Shown here: positions 1-37,908 of the stretch, piece after piece
Layout: each line of letters opens with the position of its first letter
How positions within the stretch are numbered: position 1 is the stretch's first letter
Made by a program: the position numbers and the translations under genes
Source: Actinomycetes bacterium
GTDB taxonomy: Bacteria; Actinomycetota; Actinomycetes; Propionibacteriales; Propionibacteriaceae
Direction of reading: 5' to 3'
DNA: 37,908 nucleotides
NCBI GenBank assembly: GCA_021781735.1
Contig: JAJXWF010000011.1
Coordinates: forward strand, 1-37,908
Notes under the pieces: model-generated
Databases searched by the model: none
Seen by the model: the letters and a program-made list of their open reading frames with translations, nothing else
What the model was told of the DNA's origin: nothing

Positions 1-3
1 CCG

Positions 4-23
4 GAGCGGCCAAGCGGCCGCTC
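4..23. terminator. Short GC hairpin downstream of metZ
   Basis: A perfect 8-bp inverted repeat (GAGCGGCC / GGCCGCTC) with a 4-nt loop lies about 40 bases beyond the metZ stop codon. It probably backs up the larger hairpin at 38-77. There is no T-tract on either strand, so its role as a terminator is inferred from position and stability. Confidence 0.4.
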
Positions 24-37
24 GCTGGGCATGATTC

Positions 38-77
38 GCGGCGCTGGGCTGACCCGACTGGCTCAGCCCAGCGCCGC
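38..77 (-). terminator. Terminator hairpin overlapping the metZ stop
   Basis: A perfect 15-bp inverted repeat (arms 38-52 and 63-77, 10-nt loop) straddles the end of metZ. The metZ stop codon (63-65) and its last codons (Ala-Ala-Ala-Leu-Gly) are inside one arm, so the stem is partly coding. Function as a terminator is inferred from position and strength. Confidence 0.6.
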
Positions 78-1226
78 GGCCAGGTCGGCGATCAGGTCGG
101 CGGCGTCCTCGAGGCCGATCGACAGCCGCACGGTGCCGTCGGTGATGCCGACCCGCGCCCGGGCCTCGGCACCGATGCGGTAGTGGGTCGTGCTCGCCGG
201 ATGGGTGACCAGCGATTTGGCGTCCCCGAAGTTGTTCGAGATGTCGAAGGCGCGGAGCGCGTTGATGGCCGCGAACGCCTCGTCGCGTCCGCCCTCGATC
301 GCGAAGGTCACGATCGTGCCGCCGGAGTTCATCTGGCGCCGAGCGAGGTCGTACTGCGGATGCGACTCGAGAAACGGGTAGCGCACCCAGGCCACCCGCG
401 GATGCTCCTCAAGACGGCGCGCCACCGCCAGGGCCGTCGAACTCGCGTGTGCCACCCGCAGCCGCAGCGTCTCGAGTCCCTTGAGCGCCACCCATGCGGT
501 GAACGGGCTCATCGTGGGGCCGGTGTTGCGGACAAAGGTCTTGACCGGTCCGTTGATGAGTTCGGCTGGTCCGAGAATCGCCCCGCCGAGCGTGCGTCCC
601 TGGCCGTCGATGTGCTTGGTGGTCGAGTAGATCACGACATCGACACCCAAACCGGTCGGGGTCTGCACCGCCGGGCTCGCCATCGCGTTGTCGGCGATCA
701 CCAGGGCCCCCGCCGCGTGCGCCAGGTTACAGACCGCGGCGACGTCGACGATCTCCTGCATCGGGTTCGACGGCGACTCGAAGAACACCGCCTTCGCCGG
801 CGTCTGCAGCGCGACACGCCATTGGTCGAGGTCGGTGCCGTCGACGAACTCGGTGACGATGCCGAACCGGGGCAGGATGTCGGAAAGCACCGAGTAGCAC
901 GAGCCGAACAGGTTCCGGCTGGCCACCACCCGGTCACCCTGGGTGAGCAGCGCGACGAGGACGCCGAACACCCCCGCCATGCCGCTTGCCACCGGGAAGC
1001 AGGCCTCGGCACCCTCGATGTCGGCGAGCCGCTCGGCGAACGCGGTGACGGTCGGGTTGGTGAACCGCGAGTAGGTGTAGCGCTCGACGCTGCCATCGAA
1101 GGCGGCCGCGGCGTCCTCAGCCCGGTCGTAGACGTAGCCGGAGGTGAGGAACAGCGCCTCCGACGTCTCCTGGAACTGGCTGCGCTCGACGCCGACGCGC
1201 ACCGCGCGGGTGTCGCGGCCGGTCAT
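63..1226 (-). CDS. metZ: O-succinylhomoserine sulfhydrylase (MetZ-type, Cys/Met metabolism PLP enzyme)
   Basis: This 387-residue cytoplasmic PLP enzyme of the Cys/Met metabolism family is predicted to make homocysteine from an O-acylated homoserine and sulfide, the direct sulfhydrylation step of methionine synthesis. The full family length is present. The PLP-binding lysine is in the STTKHIDGQGR stretch (about Lys204), with SRFTNPT near residue 53 and a C-terminal THPASTTH segment typical of the family. The QGR and NNFGDAKSL wording resembles MetZ more than cystathionine gamma-synthase (MetB), but the acyl substrate (succinyl or acetyl) cannot be read from sequence. The start at 1226 overlaps the stop of the DUF1737 gene by ATGA, so the two are probably translationally coupled. 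A strong hairpin ends the gene. Confidence 0.88.
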   Translation of the reverse strand: MTGRDTRAVRVGVERSQFQETSEALFLTSGYVYDRAEDAAAAFDGSVERYTYSRFTNPTVTAFAERLADIEGAEACFPVASGMAGVFGVLVALLTQGDRVVASRNLFGSCYSVLSDILPRFGIVTEFVDGTDLDQWRVALQTPAKAVFFESPSNPMQEIVDVAAVCNLAHAAGALVIADNAMASPAVQTPTGLGVDVVIYSTTKHIDGQGRTLGGAILGPAELINGPVKTFVRNTGPTMSPFTAWVALKGLETLRLRVAHASSTALAVARRLEEHPRVAWVRYPFLESHPQYDLARRQMNSGGTIVTFAIEGGRDEAFAAINALRAFDISNNFGDAKSLVTHPASTTHYRIGAEARARVGITDGTVRLSIGLEDAADLIADLAAALG

Positions 1227-1402
1227 CGGTCGACCCGGGGCAGTACCACGGCCTGGGCGGTGACGACCCGCTCGCCGTCGAAGGTGATGGCGGGCGACCC
1301 GTGCAGGACGTATCCGTCGGCGATCGCCGCGCTCACCTTCTCGCAGAAGGCACGATCGTCGGTGCCGGTGAGCAGCCGGTAGGGCAGGCGTTCGTCGGGC
1401 AT
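1223..1402 (-). CDS. Small DUF1737-family protein coupled to metZ
   Basis: This 59-residue protein begins MPDERLPYRLLTGTDD and contains the aromatic/Gly pattern of DUF1737 (LLTGTDDRAFCEKV, then a GYVLHGSPAITFDGE strand segment, then AQAVV). A longer reading from 1606 is open, but the ATG at 1402 is preceded by a strong GAGGAGG ribosome binding site and starts exactly where family similarity starts, so I use it. Its stop overlaps the metZ ATG by four bases, which suggests coupled expression. DUF1737 proteins have no firmly known function. Linkage to metZ might mean a role in sulfur metabolism, but that is inference only. Confidence 0.8.
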   Translation of the reverse strand: MPDERLPYRLLTGTDDRAFCEKVSAAIADGYVLHGSPAITFDGERVVTAQAVVLPRVDR

Positions 1403-1618
1403 GGATCCTCCTCGGGTGGATGCCGCCAGGGTAGGCGCCGCAGGGGATGGCGCTGACGCCCGTTCGCCGTGGTGGACGCCGCGGAGGGTTCGGGCGCCGT
1501 TGCGTTGCCGGAGCGACAGCGACCGTGGCGCGGACAGCGACCGATCTCGGTTTCCGGCACTGTCAGGTCGCGGTTCGACATCGAACCCGAGGGGGACGGT
1601 GCCCACATCCGGGTCGCG
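1403..1618. other. Intergenic region upstream of the DUF1737-metZ operon
   Basis: These 216 bases separate nei2 from the DUF1737 gene, both on the minus strand. They contain two exact copies of GACAGCGACCG (1515-1525 and 1533-1543, 18 bp apart). They also contain nested inverted repeats on the minus strand (GACAG..CTGTC enclosing ACCGA-GA-TCGGT) and the palindrome listed at 1572-1587. This is probably the promoter and leader of the metZ operon. No coding signal is convincing. Confidence 0.45.
1572..1587. promoter_or_regulatory. Candidate operator palindrome upstream of the metZ operon
   Basis: The palindrome GGTTCGA-CA-TCGAACC is perfect in both 7-bp arms. It lies about 170 bases upstream of the DUF1737 start and just downstream of the nei2 stop. 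It may be an operator for the metZ operon, but no regulator has been linked to it. Confidence 0.35.
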
Positions 1619-2446
1619 CTATCGGATGCCGGGGCGCGGGGCGCGATCCTCGGGCGTCGCCCCCTGCTGGCAGCGCGGGCAGTGGTGGAGCGTGCGCCGG
1701 ACCTGCGGCTCACCCACCTCGGCCACCGATATCGGCGTCCCGCACCGGGGACAGGGACGGCCCGCCCGCCCGTGGATGAAGAGCGGACGGCGCGGATTGC
1801 CGGTCGAGACCGACTCGCGGTGGGCCAGGGAACCGGCGAGCAGCCGGTGCGCCCGAGCGGCGATCGCGCCGAGCGCCCCGGCGTCCACCTCGCCGACCGG
1901 CATCCACGGGGAGACGCGCTCGAGGAAGCAGATCTCCGCGCACCACATCGTGCCGATCCCCGCGAGGTTCGTCTGGTCGAGCAGCGCCGCCCCCAGGGAC
2001 CTTCCGGGCCGGCCGAGCAGGTTGGCGACCGCCCGGTCGGCATCCCAGTCGGGGCCGAGCAGGTCGGGCCCGAGATGGCCGACCAGGTCGGGCTCGCAGG
2101 CCGTGGGGACGAGGTCGAGCATGCCCAGCCGACGTCCGATCGCGACCGCGGCCGCGGACCCCACGAGCGCGCGGACGAACGGGTCGGCGCGGTTCCGGTG
2201 GTAGAGCCCGCCAGGCGGAACGACCGCCCACCGGCCCTCCATCCGCAGATGCGAGTGCAGCGTCCAGCCGTCATCGAGGCGCTGCAGGATGTGCTTACCC
2301 CGTGGGACAACCTCGATCGTCGTGCGGCCGCGCCTGTCGGATGCCCCGAGCTCTGCCCAGCGCAGTTCCCAGAGGCTGATCTCCCGGTCGGCGAGGGCCT
2401 CGTGCAGCCGCCGCGCCGTTCGCCAGACCGCATCACCCTCGGGCAT
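1619..2446 (-). CDS. nei2: Fpg/Nei-family DNA glycosylase, Nei2 type
   Basis: This 275-residue base-excision repair enzyme is predicted to remove oxidised bases and cleave the resulting abasic site. It starts MPEGD, so the mature protein would expose the catalytic Pro2 and Glu3 of the Fpg/Nei family. MPEGD rather than MPELPE points to the Nei2 branch found in mycobacteria and relatives. The C-terminus has a zinc finger of four Cys (CPRCG..., then CPRCQ). A helix-two-turn-helix region precedes it (LDQTNLAGIGTMWCAEICF), carrying the conserved Asn-Leu-Ala-Gly. The gene is divergent from the PPK2 gene across 101 bases. A TAGGCT element six bases upstream of the ATG suggests a leaderless transcript. 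Confidence 0.88.
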   Translation of the reverse strand: MPEGDAVWRTARRLHEALADREISLWELRWAELGASDRRGRTTIEVVPRGKHILQRLDDGWTLHSHLRMEGRWAVVPPGGLYHRNRADPFVRALVGSAAAVAIGRRLGMLDLVPTACEPDLVGHLGPDLLGPDWDADRAVANLLGRPGRSLGAALLDQTNLAGIGTMWCAEICFLERVSPWMPVGEVDAGALGAIAARAHRLLAGSLAHRESVSTGNPRRPLFIHGRAGRPCPRCGTPISVAEVGEPQVRRTLHHCPRCQQGATPEDRAPRPGIR

Positions 2447-2452
2447 GACGCG

Positions 2453-2458
2453 AGCCTA
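2453..2458 (-). promoter_or_regulatory. Candidate -10 element for a leaderless nei2 transcript
   Basis: On the minus strand TAGGCT is followed by six bases and then the nei2 ATG at 2446. That spacing puts the transcription start on or next to the start codon, a common arrangement in Actinomycetota. No ribosome binding site is visible, which agrees. This is pattern only. Confidence 0.4.
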
Positions 2459-2547
2459 CGTCCCAGCCCCGGCGGGCGCACGGGCACGAGCCCCGTCGCG
2501 ACGGTGACAGGATGGGCGCCAACACCGGCGCATCTCAAGGAGGAGAC

Positions 2548-3684
2548 ATGGGCAAGGGTCACGGCGGTTGGACCGAGGATCCGCGGGAGGCCCTGCGGGT
2601 GCGGCCTGGCTTCTCTCTGGACGAGTTCGACCGGGGCGCGAAGCCCGGCTTTCACGGGAAGAAGTCCGACGGCAAGGCGCTCGGCAAGGACCGTGGCGCA
2701 CTGCTGTCGGAACTTCAGGAGAGGCTGTTCGCCGAGGGTCGGATCGGGGGCAAGCGCTCGGTGCTCTGCGTCGTCCAGGGGCTCGACACGGCGGGCAAGG
2801 GCGGCGTCACCCGCCACGTGATGTCGATGGTCGACCCGCAGGGAGTGGCACTGCATTCGTTCGGGCCACCCACCGAGGAGGAGCTCGAGCACCATTTCCT
2901 GTGGCGGATCCGCGGGGCGCTCCCCCGCCCCGGCCTGATCGGGGTCTTCGACCGCAGCCACTACGAGGACGTGCTGGTCGTGCGGGTCGACGACCTCGCG
3001 CCGCGGAATGTGTGGGAGCGGCGCTACGACGAGATCAACGGGTTCGAGAAGGACCTCGTCGACTCCGGCACCATCGTGTTGAAGTTCGCGCTCATGGTGT
3101 CGAAGGACGAACAGGGGGTGCGGTTGATGGACCGTCTCGACCGCCCCGACAAGCGATGGAAGTTCAGCCGCAACGACGTGCGGACGCGGGGCAGGTGGGA
3201 CGCCTACCAGCAGGCCTACCAGGCGGTGTTCGAGCGCACGTCGACCGACTGGGCCCCCTGGTACGTCATTCCCGCCGACCACAAGTGGTACTCCCGAACG
3301 GCGATCACCGAGATCCTCACCCAGACCATGATCGACATGGACCTCGGCTGGCCCGAACCCGACTGGGACCCGTTCGGCATGCGGGAGGAACTCGCCGTCG
3401 AGATGAGCTCCAGGGCGTTGAAGACGTCCCTGTCCGACACTGTGGACAACGTCGAAAGCGCGATCGCCGAGGACGCCGCCGTGCAGCGCGAGGAGGTCGC
3501 GGTGCAGGTCGAGGACGGCGACATCGACGATGCCCCCGCCCGGGCCGAGGAGCGGGCCACCCTGGCCGAGGTGAAGGCGCAGAGGGCCGAGCGTCTCGCC
3601 GAGTTGATGCGCACCCGGCAGCAGAAGGAGCGGCTCGTCGAGCAGGCCAGGGCCCGGGAAACCCATGGCCGAGGGGGAGAATGA
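2548..3684 (+). CDS. ppk2: PPK2-family polyphosphate kinase with C-terminal coiled-coil tail
   Basis: This 378-residue cytoplasmic enzyme is predicted to transfer phosphate between polyphosphate and nucleotides. The PPK2 core (about residues 45-275) shows the Walker A loop GLDTAGKGG (78-86), a Walker B-like GVFDRSHYED segment (132-141) and the lid motif DRPDKRWKFSRND (about 198-210). After the core come roughly 95 residues rich in Glu, Ala, Arg and Gln (about 281-378) that read as a charged coiled coil. Many PPK2 proteins end near the core. The ATG at 2548 is chosen because AAGGAGGAG sits just upstream; an in-frame earlier start at 2512 lacks such a site. Preference for ADP or GDP cannot be read. 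Confidence 0.87.
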   Translation: MGKGHGGWTEDPREALRVRPGFSLDEFDRGAKPGFHGKKSDGKALGKDRGALLSELQERLFAEGRIGGKRSVLCVVQGLDTAGKGGVTRHVMSMVDPQGVALHSFGPPTEEELEHHFLWRIRGALPRPGLIGVFDRSHYEDVLVVRVDDLAPRNVWERRYDEINGFEKDLVDSGTIVLKFALMVSKDEQGVRLMDRLDRPDKRWKFSRNDVRTRGRWDAYQQAYQAVFERTSTDWAPWYVIPADHKWYSRTAITEILTQTMIDMDLGWPEPDWDPFGMREELAVEMSSRALKTSLSDTVDNVESAIAEDAAVQREEVAVQVEDGDIDDAPARAEERATLAEVKAQRAERLAELMRTRQQKERLVEQARARETHGRGGE

Positions 3685-3696
3685 CGGTCCCGGAAT

Positions 3697-3711
3697 GGCC
3701 GGACGCCGGCC
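3697..3711 (+). terminator. Compact GC hairpin after ppk2
   Basis: GGCCGG-ACG-CCGGCC is a perfect 6-bp stem with a 3-nt loop, 12 bases after the ppk2 stop codon. It has no T-tract and is a likely terminator or 3' end stabiliser. Confidence 0.45.
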
Positions 3712-3754
3712 CGCACGAATCCTCGAGTCTCAAGTGAAGGTTGATGCGGGCCCC

Positions 3755-3784
3755 CGCGAGAGCCGCCCGATTCTCGTGTTTTCG
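3755..3784 (+). terminator. Hairpin plus T-run between ppk2 and the CHAP gene
   Basis: A 7-bp stem with one G-T wobble (arms 3755-3761 and 3772-3778) is followed directly by TTTT. Another small hairpin, GCGGG-CC-CCCGC, sits at 3746-3757 and shares bases with it. Stem plus T-run is uncommon in such GC-rich DNA and fits an intrinsic terminator for ppk2. Because the CHAP gene starts about 95 bases later, an attenuator for that gene is also possible. Confidence 0.45.
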
Positions 3785-3879
3785 CTTGATGGTGACCGGT
3801 GAGCGGTGCATACCATGCGCGGGCAGTGCCGCAGAGGGCGTTGACGCACCTGCGGCAGACCAGCACCGAAAGGATCGGC

Positions 3880-5340
3880 ATGCGCGCAACCCACCACGAC
3901 GGCGCAGTCTGGCGTCTCCGGATCTCCGGCGCCGCCTGGCGTGGCATCTGTGCCGCGGCCGTGGCCGTGAGTCTCGCGCTGATGGCCGGTGCGCCCTCCC
4001 CGGCGTCCGCGGACTCGCTGACCGATCGGCAGAAGCAATTGGCGGCCGCGATCGCGGTGTCGAACACTGCCCTCAGCCAGGCTTCGACCACGGTCGACGC
4101 CGCGACGCAGAAGCTCGCCGAGTCGGAGTCGACCCTCAAGGCCCAGCAGCAGTTGCTCGCCCAGGCCGCGTCGGCGAGGAACGCCGCCGCGGTGCGCGAC
4201 CAGCAGATGGCCGCCGCACTGCAGGCGGCCGAACAGCAGTTGGCCACGACCAAGGCGGCGGTGCAGATCGGCCAGCAGCACCTCACCGAGCAGCGCAGTC
4301 TCGTGGCGATGAGCCTCAACCAGAACACCCAGCAGAACAGCGAGTTGCAGCAGCTGGCCGTGCTCACGACGAACCTCGGCGTCGGTGACGTCAACAACCG
4401 GATCCAGTGGGCCACCGAGGCCCTCACGATGACCCAGACCGAGCAGCTGCGGCTGGCCGACCTGCAGAAGCAGCTCGTGAGTGCCCAGCAGGCGCAGGCG
4501 CAGGCCACGGCCTCGGTCGAACAGATGCGTCAGGCCACCAGCGCCCACCTCGCCGTCACCCAGACGCTGCAGCAGGAAGCCCAGTCCGCGGCCGACGCGG
4601 TGGCCGCAACGGTCAGGCTCCGGGCCGCCGCCGCAGCCGACGCGAAGGCCCAGCTCCAGGCGAAGCAGTCGACCAACGCCTCCCTCAAGGCGCAGAAGTC
4701 CAACGTCGACCAGCAGGTCGCCGCGGCCAAGGCCGCCGCCGAACGCGCAGCCCGTGCAGCGGCTGCCCGCGCCGCCGCCGAACGCGCAGCCGCTGCACGC
4801 GCAGCACAGCTCGCCGCCCAGGCGGCCGCCCAGGCGGCCGCAGACGCCCAGACCGCGACCAACGCGTCCTACTCGTACTCCAGTTCGCCCAGCCAGAGCT
4901 ACAACGGCAGCAGCTGGACCCCCAGCAACTACGGCTCCGTGCCGAACTACGGTGGGGTCGACCCTTGGGGCTTCTACTGGGGTGAGTGCGTCTCGTACGC
5001 GGCCTACATGGTGCGCACCACGACCGCCTGGACCGACTTCGTCAACAACTACACCGACCGCGGAACCAGCGTGCACTTCGGCAACGCGGTGCAGTGGGGT
5101 GCCGCGGCCCGCGCCCTCGGGATCCCGGTCGACACCCACCCGACCGTCGGGTCGATCGCCTGGCGCACCAGCGGCTACGCCGGTCACGTGGCCTACGTGA
5201 CCGCGGTGCATTCCGACGGAACGATCGATGTGTCCGAGTACAACTACACCTACTACCACGGCTACGACGTGCGCACCCACGTCGCATGGTGGAACGGCGA
5301 GTTCGCCGGCTTCATCCACTTCGAGTCGACCGGGCCCTGA
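3880..5340 (+). CDS. Secreted coiled-coil CHAP-domain peptidoglycan hydrolase (PcsB-like)
   Basis: This 486-residue exported protein is predicted to cut peptidoglycan, probably during septation or wall remodelling. It has an N-terminal signal peptide with hydrophobic core near residues 23-38 and a likely cleavage site after Ala-Ser-Ala (about residue 44). A long coiled coil rich in Ala, Gln and Lys follows (about 46-310), then a Ser/Tyr/Asn-rich linker, then a CHAP domain (about 355-486). The catalytic candidates are Cys370 in WGECVSYA, His436 in GHVAYV and Glu453. The layout matches streptococcal PcsB and actinobacterial RipA-like hydrolases, in which the coiled coil holds the enzyme inactive until an FtsEX-like partner acts. 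The ATG at 3880 follows AAAGGA. A large bidirectional hairpin follows the gene. Confidence 0.85.
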   Translation: MRATHHDGAVWRLRISGAAWRGICAAAVAVSLALMAGAPSPASADSLTDRQKQLAAAIAVSNTALSQASTTVDAATQKLAESESTLKAQQQLLAQAASARNAAAVRDQQMAAALQAAEQQLATTKAAVQIGQQHLTEQRSLVAMSLNQNTQQNSELQQLAVLTTNLGVGDVNNRIQWATEALTMTQTEQLRLADLQKQLVSAQQAQAQATASVEQMRQATSAHLAVTQTLQQEAQSAADAVAATVRLRAAAAADAKAQLQAKQSTNASLKAQKSNVDQQVAAAKAAAERAARAAAARAAAERAAAARAAQLAAQAAAQAAADAQTATNASYSYSSSPSQSYNGSSWTPSNYGSVPNYGGVDPWGFYWGECVSYAAYMVRTTTAWTDFVNNYTDRGTSVHFGNAVQWGAAARALGIPVDTHPTVGSIAWRTSGYAGHVAYVTAVHSDGTIDVSEYNYTYYHGYDVRTHVAWWNGEFAGFIHFESTGP

Positions 5341-5352
5341 GCCGGCACGCCG

Positions 5353-5396
5353 AGGCCCGGCGCTACCGCGTCACATGTCGCGGTAGCGCCGGGCCT
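5353..5396. terminator. Bidirectional terminator between convergent genes
   Basis: A perfect 18-bp inverted repeat (arms 5353-5370 and 5379-5396) with an 8-nt loop lies between the CHAP gene and the convergent reductase gene. The reductase stop codon (5371-5373) falls in the loop and its last codons form one arm. It can fold in transcripts from both sides. Confidence 0.75.
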
Positions 5397-6057
5397 TCGC
5401 GATCCGGTCGCGGATGAGTGCGGTGCCGGCCGGGGCGCCGTACGGCTCGACGTAGGCGGGGGTGTCGCGCTGGAAGCGCCATCCCTCGGCGAGAGCCCCG
5501 GCGTCCACCGAGTCGTAGCCGAGCGAGTCGAGCAGTTCGATGACGGCGGCCTTGGCCCGCTCGTCATCACCGGCGAGGGGCAGCGCGGTGCGGTCCGGGT
5601 CACCCGCCGGCCGGGCCAATGACCCGAGCGCCCTGAACCCGATGTTGTTGAACGCCTTGACCACGGTGGACCCCGCCAGATGCTGCTGGACGAGCTCGCT
5701 CGTCGTGGTGGTCTCCTCCTCGAGCATCTGGATCTCCCCGTCGCGGCCGGGATAGTAGTTGCAGGTGTCGATGACCAGCTTGCCGTCGAACGCCTCGGCC
5801 GGAAGCGAGTGGATCGCGTTGAGCGGGATGGTGACCACGACCACGTCGCCCGCCCTGGCGGCCTCGGCCGTCCGGGCGGCCCGGGCGTGCGGCCCGAGCT
5901 CAGCCACCAAACCGGCGAGCGTCTCGGGCCCCCGCGAATTGCTGAGCACCACGTCGTAGCCGGAGGCCACCGCCAGCCTGGCAAGGGTCGAGCCGATGTT
6001 GCCGCTGCCGATGAATCCGATGGTCCGCACGGGACCCGCTTCGTGTTCGTTCGTCAT
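5371..6057 (-). CDS. NAD(P)-binding oxidoreductase of the F420-dependent NADP reductase type
   Basis: This 228-residue protein starts with a Rossmann fold (about residues 11-35; IGFIGSGNIGSTLARL) and keeps the family's NSRGPE segment after beta-2, which suggests NADP phosphate binding. The conserved VKAFNN motif of the family is in the second half. Family members reduce or oxidise coenzyme F420 with NADP, but many actinobacterial homologues act on other substrates, so the reaction is not certain. The reading frame is open to 6231, but similarity begins after the ATG at 6057, which I use although no strong ribosome binding site is visible. The gene is divergent from the sensor kinase and ends inside the shared terminator hairpin. 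Confidence 0.75.
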   Translation of the reverse strand: MTNEHEAGPVRTIGFIGSGNIGSTLARLAVASGYDVVLSNSRGPETLAGLVAELGPHARAARTAEAARAGDVVVVTIPLNAIHSLPAEAFDGKLVIDTCNYYPGRDGEIQMLEEETTTTSELVQQHLAGSTVVKAFNNIGFRALGSLARPAGDPDRTALPLAGDDERAKAAVIELLDSLGYDSVDAGALAEGWRFQRDTPAYVEPYGAPAGTALIRDRIAKARRYRDM

Positions 6058-6170
6058 ACCGCGAACAACACGGGCACCTCGCGGGTCTATTCCTCGCGCG
6101 AGGGACGCCGGGGCCATTCGCGGCGGGGTCGCGGTGCCGGGGTGGTGACCCGGTGCAGCAAGATGGTCCC

Positions 6171-7544
6171 ATGAGGGCGCTGAGCAGCATGTGGGCACGG
6201 TGGTCGCTGGCGCGCCGGGTCGTGGTCGCATCGGCAGGGGCCCTGACGTTGGCGCTCAGCCTCGGGCTCCTCGGCTTCTCCTGGGCGCTCAACCACATCC
6301 TCGTCCAGGACGCCATCAGCCAGGCCGAGGCGCAGGTGTCCCAGCTGACGGTGTTGGTGCAGACGAGCGAGGTGACGCTCCCCCAGGCCGTGACGAACCT
6401 TCCGACCCAGGGAGCCGAGCTGCAGGTGATCGACCACAGCGGCGCGGTGGTGGCGGCGTCCGACCCGATCGCGCTGAGAAGGGCATTCGTGCCCGCTCCG
6501 CTCGCTCCGGGGGTCGAGACCGTCAGCCACAGCAGCGCGATCGTCACGGATCAGGACTACATCGTCGTGGCCAGCGGGGTCGTCGACGCCGACGGCAGCT
6601 CCTACACCCTGGTAGTGGCCCGCGCGCTCGACATCGAATCGCGAGCGGTGTCGACGGCCAACCTCATCGTGGCGATCGGTTCGCTGTTGCTCGGCGTCCT
6701 CGTGTTGTTCGCCATGTCGCGCATCGTGACCGGGGCCCTGCGTCCGGTGGAGCGTATCCGCAGCGAGGTGTCGCGGATCAAGGCCGCCGGCGCCACCGAG
6801 CGGGTCACGGTCCCCGGAGGCGACGACGAGATCACCCGCCTCGCCGAGACCATGAACGAGATGCTCGATCGCCTGTCCCAGTCGGACTCCGCGATGCGCC
6901 AGTTCGTCTCCGACGCGTCGCACGAGCTTCGCAGCCCGCTCGCCACCCTGCGCACCCATCTCGAGACCTCACCGTCGGATCCGTCCGGAGAGGTGACCCT
7001 CGACGCGTCCCTCACCCGAGGGGAGGTGCTGCGCCTGCAGTCGTTGGTCGAGGATCTGCTCACCCTCGCCAAGGCCGACGACCAGGGCGTCCCCCTGAGC
7101 GTCGAGGAGGTCGACCTCGACGACGTCGTCGACGTCGAGGTGAAGCGGCTCCGGGCCATGGGACGTTGCCCCGTGCGCGCCCACATCGAGCCGGCCCAGG
7201 TGCTCGGTGACACCGGGCGCATCGGGCAGACCCTGCGGAACCTGGTCGACAACGCGGTGCGGCACACCACCGGGGAGGTGATCGTCCGGATGGACGTGTC
7301 CGAGCCGGGCCTGGTCAGCGTCCACATCGACAACGACGGCGACCCGATCCCCGAACAGGACCGGGAGCGCGTGTTCGAACGCTTCGCGCGGCTCGACAGT
7401 GCCCGGGCGCGCGACCGGGGGGGCAGCGGGCTCGGGCTGGCGATCGCCCGCACATTCGCCGAGGCCCACGGCGGGCGGGTCACCACGTCGCGAAGCCCCG
7501 AGGGACGCTGCCGGTTCACGCTGACGCTGCCGATGCTCCCCTGA
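6171..7544 (+). CDS. Two-component sensor histidine kinase
   Basis: This 457-residue inner-membrane kinase has one transmembrane helix near 16-38, an external sensor loop of about 125 residues, a second helix near 163-183, then HAMP (184-236). Next come the H-box SDASHELRSPL with His251 as phospho-acceptor, the N-box LVDNAVRH (about 358-365) and the G-box GGSGLGLAIA (about 417-426). The ATG at 6171 is used; an in-frame GTG at 6153 is an alternative, and neither has a good ribosome binding site. The signal is unknown. The kinase faces its probable partner regulator tail to tail with only four bases between stop codons, which is not the usual co-directional arrangement. Confidence 0.9.
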   Translation: MRALSSMWARWSLARRVVVASAGALTLALSLGLLGFSWALNHILVQDAISQAEAQVSQLTVLVQTSEVTLPQAVTNLPTQGAELQVIDHSGAVVAASDPIALRRAFVPAPLAPGVETVSHSSAIVTDQDYIVVASGVVDADGSSYTLVVARALDIESRAVSTANLIVAIGSLLLGVLVLFAMSRIVTGALRPVERIRSEVSRIKAAGATERVTVPGGDDEITRLAETMNEMLDRLSQSDSAMRQFVSDASHELRSPLATLRTHLETSPSDPSGEVTLDASLTRGEVLRLQSLVEDLLTLAKADDQGVPLSVEEVDLDDVVDVEVKRLRAMGRCPVRAHIEPAQVLGDTGRIGQTLRNLVDNAVRHTTGEVIVRMDVSEPGLVSVHIDNDGDPIPEQDRERVFERFARLDSARARDRGGSGLGLAIARTFAEAHGGRVTTSRSPEGRCRFTLTLPMLP

Positions 7545-7551
7545 CCGGTCA
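7542..7551. other. Palindrome made of the two opposing stop codons
   Basis: TGACCGGTCA is a perfect 10-bp palindrome. Its first three bases are the kinase stop codon (plus strand) and its last three are the regulator stop codon (minus strand). It is too short to be a terminator, so the two transcripts probably overlap at their 3' ends. Confidence 0.7.
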
Positions 7552-8229
7552 GTCGGTCTTCTGGGCCTTCAGCCGGTAGCCCATGCCGCGCACGGTCTCG
7601 ATCGAGTCGCGCCCGAACGCCACGTCGAGCTTCTTGCGCAGGTAGCCCATGTAGACCTCGACGATGTTGTCGCTGCCGTCGAAGGCGGGGTCCCACACGT
7701 TGTCGAGGATCTCGGCCTTCGACACGACATCGTCGGGGTGGCGCATGAGGTAGTGGAGCACGGCGTACTGCTTCGCGGTGAGCGAGACCGATTCGCCCTT
7801 GCACGTGACCAGCCGCTTGTTCGGGTCGAGGGTGATGTCGCCGACGGTGAGCACCACCGGACGCTCCGGGGCCCCCCGCCGGGCCAGGGCCCGCAGCCGG
7901 GCGACGAGCACGACGAAGCTGAACGGCTTGGTGAGGTAGTCGTCGGCGCCCAGGTCGAAGGCGTCGGTCTGGTCGTAGTCGCCGTCCTTGGCCGTGAGCA
8001 TGAGGATCGGCGTCCAGATCTTGCGCTGGCGCAGGTTGGTGAGCACGTCGTAGCCGTGACGCCCCGGCAGCATGACGTCGAGCACGATGACGTCGTAGGG
8101 GTTCTCGGTGGCGAGCCACTGGCCGGTGATGCCGTCGTGGGCGACGTCGACCACCATGCCCTCCCCCACCAGGCCCCGACGGATCGACTCGGCGAGGGGC
8201 GCCTCGTCCTCGACGAGCAGAATGCGCAT
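7549..8229 (-). CDS. OmpR-family response regulator
   Basis: This 226-residue DNA-binding regulator has an N-terminal receiver domain with the acidic pair Glu7/Asp8, phospho-acceptor Asp51 (VLDVMLPG), Thr79 and Lys101 (LTKPF). The C-terminal winged helix (about 125-222) ends with the usual GMGYRL. The start at 8229 is preceded by AAGGAG about nine bases upstream; the ATG at 8247 lies upstream of that site and is less likely. The partner is most likely the convergent kinase. The gene lies 81 bases downstream of the PIG-L gene on the same strand, so it may be cotranscribed with the glycan operon and could regulate envelope genes. Confidence 0.9.
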   Translation of the reverse strand: MRILLVEDEAPLAESIRRGLVGEGMVVDVAHDGITGQWLATENPYDVIVLDVMLPGRHGYDVLTNLRQRKIWTPILMLTAKDGDYDQTDAFDLGADDYLTKPFSFVVLVARLRALARRGAPERPVVLTVGDITLDPNKRLVTCKGESVSLTAKQYAVLHYLMRHPDDVVSKAEILDNVWDPAFDGSDNIVEVYMGYLRKKLDVAFGRDSIETVRGMGYRLKAQKTD

Positions 8230-8310
8230 CGCGTTCATCTCCTTCATGCGCGGGTGGCACCAGTCTTGCGCACAGGGGAGGCGATCACGAGCAGCGCCCC
8301 GCCGAGCCGC

Positions 8311-9108
8311 TCACTCGACCCGGCAGAACCACTCGCGGCCGAGCACGATCCGCGCCAGTGGACGCGGCAGGCCGAGGAGCAGGGTGATCGTGCGGGGCCC
8401 TCCCGTGGCCTGCGACGCGTGGGCGCGCAGCGCGGCGAGCTTGGCGTCGAGGTGATCGCGCACGTCGATGCTGTGGGTGATGAGTTCGCTCGGCGCGAAG
8501 ATCTCGGTGTCGTCGGGGATGCGGGGGACGGGGAGCACGCGTCCGGCCACCCTCAGCAGCCGCAGCACGGGCACGATCAGCCGCCGGTCGACGGTGGCCT
8601 CGAGCAGTTCGGGGGTGCCGGCCAGCGCCGCCGCGCGACGCGCCACGACGTGCACCTGGCGGTGGTCGGGATGACCGTAGCCGCCCGCGGCGTCGTAACT
8701 GGTCAGCACATCGGCGTGTTCCTCGGTGAGGATGTCCGCCAGCCGGTGCGCGGCCTCGTCGACGTCGGCATCGGCGAACGGCGTCGCGCCGTCGGGGTGG
8801 GCTTGAGCCTCGGAGCCCGAGTCCGCATACCCCAGGTGCCTGATCCGGGCCACTCCGAGCACGACGGCCGACTCCTCGAGTTCGCACCACCTGCGGCTTC
8901 CGAGCCCGCCGTCCGCGGATTCCTCATCGCTGAGACCGGCCTCACCCGATGTGGCGACGACCAGCACCACACGGTGGCCAGCCGCCGCGGCCTGGGCCAG
9001 CGAGCCACCGGTGAACAGGGCCTCGTCGTCGGGATGCGCGTGGAAGGCCACGATGGTCTGCGGCACCGGACCGGTGACGAACCGGCGCTGGCGCCGGGGT
9101 CGGGTCAT
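8311..9108 (-). CDS. PIG-L family deacetylase
   Basis: This 265-residue zinc-dependent deacetylase of the GlcNAc-PI de-N-acetylase (LmbE-like) family carries the metal and catalytic motif HPDDE at residues 25-29 and the second motif GHPDHRQVH. Known relatives deacetylate GlcNAc on phosphatidylinositol (PIG-L), GlcNAc-inositol (MshB) or mycothiol conjugates (Mca). It overlaps the upstream GT4 gene by ATGA, so it probably removes an acetyl group from the sugar that GT4 adds. It is unlikely to be MshB itself, because mshA is usually unlinked and the third partner here is a membrane protein. The specific substrate is unknown. Confidence 0.85.
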   Translation of the reverse strand: MTRPRRQRRFVTGPVPQTIVAFHAHPDDEALFTGGSLAQAAAAGHRVVLVVATSGEAGLSDEESADGGLGSRRWCELEESAVVLGVARIRHLGYADSGSEAQAHPDGATPFADADVDEAAHRLADILTEEHADVLTSYDAAGGYGHPDHRQVHVVARRAAALAGTPELLEATVDRRLIVPVLRLLRVAGRVLPVPRIPDDTEIFAPSELITHSIDVRDHLDAKLAALRAHASQATGGPRTITLLLGLPRPLARIVLGREWFCRVE

Positions 9109-10232
9109 CGGGTGATCGCCATCCTGCTCGCCGCCGGCACCGCGACCGGGCGGGCGGCCCGGGCCGCCTCGGTGGCGGCCAGGGAGTACAGCGTGCGGGC
9201 CACACGGGTGGTGTACGCCCAGTCGTGCCGCGGGGCCACCTCGCGGTTGTGGGTGGTGATCCGCCGGCGCAGGGTCGAGTCGGTGAGCAATTGTCCCAGC
9301 CTGGACAGCATCCCGGCGTCATCGGGGGCCAGGAAGCCGTCGACGCCGTCGGTGACGAACTCGGTGAGACCCGACAGGCTGCTGCCGATGACGGGCAGGC
9401 CCATGGCCCGCGCCTCGAGGGCGGCGATCCCGAACGACTCCCGCTGGGCGGGGGCGATGAACACGGCGGACCGGGTGAGCAACCGGTGGATCTCCTCCTG
9501 GGCCAGGCGGCCCGGCAAGGAGATCACCCCGTCGAGTCCGCGGCGGGTGATGAACCGGTGGGCGGCCGCCCGCTGCGGCCCGTCGCCGACGACGACCGCC
9601 CGCGCTCCGGGGGCGACGAGGGGCAGGTCCGCGAGCATCCGGATGAGCGGCATCGTCCGCTTGATCCGGGTGAGCCGCATCACCGCGAGCACGGTGGGCA
9701 CGTCCGGCTCCGCGGCATCGACGGGGTGCCAGCGGTCGAGGTCGACCGCGTTGGGCAGCACATGCACGGGCATCTCGGGTCCGAGCATGCGCTGCAGCGG
9801 TTGGGCGGCGCGACGGCTGACCGCCGACCACACGATCGGCAACCGACGCAGCCCGAGTCCGACGCCGGCCAACTCGGGCAACGGTCCCAGACCCGACCAC
9901 ATGGAGTGCATGGTCACCAGCACCGGGACGCCGCGACGCGCGGCCGTGCGGGCCGCCACGAGGGCGAACGGCGAGAAGATCGACGCGTGCACGTGCACGA
10001 CGTCGGGGCCCAGTTCGTCGATCGCCCGCTCCACCGCGACCCGGGACTCGTCGGGGCCGGCCGCGCGGTCGGGACACACCCGCCGCACGCCGTCGATGTC
10101 AGGGCCGGGCGCGGCGGTGATGAGCATGGCCTCGTCGCCCGTGGACCTCTGGTGAGCCATCCGGTCACGAACGTGCAGTTCGATGCCGCCGACCTTCGGC
10201 AGGTAGCTGTCGGCGGCGTGCAGGATCCTCAC
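9105..10232 (-). CDS. GT4-family glycosyltransferase
   Basis: This 375-residue GT-B fold retaining glycosyltransferase has the N-terminal acceptor-side start MRILHAADSYLPKVGGIELHV. The C-terminal donor-binding domain carries the family EX7E signature in ESFGIAALEARAMGLPVIGS, followed by GLTEFVTDGVDGFL. It would transfer a sugar from a nucleotide donor to a lipid or small-molecule acceptor at the cytoplasmic face. It overlaps both neighbours by ATGA (9105-9108 and 10229-10232), so all three genes should be made together. It differs from MshA in length and in setting. Donor and acceptor are unknown; an N-acetylated donor fits the adjacent deacetylase. Confidence 0.83.
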   Translation of the reverse strand: MRILHAADSYLPKVGGIELHVRDRMAHQRSTGDEAMLITAAPGPDIDGVRRVCPDRAAGPDESRVAVERAIDELGPDVVHVHASIFSPFALVAARTAARRGVPVLVTMHSMWSGLGPLPELAGVGLGLRRLPIVWSAVSRRAAQPLQRMLGPEMPVHVLPNAVDLDRWHPVDAAEPDVPTVLAVMRLTRIKRTMPLIRMLADLPLVAPGARAVVVGDGPQRAAAHRFITRRGLDGVISLPGRLAQEEIHRLLTRSAVFIAPAQRESFGIAALEARAMGLPVIGSSLSGLTEFVTDGVDGFLAPDDAGMLSRLGQLLTDSTLRRRITTHNREVAPRHDWAYTTRVARTLYSLAATEAARAARPVAVPAASRMAITR

Positions 10233-11326
10233 CGGGCACCCCCGTGCGGCTGTGCCGCCAGTGCGCGGGAGCTACGGCCGCGCCGCCATTCCCACAGGGC
10301 CAGCCAGACGCCGCCGACCGGGATCTCCATCGCGAAGGTGAGGGTGCGGTAGAGCAGGATGCCGGCGGTGACGGCGAGCGGGTCGCCGCCTGCTGCCAGC
10401 AGGACGGTGGCGATCCCGAGTTCGACGAGACCCGCCCCGCCGGGGGTGATGCCGCCGAGTGTGAACAGCCGGTCGAGGGCGAACGCCGCGACGATCGCCA
10501 CCAGCGGGACGCTGACTCCGGCGACATGCAGCGACGCCCACAGCAGCGCGAACAGCATGAGGATGTAGCCGGTCACACCGACCGACGCCTGCGCCCAGCC
10601 GCGGCGCACCACGCCGCGCATCTGCTGCTGGGCGGCCACCACCTGCTCGCGGAACGACGGACGCCGCGACGACCCGACGAGCCGGAAGACCCGGGTCACC
10701 GCCCGCTCGGCGAGGGTCGCCAGCCGCGTCCCGATCGCCGGGCTGGCCAGGGCAGCGACCGCGAGCCCGAGCACCACGGCGGCGCCCACTGCGAGGAACA
10801 GGGCTGTGGCGGCCACGTGCCCGAGCACGGCGGACCCAGCCAGGGCGACCCACGGCAGCACGACCGCGACGAGCACCAGCTTGCCGAGCACGTCCCAGAT
10901 GTTGCTGACGAGCGTGTAGGTCGCCACATGTGAGCGGGAATAGCCCCACGAGCGCAGCATGCGGTAGTTGAGTGCGATGCCGGCGGCACCGCCGAGCGGC
11001 ATCACATTGGCGACCGCACTGCCGGTGAGGCTGAGGGTCAGGGCCCGACGGGAGGTGAGCGTCGGCAGTGAGGCGCGCAACACCAGGGTGTTCACCAGCA
11101 GGCCGAGCACCCACAGCACGACCAGACCGGCCAGCCACCGCAGGGGCACCGCGGTGATCGCCTGACCGGTCGCACTCCATGCGACGCCGGTGACCGCGGG
11201 CAGCCCGATGCCGAGCAGTGCCACGGCGAGGACGATGCCCGCGAGCGACCGCACCCGCTGCCCGCGGGTCGCCCGGCGGCGGAGGCTCCCAGCCAGGCGG
11301 TCGGCGTCCAGGCTGAGAGCGGTCAT
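10229..11326 (-). CDS. Flippase-like integral membrane protein (LPG synthase TM / UPF0104 family)
   Basis: This 365-residue protein of about eight transmembrane segments belongs to the YbhN/AglD-like family (lysylphosphatidylglycerol synthase transmembrane domain without the catalytic domain). The family's glycine-rich signatures are visible as LGGAAGIALNYRML and GGITPGGAGLVELGI. Related proteins are linked to lipid or lipid-linked sugar handling. It is the first gene of the operon with GT4 and PIG-L, so it may flip or anchor their glycolipid product. The ATG at 11326 has only a weak upstream GATGG. Function is inferred from context. Confidence 0.8.
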   Translation of the reverse strand: MTALSLDADRLAGSLRRRATRGQRVRSLAGIVLAVALLGIGLPAVTGVAWSATGQAITAVPLRWLAGLVVLWVLGLLVNTLVLRASLPTLTSRRALTLSLTGSAVANVMPLGGAAGIALNYRMLRSWGYSRSHVATYTLVSNIWDVLGKLVLVAVVLPWVALAGSAVLGHVAATALFLAVGAAVVLGLAVAALASPAIGTRLATLAERAVTRVFRLVGSSRRPSFREQVVAAQQQMRGVVRRGWAQASVGVTGYILMLFALLWASLHVAGVSVPLVAIVAAFALDRLFTLGGITPGGAGLVELGIATVLLAAGGDPLAVTAGILLYRTLTFAMEIPVGGVWLALWEWRRGRSSRALAAQPHGGAR

Positions 11327-11420
11327 GCCATCAGAGTGCCCCTGGGTTGCTGAACCACCCCTGAAGGTGTCTCAGCTAACCCGGGGCGGCGCACCGGGCA
11401 TTGACAAGGTAACGAACCGC

Positions 11421-14400
11421 TCAACCTCGCGCCCAGCGCAGCGTGACGATCTGGAAAGGACGCAGCACGAGCCGGGCGCGGCCGTCCTCGACCCTCAGCG
11501 GCGACTGGTCGTCGAGCGGACGCTCCAGCAGGTCGGTGAGCGAGACACCCCTCGCGTCGGCGTGCAGGGCGACGGTGACGCCGGCCCGGGTACCGAGCGA
11601 CTCGTACAGCCGCACCACGACATCGTCGCCGTCCTCCGCGAGCTTGACCGCCTCGACCACGACCGCCGGGGTGTCAACGCTCACCAGCGGCTCGACGCCG
11701 GCACCGGGGGCGTCGCGCGCCGGCAGGTTGCGCCGGTAGCCGTGGGCGATCGCGTCGGCCGTCGTGGCACCCGCCACGACCCCGAAGCTGAATTCGTGCC
11801 CGCCCTGGTCCGCCTCGGGGTCGGGGAACACGGGGGCCCGCAGCACCGTGGCCCGCATGACGGTGGTCGTGCCGCCGTCGTCACGGGTGTGCCGGGTGAT
11901 GTCGTAGCCGTAGGTGGACTCATTGGTGAGTGCGACCCCGTAGTCGGGTTCGGCCACCCGTACCCACCGATGGGCCGCGGTCTCGAACCGGGCGGCGTCC
12001 CAACTCGTGTTCACCGCGATCGGCCGGTCGAGATGGCCGAACTGGATCTCGGAGGTCGCCACCTCGGTGCGCAGGTCGACCGGGACCGCGAGCTTGAGCA
12101 GCCGGTTGCGTTCGTGCCAGTCGACGTGCAGGCCGATCGTCAGCTCGGGGTCGGCGGGCTCGAGCCGGTACTGCTGCACGATCGTGGATGCCGTGGTGCG
12201 TCGGTGCACCGTGACGACCGCGGCGGTGCCGTCGTGACCGATGTCGAGCGTGTCGGCGCCGTCGAGGTCGACGACCCGCGTGCGGTAGTAGTCGTAGATG
12301 TCCCAGGCGCCCCAGTTGAGGGGGTGATCATCGTGCAGTTGGAGGCGTCCGATCGGTTCGGCGGGGGTGACCAGTTCGCGGCCGGCCCGCTGGTCGAGCA
12401 GCGAGGTGACCAGACCGCGCGCGTCGATGGTGACCCGCACCACGCCGTTGTCGAGCACCACGCCGTCGTCAACCCGATCGATCCTCACCGCGTCCTGCTC
12501 GGCGGGCACGCCGACTCCGAACGCGGGCACGCCGCGGACGGACACAGGGGCAGGGTTGGCGAGCGCGCCCGCGTCCGACCCACCGCCGAGGGCCGCCAGG
12601 GAGACGCCGACCAGTTCGTGGAGTTCGCGAGTGATCCCGGCGTGGCTGGCCTCCGCCTCCTGGTGGACCCAGGCGATCGAGGATCCGGGCAGGATGTCGT
12701 GGAACTGCAGCAGTAGGACCTGCCGCCACAGCCGGTCGAGGGCCCCGCGCGGATAGGCGGCACCGGTGCGCACGGACGCCGTGGTCGCCCACAGCTCGGC
12801 CTCGCGGAGCAGGTGCTCGTTGCGGCGGTTTCCCGCCTTGGTGCGGTGCTGGCTCGTGTAGGTGCCGCGGTGCAGTTCGAGGTACATCTCACCGCTCCAC
12901 ACGGGCGCGTCGGGGTACTCGGCGATCGCCCGCTCGAAGAAGCGTTGCGGCGTCGAGAGCTCGACCCGGGGAGCACCCTCGAGGTCGGCGAACCGGCGCG
13001 CGGCCTGCAGCATCTCGCGGGTGGGTCCACCGCCGCCGTCACCGAACCCATACGGTGCGAGCGACACCGTCGCTCCGCCCCGCTCGGCGAACGTGTGCTC
13101 CGAGCGGAGCAGCTCCTCCGCCGAGAGCGTCGAGTTGTACGTGTCGACCGGCGGGAAATGGGTGAAGATCCGGGTGCCGTCGAGACCCTCCCACCAGAAG
13201 GTGTGGTGCGGGAAGTGGTTCGTGTCGTTCCACGAGATCTTCTGGGTGAGGAAGTACTTCTTCCCGGCGAGCCGGGCGATCTGCGGCACCGCCGCCGAGT
13301 AGCCGAACGTGTCGGGCAGCCACACCTCCTGAGGTTCGACGCCGAACTCATCGAGGAAGAACCGCGTGCCGGTGAGGAACTGGCGCACCAGCGCCTCGCC
13401 GCCGGTGAGGTTGATGTCGGACTCGACCCACATGCCCCCGACCGGGATGAACCGGCCCGCCGCGACGGCGTCCTTCATGCGGGCCCAGATGTCGGGGTAG
13501 CCGTCCTTCATCCACTGGTACTGCTGCGCCGAACTGCACGCGAAGGTGACCTCGGGGTCGGTGTCGATGAGGTCGAGCACGTTGCTGAACGTGCGGGCGC
13601 ACTTGCGGATCGTCTCGCGGATCGGCCACAGCCAGGCCGAGTCGATGTGCGCGTGCCCCACCGCGTGCACGGTGTGCGCGGACGCCGAGGCGGGCCGCTC
13701 GAGCATCGGGGCGAGCACCTGGCGGGCGGTGGGGGCGCTCCCGTGCAGGTCGTCCCAGTCGACGGCGTCCAGCATGGCCGACAGGGCTGCGATGATCTCG
13801 CTGCGCCTGGTGCTTCCGGGCAGGTGCTCCGCCAGGCCACGGAGGGCTTCGATGTCGGCGACGAGTTCCCACACGGTGAGATCACGCAGCCCGAGGTCCA
13901 GTCGCTGCACGCGGTAGATCGGGGCGGTCCCCGCCGTCAGCTTGTCGCCCAGCGGCGTCGGGTTCACCTGGCCGTCGGAGGTGACGCGAGGGTTGGAGGC
14001 CGCCTCGAGGAACACCTCGAAGGTCTCCCCCGGTGCGCCGACCCGTAGCCAGCGGTTCTCGGGCTCGATCGCCTTGATCGCCGTGCCGTCGGATCGCCAC
14101 GCGAGCGCCTCGGCCTGGAAGCCGACGCTGTTGCCGTGGAACCCGAGGTCGACGACCAGCTCGGGACTGGCACCGGGCACGTCCGCCCAGGACGTCGGCA
14201 CCTCACCCCGCACCCGGAACCAGGTCGTGCCCCACGGTCGCCCCCACGGGCGACCGACCACGAACGGCTCGAAGGCGGCGTCCCTCGCGGTCGCGAAGGG
14301 AATCGGCTCGTCGGGCACCTCCCACGCCGTCACCTCGACCGGAGCGGTGTCGAGGTAGAGGTCGTGCGGCACGTGATCACGAAGGAAGCGATCCAGCCGG

Positions 14401-14429
14401 GCGAACACCTGGGGCGAGCGGTCGAACAC
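11421..14429 (-). CDS. GH38 alpha-mannosidase
   Basis: This 1002-residue enzyme is predicted to hydrolyse alpha-mannosidic bonds inside the cell, since it has no signal peptide. The GH38 catalytic domain (about 255-520) begins with the zinc-binding GHAHIDSAWLWP (His261, Asp263). The likely nucleophile is Asp338 in MWVESDINLTGGEALVR. The zinc-site segment LPDTFGYSAAVPQI and the middle and C-terminal beta domains follow, so the enzyme is full length. The GTG at 14429 is chosen because AGGAG lies six bases upstream and because the extra N-terminal residues of the longer frame (to 14486) look non-coding. It stands alone, with no adjacent transporter or regulator, next to a repeat-rich intergenic region. 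Confidence 0.9.
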   Translation of the reverse strand: MFDRSPQVFARLDRFLRDHVPHDLYLDTAPVEVTAWEVPDEPIPFATARDAAFEPFVVGRPWGRPWGTTWFRVRGEVPTSWADVPGASPELVVDLGFHGNSVGFQAEALAWRSDGTAIKAIEPENRWLRVGAPGETFEVFLEAASNPRVTSDGQVNPTPLGDKLTAGTAPIYRVQRLDLGLRDLTVWELVADIEALRGLAEHLPGSTRRSEIIAALSAMLDAVDWDDLHGSAPTARQVLAPMLERPASASAHTVHAVGHAHIDSAWLWPIRETIRKCARTFSNVLDLIDTDPEVTFACSSAQQYQWMKDGYPDIWARMKDAVAAGRFIPVGGMWVESDINLTGGEALVRQFLTGTRFFLDEFGVEPQEVWLPDTFGYSAAVPQIARLAGKKYFLTQKISWNDTNHFPHHTFWWEGLDGTRIFTHFPPVDTYNSTLSAEELLRSEHTFAERGGATVSLAPYGFGDGGGGPTREMLQAARRFADLEGAPRVELSTPQRFFERAIAEYPDAPVWSGEMYLELHRGTYTSQHRTKAGNRRNEHLLREAELWATTASVRTGAAYPRGALDRLWRQVLLLQFHDILPGSSIAWVHQEAEASHAGITRELHELVGVSLAALGGGSDAGALANPAPVSVRGVPAFGVGVPAEQDAVRIDRVDDGVVLDNGVVRVTIDARGLVTSLLDQRAGRELVTPAEPIGRLQLHDDHPLNWGAWDIYDYYRTRVVDLDGADTLDIGHDGTAAVVTVHRRTTASTIVQQYRLEPADPELTIGLHVDWHERNRLLKLAVPVDLRTEVATSEIQFGHLDRPIAVNTSWDAARFETAAHRWVRVAEPDYGVALTNESTYGYDITRHTRDDGGTTTVMRATVLRAPVFPDPEADQGGHEFSFGVVAGATTADAIAHGYRRNLPARDAPGAGVEPLVSVDTPAVVVEAVKLAEDGDDVVVRLYESLGTRAGVTVALHADARGVSLTDLLERPLDDQSPLRVEDGRARLVLRPFQIVTLRWARG

Positions 14430-14671
14430 GGAGACTCCTGGGGTAGGGCATGGACGTGGACCGGGGTCCAGCCAAACACATCGCACCCCCTCAGTTCGGG
14501 CGCCGCGCCCGACCTCGCAATCCGCAGGCGCGTGACGTGTCAGGCGTCCCGGCGGGACAAGGACGGCCCACTCGCCCGCAGATCCGGAGGCGAGCGTCCC
14601 GTGCTCGGGCCGGTGCGCCGAGCTCGGCGTCCCGGTGCTCGGGGTCGGGGTCCCGGTGTGCCGGAGTCAGG

Positions 14672-14731
14672 GTCCGGTGTGCGGGGCCGGCGTCCGGTGT
14701 GCGGGGCCGGCGTCCGGTGTGCGGGGCCGGG
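14672..14731. repeat. 20-bp tandem repeat, three copies
   Basis: The unit GTCCGGTGTGCGGGGCCGGC occurs three times head to tail (14672-14691, 14692-14711, 14712-14731, the last differing at its final base). Degenerate relatives extend the array upstream to about 14594 and slightly downstream. There are no unique spacers, so it is not a CRISPR array. Confidence 0.85.
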
Positions 14732-14775
14732 GTCCGGCACCCCGCGAACAACTTGTCGCTCGCGGGGTACGAACC

Positions 14776-14811
14776 GGTCGACTACGGCGTCCCCCTCGTA
14801 CGCCGTCGACC
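14776..14811. other. Bulged hairpin in the non-coding region
   Basis: A 7-bp stem (ACGGCGT / ACGCCGT) stacks on a 5-bp stem (GGTCG / CGACC) with a 3-nt bulge and a 9-nt loop. It could be part of an RNA or a terminator. It lies in no gene and has no T-tract. Confidence 0.35.
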
Positions 14812-14906
14812 CTCTCGTCGGCCGCACGACGGTGGCACAGAGTCGTCCGGATGCGATGGCAGGCCGGATCCCTCCGCGCGGAACCCCGCCGGCACCGGGA
14901 CCGACC

Positions 14907-15008
14907 TGCTGGCGATCACTGCTCCGGCTGGCGAAAACCACACCTGATCGGCAGCGATCGCCAGCAGGTCGGCAGAGATCGCCAGCAAAAGCGTCGAAGT
15001 CGCCAGCC
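14907..15008. repeat. Dispersed stem-loop repeat, copy A
   Basis: The core is a stem-loop with 16-nt arms (14907-14922 and 14951-14966, one A-C mismatch) and a 28-nt loop. Extra copies of the CGCCAGC motif follow up to 15008. The minus strand of 33592-33672 carries the same structure with 16-nt arms and a 28-nt loop, and the first 17 loop bases are identical in both copies. See the matching entry and the finding. Confidence 0.8.
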
Positions 15009-15013
15009 GCACA

Positions 15014-15110
15014 ACCGGGGGCGGAGAGCGAAGGGAAGGGGCCGGGGCGAGAAGGAGTCAGGGAAGGGAGGGGACGGGGGCGGGAGTGGGCGGGGGAGAG
15101 AGGGGATGGC
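15014..15110 (-). terminator. Candidate Rho-dependent termination region after the ABC permease gene
   Basis: The plus strand is almost all purine with many runs of three to five G. The minus-strand transcript of the permease gene (stop at 15137) would therefore be C-rich and G-poor here for nearly 100 bases, as at Rho loading sites. The plus strand could also form G-quadruplexes. Composition is seen; function is inferred. Confidence 0.4.
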
Positions 15111-15136
15111 CCCCAGGACGTCGGCGCGGACGCCGC

Positions 15137-16711
15137 TCAGATGACAGGCATGTCGCGGCGGCGGAAGCCCACGACGGCGAGCCCGACGAGGACGACGGCG
15201 ATGAGCGACATGACGATCTCCGGGGCCCAGGACATCGGTTCGACCGGGATCCTCGGCACATGGGCGAACGGGGAGATCTTCAGCGTCCAGCTGGGAAGGC
15301 CGATGAGCGAACCGAGCTCGCCGAGGACGACGACACCGGCGAGCAGCGCCCAGCCGAGCCAGTCGACGCGAGGCAGCCAGGCGACGACCACCGCGACCGC
15401 CGCGGTCATCACCCAGATCGCCGGCAGATAGGCGAGGGCGGGCGAGGTTTCCCGCCAGAACCCCGTCGACCCGGTGAGATGGGCGCCGGCCATGGTCACG
15501 CCCAGCAGCGCCACCAGCACGGTGGCACCCACGAACCCGATGACGAGGTGCGAGGTGAGGAACCGGCGCCGGGTGACCGGGGTGGCGAGCAGGGTTTCCA
15601 TGTGACCGGTCGACTCCTCGGAGCGCACCCGCATGAGCGCCGAGACGCCGAAAGCGGTTGCACCGAACGACCCCATGCCCGCCACCAGGGTGAGGTAGAT
15701 GTCGTTGAAATTCCCCACCCCGCCGAGCTTGCGCAGGATGTCGCCGGCCGAGCCGGTCATGAAACCACCGACGGTGTTGATGATCGAGCCGAACAGCGCG
15801 CCGATCACGGTGAACGTGATGACCCATCCGACGAGTCCGGCGCGCTGCAGCCGCCAGGCGAGAGCTTCCGGGGTGCCCATCGTGCCGGTGGGGCTGCCGG
15901 CGCGGTCGGCGAGCAGGCCCGCCCCGAGGTCGCGGTGTCCCTGCAGCCAGCCGGCCACCGGCAGGCAGATGGCCAGGAACAGTACCGGAACGACCAGCGG
16001 CCAGGCCCGGTCGCCGTCGAAGTAGCGCACCTGCTGGCCCCACCCGAGCGGAGACGCCCAGCTGAGTACCCGGGCCGGGCGGTTCCACGACACGTCACCG
16101 ATGGTGCGCAGCACGAACGCGACGCCGAGCGCGCCGAAGATCCATCCGCCACAGGCCCGGTTGCTGCTCGACAGCTGCACGGCGATGGCGGTGAGCCCCG
16201 TGAACGACAGGCCGACACCCGCCTGCGCCAGGCCGAACAGCACCGAGCCGGCCACCGGCCAGCCGCCGGCGATGGACGCCGGGATCGTGACGAATCCGGA
16301 GACGAGGGAGGTGAGGACCGCGAGCAGCACGGCCGCGCCGAGCGGGGCGTGCCGCCGGACGCTGGTGGAGCCGAGCAGTTCGAACCGCCCGGACTCCTCC
16401 TCGGCGCGGGTGTGCCGGCGCACGATGGCGATGACCAGGAACGACAGCACCAGGAAGTTGAGCATCGCGACCTTGTTCGCGCCGATGCCCCCGACCGAGT
16501 CAAGGTGGTAGACGTGCCCGTAGATCGCGACCACACCGGTGCTCTCGTTCGCCGCCTGATTCGCCGCCATCAACTGCTCGGTGTTCGAGTAGAGCGTCGG
16601 CATCGCGGCGGCCGAATAGTAGGTGAGCACCCAGATGACCAGCAGCGACGCGATGATCATCACCCGGTCCCGGCGCCACGCGAGTCGGAGCAGCCCGCGC
16701 CAACCGGTCAC
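15137..16711 (-). CDS. ABC-2 type exporter permease (TnrB-like)
   Basis: This 524-residue polytopic membrane protein has about twelve hydrophobic segments arranged as two ABC-2-like halves. It resembles the permeases of the actinobacterial polyketide-antibiotic exporter group (TnrB-like, COG3559). The RRHTRAEEESGRFELLGSTSVRRHAPL stretch after the second helix and the matching RSEESTGHMETLLATPVTRRRFL in the second half are the cytoplasmic coupling segments typical of that group. It overlaps the ATP-binding gene by four bases (16708-16711) and forms the export channel with it. The substrate is unknown; such pairs often confer drug tolerance or export lipids. Confidence 0.85.
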   Translation of the reverse strand: MTGWRGLLRLAWRRDRVMIIASLLVIWVLTYYSAAAMPTLYSNTEQLMAANQAANESTGVVAIYGHVYHLDSVGGIGANKVAMLNFLVLSFLVIAIVRRHTRAEEESGRFELLGSTSVRRHAPLGAAVLLAVLTSLVSGFVTIPASIAGGWPVAGSVLFGLAQAGVGLSFTGLTAIAVQLSSSNRACGGWIFGALGVAFVLRTIGDVSWNRPARVLSWASPLGWGQQVRYFDGDRAWPLVVPVLFLAICLPVAGWLQGHRDLGAGLLADRAGSPTGTMGTPEALAWRLQRAGLVGWVITFTVIGALFGSIINTVGGFMTGSAGDILRKLGGVGNFNDIYLTLVAGMGSFGATAFGVSALMRVRSEESTGHMETLLATPVTRRRFLTSHLVIGFVGATVLVALLGVTMAGAHLTGSTGFWRETSPALAYLPAIWVMTAAVAVVVAWLPRVDWLGWALLAGVVVLGELGSLIGLPSWTLKISPFAHVPRIPVEPMSWAPEIVMSLIAVVLVGLAVVGFRRRDMPVI

Positions 16712-17613
16712 CGGGAGCCCTCCCCCTCGGGCACCTCGCGGTACTTGCTGAGGAACAGCTGCTCAAGGCTCGGCGGTTCGCTGACCAGCGAGTCGAGCCC
16801 GGCCGCGCTCAGGATGGAGATCGCCCCGTCGAGCTGGTCGGCGTCCACTGAGAAGCGGACGCGGGTGCCCTCGCGGCTGAGGCCAGTGACGCCGGGCATG
16901 GCGTCGAGTTGCGGCACCGGTGTCCGTACGACGGCGGTGACCGTGGTCGTGTGCAGCCGGCGCATCTCGCCGAGCGTCCCGGATTCGACGATGCGCCCGG
17001 CGCGGATGATGCTGATCCGGTCGGACAGTTGCTCGACCTCGGACAGGATGTGGCTCGACAGCAGGATCGTGCGCCCGTCGGCCACGATCTCGCGGGCCAC
17101 CTCGGCGAACGCGGCCTCCATGAGCGGGTCGAGCCCGGCCGTGGGCTCGTCGAGCAGGAAGAGTTCGGCCCGCGAGGCGAGCGCGGCGACCAGGGCCACC
17201 TTCTGCCGGTTGCCCTTGGAATAGCTGCGGCACTTCTTCGAGGGGTCGAGGTCGAAGCGCTCGAGCAGGGACGCCCGTCGCTGCGGGTCGAGGTCACCCC
17301 GCAACCGGGCGAGCAGGTCGATGACCTCGCCGCCGGTGAGGTTGGGCCACAGGTTGACGTCGCCGGGCACGTAGGCGATCCGGCGGTGGATGGTCTCGAT
17401 GTCGGTCCAGGGGTTCGCGCCGAACACGGCGGCCGTGCCGGAGTCGGCGTGGAGCAGGCCGAGCAGCACCCGGATCGTCGTGGTCTTCCCGGCCCCGTTG
17501 GGCCCGAGGAACCCGTGCACCTCCCCCTCGCTGACGCTGAGGTCGAGCCCGTCGAGGGCCCGGGTGGATCCGAAGGATTTGGCGAGCGCCGAGGTCTCGA
17601 TGACGGTGGTCAC
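16708..17613 (-). CDS. ABC transporter ATP-binding protein
   Basis: This 301-residue ATPase powers the adjacent permease. It has Walker A GPNGAGKTT (about 38-46), a signature region YSKGNRQKVALVAAL, Walker B LFLLDEPTAGLDP and the switch His in LSSHILSEVEQL. SYSKGNRQK departs from the classic LSGGQ but keeps the form seen in this drug-exporter branch. The C-terminal 90 residues form the domain usual for DrrA-type ATPases. The GTG start at 17613 makes a GTGA overlap with the stop of the P-type ATPase gene, so ATPase, ABC and permease genes are one coupled operon. A longer frame to 18036 lies inside the ATPase gene and is not used. Confidence 0.9.
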   Translation of the reverse strand: MTTVIETSALAKSFGSTRALDGLDLSVSEGEVHGFLGPNGAGKTTTIRVLLGLLHADSGTAAVFGANPWTDIETIHRRIAYVPGDVNLWPNLTGGEVIDLLARLRGDLDPQRRASLLERFDLDPSKKCRSYSKGNRQKVALVAALASRAELFLLDEPTAGLDPLMEAAFAEVAREIVADGRTILLSSHILSEVEQLSDRISIIRAGRIVESGTLGEMRRLHTTTVTAVVRTPVPQLDAMPGVTGLSREGTRVRFSVDADQLDGAISILSAAGLDSLVSEPPSLEQLFLSKYREVPEGEGSR

Positions 17614-20453
17614 CCGGCCGACGATACGCCGACGGGATGCCGTTCGGTCTGGGGCGCGCGGCGCCGCGCGACGGCCTTCACAAGCTCCTGAGCCCACAGC
17701 ACGATCGAGGCCATGGCCAGGCAGATCAACCACTGCGCCGGGCTGAGCGGCCGGGTTCCGAAGGCCACCTGCAGCCATGGGATCTCGACCACCGCGACCT
17801 GGAGCAGCAGGCCCGCGACCGTGGCGGCCCACAGCCACCGGTTGACCCACAGCCGACGGAACGCGCTCGAGGTGGCCGACCGGGCGCAGAACGCGTTGAC
17901 GAGCTGGGCGAACACGAGGGTCGTGAAGCCGGCGGTGCGGGCGGTGGCCACGTCGGAGCCCCCGGGCAGCAGCCCGCCGGGCAGGAACAGGTCGATCGTC
18001 GCGAGGGTGGCCGCGCCCATGAGCACCCCGACCCACCCGATCCGGATCCAGTCGCCGCGCCCGATGATGCGTTCATGACGGCCCCGCGGCGGGCGCGCCA
18101 TGACGTCGTCGATCTCCGGGTCGACTCCCATGGCCAGGGCGGGTGCCGAATCGGTGACGAGGTTGATCCACAGGATCTGGGTGGCGAGCAGGGGCAGGAT
18201 CAGCGCGCCGGCGGCGTCGCGCAGCCCGAGCGCCGGCGCGAACACGACACCGGCGAACACGGCGGTGACCTCGCCCATGTTCGACGACAGGAGATAACGC
18301 AGGAACTTGCCGATGTTGTCGAAGATCACCCGGCCCTGGCGCACGGCGGCCACGATCGTCGCGAAGTTGTCGTCGCCGAGGATCATGTCGGCGGCCTGCT
18401 TGCTCACCTCGGTGCCGGTGATGCCCATGGCCACGCCGATGTCGGCCGACTTGAGCGCGGGCGCATCGTTGACCCCGTCGCCGGTCATCGCGACGATGTG
18501 TCCGTCGGCCTGCAGCACCTCGACGATCCGCAGCTTGTGCTTCGGGGCCACCCGGGCGAACACGTCGGCCTCCCGCACCGCCCGGGCGAACCCCTCGTCG
18601 TCGAGCCGGTCGAGTTCGACGCCCGAATAGGCACGACTCCCGGGCCTGGCCACGCCCAAGTCGGACGCGATCCGGGCCGCCGTCGCCGGGTGATCACCGG
18701 TGATCATCATGGTGCGGATCCCGGCCCGGTGGGCCTCGGCGACAGCCGACTGCGCCTCGTCACGGGCCGGGTCGATGATGCCGACGGTGCCGGCCCAGGT
18801 GAGGTGCCGTTCGACGTCGGGATCGGGGTGGTCGGGCTCGCCCGGCATCGACGGATCGAGCACCCGGTAGGCCACACCGATGGTGCGGTACCCGCGTCCG
18901 GACAACTGCTCGACCGCCCGCAGGATGAGGGAGCGCCGGGCCTCATCGAGGGCGACGACGCCGTCACCGACCCGCACATGGGTGCACCGCTGGATCAGCA
19001 CGTCGGGGGCGCCCTTGGTGTGCAGCAGGTCGTGGTCGTAGCCGGCGTGCCGGCTGACCACCGACATCAGCTTGCGGTCGGAGCTGAACGGCACCTCGCC
19101 GCGACGCCGGTGACCCGCGACCGACGCCGCGACCCCCTCGAGCTTGTGCTGCGCGACGAGGAACGCGGCCTCGGTGGGGTCGCCGCGGATCTGCCAGTCG
19201 TCGTCGCCGGATCCGAGCGCCGCGTTGTTGGCGACCGCACCCCCCACCAGCACCAGCCGCGCCTCCCCGAGCACGGCGTCCCGGGGGCCGTCGACGACCT
19301 CGGCCGAGCCCTCGGTCGCGTATCCGGTCCCCGACAGGTCGACCCGACCGGAGGCGGTGACGATCGTACGCAGCGTCATCTCGTTGCGGGTGAGGGTGCC
19401 GGTCTTGTCGGAACAGATCACCGAGGCCGACCCGAGGGTCTCGACCGAGGCGAGCCGCTTCATCACCGCGTGCTGCGCGGCCATCGCCCGGACGCCGAGC
19501 GCCAACACCAGCGACAGGATCGCCACCAGCCCCTCGGGCACTGCCGCCACCGCCAGCGATACGCCCAACAGCAGGATGTCGACCGCTTGGGACGCCGTCG
19601 CCGGGCTCGTGACGAGCCACAGCACCGCCATCACCACGACGGCGATCGCGATGACGGCCAGGCCGAGGGCCTTCGAGACCCGGTTGAGCTCCAGTTGGAG
19701 CGGCGAGGGCGCCTGCCCGGCGGCCTCGAGCAGACCGGCGATCGCCCCCATCTCGGTGTCCATCCCCGTCGCCGTGACCACCGCCCGTCCGCTGCCCTCG
19801 GCGACCGCGGTGCCCTTGAACACCATCGCGGCCCGGTCGCCGGCGGGCAGTCCGGGTTCCTGGGCGGCGGGGTTCTTGACGCTGGCCGCCGACTCCCCTG
19901 TCAGTGCAGCCTCCTGGACCTTCAGCCCGGTTGCCGCGAGCAGCCGCGCGTCGGCGCCGACGGCGTCCCCCTCGGCGAGCAGCAGTAGGTCCCCGGGGAC
20001 GAGTTCCTCGCTGGGAACCTGGCGCGCCGTTCCCCCGCGCACGACGGTCGAGGTGGCCGCGGTCATCCGGGCCAGGGCGGCCACCGCCGTGTCGGCCCGG
20101 TGTTCCTCCACGAGCCCGATCAGCGCGTTGGCGACGATGATCGCCGCGATGACCACGACGTCGACGGGCACGCCGTGCGCCCCCTCGATGATCCAGACCA
20201 CCAGCGAGATCACCACGGCGACGGCCAGCAGGTAGACCAGGGGATCGCGGAACTGGGCGATCACCCGGCGCCACAGGGGCACCGGCGGCACCTCGCGGAG
20301 CACGTTGCGTCCGTGACGCCGCAGGCGGGCGCGGGCCTCCTCGCCGGTGAGTCCCTGGTCGGCATCCGAGGCCAGCGCCGCAACCACCTCGTCACCGGGC
20401 AGTGAACCGGGGTCGGAGACAGGGCCGGCGGACCCCGGGATGACCTCGTCCAT
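17610..20453 (-). CDS. Cation-transporting P-type ATPase, Ca2+ (P2A) type
   Basis: This 947-residue membrane pump has an N-terminal cation-ATPase domain and about ten transmembrane helices. It carries the actuator motif TGES (185-188), the phosphorylation motif DKTGT (Asp349) and the hinge motif GDGVNDAP. Ion-site residues known from SERCA are kept: PEGL in M4 (about 306-309), [10 protein letters not shown] in M5 and NLVTD in M6. This makes Ca2+ (or Mn2+) export the best guess. The ATG at 20453 is preceded by a weak GGGA; the longer frame overlaps the divergent fumarase gene. The gene leads an operon with the ABC exporter (GTGA overlap). Confidence 0.88.
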
Positions 20454-20513
20454 GTCCCAGTGTCCCGCGCAGCCCGTCCACCGGGGTGGGGAGGGGCCGC
20501 CGGCGTCCCGGCG

Positions 20514-20519
20514 TACCGT
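20514..20519 (+). promoter_or_regulatory. Candidate -10 element for a leaderless fumC transcript
   Basis: TACCGT sits seven bases upstream of the fumC ATG at 20527, the spacing expected for a leaderless mRNA. The ATPase and fumarase starts are only 73 bases apart and divergent, so both promoters share this gap. Confidence 0.4.
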
Positions 20520-20526
20520 GACAGGT

Positions 20527-21936
20527 ATGCAGAACCCACCCGACTCCGTCCGCACCGAGACCGACAGCATGGGACCCATCGAGGTGGCCGCAGACCGCTA
20601 CTGGGGGGCACAGACCCAACGCAGCCTGCAGAACTTCGACATCGGACGCGACACGTTCGTATGGGGTCGCTCGATCATCTCCGCTCTGGGCGCCCTGAAA
20701 CTCGCCGCCGCCAGGGCCAACGCCCAACTCGGCCAGCTGGACCTCGCCGACGATCAGATCGCGGCCATCCAGCAGGCCGCGCGCGAGGTGGCCGACGGCG
20801 AACTCGACGACCACTTCCCGCTCGTCGTGTTCCAGACCGGGAGCGGCACCCAGAGCAACATGAACGCCAACGAGGTGATCGCCAACCGCGCGATCGAGAT
20901 CCTCGGCGGCGACATGGGCACGAAGACGCCGATCCACCCGAACGACCACGTCAACCGTGGCCAGTCGAGCAACGACACGTTCCCGACCGCGATGCACATC
21001 GCCGTGGCACGCGACCTGCACGATCGGCTGTACCCCGCCGTCGACCGGCTCCGCGACACCCTCGACGACAAGGCGACCGCCTACGCCGACGTCGTCAAGG
21101 TCGGACGCACCCACCTGCAGGACGCCACGCCGGTCACCCTGGGCCAGGAGATCAGCGGCTGGGTGGCCCAACTGGACGCCGCGCTCGACGGCGTCCACGC
21201 GGCCGAGAACGGGGTGCTTGAGCTGGCGATCGGGGGCACCGCCGTGGGCACCGGACTCAACGCGCACCCTGACTTCGGACGCCTGGCGGCCCAGCGGATC
21301 GCCCAGCTCACCGGCCTGCCGTTCCGCCGGGCCGACAACCTGTTCGCGGCCCTGTCGGCGCACGATGCGCTGGTGGCGCTCAGCGCATCGCTGCGGACCC
21401 TCGCGATGGCACTGATGAAGATCGCCAACGACGTGCGCTGGCTGGCGTCCGGACCCCGGGCCGGCATCGGCGAGATCCGCATCCCGCAGAACGAGCCCGG
21501 GTCGAGCATCATGCCGGGCAAGGTGAACCCCACCCAGAGCGAGGCGCTGACGATGGTGGCGACCCGCGTGTTCGGCAACGACGCCACGGTCGCCTTCGCC
21601 GGGTCGCAGGGCAACTTCCAGCTCAACGTCTACAAGCCGGTGATGGCGCACGCCGTGCTCGAATCGATCCGGCTGCTCGGCGACGCCTGCCGCTCGTTCA
21701 ACGACCACTGCGCCGTGGGCATCGAGCCTGATCGGCAGCGCATCGAGGAGCATCTGCGGGCCAACCTCATGCTGGTCACCGCACTGAATCGGCACATCGG
21801 CTACGACCGGGCGGCGGCGATCGCCAAGCACGCCTACGCCGCGGGCATCACGCTGCGTGCGGCCGCCGCCGACGCGGGCGTGTCGGGCGAGCAGTTCGAC
21901 GCGTGGGTGGTGCCGGCCGACATGACCCACCCGTAG
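20527..21936 (+). CDS. fumC: Class II fumarate hydratase
   Basis: This 469-residue cytoplasmic enzyme interconverts fumarate and malate in the TCA cycle. It shows the superfamily signature [11 protein letters not shown], the substrate-binding [14 protein letters not shown], the [15 protein letters not shown] segment and the catalytic-His segment [16 protein letters not shown]. Length equals normal FumC. The ATG at 20527 is chosen from the family N-terminus ([24 protein letters not shown]); upstream in-frame codons lie in the divergent ATPase gene. It needs no iron-sulfur cluster and so tolerates oxygen. Confidence 0.96.
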
Positions 21937-21949
21937 TCCGGGGCCGGTG

Positions 21950-22471
21950 TCAGGGCCGGCGCTGGTACATACCGAGCACGTAGCCGATCTGGCCCAGGTG
22001 CTGGGTGATGTCACCGATCACCGACACCAGCCGGGTGGCGGCGGTCACCGGTGGGTTCCACCGCTCGTCGACGATCCGGGCGTACCCGGCGTCATCGAGG
22101 GAACCCACCACGTCGAGGGTCATCGCGTGCACGGCGTCGGAATAGTCGAGCAGCAGCCCCGGCCCGTCGAGCTCGAAGGCACCCACCTCGTCGCTCGTGT
22201 GCCCGTAGCCGATCGCCTCCGGCGGATACGGCAGGGCGAACCGCTCGGCGAAGCCCTGCGCGGTGTACACCTGCTCGGCGTCGGCGACACCTGCCACGTG
22301 GTCGTCCTGCACCCGGAGGAGGTGCCAGGCCAGCCAGCCGATCGGGTTCGCGTCCGGATCCGGACGCCACAGCAGCGCGTCCCGCTCCAGGCCGCTGAGA
22401 ACCCTGGGCAGCGCTTCGTGGACGCGCCCGAAGGCGTCGGCGAGGATGCTGGTCGCGGTGGTTGGGGTCAT
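21950..22471 (-). CDS. DinB-family (DUF664-like) protein
   Basis: This 173-residue four-helix protein matches the DinB/mycothiol-transferase-like group, common in Actinomycetota. Candidate metal-binding His residues are in GWLAWHLLRVQDDH and in TQHLGQIGYV. The spacing fits the usual three-His site that binds zinc or nickel in thiol-transferase relatives. The ATG at 22471 follows GGGAG by eight bases. It is 89 bases downstream of the fucosidase gene on the same strand and could be the last gene of the fucose transcript, but nothing else links it to fucose. The exact reaction is unknown. Confidence 0.75.
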   Translation of the reverse strand: MTPTTATSILADAFGRVHEALPRVLSGLERDALLWRPDPDANPIGWLAWHLLRVQDDHVAGVADAEQVYTAQGFAERFALPYPPEAIGYGHTSDEVGAFELDGPGLLLDYSDAVHAMTLDVVGSLDDAGYARIVDERWNPPVTAATRLVSVIGDITQHLGQIGYVLGMYQRRP

Positions 22472-22560
22472 GGTCGTCTCCCGTCGGTCGGTGCCGGCGC
22501 CCACGCCCGTGGACGCCGGACTCTCGCTGTCGACCGTACTCGCGCCCCGGGACGTTCGGC

Positions 22561-23820
22561 TCAGGAGCCGAGGTCGACCCGCACCGGGCCGGGCCGATCC
22601 GCGGGCAGGTCGACGCTGAACCGGCGCCCATTCGCCCTCACGGTCGCCCGGTCGGCGTCCCCGTCGACGAACAGCCAGTCCCGCCCGTCGGCGTCCGTGA
22701 CCGCACGTACCCACGCCCCGTCGTCACCCGACACCTGCACCGATGACCGATCACCCGTCGCGACGACATCGCCCCCGGCCCGCCGCCAGTCGGCGACACC
22801 CCGCAACGCGCGCACCTGGATGTCGGGGAGGGTGCCATCGGCCCGGGGGCCGACGTTGAGCAGCAGGTGGCCGCCCCGGGACACGACGTCGACGAGGTGC
22901 CGGGCGATCCCCGCACCGCTCAGCGACACCGACTCGTCCTCGACCTGGTTGTAGCCGAACGAGAACCCGACCCCGCGGCAGTTCTCCCACCGCCCCTGCC
23001 GCTCGTTGCCGAGCCCGGACTCGTATTCGCTCGTGTAGTAGTCGCGGTGGGTGTCGCCCCACCGGTCGTTGACCACGCCCTCAGGCACCGCCCGGTAGTA
23101 GTCGGCGAACAACTCTCCGAGCCCTCCCGGCTCGAAGTCCTTGGCGCCGTCGGGCCATTCGATGTCGTTCCAGAGCACGTCGGGGCGGTAGCGCCCGATG
23201 AGATCGTGGCAGTGGCGCGATGCGTACTCGCCGTACTCCCGGTCGGTCGGGCGGGACCCGTGCACCGACGCGGAGGTCGTGTGCGGCGGGAACGGGCGCA
23301 CGTGCCAGTCGAGGCCGCCCGAGTAGTAGACGCCGGCCCGCATACCGGCCCGCCGGGCGGCCCCGACGATGTCGCCGACGAGATCGCGGCGCGGGCCGCG
23401 GGCCACGGTGTTACGGCCGTCCGTGCCGGGCGCGTCCCACAGGGCGATGCCGTCGTGATGCTTGGTCGTGGGAACCACGTGTCCGGCGCCGGCCGCCGCG
23501 AACAGCGCGCACCAGGCGTCGGGGTCGAAAAGTTCGGCCTGCCAGAGGTCGAGGAACTCGTCGTAGGGGCGCCCTCCCCAGACCTCCCGATGATGGTCGG
23601 CTGCCGGGGAGCCCTCGATCCTGATCGTGTTGTAGTACCACTCCGCGTACGGGTTGTGCGCGAACCACTGGTCGTCGGGGACCGCGCCGAGCGCCCCGAC
23701 CGGTTCGGCCCAGGCCGGCACCGAATACGCGCCCCAGTGGATGAAGATCCCGAACTTCGTCCGGTCGAACCACGCCGGCACATCGCGTTCGGAGAATGCG
23801 CCGAAGCTCTCGTATTCCAT
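22561..23820 (-). CDS. GH29 alpha-L-fucosidase
   Basis: This 419-residue retaining glycosidase releases L-fucose from fucosides. It starts with the family pattern WFDRTKFGIFIHWGAYSVPAW, contains the fucose-binding TKHHDGIALW (His121-His122) and has the likely nucleophile Asp219 in DVLWNDIEWP. No signal peptide is seen, so it acts inside the cell. The ATG at 23820 is used because AAGGAG lies eight bases upstream; in-frame ATGs further up are too close to it or precede it. It follows the sugar-acid genes after a 130-base gap with a hairpin, so it is probably part of the same regulon. Confidence 0.92.
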   Translation of the reverse strand: MEYESFGAFSERDVPAWFDRTKFGIFIHWGAYSVPAWAEPVGALGAVPDDQWFAHNPYAEWYYNTIRIEGSPAADHHREVWGGRPYDEFLDLWQAELFDPDAWCALFAAAGAGHVVPTTKHHDGIALWDAPGTDGRNTVARGPRRDLVGDIVGAARRAGMRAGVYYSGGLDWHVRPFPPHTTSASVHGSRPTDREYGEYASRHCHDLIGRYRPDVLWNDIEWPDGAKDFEPGGLGELFADYYRAVPEGVVNDRWGDTHRDYYTSEYESGLGNERQGRWENCRGVGFSFGYNQVEDESVSLSGAGIARHLVDVVSRGGHLLLNVGPRADGTLPDIQVRALRGVADWRRAGGDVVATGDRSSVQVSGDDGAWVRAVTDADGRDWLFVDGDADRATVRANGRRFSVDLPADRPGPVRVDLGS

Positions 23821-23836
23821 CACCATCACTCCTTGT

Positions 23837-23859
23837 CTCGGGGCTCGTCGCGCCCCGAG
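23837..23859 (-). other. Hairpin just upstream of the fucosidase ribosome binding site
   Basis: CTCGGGGC and GCCCCGAG form a perfect 8-bp stem with a 7-nt loop in the 130-base gap between the SDR and fucosidase genes. It ends shortly before the AAGGAG of the fucosidase gene. It may be a processing or stabilising site that sets the fucosidase level relative to the upstream genes. Confidence 0.4.
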
Positions 23860-23950
23860 TTCGGGGGCCACGACGAGCGGCGTCCGTGGTCACCCGGCGT
23901 TGCTCCGGATGGTTCACCTGCCGGCGTCCGCGCGGTGGACAACCTCGCGG

Positions 23951-24694
23951 CTACTGCCGAGGGCGAAGCCTCAGCGCGTCCATGCCGCCGTCGACCGCCA
24001 GGGAGATCCCGACGGTCGATGTGCTCGTCGGATCGGCCAGGTAGGCGATCGCACGGGCAACCTCGCCGGGCGACACGAGGCGTCCGTGTGGCTGGCGCGC
24101 CTCGAGCGCGGCACGTTCCGCGGCGGGATCCTCGGCGGCATCCAGGAGCCGACCGATCCAGGGGGTGTCGGCCGTGCCGGGCGACACGCAGTTGACCCTG
24201 ATCCCCTCCCGGACGTGGTCGGCCGCCATGGCACGGGTGAGCGCCAGCACCGCACCCTTCGTGGCCGAGTAGAGGGCCCGCTGGGGCAGTCCCGCGGTGG
24301 CGGCGATCGACGAGGTGTTGGTGATCGAGGGAGCCGGCGACTTCCGGAGGTGGGGCAGGGCGGCCCGGGCGACCCGGACCATGCCGACGACGTTGATGTT
24401 CCAGACGCGCGCCCACGCGTCGTCGTCGTCGGCTGCGACATCACCCTGGGCGCCGATGCCCGCGTTGTTGATGAGGATGTCGAGCCGGCCGAAGCGCTCG
24501 ACGACCGCCTCGACCGCGGCCTCGACGCTCGCGGTGTCGCCGACATCGCACGGGAAGAAGGCGTGCCTGTCGGTCGGGGCGGTGTCGAGCACCGCCACCT
24601 CGGCCCCCTCGGTGTGCAGAAGGTCGGCCACCGCCTCCCCGATTCCCGACGAGCCCCCGGTGACGATGGCCACCAGATCATCGAACCGTCCCAT
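23951..24694 (-). CDS. SDR dehydrogenase, probably 2-keto-3-deoxy-L-fuconate dehydrogenase
   Basis: This 247-residue classical short-chain dehydrogenase has the cofactor loop TGGSSGIGE (12-20), NNAG (76-79) and the catalytic Ser129, Tyr142 and Lys146. Asp37 after beta-2 suggests NAD rather than NADP. In the non-phosphorylating fucose route it would oxidise 2-keto-3-deoxy-L-fuconate to the 2,4-diketo acid, the substrate of the FAH-family enzyme one gene upstream. Its ATG lies one base after the FAH stop codon, and the GGAGG site is inside that gene's end. The SDR fold alone does not fix the substrate; context does. Confidence 0.82.
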   Translation of the reverse strand: MGRFDDLVAIVTGGSSGIGEAVADLLHTEGAEVAVLDTAPTDRHAFFPCDVGDTASVEAAVEAVVERFGRLDILINNAGIGAQGDVAADDDDAWARVWNINVVGMVRVARAALPHLRKSPAPSITNTSSIAATAGLPQRALYSATKGAVLALTRAMAADHVREGIRVNCVSPGTADTPWIGRLLDAAEDPAAERAALEARQPHGRLVSPGEVARAIAYLADPTSTSTVGISLAVDGGMDALRLRPRQ

Positions 24695-24695
24695 C

Positions 24696-25544
24696 TCAGA
24701 CCTCCTCGGCCACGACGCGCTGGCGCTGGGTGCCAAGCCCGTCAACGGCAAGCTCCACGACGTCACCCGGGGAGAGGTACGCAAAGCGTCCCGACAGCGC
24801 GACTCCCTGGGGCGTTCCGGTGGAGATGATGTCGCCCGCTTCGAGCCGCATGTACTGCGACAGGTCGTGGACGAGTTCGGCCGGGGAGAAGATCATGTCG
24901 GCGGTGCGGGAATCCTGCCGGGGGTCTCCGTTCACCCAGGACTGCAGCCTCCTGTCCGCAGGGTCGTACTCGTCGGCCGTGACGACGTAGGGGCCGAGCG
25001 GCAGGTAGCCCGGGACACACTTGCCCTTGCTCCACTGGCCGCCCGATCGCTCGAGTTGCCATTCACGCTCGGACAGGTCATTGGCCACCAGATATCCGCC
25101 AATGCACGCGGCCGCTTCGGCGGGATCCGCACAACGCCAGGCCGGACGGCCGATGACCAGGGCCAACTCCACCTCCCAGTCCGACCGGAGCGAGCCGCGC
25201 GGAATGACCACATCGTCGTTCGGGCCGGCGATGGTGTTGGGCGTCTTGAGGAACACGATCGGTTCCGAGGGGGGCTCGGCGCCGGACTCCGCGGCGTGCG
25301 CGGCGTAGTTCTGGCCGATGCAGATGATCGCCGACGGATGCGCGACCGGCGCGCCGATGCGCTGACCGGCCGCGTCGACCGGGGCCAGTTCGCCGGCCGC
25401 GACCCGCCCCGCGAGCAGTGCCGGACCGCCGCCGGCCCAGAAGGCGGGGTCGAAGTCCCCGACACTCGACGCGTCGTAGGTCACCCCGCCGATCTCCACC
25501 AGGGGACGCTCGCGTCCCACCTCACCCACGCGCAGCAGTCTCAT
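24696..25544 (-). CDS. FAH-family hydrolase, probably 2,4-diketo-3-deoxy-L-fuconate hydrolase
   Basis: This 282-residue metal-dependent hydrolase of the fumarylacetoacetate hydrolase superfamily would split the 2,4-diketo acid into pyruvate and L-lactate. It has an N-terminal domain of about 75 residues, then the catalytic core starting at ICIGQNYAAHAAE. The metal-site acidic residues are in SDWEVELALVIG, ANDLSERE follows, and the core ends with STGTPQGVALSG. It overlaps the aldo/keto reductase stop by ATGA (25541-25544) and has GGAGG upstream. The substrate is assigned from its place between an SDR, a dehydratase and a fucosidase. Confidence 0.83.
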   Translation of the reverse strand: MRLLRVGEVGRERPLVEIGGVTYDASSVGDFDPAFWAGGGPALLAGRVAAGELAPVDAAGQRIGAPVAHPSAIICIGQNYAAHAAESGAEPPSEPIVFLKTPNTIAGPNDDVVIPRGSLRSDWEVELALVIGRPAWRCADPAEAAACIGGYLVANDLSEREWQLERSGGQWSKGKCVPGYLPLGPYVVTADEYDPADRRLQSWVNGDPRQDSRTADMIFSPAELVHDLSQYMRLEAGDIISTGTPQGVALSGRFAYLSPGDVVELAVDGLGTQRQRVVAEEV

Positions 25545-26509
25545 CGGTTCTCCTCCACCAGTCCGCGTTCGATCAGTTCGGTCCACAGTCCCCCCGGCAC
25601 GGGTCCGGCCATAAGGTCGACGTTGCGCCGCACCTGGTCCGGCGTCCGCATGCCCACGCACACATTGACCACCGCCGGATGCCGCCAGGGGTAGGCGAGG
25701 GCTGCCTGCGGCAGGCTCACCCCGAACTCCTCGCAGACCCGGGCGATGGCGTTCGCGCGCGCGACCAGTTCGGGCGGCGCGTCGGCGTAGTCGTACTTCG
25801 AGCCCGTGCCGGCGCGACGCTCGGAGAGGAGACCGGAATTGAAGACCCCGACCGCCACCACCGCGACGTCGTGGGACGCGCAGTCGACCATGAGGGCGTG
25901 ATCCTGCTCGAGCAGGGTGTAGCGCCCGGCGACCATGACCATGTCCGGGGATGCCTGGGTGACGAATCGGCGCAGGATCCCGGCGTCCTTCGACCCGACC
26001 CCCCAGGCTCCGATCACGCCCTCGTCCCTCAGCCTGTGCAGGGCCGGCACCGCACCGTGCATGGCCTCGTCGAAGCGATCGGTCGGTTCCTCCGGGTCGT
26101 GGATGTAGACGATGTCGACCCGATCGGTGCGAAGCCGTGCCAGGGATTCCTCGAGGCTGCGGAGGACTCCGTCGGCCGTGTAGTCACGGACCCGACGACG
26201 ATCCCCCGCGACCGCGAACCCGTTCTCGAGGTCGCTGGCGGTTGGCTCGTCGTGGGCGACGATCAGGCGTCCGACCTTCGTCGACAGGACGTAGTCGTCG
26301 CGGGGCCGGCCCGCCAACGCCACGCCCAGACGCCGTTCGGACAGCCCCAGCCCGTAATGCGGCGCGGTGTCGAAGTAGCGGACGCCGGCATCCCAGGCGG
26401 CCGCGACGGCCTCGCTCGCCGTCCGGTCGTCGAGGGCCCGGTACAGGTTCCCGATCTGGGCGCCGCCGAAGCCCAGGCTCCGCAGGGCCGGCAGATCACG
26501 TGTCCTCAT
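25541..26509 (-). CDS. Aldo/keto reductase, probably L-fucose dehydrogenase
   Basis: This 322-residue NAD(P)-dependent TIM-barrel enzyme belongs to the group of D-threo-aldose 1-dehydrogenases. The catalytic tetrad is visible: Asp and Tyr in YFDTAPHYGLG, Lys in LSTKVGR and His in VYIHDPE. It would oxidise L-fucose to L-fuconolactone, the substrate of the lactonase one gene upstream. The ATG at 26509 overlaps that gene's stop (ATGA) and has GGAGG five bases upstream. A longer open frame to 26794 lies within the lactonase gene. Its place in the operon and its subgroup both support fucose, although related enzymes also accept other sugars. Confidence 0.83.
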   Translation of the reverse strand: MRTRDLPALRSLGFGGAQIGNLYRALDDRTASEAVAAAWDAGVRYFDTAPHYGLGLSERRLGVALAGRPRDDYVLSTKVGRLIVAHDEPTASDLENGFAVAGDRRRVRDYTADGVLRSLEESLARLRTDRVDIVYIHDPEEPTDRFDEAMHGAVPALHRLRDEGVIGAWGVGSKDAGILRRFVTQASPDMVMVAGRYTLLEQDHALMVDCASHDVAVVAVGVFNSGLLSERRAGTGSKYDYADAPPELVARANAIARVCEEFGVSLPQAALAYPWRHPAVVNVCVGMRTPDQVRRNVDLMAGPVPGGLWTELIERGLVEENR

Positions 26510-27321
26510 CGATGCCTCCGGTAGATCGTGAGCGCGTTGGCCTCCGCGACCGCGTGTCGGTCCTGCTCGGGGAGCATGCCGACGACACGGGCGCACCAGT
26601 CGAATCCCGGGTCGCTGACCGGCCAGTCGGATCCGACCAGGCACCGGCCCGGCCCGAAGCACCCGACGGCATGCGCGACGATCCCCGCGAGATGGGTCTC
26701 GAGCTCCCCGGCGTCGCGACACTCGGCCGGCAGTCCCGACAGCTTGCAGTGGACGCCGGGAACCTCGGCCAGGCGTGCCAGGTCGGCCCGCCACCGATCC
26801 AGACCCCGCGGGTCTCCGACCGGAGGCTTGCCCAGGTGGTCGAGGACGATGGTGGCCTCGGGCGCCGACTCCACGAGCCGGTGCAGCGCGGGCAGTTGAC
26901 CGGCCCGCACGCAGGCGTCGAAGGCAATGTCGCGGCGGGCCAGCTCACCCAGCGCGGCCCCGAGCGGGCCCGGGTGTGAGGACAGCAGCGTCGTGTCCTG
27001 CCACAGGTGACGCACACCGACGAATCCCGGAAGCGCCTGCAGCGCGTCGAGGGTGGTGCCGAGATCCTCGCGCGTGAGATCCACCGCCGCGACGAACCCA
27101 TGAACCGCTGGGTGACTCGCCGCCAACCGGGCGAACCACCGCGCCTCCCCCTCGACGTCGCGCGGGTCGACGCCCGCCTCGACGAGAACGACCCGCCGCC
27201 CGTCGGTGGTTCGCGTGTCCAGTTCGCGACCGGTGAGCGGGCGAGGCAGCCGTGGTTCGTCATCCAGCCACGGGTAGGTGAAGCGCTCGGTATCCCACAG
27301 ATGCAGGTGGGTGTCGATCAT
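26506..27321 (-). CDS. Amidohydrolase-family L-fuconolactonase
   Basis: This 271-residue TIM-barrel hydrolase starts MIDTHLHLWD, with the metal-site His-x-His at residues 4-6. It has LDHLGKPP in the middle and GSDWPV near the end, as in lactonases of COG3618. It would open L-fuconolactone to L-fuconate. The ATG at 27321 overlaps the stop of the truncated mutarotase gene (27318-27321). The longer frame to 27405 is out of context. Related enzymes act on fuconolactone or rhamnonolactone, and the surrounding genes favour fucose. Confidence 0.85.
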   Translation of the reverse strand: MIDTHLHLWDTERFTYPWLDDEPRLPRPLTGRELDTRTTDGRRVVLVEAGVDPRDVEGEARWFARLAASHPAVHGFVAAVDLTREDLGTTLDALQALPGFVGVRHLWQDTTLLSSHPGPLGAALGELARRDIAFDACVRAGQLPALHRLVESAPEATIVLDHLGKPPVGDPRGLDRWRADLARLAEVPGVHCKLSGLPAECRDAGELETHLAGIVAHAVGCFGPGRCLVGSDWPVSDPGFDWCARVVGMLPEQDRHAVAEANALTIYRRHR

Positions 27322-27521
27322 GGAACACCGACCGTCAGCAGCAGGTTCGAGTAGGGCCGCGTCTCGCCGGTGGCTATCACGATCGACACCGATCGCGCGT
27401 GACACGCCTCGTAGAACGCGAACCGCTCGACCCCCTCCCAGGAGGTCCTCTGCCCACCCCCGTGCCGGTGGGCGGACAGGGCGGCCGGGAGGGGCGGGTG
27501 CAGCAGGCGGTAGCGGATCAT
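27318..27521 (-). pseudogene. Internally deleted FucU/RbsD-type L-fucose mutarotase
   Basis: The frame encodes 67 residues, about half the usual 140. The first 24 residues (MIRYRLLHPPLPAALSAHRHGGGQ) look like the N-terminus of RbsD/FucU sugar mutarotases. The last 38 or so (VERFAFYEACHARSVSIVIATGETRPYSNLLLTVGV) match their C-terminus, with FYE and ATGE. The middle, about 75 residues that include the family's D-x-N-x-P segment, is absent. The reading frame is intact and both ends overlap the neighbours by ATGA (27518-27521 and 27318-27321), so this is a clean in-frame deletion inside the operon. The product is unlikely to isomerise fucose, but its translation may still couple the flanking genes. 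An assembly collapse is the main alternative. Confidence 0.75.
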
Positions 27522-28876
27522 GGGATGGCCACCTGCGGAACCACCACGGGCAGCCCGACCCCGCCGATTCCGGCCGGGGGGAACTGCTGGGACCAGTAGA
27601 TGCCCTCAGGAAACGCGAAGGTCGCCAGACTCTCCGCGGTCATCTCGGCGGAGTATCCGGGCCGAGCGGGGAGGGTGTACGCCCCGCCACTCACCACGCA
27701 GGGCGTGACGAAGTGCTCGTGGAGATGGTCGACGTACTCGGCGACCCGGCCGTCGGTCGACCCGGAGATGGCGATGAAGTCGATCATGACCAGGTGATTG
27801 ACGAGTTCACACAGACCGACGCCGCCGGCGTGCGGGCAGACGGGGACGCCGAACTTCGCGGCCAGCAGGTAGACCGCGAGGATCTCGTTGATGCTGGCCA
27901 GCCGGCAGGAGTCGAGTTGCAGGAAGTCGATCGCACCGGCCTGGAGCATCTGCTTGAACAGCACCCGGTTCATGCCGTGCTCGCCCGTGGCGATCTTCGG
28001 CTGCACCGCGCGGCGGATCGTTGCGTGCCCGAGGATGTCGTCGGGACTTGTCGGCTCCTCGACCCAGTGGAGGTCATACTCGGACAACTCGTCGATCCAT
28101 CGGATCGCTTCGGGAACCGACCAGACCTGATTGGCATCAATCATCAAATGAATATCGGGGCCGACGGCGTCCCTGGCGAGCCGGAGCCGGCGCTTGTCGC
28201 GCTCGAGGTCCGCGCCCACCTTGAGCTTCACGTGCCGGTACCCTTCCCGGACGGCCTCCCGCGCCAGCCGCACCATCTTCTCGTCGGAGTATCCGAGCCA
28301 GCCCGGCGAGGTCGTGTAGCACGGGTACCCGGAGCGCTCCATCTGCGCGATCCTGTCGGCGCGGAACGGCTCGGCGGCGCGGAGGATCGCCAGGGCCTCC
28401 TCGCGGGTCAGGGCGTCCTCGAGGTAGGTGAGGTCGGCGACCTCGACGATCTCTTCGGGGCTCATCTCGGCCACATACCGCCACAGCGGCTTACCGGCGC
28501 TCCGCGAGGCCATGTCCCATACCGCGTTCATGACCGCGGCCATGGCCAGGTGGATCACGCCCTTCTCCGGGCCGAGCCAGCGGAGCTGCGAATCCGAGGC
28601 GAATTCGCGGTAGACGTCGCCGGGAGCCCCGTGGACGGCGGCCGCCGGGCGCCCGATCAATCGGTCGCCGATGGCCCGGATCGCGCTGAGGCACACCTCA
28701 TTGCCGCGGCCGATGGTGAACGTGAAGCCGCAGCCGTACACCGCGGGATCATCGGTGGTCAGCCGAACGTAGGCGGCGGAATAGTCCGGATCGGCCGTCA
28801 TGGCGTCGGAGCCGTCGACGTTCAACGACGTGGGAAATCGGACATCCACGAGTTCGAGCGAGGTGATCTTCGGCAC
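27518..28876 (-). CDS. L-fuconate dehydratase (enolase superfamily)
   Basis: This 452-residue member of the mandelate racemase/enolase superfamily dehydrates L-fuconate to 2-keto-3-deoxy-L-fuconate. Expected residues are present: the Lys-x-Lys pair in VKLKVG (217, 219), metal ligands Asp247 (IDANQ), Glu273 (WVEEPTSPDD) and Glu299 (TGEH), and the base His349 (CPHAGGVGLCE). Spacing agrees closely with characterised fuconate dehydratases. The GTG at 28876 is chosen because GAGGGAG lies six bases upstream; the upstream TTG at 28891 would include that site. It is the first gene of the fucose operon, and a CATCNGATG palindrome sits just upstream of its ribosome binding site. Confidence 0.92.
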   Translation of the reverse strand: MPKITSLELVDVRFPTSLNVDGSDAMTADPDYSAAYVRLTTDDPAVYGCGFTFTIGRGNEVCLSAIRAIGDRLIGRPAAAVHGAPGDVYREFASDSQLRWLGPEKGVIHLAMAAVMNAVWDMASRSAGKPLWRYVAEMSPEEIVEVADLTYLEDALTREEALAILRAAEPFRADRIAQMERSGYPCYTTSPGWLGYSDEKMVRLAREAVREGYRHVKLKVGADLERDKRRLRLARDAVGPDIHLMIDANQVWSVPEAIRWIDELSEYDLHWVEEPTSPDDILGHATIRRAVQPKIATGEHGMNRVLFKQMLQAGAIDFLQLDSCRLASINEILAVYLLAAKFGVPVCPHAGGVGLCELVNHLVMIDFIAISGSTDGRVAEYVDHLHEHFVTPCVVSGGAYTLPARPGYSAEMTAESLATFAFPEGIYWSQQFPPAGIGGVGLPVVVPQVAIP

Positions 28877-28893
28877 GCTAGGCTCCCTCAAAT

Positions 28894-28902
28894 CATCTGA
28901 TG
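28894..28902. promoter_or_regulatory. Candidate FCD-regulator operator 1
   Basis: CATC-T-GATG, extended by AT-rich flanks (AATCATC / GATGTTT, six of seven matched), lies 18-26 bases upstream of the fuconate dehydratase start. With the site at 28946-28954 it is one of two copies of CATCNGATG in the 109-base gap. It is the probable binding site of the divergent GntR regulator. Confidence 0.6.
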
Positions 28903-28945
28903 TTTGCCGATGCTATGCGGGTGACGTGCCATCCCACAAGCTTTT

Positions 28946-28954
28946 CATCGGATG
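28946..28954. promoter_or_regulatory. Candidate FCD-regulator operator 2
   Basis: CATC-G-GATG is the centre of the perfect 13-bp palindrome TTCATC-G-GATGAA. Its centre is 52 bases from that of operator 1, about five helical turns, so two dimers could bind the same DNA face. It lies about 32 bases before the regulator's ATG, which suggests autoregulation too. Confidence 0.6.
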
Positions 28955-28985
28955 AATCTTCAGGCTCGTCGGACAGGATCGGTCG

Positions 28986-29729
28986 ATGGTCAACGCGCAG
29001 TCCCAGCATGAGGTGGTGGTCAACGCCATCCAGGACATGATCAGCAAGGGGAACCTCGGGCCCGGTGACCGGCTTCCGGTGGAGTCGGATCTCGCCGCCC
29101 AGTTCGGGGTGTCGCGCGGTTCGCTCCGCGAGGGCGTCCGGGCCCTGGTGGCGATGGGCGTGCTGGAGACCAGGCAGGGTTCGGGCACCGTCGTCACCTC
29201 CCTGGATCCTCAGTTGCTGCTGCAGCCCCTGGTCTTCTGGGCGTCCCTCCAGGGAGGGCCCAGCGCGCTCAACGTGCACATCGCCCGCCGGGCGCTCGAG
29301 GTCGAATCGGCGGGTCTCGCGGCGGCGAGCATCTCGCCGGACGAGGTGGCGCGGCTCGCGGGCCTCCTCGACGAGGCCGAGCCTCACGTCGCGGACCGTG
29401 ATCATGAACAGGCCCTGGCGCTGGACCATGCCTTCCATCTGGGGATCGCCCGAAGCACCGGGAACCCGATCATCGCGGCCCTGCTGGATGTTCTGGGCCA
29501 GCCCACCGTGCGATCCCCCCTCTGGCAGTCGGTCAACCGGAGCGGGAGGCTCGAGTCGTCGCACCATGAGCATCGACTGATCCTCGAGACCCTGCGCCGC
29601 GGCGATCCGGTGGCGGCCCGAGCCGCCATGTACAGCCACCTGACCCAGGTGCTCTCCCACCTCCAGGACGCCGCGGCGCTCGGCGGGTCGGCGGCTTGCC
29701 CTTCCCCGGATCCGACGCCCAGGTCGTGA
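28986..29729 (+). CDS. GntR/FadR-family (FCD) regulator of the fucose genes
   Basis: This 247-residue regulator has a winged helix-turn-helix (about 8-75) with the GntR pattern LPVESDLAAQFGVSRGSLREGVRAL, then an all-helical FCD ligand domain (about 90-230). The FCD metal/ligand His residues are in LDHAFHLGIA and HHEHRLILETL. FCD regulators of sugar-acid operons commonly sense an intermediate such as a 2-keto-3-deoxy acid. It is divergent from the fucose operon, with two matching palindromes between, so it most likely represses both. The ATG at 28986 follows AGGA by about eight bases. The ligand is inferred from context. Confidence 0.87.
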   Translation: MVNAQSQHEVVVNAIQDMISKGNLGPGDRLPVESDLAAQFGVSRGSLREGVRALVAMGVLETRQGSGTVVTSLDPQLLLQPLVFWASLQGGPSALNVHIARRALEVESAGLAAASISPDEVARLAGLLDEAEPHVADRDHEQALALDHAFHLGIARSTGNPIIAALLDVLGQPTVRSPLWQSVNRSGRLESSHHEHRLILETLRRGDPVAARAAMYSHLTQVLSHLQDAAALGGSAACPSPDPTPRS

Positions 29730-29730
29730 G

Positions 29731-29770
29731 CGGGTCGGCTCGCACGGTGCCGGCCGCACGAGCCGACCCG
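29731..29770. terminator. Bidirectional hairpin between the GntR and LacI genes
   Basis: A perfect 12-bp inverted repeat (arms 29731-29742 and 29759-29770) with a 16-nt loop begins right after the GntR gene stop. The LacI-type gene ends 50 bases further on the other strand. It should serve the GntR transcript and possibly both. Confidence 0.65.
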
Positions 29771-29820
29771 GACGCCGCAGTGCCGGTAGGTGGGTCCACC
29801 GCACCGGACCTCGGCGCCGG

Positions 29821-30861
29821 CTACGACCCGGAGACCGCCCGCCCCCCGAGCGGTGCGGTCGACTGCCGCACGACCAGGGACGTCGCGAGTTCGATCTCCG
29901 GGAGCGCGGCCTCCCCGTCGAGCAGCCGACGCATCTGACGCACGGCCTCGGCGCCGAGATCACCGAGCGGCTGGCGGATGGTGGTCAGCGGCGGCGAATG
30001 CCACAGCGCCATGTAGCCGTCGTCGAAGCCGATGAGGCTGACGTCGTCGGGAACCCGCAGGCCCATCCGGCGTGCGGCCTCGTCGACGCCGAAGGCGACC
30101 AGGTCGCAGGCGGCGAAAACCGCGGTGGGGGGCTCGGTCAGGTGGAGCAGATAGCGCCCACCCGCCAGGCCGTCCTCGTACCGGAACCCTCCGTGCACCA
30201 CCAGATCGGGGTCCACCTCGATTCCCGCCTCCCGCATCGCCCACTGGAAGCCTGCCAGGCGTTCCATCGCCGGCCGCGAGTCGGTCGGTCCGGCGAGCAC
30301 CCCGATCCGCCGGTGCCCGAGACCCACCAGGTGCCGGGTGGCCTGCGCTCCCCCGCGCCAGTTGGTGGCGCCGACGCTGACCGGCGTCCGATCCCCCTCG
30401 TCGAACGGATCGAGCGAGACGAGATGCACGCCGATCTCCCCGGCCAATCGGATCTGGGTCGCACTGACCGGCACCGTGACCAGGATCACACCGGTGATGC
30501 CCGTGTCGCGGGTCGCCTGGAGCCAGCGCGACGACCCCGGCGCCGCGCCGTCCTCGCGGGTGCGACCCCCATCCCACTCGTGCAGCTCGACGATGATGCC
30601 CACCCGTTGCGCCTCGCGCACGAGCCCGTCGAGCACCGCGGGGGTGTAGGCGTTCTCGAGGTCGTTGACGATCACCGCGACCCGACACGCCCCCAGGGCA
30701 GCACCACGGCGCGGGGGCCGATAGCCGAGTTGCTGGGCGGCATGCCACACCGTGCTGCGCGTGGACGCGGACACATCGGCACGTCCGTTGAACACCTTGC
30801 TGACGGTGCCAGGCGAAACTCCGGCAGCTTTCGCGACGTGTTCGACGGTGACCCGCGCCAT
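29821..30861 (-). CDS. LacI-family regulator of the GH3 glycosidase
   Basis: This 346-residue repressor has an N-terminal helix-turn-helix with hinge (about 1-60; VTVEHVAKAAGVSPGTVSKVFNG). The periplasmic-binding-protein-like sugar domain spans about 62-330 and ends with GFDDGYMALWHSPPLTTIRQP, typical of the family. The ATG at 30861 follows AGGAG by about six bases; the longer frame to 31083 is intergenic. It is divergent from the GH3 gene, and two TCGAAANNTTTCGA palindromes lie in the gap, one directly upstream of its own gene. It probably represses both genes until a glycoside-derived sugar binds. Confidence 0.9.
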   Translation of the reverse strand: MARVTVEHVAKAAGVSPGTVSKVFNGRADVSASTRSTVWHAAQQLGYRPPRRGAALGACRVAVIVNDLENAYTPAVLDGLVREAQRVGIIVELHEWDGGRTREDGAAPGSSRWLQATRDTGITGVILVTVPVSATQIRLAGEIGVHLVSLDPFDEGDRTPVSVGATNWRGGAQATRHLVGLGHRRIGVLAGPTDSRPAMERLAGFQWAMREAGIEVDPDLVVHGGFRYEDGLAGGRYLLHLTEPPTAVFAACDLVAFGVDEAARRMGLRVPDDVSLIGFDDGYMALWHSPPLTTIRQPLGDLGAEAVRQMRRLLDGEAALPEIELATSLVVRQSTAPLGGRAVSGS

Positions 30862-30876
30862 GGAACGCTCCTGTGA

Positions 30877-30890
30877 TCGAAATATTTCGT
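30877..30890. promoter_or_regulatory. LacI-type operator 1
   Basis: TCGAAA-TA-TTTCGT is a near-perfect palindrome (one base off) 16 bases upstream of the LacI-type start. Its form matches the second site at 30987-31000. It is likely used for autoregulation. Confidence 0.65.
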
Positions 30891-30986
30891 AATTCCTAAA
30901 AAGTACCGCTAGACAACAAACCGAGGCCGATGGCGCTTGCGCCGTGAGCTCGCGGCCCTTTACCGTCGAAAGGCAGCATACTTCTG

Positions 30987-31000
30987 TCGAAATCTTTCGA
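30987..31000. promoter_or_regulatory. LacI-type operator 2
   Basis: TCGAAA-TC-TTTCGA is a palindrome with fully matched arms, about 145 bases upstream of the GH3 gene. A CATACT sequence ends five bases before it and might be a -10 element, which would put this operator over the transcription start. The two operators are 110 bases apart centre to centre, allowing looping. Confidence 0.65.
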
Positions 31001-31145
31001 TCTCCGACGGGTGATCGTTCGCCACTGGTCCCACGGGCGGAGCCCGGGGACGGGCGCCGATCCCCGGGCCTCGACGCCAGCACGGGGGCGGAACCTCAGA
31101 CGGCGGACCACCAGCACCCACCTCCACCCGAAGGAGAGTTCACCG

Positions 31146-33458
31146 ATGACCATGTGGCAGGACCCCAGCCAACCCGCCCCCGTGCGGGCCCGCGCGCTGC
31201 TCGACGAGATGGGCCTGGACGAGAAGATCTTCCAGCTCGGCTCGTTCTGGCCGAGCCCGAAGGAGAGTGACAGTCTCTTCGAGGGCGACGTCGCCCCGAT
31301 GGAGTCGGCCCTGTCGGGCGGATTCACCTTCGAGGATGCGAGCCGCCTCGGTCTCGGCCACATCACGCGCAACTTCGGCACCGAACCGGTGAGCGTCGAG
31401 GAGGGGATCGCCACCCTGCGCGAGGTGCAGGCCAAGGTCGTCGCCTCGTCCCCGCACGGAGTCCCGGCAATCGCGCACGAGGAGTGCCTCACGGGCTTCA
31501 CCGCCTACGGGGCCACGGTCTACCCTGCAGCGATCGCCTGGGGAGCCACCTTCGACCCCGCGTTGATCGAGGAGATGGCCGCGGCGATCGGGAGCGATCT
31601 GCACGCGGTCGGCGTCCATCAGGGCCTGTCGCCGCTGCTCGACGTGGTGCGCGACTACCGCTGGGGCCGGGTCGAGGAGACGATCGGCGAGGATCCCTAC
31701 CTCGTCGGCACCCTCGGCACCGCCTACGTGCAGGGCCTGGAGTCCGCGGGCATCGTCGCCACCCTGAAACACTTCGCCGGCTACCCGGCGTCCAAGGGCG
31801 GGCGAAACCATGCCCCGGTGCCGATGGGACGCCGCGAGCTCGAGGACGTCATCCTGCCGCCGTTCGAGATGGCCGTTCGCGAGGGGCGCACCCGGTCGGT
31901 GATGAACTCCTACAGCGACATCGACGGGGTGCCCGCGGGGGCGAGCGTCGAGTTGCTGACAACCGTGCTGCGCGACCGGTGGGGCTTCACCGGGACCACG
32001 GTGAGCGACTATTGGTCGGTGCTGTTCCTCGAGTCGATGCACCGGGTCGCCGCCGATCTCGCGGACGCCGGGCGCCTCGCGATCACCGCCGGCATCGACG
32101 TCGAGCTACCGGGCACCGGCGCCTACGCCCATCTCGCCGACCTGGTCCGCGAGGGCCTCCTCGACGAGGCGATCGTCGATCGGGCCGTGCTCCGGGTGCT
32201 CGAGCAGAAGGCGGAGCTCGGCCTGCTCGACCCGGACTGGGACGCGGCCTCACAGGGGTCGCCCACCGACCTCGACTCACCGCGTAACCGCGACATCGCC
32301 CGCCGCCTGGCCGAACAGAGCATCGTCCTGCTCGCCAACGACGCCCCGATCCTCCCGCTCGGGAACGTGTCGCGTGCGGCGCTCATCGGCCCGTGCGCCG
32401 GAGACCCGCGCACGTTCATGGGCTGCTATTCGTTCCCCAACCATGTGATGGGTCGCTATCCCGGACGCCCGCTCGGGTTGCCGATCACCTCCCTCCCCGA
32501 CGCCCTGGCGGCCGAGTTCCCCGGCGTCGCCTGGGTGCGCGAGCAGGGCTGCCCCATCGTCGAGCCCGACCGCGGTGGCATCGCCGCGGCCGTGGCTGCC
32601 GCCCGCGGGGCGGACGTGGCGATCGTGACCGTCGGTGACCTCGCGGGCATGTTCGGCCAGGGCACCTCGGGTGAGGGCTGCGACGTGGTCGACCTCACCC
32701 TGCCCGGCGTCCAGGCGGAGCTGGTCGAGGCGGTGCTGGCCACCGGCACGCCGACAGTGCTGCTGGTGATCAGCGGGCGCCCCTACGCGTTGGGCGCCTT
32801 CGCCGACCGGTGCGCCGCGATCGTCCAGGCGTTCATGCCCGGTGTCGAGGGCGGCGCCGCGATCGCCGGGGTCCTCAGCGGGCGGATCAACCCGTCGGGC
32901 CGGCTGCCGATCGCGATTCCCAACCACCCGGGCGGCCAACCGGGCACCTACCTCGCCCCGCGACTCGGCTGGTTCAACGAGGGCGTCTCCAACCTCGACC
33001 CTCGCCCGCTCTACCCCTTCGGCCATGGCCTGTCGTACGGTTCGTTCGAGCTGAGCGACCTGGCCCTGAACAGCGCCACGGTTCCCGTCGACGGCTCGGT
33101 GACGGTCTCGGTGACGGTGCGCAACCCGGGCGCCCGGGCGGGATCCGAGGTCGTGCAGCTCTACGCCCACGACGAGGTCGCCCAGGTGGTGCGCCCCCTC
33201 AAGGAGCTCATCGGCTACCGCAAGGTGTCGCTCGAGCCGGGTGCCGCGGCGCGCGTGAGCTTCGAGGTGGACGCCGACAGGTTCTCGTTCACCGGCATCG
33301 ACTACCAGCGGATCGTGGAGCCCGGCCAGGTGACGCTGATGGCCGGTCGCTCCAGCGAGGACCTCGGGCTGAGCACCACGGTGGTGCTCACCGGGGCGAC
33401 CCGGCCGGTGCCCGAGGGCCGGGTGCTCGTGACCCCGACCACGGTCTCCCCCGTGTGA
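31146..33458 (+). CDS. GH3 beta-glycosidase (beta-glucosidase/beta-xylosidase type)
   Basis: This 770-residue enzyme releases sugars from the non-reducing end of beta-glycosides in the cytoplasm (no signal peptide). It has the N-terminal GH3 barrel with KHFAGY and the likely nucleophile Asp288 in TTVSDYWSV, then the alpha/beta sandwich domain (about 390-600; VAIVTVGDLAGMFGQGTSGEG). It ends with a fibronectin-III-like domain introduced by LYPFGHGLSYGSFE. The SDY form and overall layout are common in beta-glucosidase/xylosidase clades, but the sugar cannot be fixed. The ATG at 31146 follows AAGGAG by nine to ten bases. It is controlled with the divergent LacI-type gene. Confidence 0.9.
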   Translation: MTMWQDPSQPAPVRARALLDEMGLDEKIFQLGSFWPSPKESDSLFEGDVAPMESALSGGFTFEDASRLGLGHITRNFGTEPVSVEEGIATLREVQAKVVASSPHGVPAIAHEECLTGFTAYGATVYPAAIAWGATFDPALIEEMAAAIGSDLHAVGVHQGLSPLLDVVRDYRWGRVEETIGEDPYLVGTLGTAYVQGLESAGIVATLKHFAGYPASKGGRNHAPVPMGRRELEDVILPPFEMAVREGRTRSVMNSYSDIDGVPAGASVELLTTVLRDRWGFTGTTVSDYWSVLFLESMHRVAADLADAGRLAITAGIDVELPGTGAYAHLADLVREGLLDEAIVDRAVLRVLEQKAELGLLDPDWDAASQGSPTDLDSPRNRDIARRLAEQSIVLLANDAPILPLGNVSRAALIGPCAGDPRTFMGCYSFPNHVMGRYPGRPLGLPITSLPDALAAEFPGVAWVREQGCPIVEPDRGGIAAAVAAARGADVAIVTVGDLAGMFGQGTSGEGCDVVDLTLPGVQAELVEAVLATGTPTVLLVISGRPYALGAFADRCAAIVQAFMPGVEGGAAIAGVLSGRINPSGRLPIAIPNHPGGQPGTYLAPRLGWFNEGVSNLDPRPLYPFGHGLSYGSFELSDLALNSATVPVDGSVTVSVTVRNPGARAGSEVVQLYAHDEVAQVVRPLKELIGYRKVSLEPGAAARVSFEVDADRFSFTGIDYQRIVEPGQVTLMAGRSSEDLGLSTTVVLTGATRPVPEGRVLVTPTTVSPV

Positions 33459-33549
33459 GGTGACGGCGTCCGCGTCCGCGGGCCCCGTGGAGCGCCCGGC
33501 ACCCGGTAGAGCTCGCGGGCACCCGGTCGCGTCGCGGGGACCCGGTCGG

Positions 33550-33589
33550 GCTGGCACGGACCGGGTCCAGCTGGCACGGACCGGGTCGA
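33550..33589. repeat. 20-bp tandem repeat, two copies
   Basis: The unit GCTGGCACGGACCGGGTCNA occurs at 33550-33569 and 33570-33589 with one difference. Looser relatives lie upstream to about 33500. The 20-bp period equals that of the array at 14672-14731. Confidence 0.8.
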
Positions 33590-33591
33590 GC

Positions 33592-33672
33592 GGCTGGCGT
33601 TCTCGACGGTTCGGCTGGCGATCGCTGCCAGTTCCGCGGGGTTTTCGCCAGCCGGAGCAGCGATCGCCAGCC
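33592..33672. repeat. Dispersed stem-loop repeat, copy B
   Basis: A perfect 16-bp inverted repeat (arms 33613-33628 and 33657-33672) encloses a 28-nt loop. A further GGCTGGCG motif begins at 33592. Read on the minus strand it matches copy A at 14907-14966: same arm length, same loop length, and the first 17 loop bases TCCGGCTGGCGAAAACC identical. The arms contain the octamer GCGATCGC. Confidence 0.85.
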
Positions 33673-33731
33673 ACTCGAACCGGGCGGGTACGGGTCTCGC
33701 ATCGCCACTCGAACCGGGCGGGCACGGTCTC
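33671..33731. repeat. 34-bp period direct repeat
   Basis: CCACTCGAACCGGGCGGG, followed by a tACGG..TCTC tail, occurs at 33671 and again at 33705. The first copy begins inside the right arm of the stem-loop repeat. Confidence 0.75.
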
Positions 33732-33817
33732 CCGTCCCCCCTCGGACGCCGGCAATCCTGGGCTCACCCGCGCTGCCGCGCGCCGATGTCCCGCACGCCC
33801 CGTGGGAGGATGAGCCC

Positions 33818-35017
33818 ATGTCCGAGCCCAGCACCGTGGCGGTCACCATCACCGGCGCCGACCGTCCGGGGCTCACAGCCCAACTGGCCGAGGCGGTCTC
33901 GCAGGGGGACGCCGAGCTGCTCGACTTCGAGCAGACCGTGGTGCGCGGTCAGTTGAGCATCGGCATGCTGTTGTCGACCACGACCGACGAACTCGACGGC
34001 CTCGGGGGCCGGCTGCTCGGCATGGGCGAGAGCCTCGGGCTCAGCGTCCGAGTGCTCCCGGGGCAGGGGGACAACCCGCCCCGGCACGACCGCGCCATCG
34101 TCACGCTGCTCGGACGTCCACTGCTGGCGTCGCATCTGGCGGTCGCGGCGCGGATGATCCACGAACTGGGCGGCAACATCGACCGGGCACGTCGCCTGTC
34201 CCGTACCCCCTTGACAAGCATCGAACTGTGGGTCTCCCCGGTCGACGCCGTCATGCTGCGCCGGGTCATGGCGATCGCGGGGGCCGATTCGGGGTTCGAC
34301 GTCTCAGTCTCCCCCGCCGGCATCGTCCGGCACGGACGCCGGCTCGTGGTCATGGACGTCGACTCGACGCTGATCCGCGACGAGGTCATCGAACTGCTTG
34401 CCGCGCACGCGGGTCGCGGTGAGGAGGTGCGCCGGATCACCGAGCGGGCCATGCAGGGCGATCTCGACTTCACCGCGTCGCTCACCGAGCGGGTCCGGGC
34501 GCTCGCGGGGCTGCCGGACACCGTCTTCGCCGAGGTGCTGGCCGCGGTGCGACTCACCCCCGGCGCCCGGACGCTGATCTCCACGCTGAAAGAGCTCGGC
34601 CTGACCGTGGGAGTCGTCTCCGGCGGTTTCGCCGAGGTGGTCGTGCCGCTGGCCGAGCAGCTGGGCATCGACTATGCGCACGCCAATCGCCTCGAGGTCG
34701 TCGACGGACAGCTCACCGGGCGGATCATCGGCGACATCGTCGACCGGGCCACCAAGGCGCGCAAGCTGCGCGAGTGGGCCGCCGCCGAGCATCTCCCCCT
34801 GTCTCGGACGATCGCCATCGGCGATGGCGCCAACGACCTCGACATGCTTGCCGCCGCGGGGTTGGGGATCGCGTTCAATGCGAAACCCGCCGTGCGTGCG
34901 TCGGCCGACACGTCGCTGTCCCTGCCCTACCTCGACTCGGTGCTGTTCCTCATGGGGCTCAGCCGCGAGGAGGTCGACGACGCCACGGCGAGCTACCACG
35001 CCCGGCAGCAGGCGTGA
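33818..35017 (+). CDS. serB: Phosphoserine phosphatase SerB with N-terminal ACT domains
   Basis: This 399-residue enzyme makes L-serine from phosphoserine. Two ACT-like regions (about 5-80 and 92-165) precede a HAD domain. The nucleophile Asp180 and acid/base Asp182 are in VVMDVDSTLI, followed by the cap domain, the motif II Ser in VVSGGF and motif IV GDGANDLDML. The ACT domains may sense serine, as in mycobacterial SerB2. The ATG at 33818 has GGAGG eight bases upstream. Length fits the actinobacterial two-ACT form. Confidence 0.94.
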   Translation: MSEPSTVAVTITGADRPGLTAQLAEAVSQGDAELLDFEQTVVRGQLSIGMLLSTTTDELDGLGGRLLGMGESLGLSVRVLPGQGDNPPRHDRAIVTLLGRPLLASHLAVAARMIHELGGNIDRARRLSRTPLTSIELWVSPVDAVMLRRVMAIAGADSGFDVSVSPAGIVRHGRRLVVMDVDSTLIRDEVIELLAAHAGRGEEVRRITERAMQGDLDFTASLTERVRALAGLPDTVFAEVLAAVRLTPGARTLISTLKELGLTVGVVSGGFAEVVVPLAEQLGIDYAHANRLEVVDGQLTGRIIGDIVDRATKARKLREWAAAEHLPLSRTIAIGDGANDLDMLAAAGLGIAFNAKPAVRASADTSLSLPYLDSVLFLMGLSREEVDDATASYHARQQA

Positions 35018-35066
35018 GCACCGGGCGGCCCTTCCGCGCTGCCCCCACCTGCGACACGATGACCCC

Positions 35067-35456
35067 ATGACGATCCGTGGACGCCGGAATCCCCACCACC
35101 TCGGCACCGCCCTGAGCACGCGCGATCCCGAAGGATTGGCCCGCTTCTACTCCGGCCTGCTCGGGTGGACCTACCGGGTCGCCGACAAGACCTGGGTGAC
35201 GATGCTGGTGCCGGGCTCACGGACGTATCTCGCCTTCGCCCTCGACGAACATCACGAGCCGCCGGTCTGGCCGTCGGAGCCGGGCCGACCCGGTCAGCAG
35301 ATGCACCTCGACATCGGCGTCGACGAGCTCGGTCCGGCCGTCGAGGACGCCATCGCGCTGGGCGCGCGGCAGGCGAGCTTCCAGCCCCAGAACGACGTGC
35401 GCGTCATGCTCGACCCGGCAGGCCATCCGTTCTGCCTCTACCTCGAACACGACTGA
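35067..35456 (+). CDS. VOC-family (glyoxalase-fold) protein
   Basis: This 129-residue protein has the paired beta-alpha-beta-beta-beta modules of the vicinal oxygen chelate fold. The N-terminal module holds STRDPEGLARFYSGLLGW; the C-terminal one ends LDPAGHPFCLYLEHD with the usual DPxGHPFCL. The family includes glyoxalases, dioxygenases and binding proteins, so the reaction is open. The ATG at 35067 fits the family start, though no strong ribosome binding site is seen. It follows serB by 49 bases on the same strand and converges on the small gene at 35476. Confidence 0.8.
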   Translation: MTIRGRRNPHHLGTALSTRDPEGLARFYSGLLGWTYRVADKTWVTMLVPGSRTYLAFALDEHHEPPVWPSEPGRPGQQMHLDIGVDELGPAVEDAIALGARQASFQPQNDVRVMLDPAGHPFCLYLEHD

Positions 35457-35475
35457 CGGACCCCCACCCGAGAGG

Positions 35476-35754
35476 TCAGCGCCCCCGGAGAGCGAGGATC
35501 TCCCGCGCGGCGTCCGGATAGGCCGCCAACACCTCGTCGATCTCGATGGTCGCGGGCAGGTCGGCGGGGTCCTGATGCGACAGCAGGAACTCGGCGGTGG
35601 CCCGCGCCGTGGCTTCGTCGTCGCCGAGCAGCCCTCCGGTCAGGTCGCCCGCCCCATCGAGCAGCAGGACGCTGTCGATGGGCCCGTCGGGCGACTGCGC
35701 GCGCACCCGGTAGCCGCCCTGCTGACGGGCTTCGATCGTCACAGGATCATTCAT
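35476..35754 (-). CDS. Small conserved-looking protein of unknown function
   Basis: This 92-residue acidic protein begins MNDPVTIEARQQGGYRVRAQ and ends with a helical EVLAAYPDAAREILAL segment. I do not recognise the family. It looks genuine: the ATG at 35754 has GAGG just upstream, codon use matches the neighbours, and the frame is compact between real genes. The first half looks like short beta strands (YRVRAQSPDGPIDSVLLLD), the second half helical. It lies 45 bases downstream of the membrane protein gene on the same strand. Confidence 0.6.
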   Translation of the reverse strand: MNDPVTIEARQQGGYRVRAQSPDGPIDSVLLLDGAGDLTGGLLGDDEATARATAEFLLSHQDPADLPATIEIDEVLAAYPDAAREILALRGR

Positions 35755-35799
35755 CGTTCCTCGCTTCGCAGGCTGATGACGGGATGGGGCCCGGAGGGG

Positions 35800-37050
35800 T
35801 CACGATGACCTTCCGGGGTGGGGGCGCCGCATCGCCCGGACCCGGGCGACGAATCCGGACACCATGATCGGCACGAACAGGGCCACGGCGACGACTCCGA
35901 AGGTCCGCAACGCGATCCGTACCGGATCGGGGACCGGGATGAGCCAGGTAAGCACCGCGAGGTTGAGGCCCACGATCCGTGCGACGCCCCACCGCTCAAC
36001 CCGGTGCTGCACGGCCCGCACGACGCTGGGCCCGCCCCCGAGGACGACCGGGATCAGGTACGACAGGGCCCCGACCATCAGCTGCAGCCCGAACCCGAAT
36101 GCGGCCACCGCGGCGATCGTGCCGTAACCGTGGGCGACGGCCGTCCACGTGCGGGCGTGGGCGATGTGGGCGGCGGCCAGCACCAGCACGACGACCCACC
36201 AGACGAGCGCCAGGCTGACCGACATCGTCGAGACCTCGCCCGGGGGGCGCTGGTGGACCGGCACGATGAGCGCCCGCCCCCACCAGACGAGCCCGGCGAG
36301 GTACAGCACCAGGGCCGTCACCGACAGGGCGCGGGATCCCGCCAGGGGGGCGATGACCAGCACGGTGATGGCCAGCAGGAATACCGGAAGCGCCTGCTCG
36401 GCGAGGCGTTCCGCGCGGTCGTCGATTCGGGTGCGCAGCATCGTGGGCCACAGGGTCACCAGGGTTCCCGTCACCGTCAGCCCGATCCACCCGAGCAGCA
36501 ACGACAGCGAATGGGCGACGACCAGGCGTCCGACCCACTCCTCTCCGGGACGCCGGGCCAGCAGCACGCCCAACGTCGCACCCACCGGAACCCAGGCGGC
36601 CGCGGCGAGGTAGTACCGCAGGGTCACCCGGAACCTTCCGGGCAGCGCCGCGCGCCAGCGGCGCCCGAGCGCGATCGCGTGCCACGTCACCGCGGCCACC
36701 AGCAGCACCGCACCGGTGACCACCAGCCACCACAGGCGCGTCGGGACGCCGACCACGACCACCGCCGCCCCCGCCGTGACCAGCCACAGGCGAGCCGACT
36801 GGTGCGCGCGTGGGTCGAGGTCGGGCCGACTCCGGAGCAGCGCCTGGGCGAAGTGCAGGCTCCACACCAGCACCGCGTGGGTGAGCGCGCCCAGCAGCAC
36901 GAGGTGCACCAGTACCCAGCCGTGCTGCGGAACGACCCGGTGGGCGATCACCACGACCAGCGCTGCGGTGAGCCACAGCAGCGTGGGATAGTCACGCGCC
37001 GCCCACCGGTCGCCGCGCCTGGGCCGAGACCCCGACACGGCTTCAGGCAC
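35800..37050 (-). CDS. Polytopic membrane protein resembling the membrane part of actinobacterial copper nitrite reductases
   Basis: This 416-residue protein has about twelve hydrophobic helices. Early helices hold several His residues (His49, His58, His66 in LVHLVLLGALTHAVLVWSLHFAQ), and VVAHSLSLLLGWIGLTVTGTLVTLWPTMLRTRI lies in the middle. That wording recalls the N-terminal membrane domain of large actinobacterial multicopper oxidase/NirK fusion proteins and, more distantly, NnrS-like proteins. The copper oxidase part is absent here. This is recollection of family features, not an alignment. The GTG at 37050 has no clear ribosome binding site; a 16-codon frame with a strong one overlaps it. 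It is downstream of a SufR-like regulator on the same strand, which fits a redox or nitrogen-oxide role. Confidence 0.6.
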   Translation of the reverse strand: MPEAVSGSRPRRGDRWAARDYPTLLWLTAALVVVIAHRVVPQHGWVLVHLVLLGALTHAVLVWSLHFAQALLRSRPDLDPRAHQSARLWLVTAGAAVVVVGVPTRLWWLVVTGAVLLVAAVTWHAIALGRRWRAALPGRFRVTLRYYLAAAAWVPVGATLGVLLARRPGEEWVGRLVVAHSLSLLLGWIGLTVTGTLVTLWPTMLRTRIDDRAERLAEQALPVFLLAITVLVIAPLAGSRALSVTALVLYLAGLVWWGRALIVPVHQRPPGEVSTMSVSLALVWWVVVLVLAAAHIAHARTWTAVAHGYGTIAAVAAFGFGLQLMVGALSYLIPVVLGGGPSVVRAVQHRVERWGVARIVGLNLAVLTWLIPVPDPVRIALRTFGVVAVALFVPIMVSGFVARVRAMRRPHPGRSS

Positions 37051-37093
37051 GACGACTCAGCCGCGCCTTCCGGGCGTCCGGCTCAGCGGCCAT
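37043..37093 (-). CDS. Possible 16-codon leader ORF overlapping the membrane protein start
   Basis: ATG at 37093 is preceded by GGAGG with ideal 5-base spacing and encodes MAAEPDARKARLSRRA before a TGA that overlaps the GTG at 37050 by eight bases. The membrane protein itself has no good ribosome binding site, so this leader may deliver ribosomes to it. Alternatively the two are one gene interrupted by a one-base change, because the frames differ by one. Confidence 0.45.
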   Translation of the reverse strand: MAAEPDARKARLSRRA

Positions 37094-37103
37094 GGAAACC
37101 TCC

Positions 37104-37119
37104 AGATTTTACATGATCT
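37104..37119. promoter_or_regulatory. Imperfect AT-rich palindrome before the leader ORF
   Basis: AGATTTTACATGATCT has matched outer arms AGAT/ATCT and a partly symmetric core, in an unusually AT-rich 50-base stretch between the regulator stop and the leader ORF. On the minus strand it contains TAAAAT, a possible -10 element. It could be an operator for an internal promoter. Confidence 0.35.
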
Positions 37120-37132
37120 AACCCGGATCAAA

Positions 37133-37777
37133 TTACGCCGAACGGACAGCACCGTCCACCTCGGACAGCGGACCGAGCACGGCGCGGCAGGTGTCGCCGG
37201 TGACGAACGGATCAAGCGTCAGCACCTGAACCCCGGTGCCGGACGCGCCGAGCATGCCGTTGAGCACTCCGAGGTGGACACCGCAGACGACCTCCGGACT
37301 GCGACGGGCGAGATCGGCGAACGGGCACCCGTGGATCAACAACTGGTCGTGCTGGTCACCGGGAACGACCTCGGTGACGAAACCCATTTCGTCGAGTTCG
37401 CCGGCGACCGCTTCGACGGCCTGTCGCGACTCGTCGAACCTCCTCGCCGCGACCAGCCGGCGTCCGATGCTCTCACCCGCGAGCCGTGGAGCGACGGAAT
37501 CGGCGGTGGCCGCGGTGAGGATCTCGGCGAGCAGGCGGTGGGCACGGCCGGTCACCGCGGGATCGGGACCGGCCTCATACACGGTGCGGGGACGGCCCCG
37601 GCCGCCGGTGTGGACCGAGGAACGCTCGGCCTCGCCCTCTTCGACCAGACCCTCGAGGTGGAATCTCACGGTGTTGACATGCAAACTGACGAGCTGAGCC
37701 ACCTCGCGCACATCGAGGGGAATACCTCGCGTGCGCAGGGCGGACAACACCCGGGAACGACCATCACGCTCAGCCAT
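37133..37777 (-). CDS. SufR-like winged-helix regulator with conserved Cys residues
   Basis: This 214-residue regulator has an N-terminal winged helix (about 5-68) with VREVAQLVSLHVNTVRFHLEGLVEEG and a wing GGRGRPRTVYE. The C-terminal domain carries Cys151 (IHGCPF), Cys165 (VVCGVHLG) and Cys197 (GDTCRAV). The pattern resembles SufR-type regulators that bind an iron-sulfur cluster and respond to iron or redox state, including nitric oxide. The ATG at 37777 is preferred because the family start follows it; an in-frame GTG at 37792 is possible. A perfect palindrome lies about 47 bases upstream. It is followed by the membrane protein gene after a short gap, so it probably regulates that gene and itself. 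Confidence 0.78.
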   Translation of the reverse strand: MAERDGRSRVLSALRTRGIPLDVREVAQLVSLHVNTVRFHLEGLVEEGEAERSSVHTGGRGRPRTVYEAGPDPAVTGRAHRLLAEILTAATADSVAPRLAGESIGRRLVAARRFDESRQAVEAVAGELDEMGFVTEVVPGDQHDQLLIHGCPFADLARRSPEVVCGVHLGVLNGMLGASGTGVQVLTLDPFVTGDTCRAVLGPLSEVDGAVRSA

Positions 37778-37823
37778 ACCGCCAGTGTGCACGACGAAGG
37801 GCCATTCACCCCGCCGAATTGGT

Positions 37824-37850
37824 GCATATTCAGGAAATTCTTGAATATGC
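37824..37850. promoter_or_regulatory. Perfect AT-rich operator palindrome upstream of the SufR-like gene
   Basis: GCATATTCA - nine bases - TGAATATGC is a perfect 9-bp inverted repeat with a 9-nt spacer, in DNA far more AT-rich than the surroundings. Arms are 37824-37832 and 37842-37850. It is the probable binding site of the SufR-like protein and may also control a divergent gene beyond the window end. Confidence 0.7.
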
Positions 37851-37908
37851 TCCCGCGCAGCCCGAGCAAACCCTCATCGACGGTGCTATTTTCCACGGCT
37901 GCGATATT

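What the first reader, a model, noticed from the sequence alone, without database searches (positions are those of the whole stretch)
8311..11326. Flippase-like protein, GT4 and PIG-L deacetylase form a coupled operon with GPI/mycothiol logic
GT4 plus PIG-L is the enzyme pair that starts GPI anchors (PIG-A/PIG-L) and mycothiol (MshA/MshB): add GlcNAc, then deacetylate it. Here the pair is translationally coupled to a polytopic protein of the LPG-synthase membrane family. This suggests synthesis and export or anchoring of a glucosamine-bearing lipid. A two-component regulator directly downstream hints at envelope-stress control. I cannot match it to a described pathway.
Basis: partly seen in the sequence, partly recalled or inferred. 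Interest (0 to 1): 0.55.

Follow-up and report, generated by a model that had tools for sequence, protein, structure and literature searches.

The report
Actinobacterial glucosamine-lipid synthesis and flipping operon
Three overlapping bacterial genes look like a machine that puts a positively charged sugar, glucosamine, on a membrane lipid and moves it to the cell surface, and they may be the missing genes for glucosamine lipids that taxonomists have long used to classify soil actinobacteria.

Summary
The trio is real and the coordinates are exact: LPG_synthase_TM protein (10229-11326), GT4 glycosyltransferase (9105-10232) and PIG-L deacetylase (8311-9108), all minus strand, each junction a 4-bp overlap. 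It is a conserved module. In 396 evenly drawn Actinomycetota genomes, all 7 with the trio-type GT4 carry the three genes within 3.3 kb. Of the 80 best named PIG-L loci, 65 hold all three, in five orders. Catalytic residues are invariant, the membrane protein folds like the MprF flippase domain, and PIG-L and GT4 stand apart from mycothiol enzymes.

Best reading: GlcNAc is added to a membrane lipid, deacetylated, and the cationic glucosaminyl lipid is flipped outward. That logic is known from hexSDF (C. difficile) and gpgSDF (P. aeruginosa); here the deacetylase is of another family. 36 of 36 Streptosporangiaceae loci have the trio, and genera of that family are described as having unknown glucosamine-containing phospholipids (type PIV). 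I propose this trio makes them; that is untested, and the acceptor lipid is unknown. The mycothiol reading is unlikely, though this genome shows no canonical MshB.

The parts
10229..11326 (-). MprF-type flippase domain protein (LPG_synthase_TM, PF03706), 365 aa, first gene; no aminoacyl-transferase half
   Evidence: Pfam 77.6 bits; AlphaFold2 model pLDDT 91.4; all six PDB matches with E<=0.001 are MprF; the only PF03706 hit in this genome
9105..10232 (-). GT4 glycosyltransferase, 375 aa, GTG start inside the end of the LPG gene; putative GlcNAc transferase to a membrane lipid
   Evidence: Pfam; Glu265/Glu273, Arg186, Lys191, Gly15-Gly16 invariant in 28 members; nearest curated family BshA 103 bits, under its cut-off; model closest to BshA, PimA, MshA; own clade in tree
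8311..9108 (-). PIG-L/LmbE-type zinc de-N-acetylase, 265 aa, start inside the end of the GT4 gene
   Evidence: Pfam 97.1 bits; His25, Asp27, Asp28, His146, His149 invariant in 25 members, matching the MshB active site; separate from MshB in tree
7549..8247 (-). OmpR-type response regulator 63 bp downstream; possible but unproven regulator
   Evidence: Pfam Response_reg and Trans_reg_C; relatives in 4 of 80 loci
6153..7544 (+). Histidine kinase, tail to tail with the regulator; likely partner
   Evidence: Pfam HAMP, HisKA, HATPase_c

Best explanation
The three genes make and export a glucosaminyl membrane lipid. The GT4 adds GlcNAc (probably from UDP-GlcNAc) to a lipid on the inner leaflet; the soluble PIG-L enzyme removes the acetyl group, leaving a free amine; the MprF-type membrane protein moves the cationic lipid to the outer leaflet, which makes the cell surface less negative. 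Shown here: overlapping genes, conserved module, intact catalytic residues, MprF fold, separation from mycothiol enzymes. Inferred: donor sugar, acceptor lipid (PI and PG should be available; PE looks absent in this genome), order of steps, direction of flipping, physiological role. By analogy with hexSDF the role would be tolerance of membrane-active antimicrobials.
For: Module kept together: 7 of 7 genomes with the trio-type GT4 among 396; 65 of 80 best PIG-L loci with all three, 79 with the GT4, in five different orders. Five catalytic residues of PIG-L invariant in 25 members; EX7E glutamates of the GT4 invariant in 28. Neither enzyme has a membrane-span-like stretch, the LPG protein has many. 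MprF fold. GT4 nearest to GlcNAc transferases BshA and MshA and to the phosphatidylinositol enzyme PimA. The GT4 segment after His109 carries Trp in 28 of 28 members and a net positive charge in 24 of 28, unlike this genome's MshA (-4, no Trp). Same activities proven or predicted together in gpgSDF and hexSDF. PI, PG and cardiolipin synthesis genes present in this genome.
Against: No chemistry: donor, acceptor and product are inferred. The GT4 passes no curated family cut-off. In 14 of the 79 loci with GT4 and PIG-L no LPG relative was found nearby, two of them (L052, L101) ending within 400 bases of PIG-L, so export may be separable. The flippase step is unproven even in the two model operons. 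The segment comparison has only two comparators.
Confidence: 0.74

Rival explanations
1. Polyprenyl or wall-glycan route: the GT4 glycosylates a polyprenyl carrier or a glycan precursor, PIG-L deacetylates it, and the membrane protein (YbhN/AglD-like) moves the sugar-carrier for wall or exopolysaccharide decoration.
For: PF03706 is a broad family; the GT4 also matches exopolysaccharide transferases such as EpsE (77 bits; 28 of 28 members).
Against: Neighbour clustering of the 80 loci showed no further gene family shared across the lineages beyond the trio; the next cluster (37 loci) is regulator-like and its members are mostly of one family. The fold match is to MprF, which carries phospholipid derivatives.
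Confidence: 0.13
2. Mycothiol locus in this organism: the window PIG-L serves as MshB, with the GT4 and the membrane protein in an unrelated or accessory role.
For: No MshB over the cut-off in this genome; the window PIG-L scores 135 bits with the MshB model and the C156 paralogue 134. MshC, Mca and a cut MshA are present, so something must deacetylate.
Against: 19 of 26 distinct genomes that carry the GT4-PIG-L pair have a separate MshB over the cut-off. In the tree the window PIG-L lies with 28 PIG-Ls of this group, apart from 37 others, support 97. The C156 paralogue is an alternative stand-in.
Confidence: 0.07
3. GPI-like special case of the best explanation: the acceptor is phosphatidylinositol and GlcN-PI is a lipid or an anchor for a larger lipoglycan.
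For: PI-phosphate synthase, inositol-phosphate synthase and a PI-mannoside acyltransferase are in the genome; PimA is among the closest structures (Z 34.3); Microbispora and Thermobispora are described as type PIV without PG; a 'glycoaminophosphatidylinositol' is reported from Jatrophihabitans (PMC11533595 passage).
Against: No PIG-A match. PG is reported in two Nonomuraea species, so PG is open as acceptor. No further anchor-building genes in the neighbourhood.
Confidence: 0.35

Closest known systems
gpgSDF, glucosaminyl-phosphatidylglycerol operon of Pseudomonas aeruginosa (PMC12713373; abstract and passages read)
   Same: Three-gene operon of a GT4, a deacetylase and a YbhN-type flippase; GlcNAc added to a lipid and then deacetylated.
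   Different: GpgD is COG3233 in that paper, here PIG-L (PF02585); the GT4 here reaches 42 bits against a cut-off of 480 in the GpgS model; acceptor unknown here; other gene order.
hexSDF with HexRK of Clostridioides difficile (PMC10128005; passages read)
   Same: Synthase, deacetylase, MprF-like flippase without the synthase half, and a two-component system next door.
   Different: HexS is annotated as a monogalactosyldiacylglycerol synthase and HexD as a polysaccharide deacetylase, not PIG-L; the two-component link is rare in the actinobacterial loci.
MshA/MshB of mycothiol synthesis
   Same: GlcNAc transfer by a GT4 and deacetylation by a PIG-L enzyme with the same active-site residues.
   Different: Separate clades, under all cut-offs, and a membrane protein in the operon.
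PIG-A/PIG-L of GPI anchors
   Same: Logic of GlcNAc transfer then deacetylation; PIG-L domain.
   Different: The GT4 does not match PIG-A in Pfam; acceptor not shown; prokaryotic operon with a flippase domain.
MprF flippase domain
   Same: Family and fold.
   Different: No aminoacyl-phosphatidylglycerol synthase half; 365 aa.

Membership tests
Glucosaminyl-lipid operon of the hexSDF/gpgSDF kind | Synthase, deacetylase and MprF-type flippase genes side by side | tested here: met
Glucosaminyl-lipid operon of the hexSDF/gpgSDF kind | Synthase of the GpgS family (NF053787 over cut-off 480) | tested here: not met
   42.4 bits for the window GT4; 22 of 28 members match at E<=1e-8, best 2.2e-15
Glucosaminyl-lipid operon of the hexSDF/gpgSDF kind | Deacetylase of the polysaccharide-deacetylase/COG3233 type | tested here: not met
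   Only PF02585 PIG-L matched; family of HexD/GpgD as stated in the papers
Glucosaminyl-lipid operon of the hexSDF/gpgSDF kind | Glucosaminyl lipid made, acetylated form without deacetylase | not testable with these tools
   Needs lipidomics
Mycothiol MshB | TIGR03445 over cut-off 224 and placement with MshB in a tree | tested here: not met
   135 bits; separate clade, support 97
Mycothiol MshA | TIGR03449 over cut-off 462 and placement with MshA in a tree | tested here: not met
   58 bits; separate from this genome's MshA
PIG-L/LmbE zinc deacetylases (PF02585) | Domain over cut-off and zinc/base residues | tested here: met
   residue table PMC4101496 passage
GPI synthesis PIG-A | Match to a PIG-A model | tested here: not met
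   No PIG-A model among the Pfam matches of any of 28 members at E<=0.001
MprF flippase domain | PF03706 and MprF fold | tested here: met
MprF, whole bifunctional enzyme | C-terminal aminoacyl transferase half | tested here: not met
   365 aa; NF033480 37 bits against 600, matched stretch in the N-terminal part only
Genes of Lechevalier type PIV (GluNU) lipids | Present in genera typed PIV | tested here: inconclusive
   36 of 36 Streptosporangiaceae loci and Intrasporangium have the trio; typing mostly genus-level; relatedness not corrected
Genes of Lechevalier type PIV (GluNU) lipids | Absent from genera typed without glucosamine lipids | not tested

The most novel reading that the evidence does not exclude
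This trio is the biosynthesis and export pathway of the 'unknown glucosamine-containing phospholipids' (GluNU) that define Lechevalier phospholipid type PIV, so a chemotaxonomic marker without known genes would be a surface-exposed cationic lipid, made by a GT4/PIG-L/MprF-domain module that arose independently of gpgSDF and hexSDF.
Probability: 0.42. Interest if true: 0.75.

Novelty: new variant of a known kind. Interest (0 to 1): 0.58.

Why it matters
It would supply genes for a class of membrane lipids used in actinobacterial taxonomy since 1977. It would show that the 'add GlcNAc, deacetylate, flip' route was assembled more than once with different deacetylases, and give soil bacteria such as Nonomuraea a candidate envelope-charge system that one deletion and one lipid extract can test.

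Tried and rejected
Mycothiol locus: rejected as the main reading, with the caveat that this genome shows no MshB over the cut-off. My own first reading of the C124 hit as MshB was wrong; it is Mca.

GPI homology: no PIG-A match. Defence system: no PADLOC match.

Two-component control as part of the pathway: the window regulator has relatives in 4 of 80 loci (L106, L074, L049, L063). Kinases were confirmed by Pfam in L049, L074 and L106. In L049 the order is regulator-kinase-LPG-GT4-PIG-L on one strand, but the regulators are only 33-36% identical there and 51% in L106, so this looks like local recruitment.

GH38 mannosidase as a fourth member: only 1 of 80 loci (L087), plus the two congeners.

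A sequence search of the membrane protein in the PDB gave one chance-level hit (E 0.22). The plasmid collection gave one relevant record, a Nonomuraea replicon without annotation in the stretch.

Literature searches for a published link between this trio and glucosamine lipids of actinobacteria listed none; the library holds open-licence papers only.
Full report
Observation. Pfam gives LPG_synthase_TM, GT4 domains and PIG-L, all over the gathering cut-offs. A response regulator starts 63 bp downstream on the same strand; its likely kinase lies on the other strand, tail to tail. Two unnamed congeners keep LPG and GT4 in the same order, and one also the start of PIG-L before its contig ends. dN/dS to the nearer one is 0.17 (LPG), 0.19 (GT4) and 0.16 (PIG-L, 111 codons).

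The module beyond this genome. In these 80, a GT4 related to the window's is found in 79 and an LPG relative in 65, within about 6 kb. Complete trios occur in five orders: <GT4 >PIGL >LPG (56), >LPG >GT4 >PIGL as in the window (5), >GT4 >PIGL >LPG (2), >PIGL >LPG >GT4 (1), <GT4 <LPG >PIGL (1). Genes on the same strand often overlap by 4 bp. Because these 80 were chosen by PIG-L similarity, I also searched 396 Actinomycetota genomes, drawn evenly by the tool, with profiles of the three proteins (only the first few candidates per genome are scored). The GT4 profile at E<=1e-60 hits 7 genomes; in 7 of 7 the best PIG-L and LPG hits lie beside it, the whole spanning 3.0-3.2 kb. G195 holds a second GT4 elsewhere. 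So the module is uncommon in the phylum but tight where it occurs. PIG-L relatives of lower score exist in many genomes without this GT4 (113 of 396 genomes have a PIG-L hit at E<=1e-40), so PIG-L alone is not diagnostic.

What the proteins are. PIG-L: His25, Asp27, Asp28, His146 and His149 are invariant in 25 members and align with the MshB residues that bind zinc and act as base (residue table in PMC4101496, passages read). A hydropathy scan shows no membrane-span-like stretch in PIG-L or GT4. GT4: Glu265 and Glu273, Arg186, Lys191 and Gly15-Gly16 are invariant in 28 members. Its best curated relative is the UDP-GlcNAc enzyme BshA (103 bits, cut-off 274) but it passes no cut-off; by structure BshA (Z 35.0), PimA (34.3) and MshA (33.8) are close. 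That fits a GlcNAc transferase but does not prove the donor. The segment after the invariant His109 has at least one Trp in 28 of 28 members and a net positive charge in 24 of 28; this genome's MshA has charge -4 and no Trp there, its PimA-like protein +4 and one Trp. With two comparators this is only a hint of a membrane-bound acceptor. LPG protein: model pLDDT 91.4; the six PDB matches with E<=0.001 are all MprF. It holds only the flippase half.

Not mycothiol. Trees put 29 PIG-Ls of this group (window plus 28, five of them from loci without LPG) on one side of a branch with support 97 against 37 other PIG-Ls (MshB, Mca and others), and 29 GT4s against 33 others with support 100 (quick method, some long branches among the others). 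The MshB search covered 28 handles, which are 27 genomes because G363 and G463 are one; G152 lacks the trio GT4, and in L048 and L072 no LPG gene was found near the pair. 20 of 28 handles have an MshB over the cut-off; among the 26 distinct genomes with the GT4-PIG-L pair it is 19. In the window's genome MshC (612 bits) and Mca (462 bits) pass their cut-offs, and MshA is cut by a contig end at 360 of 406 positions. No MshB passes. Another PIG-L on contig C156 scores like the window's (134 and 135 bits). In the family search 17 of 37 genomes have an MshB over the cut-off, and partial-score hits of the C156 span (2 to about 260) were seen in five genomes, the window's included, all without it; I noticed this afterwards, and outside the family G141 and G195 have both. 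The window PIG-L as MshB stays possible for this organism, at low probability.

How it most likely works. GT4 adds GlcNAc to a lipid, PIG-L deacetylates it, and the MprF-type protein carries the cationic lipid outward. The same sequence of activities is documented for gpgSDF: the gpgD mutant accumulates GlcNAc-PG, and expression in E. coli makes GlcNAc-PG and GlcN-PG (PMC12713373, abstract and passages). It is also described for hexSDF, under the HexRK two-component system (PMC10128005, passages). In both, the flippase step is unproven. Those deacetylases are described as COG3233 and polysaccharide deacetylase, not PIG-L. So the actinobacterial trio works like these operons but is not built from the same parts: the deacetylase belongs to another family and the GT4 is far from the GpgS model (42 bits, cut-off 480). 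In the window's genome PI-phosphate synthase, PI-mannoside acyltransferase, cardiolipin synthase, PgsA and inositol-phosphate synthase are present; the three CDP-alcohol transferases found were named PI-phosphate synthase, cardiolipin synthase and PgsA, none PssA, so PE is probably absent and this could be the main aminolipid. The draft genome is 98.9% complete, so absences are soft.

A link to an old marker. 36 of the 80 loci are from Streptosporangiaceae and all 36 have all three genes. Published descriptions, seen as passages: Streptosporangium is phospholipid type IV and S. [quoted passage not shown] Microbispora is type IV with 'unknown glucosamine-containing compounds' and no PG (PMC8049491); Nonomuraea has 'ninhydrin-positive phosphoglycolipids' (PMC10694255; similar in PMC11091084); Intrasporangium calvum has glucosamine-containing phospholipids (PMC3035309), and the trio is in I. 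chromatireducens (L059). A genome paper that sought genes for the phospholipid types names PssA/Psd, Pcs and PgpA and, in the passages I saw, no gene for GluNU (PMC4048454). Against: N. corallina MCN248, the very strain of L102, was reported with unidentified glycolipids and phospholipids, but no ninhydrin-positive lipid is named for it; Thermobispora has only trace amounts (PMC3035289) and I did not look at its genome; three Terrabacter loci lack the LPG gene; Nocardioides (two loci) and Dactylosporangium (one locus with the trio, one without LPG), which I recall as not type PIV, are in the list; Embleya, Haloechinothrix and Pseudonocardia are said to have glucosamine lipids (PMC6113628, PMC11533595, passages) and are not among my named loci. 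Relatedness is not corrected for: the Streptosporangiaceae may count as one event. So this is a hypothesis with a direct test.

Regulation. The window regulator has relatives in 4 of 80 loci, including the two closest relatives, L049 and L074. In L049 regulator, kinase, LPG, GT4 and PIG-L follow one another on one strand. The pathway as a whole is not tied to a two-component system.

Other papers seen as passages and used little: PMC4585250 (GluNU in Saccharomonospora) and PMC9636437 (a glucosamine phosphoglycolipid of Thermus).

Verdict. Real, conserved and functionally coherent; a new variant of a recently described kind. Its value lies in the testable link to type PIV lipids.

Noticed in passing
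window 11421-14486 (-): GH38 alpha-mannosidase directly upstream of the trio, kept there in both congeners; also near the trio in Actinopolymorpha L087 at 52% identity.
   Followed up: partly
L137 (own genome C156:9246-9971): A second PIG-L enzyme that may stand in for MshB in genera of this family that lack canonical MshB.
   Followed up: partly
L049:6844-7500 (+): A VTT-domain (DedA-like) membrane protein starts 24 bp after PIG-L in Nocardioides islandensis; another lipid-transport type protein beside the trio.
   Followed up: no
L044, L047, L053 and 34 other loci, after the LPG gene: A gene of about 1130 codons, regulator-like by eye (AfsR/SARP type, recalled), follows the LPG gene in 37 of 80 loci.
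   Followed up: no
own genome, C206 and C78: Only three CDP-alcohol phosphotransferases, none PssA, so PE synthesis looks absent.
   Followed up: partly
L137:4353-5453 (-): A frame in the own genome matches DUF285 (PF03382) strongly (366 bits), a family named from Mycoplasma, unexpected in a high-GC actinobacterium.
   Followed up: no
window 6153-7544 (+) and 7549-8247 (-): Histidine kinase and response regulator arranged tail to tail with a 4-bp gap, not in the usual tandem order.
   Followed up: partly

Follow-up and report, generated by a model that had tools for sequence, protein, structure and literature searches.

Among the small repeats dispersed in bacterial genomes, many are palindromes of the REP type, which are thought to be spread by transposases, and the pneumococcal BOX elements are modular, with a variable number of units. 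The ends of the transposons Tn7 and Mu carry several protein-binding repeats of 21–22 bp in inverted orientation. BIMEs are characterised by the binding of gyrase, IHF or Pol I. REPs are palindromes of 20–40 bp with a short loop and the tag GTAG or CGTC at one end. The tagged REPs are extragenic, lie mostly 3' of coding regions and are found between convergent or unidirectional genes (PMC3733652). The enterobacterial BIME-2 binds DNA gyrase (PMC6379681, PMC2817692).

The window, i.e. the whole stretch of 37,908 nucleotides that was analysed, contains two copies, A and B, of a repeat belonging to a family of intergenic elements that are dispersed, restricted to the genus and about 100 bases long. 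Similarly to BIME-2, the elements are intergenic multi-site mosaics with units both ways round and in variable number; unlike BIME-2, they consist of non-palindromic 14-nt motifs on a 19/23/21-bp grid instead of REP hairpins, are present in about 27 copies and have no RAYT. Working like a BIME is therefore meant as a functional analogy, with no claim of membership. As with the GTAG/CGTC REPs and BIMEs, the elements lie downstream of genes and avoid divergent promoters. In contrast to REPs, the dyad spans 56 bp, a conserved 28-nt interior separates the arms and a single unit is not palindromic. The consensus has no GTAG; the terminal reverse beta site starts with CGTCGA, although these letters do not form a tag at a hairpin foot. 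The Y1 transposase domain of the RAYT family (PF01797) was absent from the genome of the window (G000) and from two other genomes of the same genus (sister species G001 and G002), whereas control genomes were positive. A REP/RAYT element was ruled out due to the lack of both a palindromic 20–40 bp unit and a Y1 transposase, and to the copy number of about 27.

The resemblance to Tn7 and Mu ends lies in multiple inverted repeats of similar length; in the present element, however, 9 nt separate the two abutting "ends", neither cargo nor a transposase was seen, and the positions are inherited. Like the pneumococcal BOX and RUP (PMC3049150), the elements are small interspersed repeats of one lineage, and they are set apart by description, as their positions are conserved across species and their units stand on a phased grid. 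The sequence-only reading had recognised no named family, and Rfam gave no match in the window at gathering thresholds. In the open-licence literature, nothing was found on this element or on intergenic repeats of Propionibacteriaceae.

Anatomy of the element

The repeat had been described as a 60-nt stem-loop occurring twice. The sequence, read directly, agreed with this description of copy A (arms 14907-14922 and 14951-14966, single mismatch A14918·C14955) and of copy B (33613-33672, minus strand), the arms of which pair perfectly. The loop is 28 nt long in both copies and its initial 17 bases, TCCGGCTGGCGAAAACC, are the same. The letters of the outermost pair, T-A in copy A and G-C in copy B, were also given correctly, but T-A is not the true stem end of copy A because the arms reach six bp further out (14901-14922 with 14951-14972). 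The reported stem-loop folded better than all 200 dinucleotide shuffles, with z values of -4.9 and -5.7 on the two strands; the good folding on either strand results from one motif being present as two facing copies.

The real unit is a rigid array of motifs and not the 60-nt hairpin. In the window TCGCCAGC was enriched (11 observed versus 3.5 expected), and motif copies beyond those of the sequence-only reading were detected at 14972-14985 and 14993-15006 in copy A and at 33594-33607 in copy B. The unit is a 14-nt motif, CTGGCGA-NNN-C(TGC/GAC), with the tail defining it as alpha or beta. In the core, a forward alpha at position 0 is followed by a forward beta at +19 and a reverse alpha at +42; beyond the core, further reverse alpha units follow each 21 bp and a reverse beta usually stands last. 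The features of the window are the following:

14909..14922, plus strand: alpha site of copy A at grid 0 (CTGGCGATCACTGC), forming the left arm of the stem as first described
14928..14941, plus strand: copy A beta site (CTGGCGAAAACCAC), grid +19, within the reported loop
14951..14964, minus strand: first reverse alpha site of copy A at grid +42, forming the right arm of that stem
14972..14985, minus strand: second reverse alpha site of copy A at grid +63, absent from the first reading
14993..15006, minus strand: copy A terminal reverse beta site (GTCGAAGTCGCCAG), grid +84
33657..33670, minus strand: copy B alpha site, grid 0, element on the minus strand
33638..33651, minus strand: copy B beta site, grid +19
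33615..33628, plus strand: copy B reverse alpha site, grid +42
33594..33607, plus strand: copy B terminal reverse beta site (CTGGCGTTCTCGAC), grid +63
14599..14737, no strand assigned: imperfect tandem array, 20-bp period, near copy A
33498..33591, no strand assigned: imperfect tandem array, 20-bp period, adjoining copy B
15137..16711, minus strand: 524-aa gene, 3' end towards copy A; element at the same place in the G001 and G002 orthologues
31146..33458, plus strand: GH3 glycosidase gene, 3' end towards copy B; element at the same place in the G001 and G002 orthologues

The tandem repeats of 20-bp period claimed next to the copies were thus present (14599-14737 and 33498-33591). The glycosidase neighbours are also real, GH38 by copy A and GH3 by copy B, but incidental, since other copies adjoin unrelated genes. 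A Pfam search of the 524-aa protein (15137-16711, minus strand) gave no match. Its gene adjoins an ABC ATPase gene, and relatives of the protein are present throughout the family at 29–70% identity.

The 0/+19/+42 grid was kept in 62 of the 63 anchored copies of the three species; two more copies (L132 and L159) were left out of this number as their automatic anchoring failed. The sole exception, L130, has one base deleted, and in L112 and L116, which are among the 62, the spacing is kept with altered letters in the third site. The grid is kept in spite of poor sequence conservation in the 9-nt spacer that precedes the reverse site. The site spacings were quantised: 84 reverse pairs were at 21 bp, 52 forward pairs at 19 bp and 48 facing pairs at 23 bp, with 14 at 31 bp. 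The number of reverse units varies even between orthologues, with two in L117 and five in L137, which indicates that 21-bp units are gained or lost whole. An extra upstream alpha-beta module was determined at -50 in L120, L126 and L130. Another layout, with a beta at -21 and no reverse beta (beta, alpha, beta, reverse alpha), was found for example in L103, L107, L115, L155 and L157. The ends of the elements are not sharply delimited. The beta site differs species-wide, being TTCTC in G002 and AAAAC in G000 and G001.

Distribution, location and inheritance

The repeat was found throughout G000 by a blastn-type search with copy A as the query. A sequence-only covariance model built from 23 copies (R1) detected about 27 full copies in G000, together with fragments at contig edges, and further copies in G001 and G002, 17–20 or more in each; the latter two are incomplete MAGs (77% and 59%). 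The proposal of a dispersed, lineage-specific repeat family was strongly supported by these copies, with none found elsewhere in the family. In the other approximately 196 Propionibacteriaceae genomes R1 gave no match at E≤1e-5, with 25 candidates scored per genome, so that weak copies could escape. When 84,980 species genomes were scanned for the exact pattern, it was detected in one further record only, the Propionibacteriaceae MAG isolate clean1239, which is G001. The core pattern was unmatched in viral contigs, and a viral origin was ruled out on this basis. The presence of the element in sister genera was rejected as well: G008, which has the nearest orthologue of the copy A gene (70% identity), has a 5-bp gap and another neighbour there. 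Near-exact motifs of the genome fall almost entirely inside the elements (61 of 63). Several G000 copies are no further than about 1 kb from a contig end (C127:1-33, C131:240-305, C38:867-935, C51:919-987, C184:3626-3694 and C32:8742-8810), suggesting that repeats beside the elements break the assembly and that the copies are undercounted.

The elements are always intergenic and mostly just past the 3' ends of genes, which were called with a simple purpose-written codon-usage caller. The gaps bearing elements were convergent in 16, tandem in 28 and divergent in 5 cases, compared with 4, 26 and 28 among the other gaps of at least 100 bp at the same loci (p = 5e-6, convergent versus divergent), and in 23 of the 28 tandem gaps the element was nearer to the upstream stop (p = 0.0007); both p-values are optimistic because orthologous copies are not independent. 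Relative to transcription, the element had a weak bias of orientation (19 to 9). In G002, two copies closely follow tRNA genes, L106 at 26 bp past tRNA-Thr and L109 at 73 bp past tRNA-Gly. The neighbouring genes are functionally unrelated and include glycosidases, transporters, dehydrogenases, a histidine kinase, lumazine synthase and a PPDK-like gene, among others. Imperfect tandem arrays, often of 19–22 bp, were present outside the element in 21 of 40 element gaps and in 7 of 42 other gaps (p = 0.001), a comparison confounded by gap type.

By comparison of the flanking genes, 13 of 17 copies in G001 and 7 of 20 in G002 are located between orthologous genes that carry a copy in G000; the orthologues of copy A are L122 and L100, and those of copy B are L127 and L113. 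In the 13 orthologous pairs of G000 and G001, the motif columns were 99.7% identical, a value overestimated since the copies were found through motif similarity, and the linker columns 77%. Judged from these columns, the motifs look to be under constraint. The linkers of G000-G001 orthologues were more alike than those of shuffled partners or paralogues (0 of 5000 permutations), which argues for the vertical descent of the copies. Between G002 and G000/G001, the linkers had no excess likeness (orthologues 55%, paralogues 59%) and are uninformative, so at that depth it is the shared positions that speak for common descent; the G002 copies may have been gained independently at preferred sites. 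The fixed length of the element could partly reflect copying and not selection.

Base pairing at the RNA level

The conserved RNA structure with compensatory pairing that had been proposed for the repeat was not well supported. The variable stem positions had no arm-to-arm covariation within elements; in the CTGG class, the arms paired equally well within and between elements (alpha p = 0.76, beta p = 0.80). In the alignment of 23 copies, the core pairs were invariant or nearly so, and three central stem positions were unpaired in 5 to 11 of the 23. As the paired core is invariant in its letters, it is silent on pairing. The covariation term of RNAalifold was about zero and the shuffle controls with whole 21-bp arms were slightly positive. 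Most double changes were located in the six flanking pairs, where flank types such as CGAGTTG/CAACTCG occur; the claimed compensatory outer pair sits in this flank, and only about half of the copies pair there. The beta motif of the loop was conserved to the same degree as the stem. Beta and reverse beta are largely complementary in G002, with about 17 bp in the best cases; in G000 and G001 the beta is CTGGCGAAAAC, to which the reverse beta is unmatched. The pairing of beta with reverse beta is consequently not conserved.

The main compensatory-looking change is a switch from T-A to G-C, all-or-none per element, in one species. At motif position 2 of the G002 copies, T was determined in 14, G in 6 and a mixture in none, counting recognisable sites. 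The CGGGCGA-like class consists of six copies (L111-L116), with the copy B orthologue among them. For three of these six, the orthologous position in G000 has a copy of the CTGG or of a mixed type. The switch could be due to base pairing, to the replacement of whole elements or to a second protein specificity.

Several further candidates were rejected. U-runs of 4 or more within 15 nt past the element were found in 0 of 62 and 0 of 63 copies on the two strands, which rules out an intrinsic terminator. An RNA pseudoknot of interleaved alpha, beta, alpha' and beta' was dismissed as the short connectors could probably not span 15-bp stems, G000 and G001 no longer have the beta pairing, and the layout with a beta at -21 lacks the reverse beta. 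A protein-coding repeat of 7 residues (21 nt being 7 codons) was set aside on inspection by eye, as there is no common start and the motifs occur both ways round.

A proposed DNA docking array and its rivals

The explanation to which we give an about even chance, judging from sequence comparison, is a genus-specific, positionally conserved, BIME-like array for multi-site docking on double-stranded DNA at the ends of transcription units. The 14-nt motif would be a putative binding site on double-stranded DNA. Steps of +42 and 21 bp correspond to four and two B-DNA turns, by which the bound proteins would come to lie on one face of the helix. In favour of the array are the grid with its quantised spacings, the motifs being conserved more than the linkers, the orthologous positions, the location at 3' ends, the missing arm-to-arm covariation in the CTGG class and the near confinement of the motif to the elements. 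By analogy with BIMEs, the assembled complex may have an architectural, supercoil-handling or read-through-limiting role at these ends. Several points weigh against the docking array: the forward spacings of +19 and +31 are not exact multiples of 10.5, the all-or-none T/G distribution in G002 would be explained more simply by pairing or whole-element replacement than by independent protein sites, the motif conservation is overestimated, and the fixed length may come in part from copying.

A rather doubtful alternative is an RNA-level element, in which the array would be transcribed as part of 3' untranslated regions and hairpins of alpha with reverse alpha, or alternatively of beta with reverse beta, would stabilise mRNA ends or aid Rho-type termination. 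The 3'-end location, the strong predicted fold, the core pairs formed in every aligned copy and the complementarity of the G002 beta sites are all in its favour, as is the T to G switch of G002, which preserves the complementarity of the arms at that position. The a-b-a'-b' order, however, could probably not form both stems with such short connectors, U-runs are missing, and the orientation is biased only weakly with respect to transcription. The absent covariation, the loop as conserved as the stem and the unconserved beta pairing favour the DNA array over the RNA element. Remnants of non-autonomous mobile elements (MITE-like), with the inverted 21-bp repeats as former transposase binding sites, would account for the dispersed copies with inverted multi-site ends, the species-wide shift of the beta site and the many G002 copies without a G000 counterpart. 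We regard this origin as improbable: many positions are common to the species, the G000-G001 linkers are shared by descent, the linkers within a genome are about 64–67% identical, which indicates no recent burst, and besides the missing Y1 transposase no transposase gene adjoined the copies examined. Ordinary operator sites of a transcription factor would fit the conserved motif and the phased spacing, and are nevertheless very improbable, as the motifs are nearly absent outside the elements; a transcription-factor regulon was ruled out since divergent promoter gaps are avoided and the neighbouring genes share no function.

Going further with the docking array, we tentatively propose a genus-specific chromosomal system in which helically phased arrays at the ends of transcription units would serve for the assembly of a putative multimeric protein that binds DNA, or of two paralogues that read CTGGCGA and CGGGCGA, with approximately 20–27 loci co-evolving with the specificity of the protein. 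The array is a fixed grid of a non-palindromic motif, kept at the same gene ends across species the flanking proteins of which have diverged by about 5–25%. With about 27 natural replicates and a clear prediction for spacing, the function of gene-end repeats would become testable by simple binding and spacing experiments.

At one orthologous locus, beside a dehydratase gene, the G002 element L110 has the opposite orientation to the gene from that of L144 and L126, which an element acting at the DNA level could tolerate.
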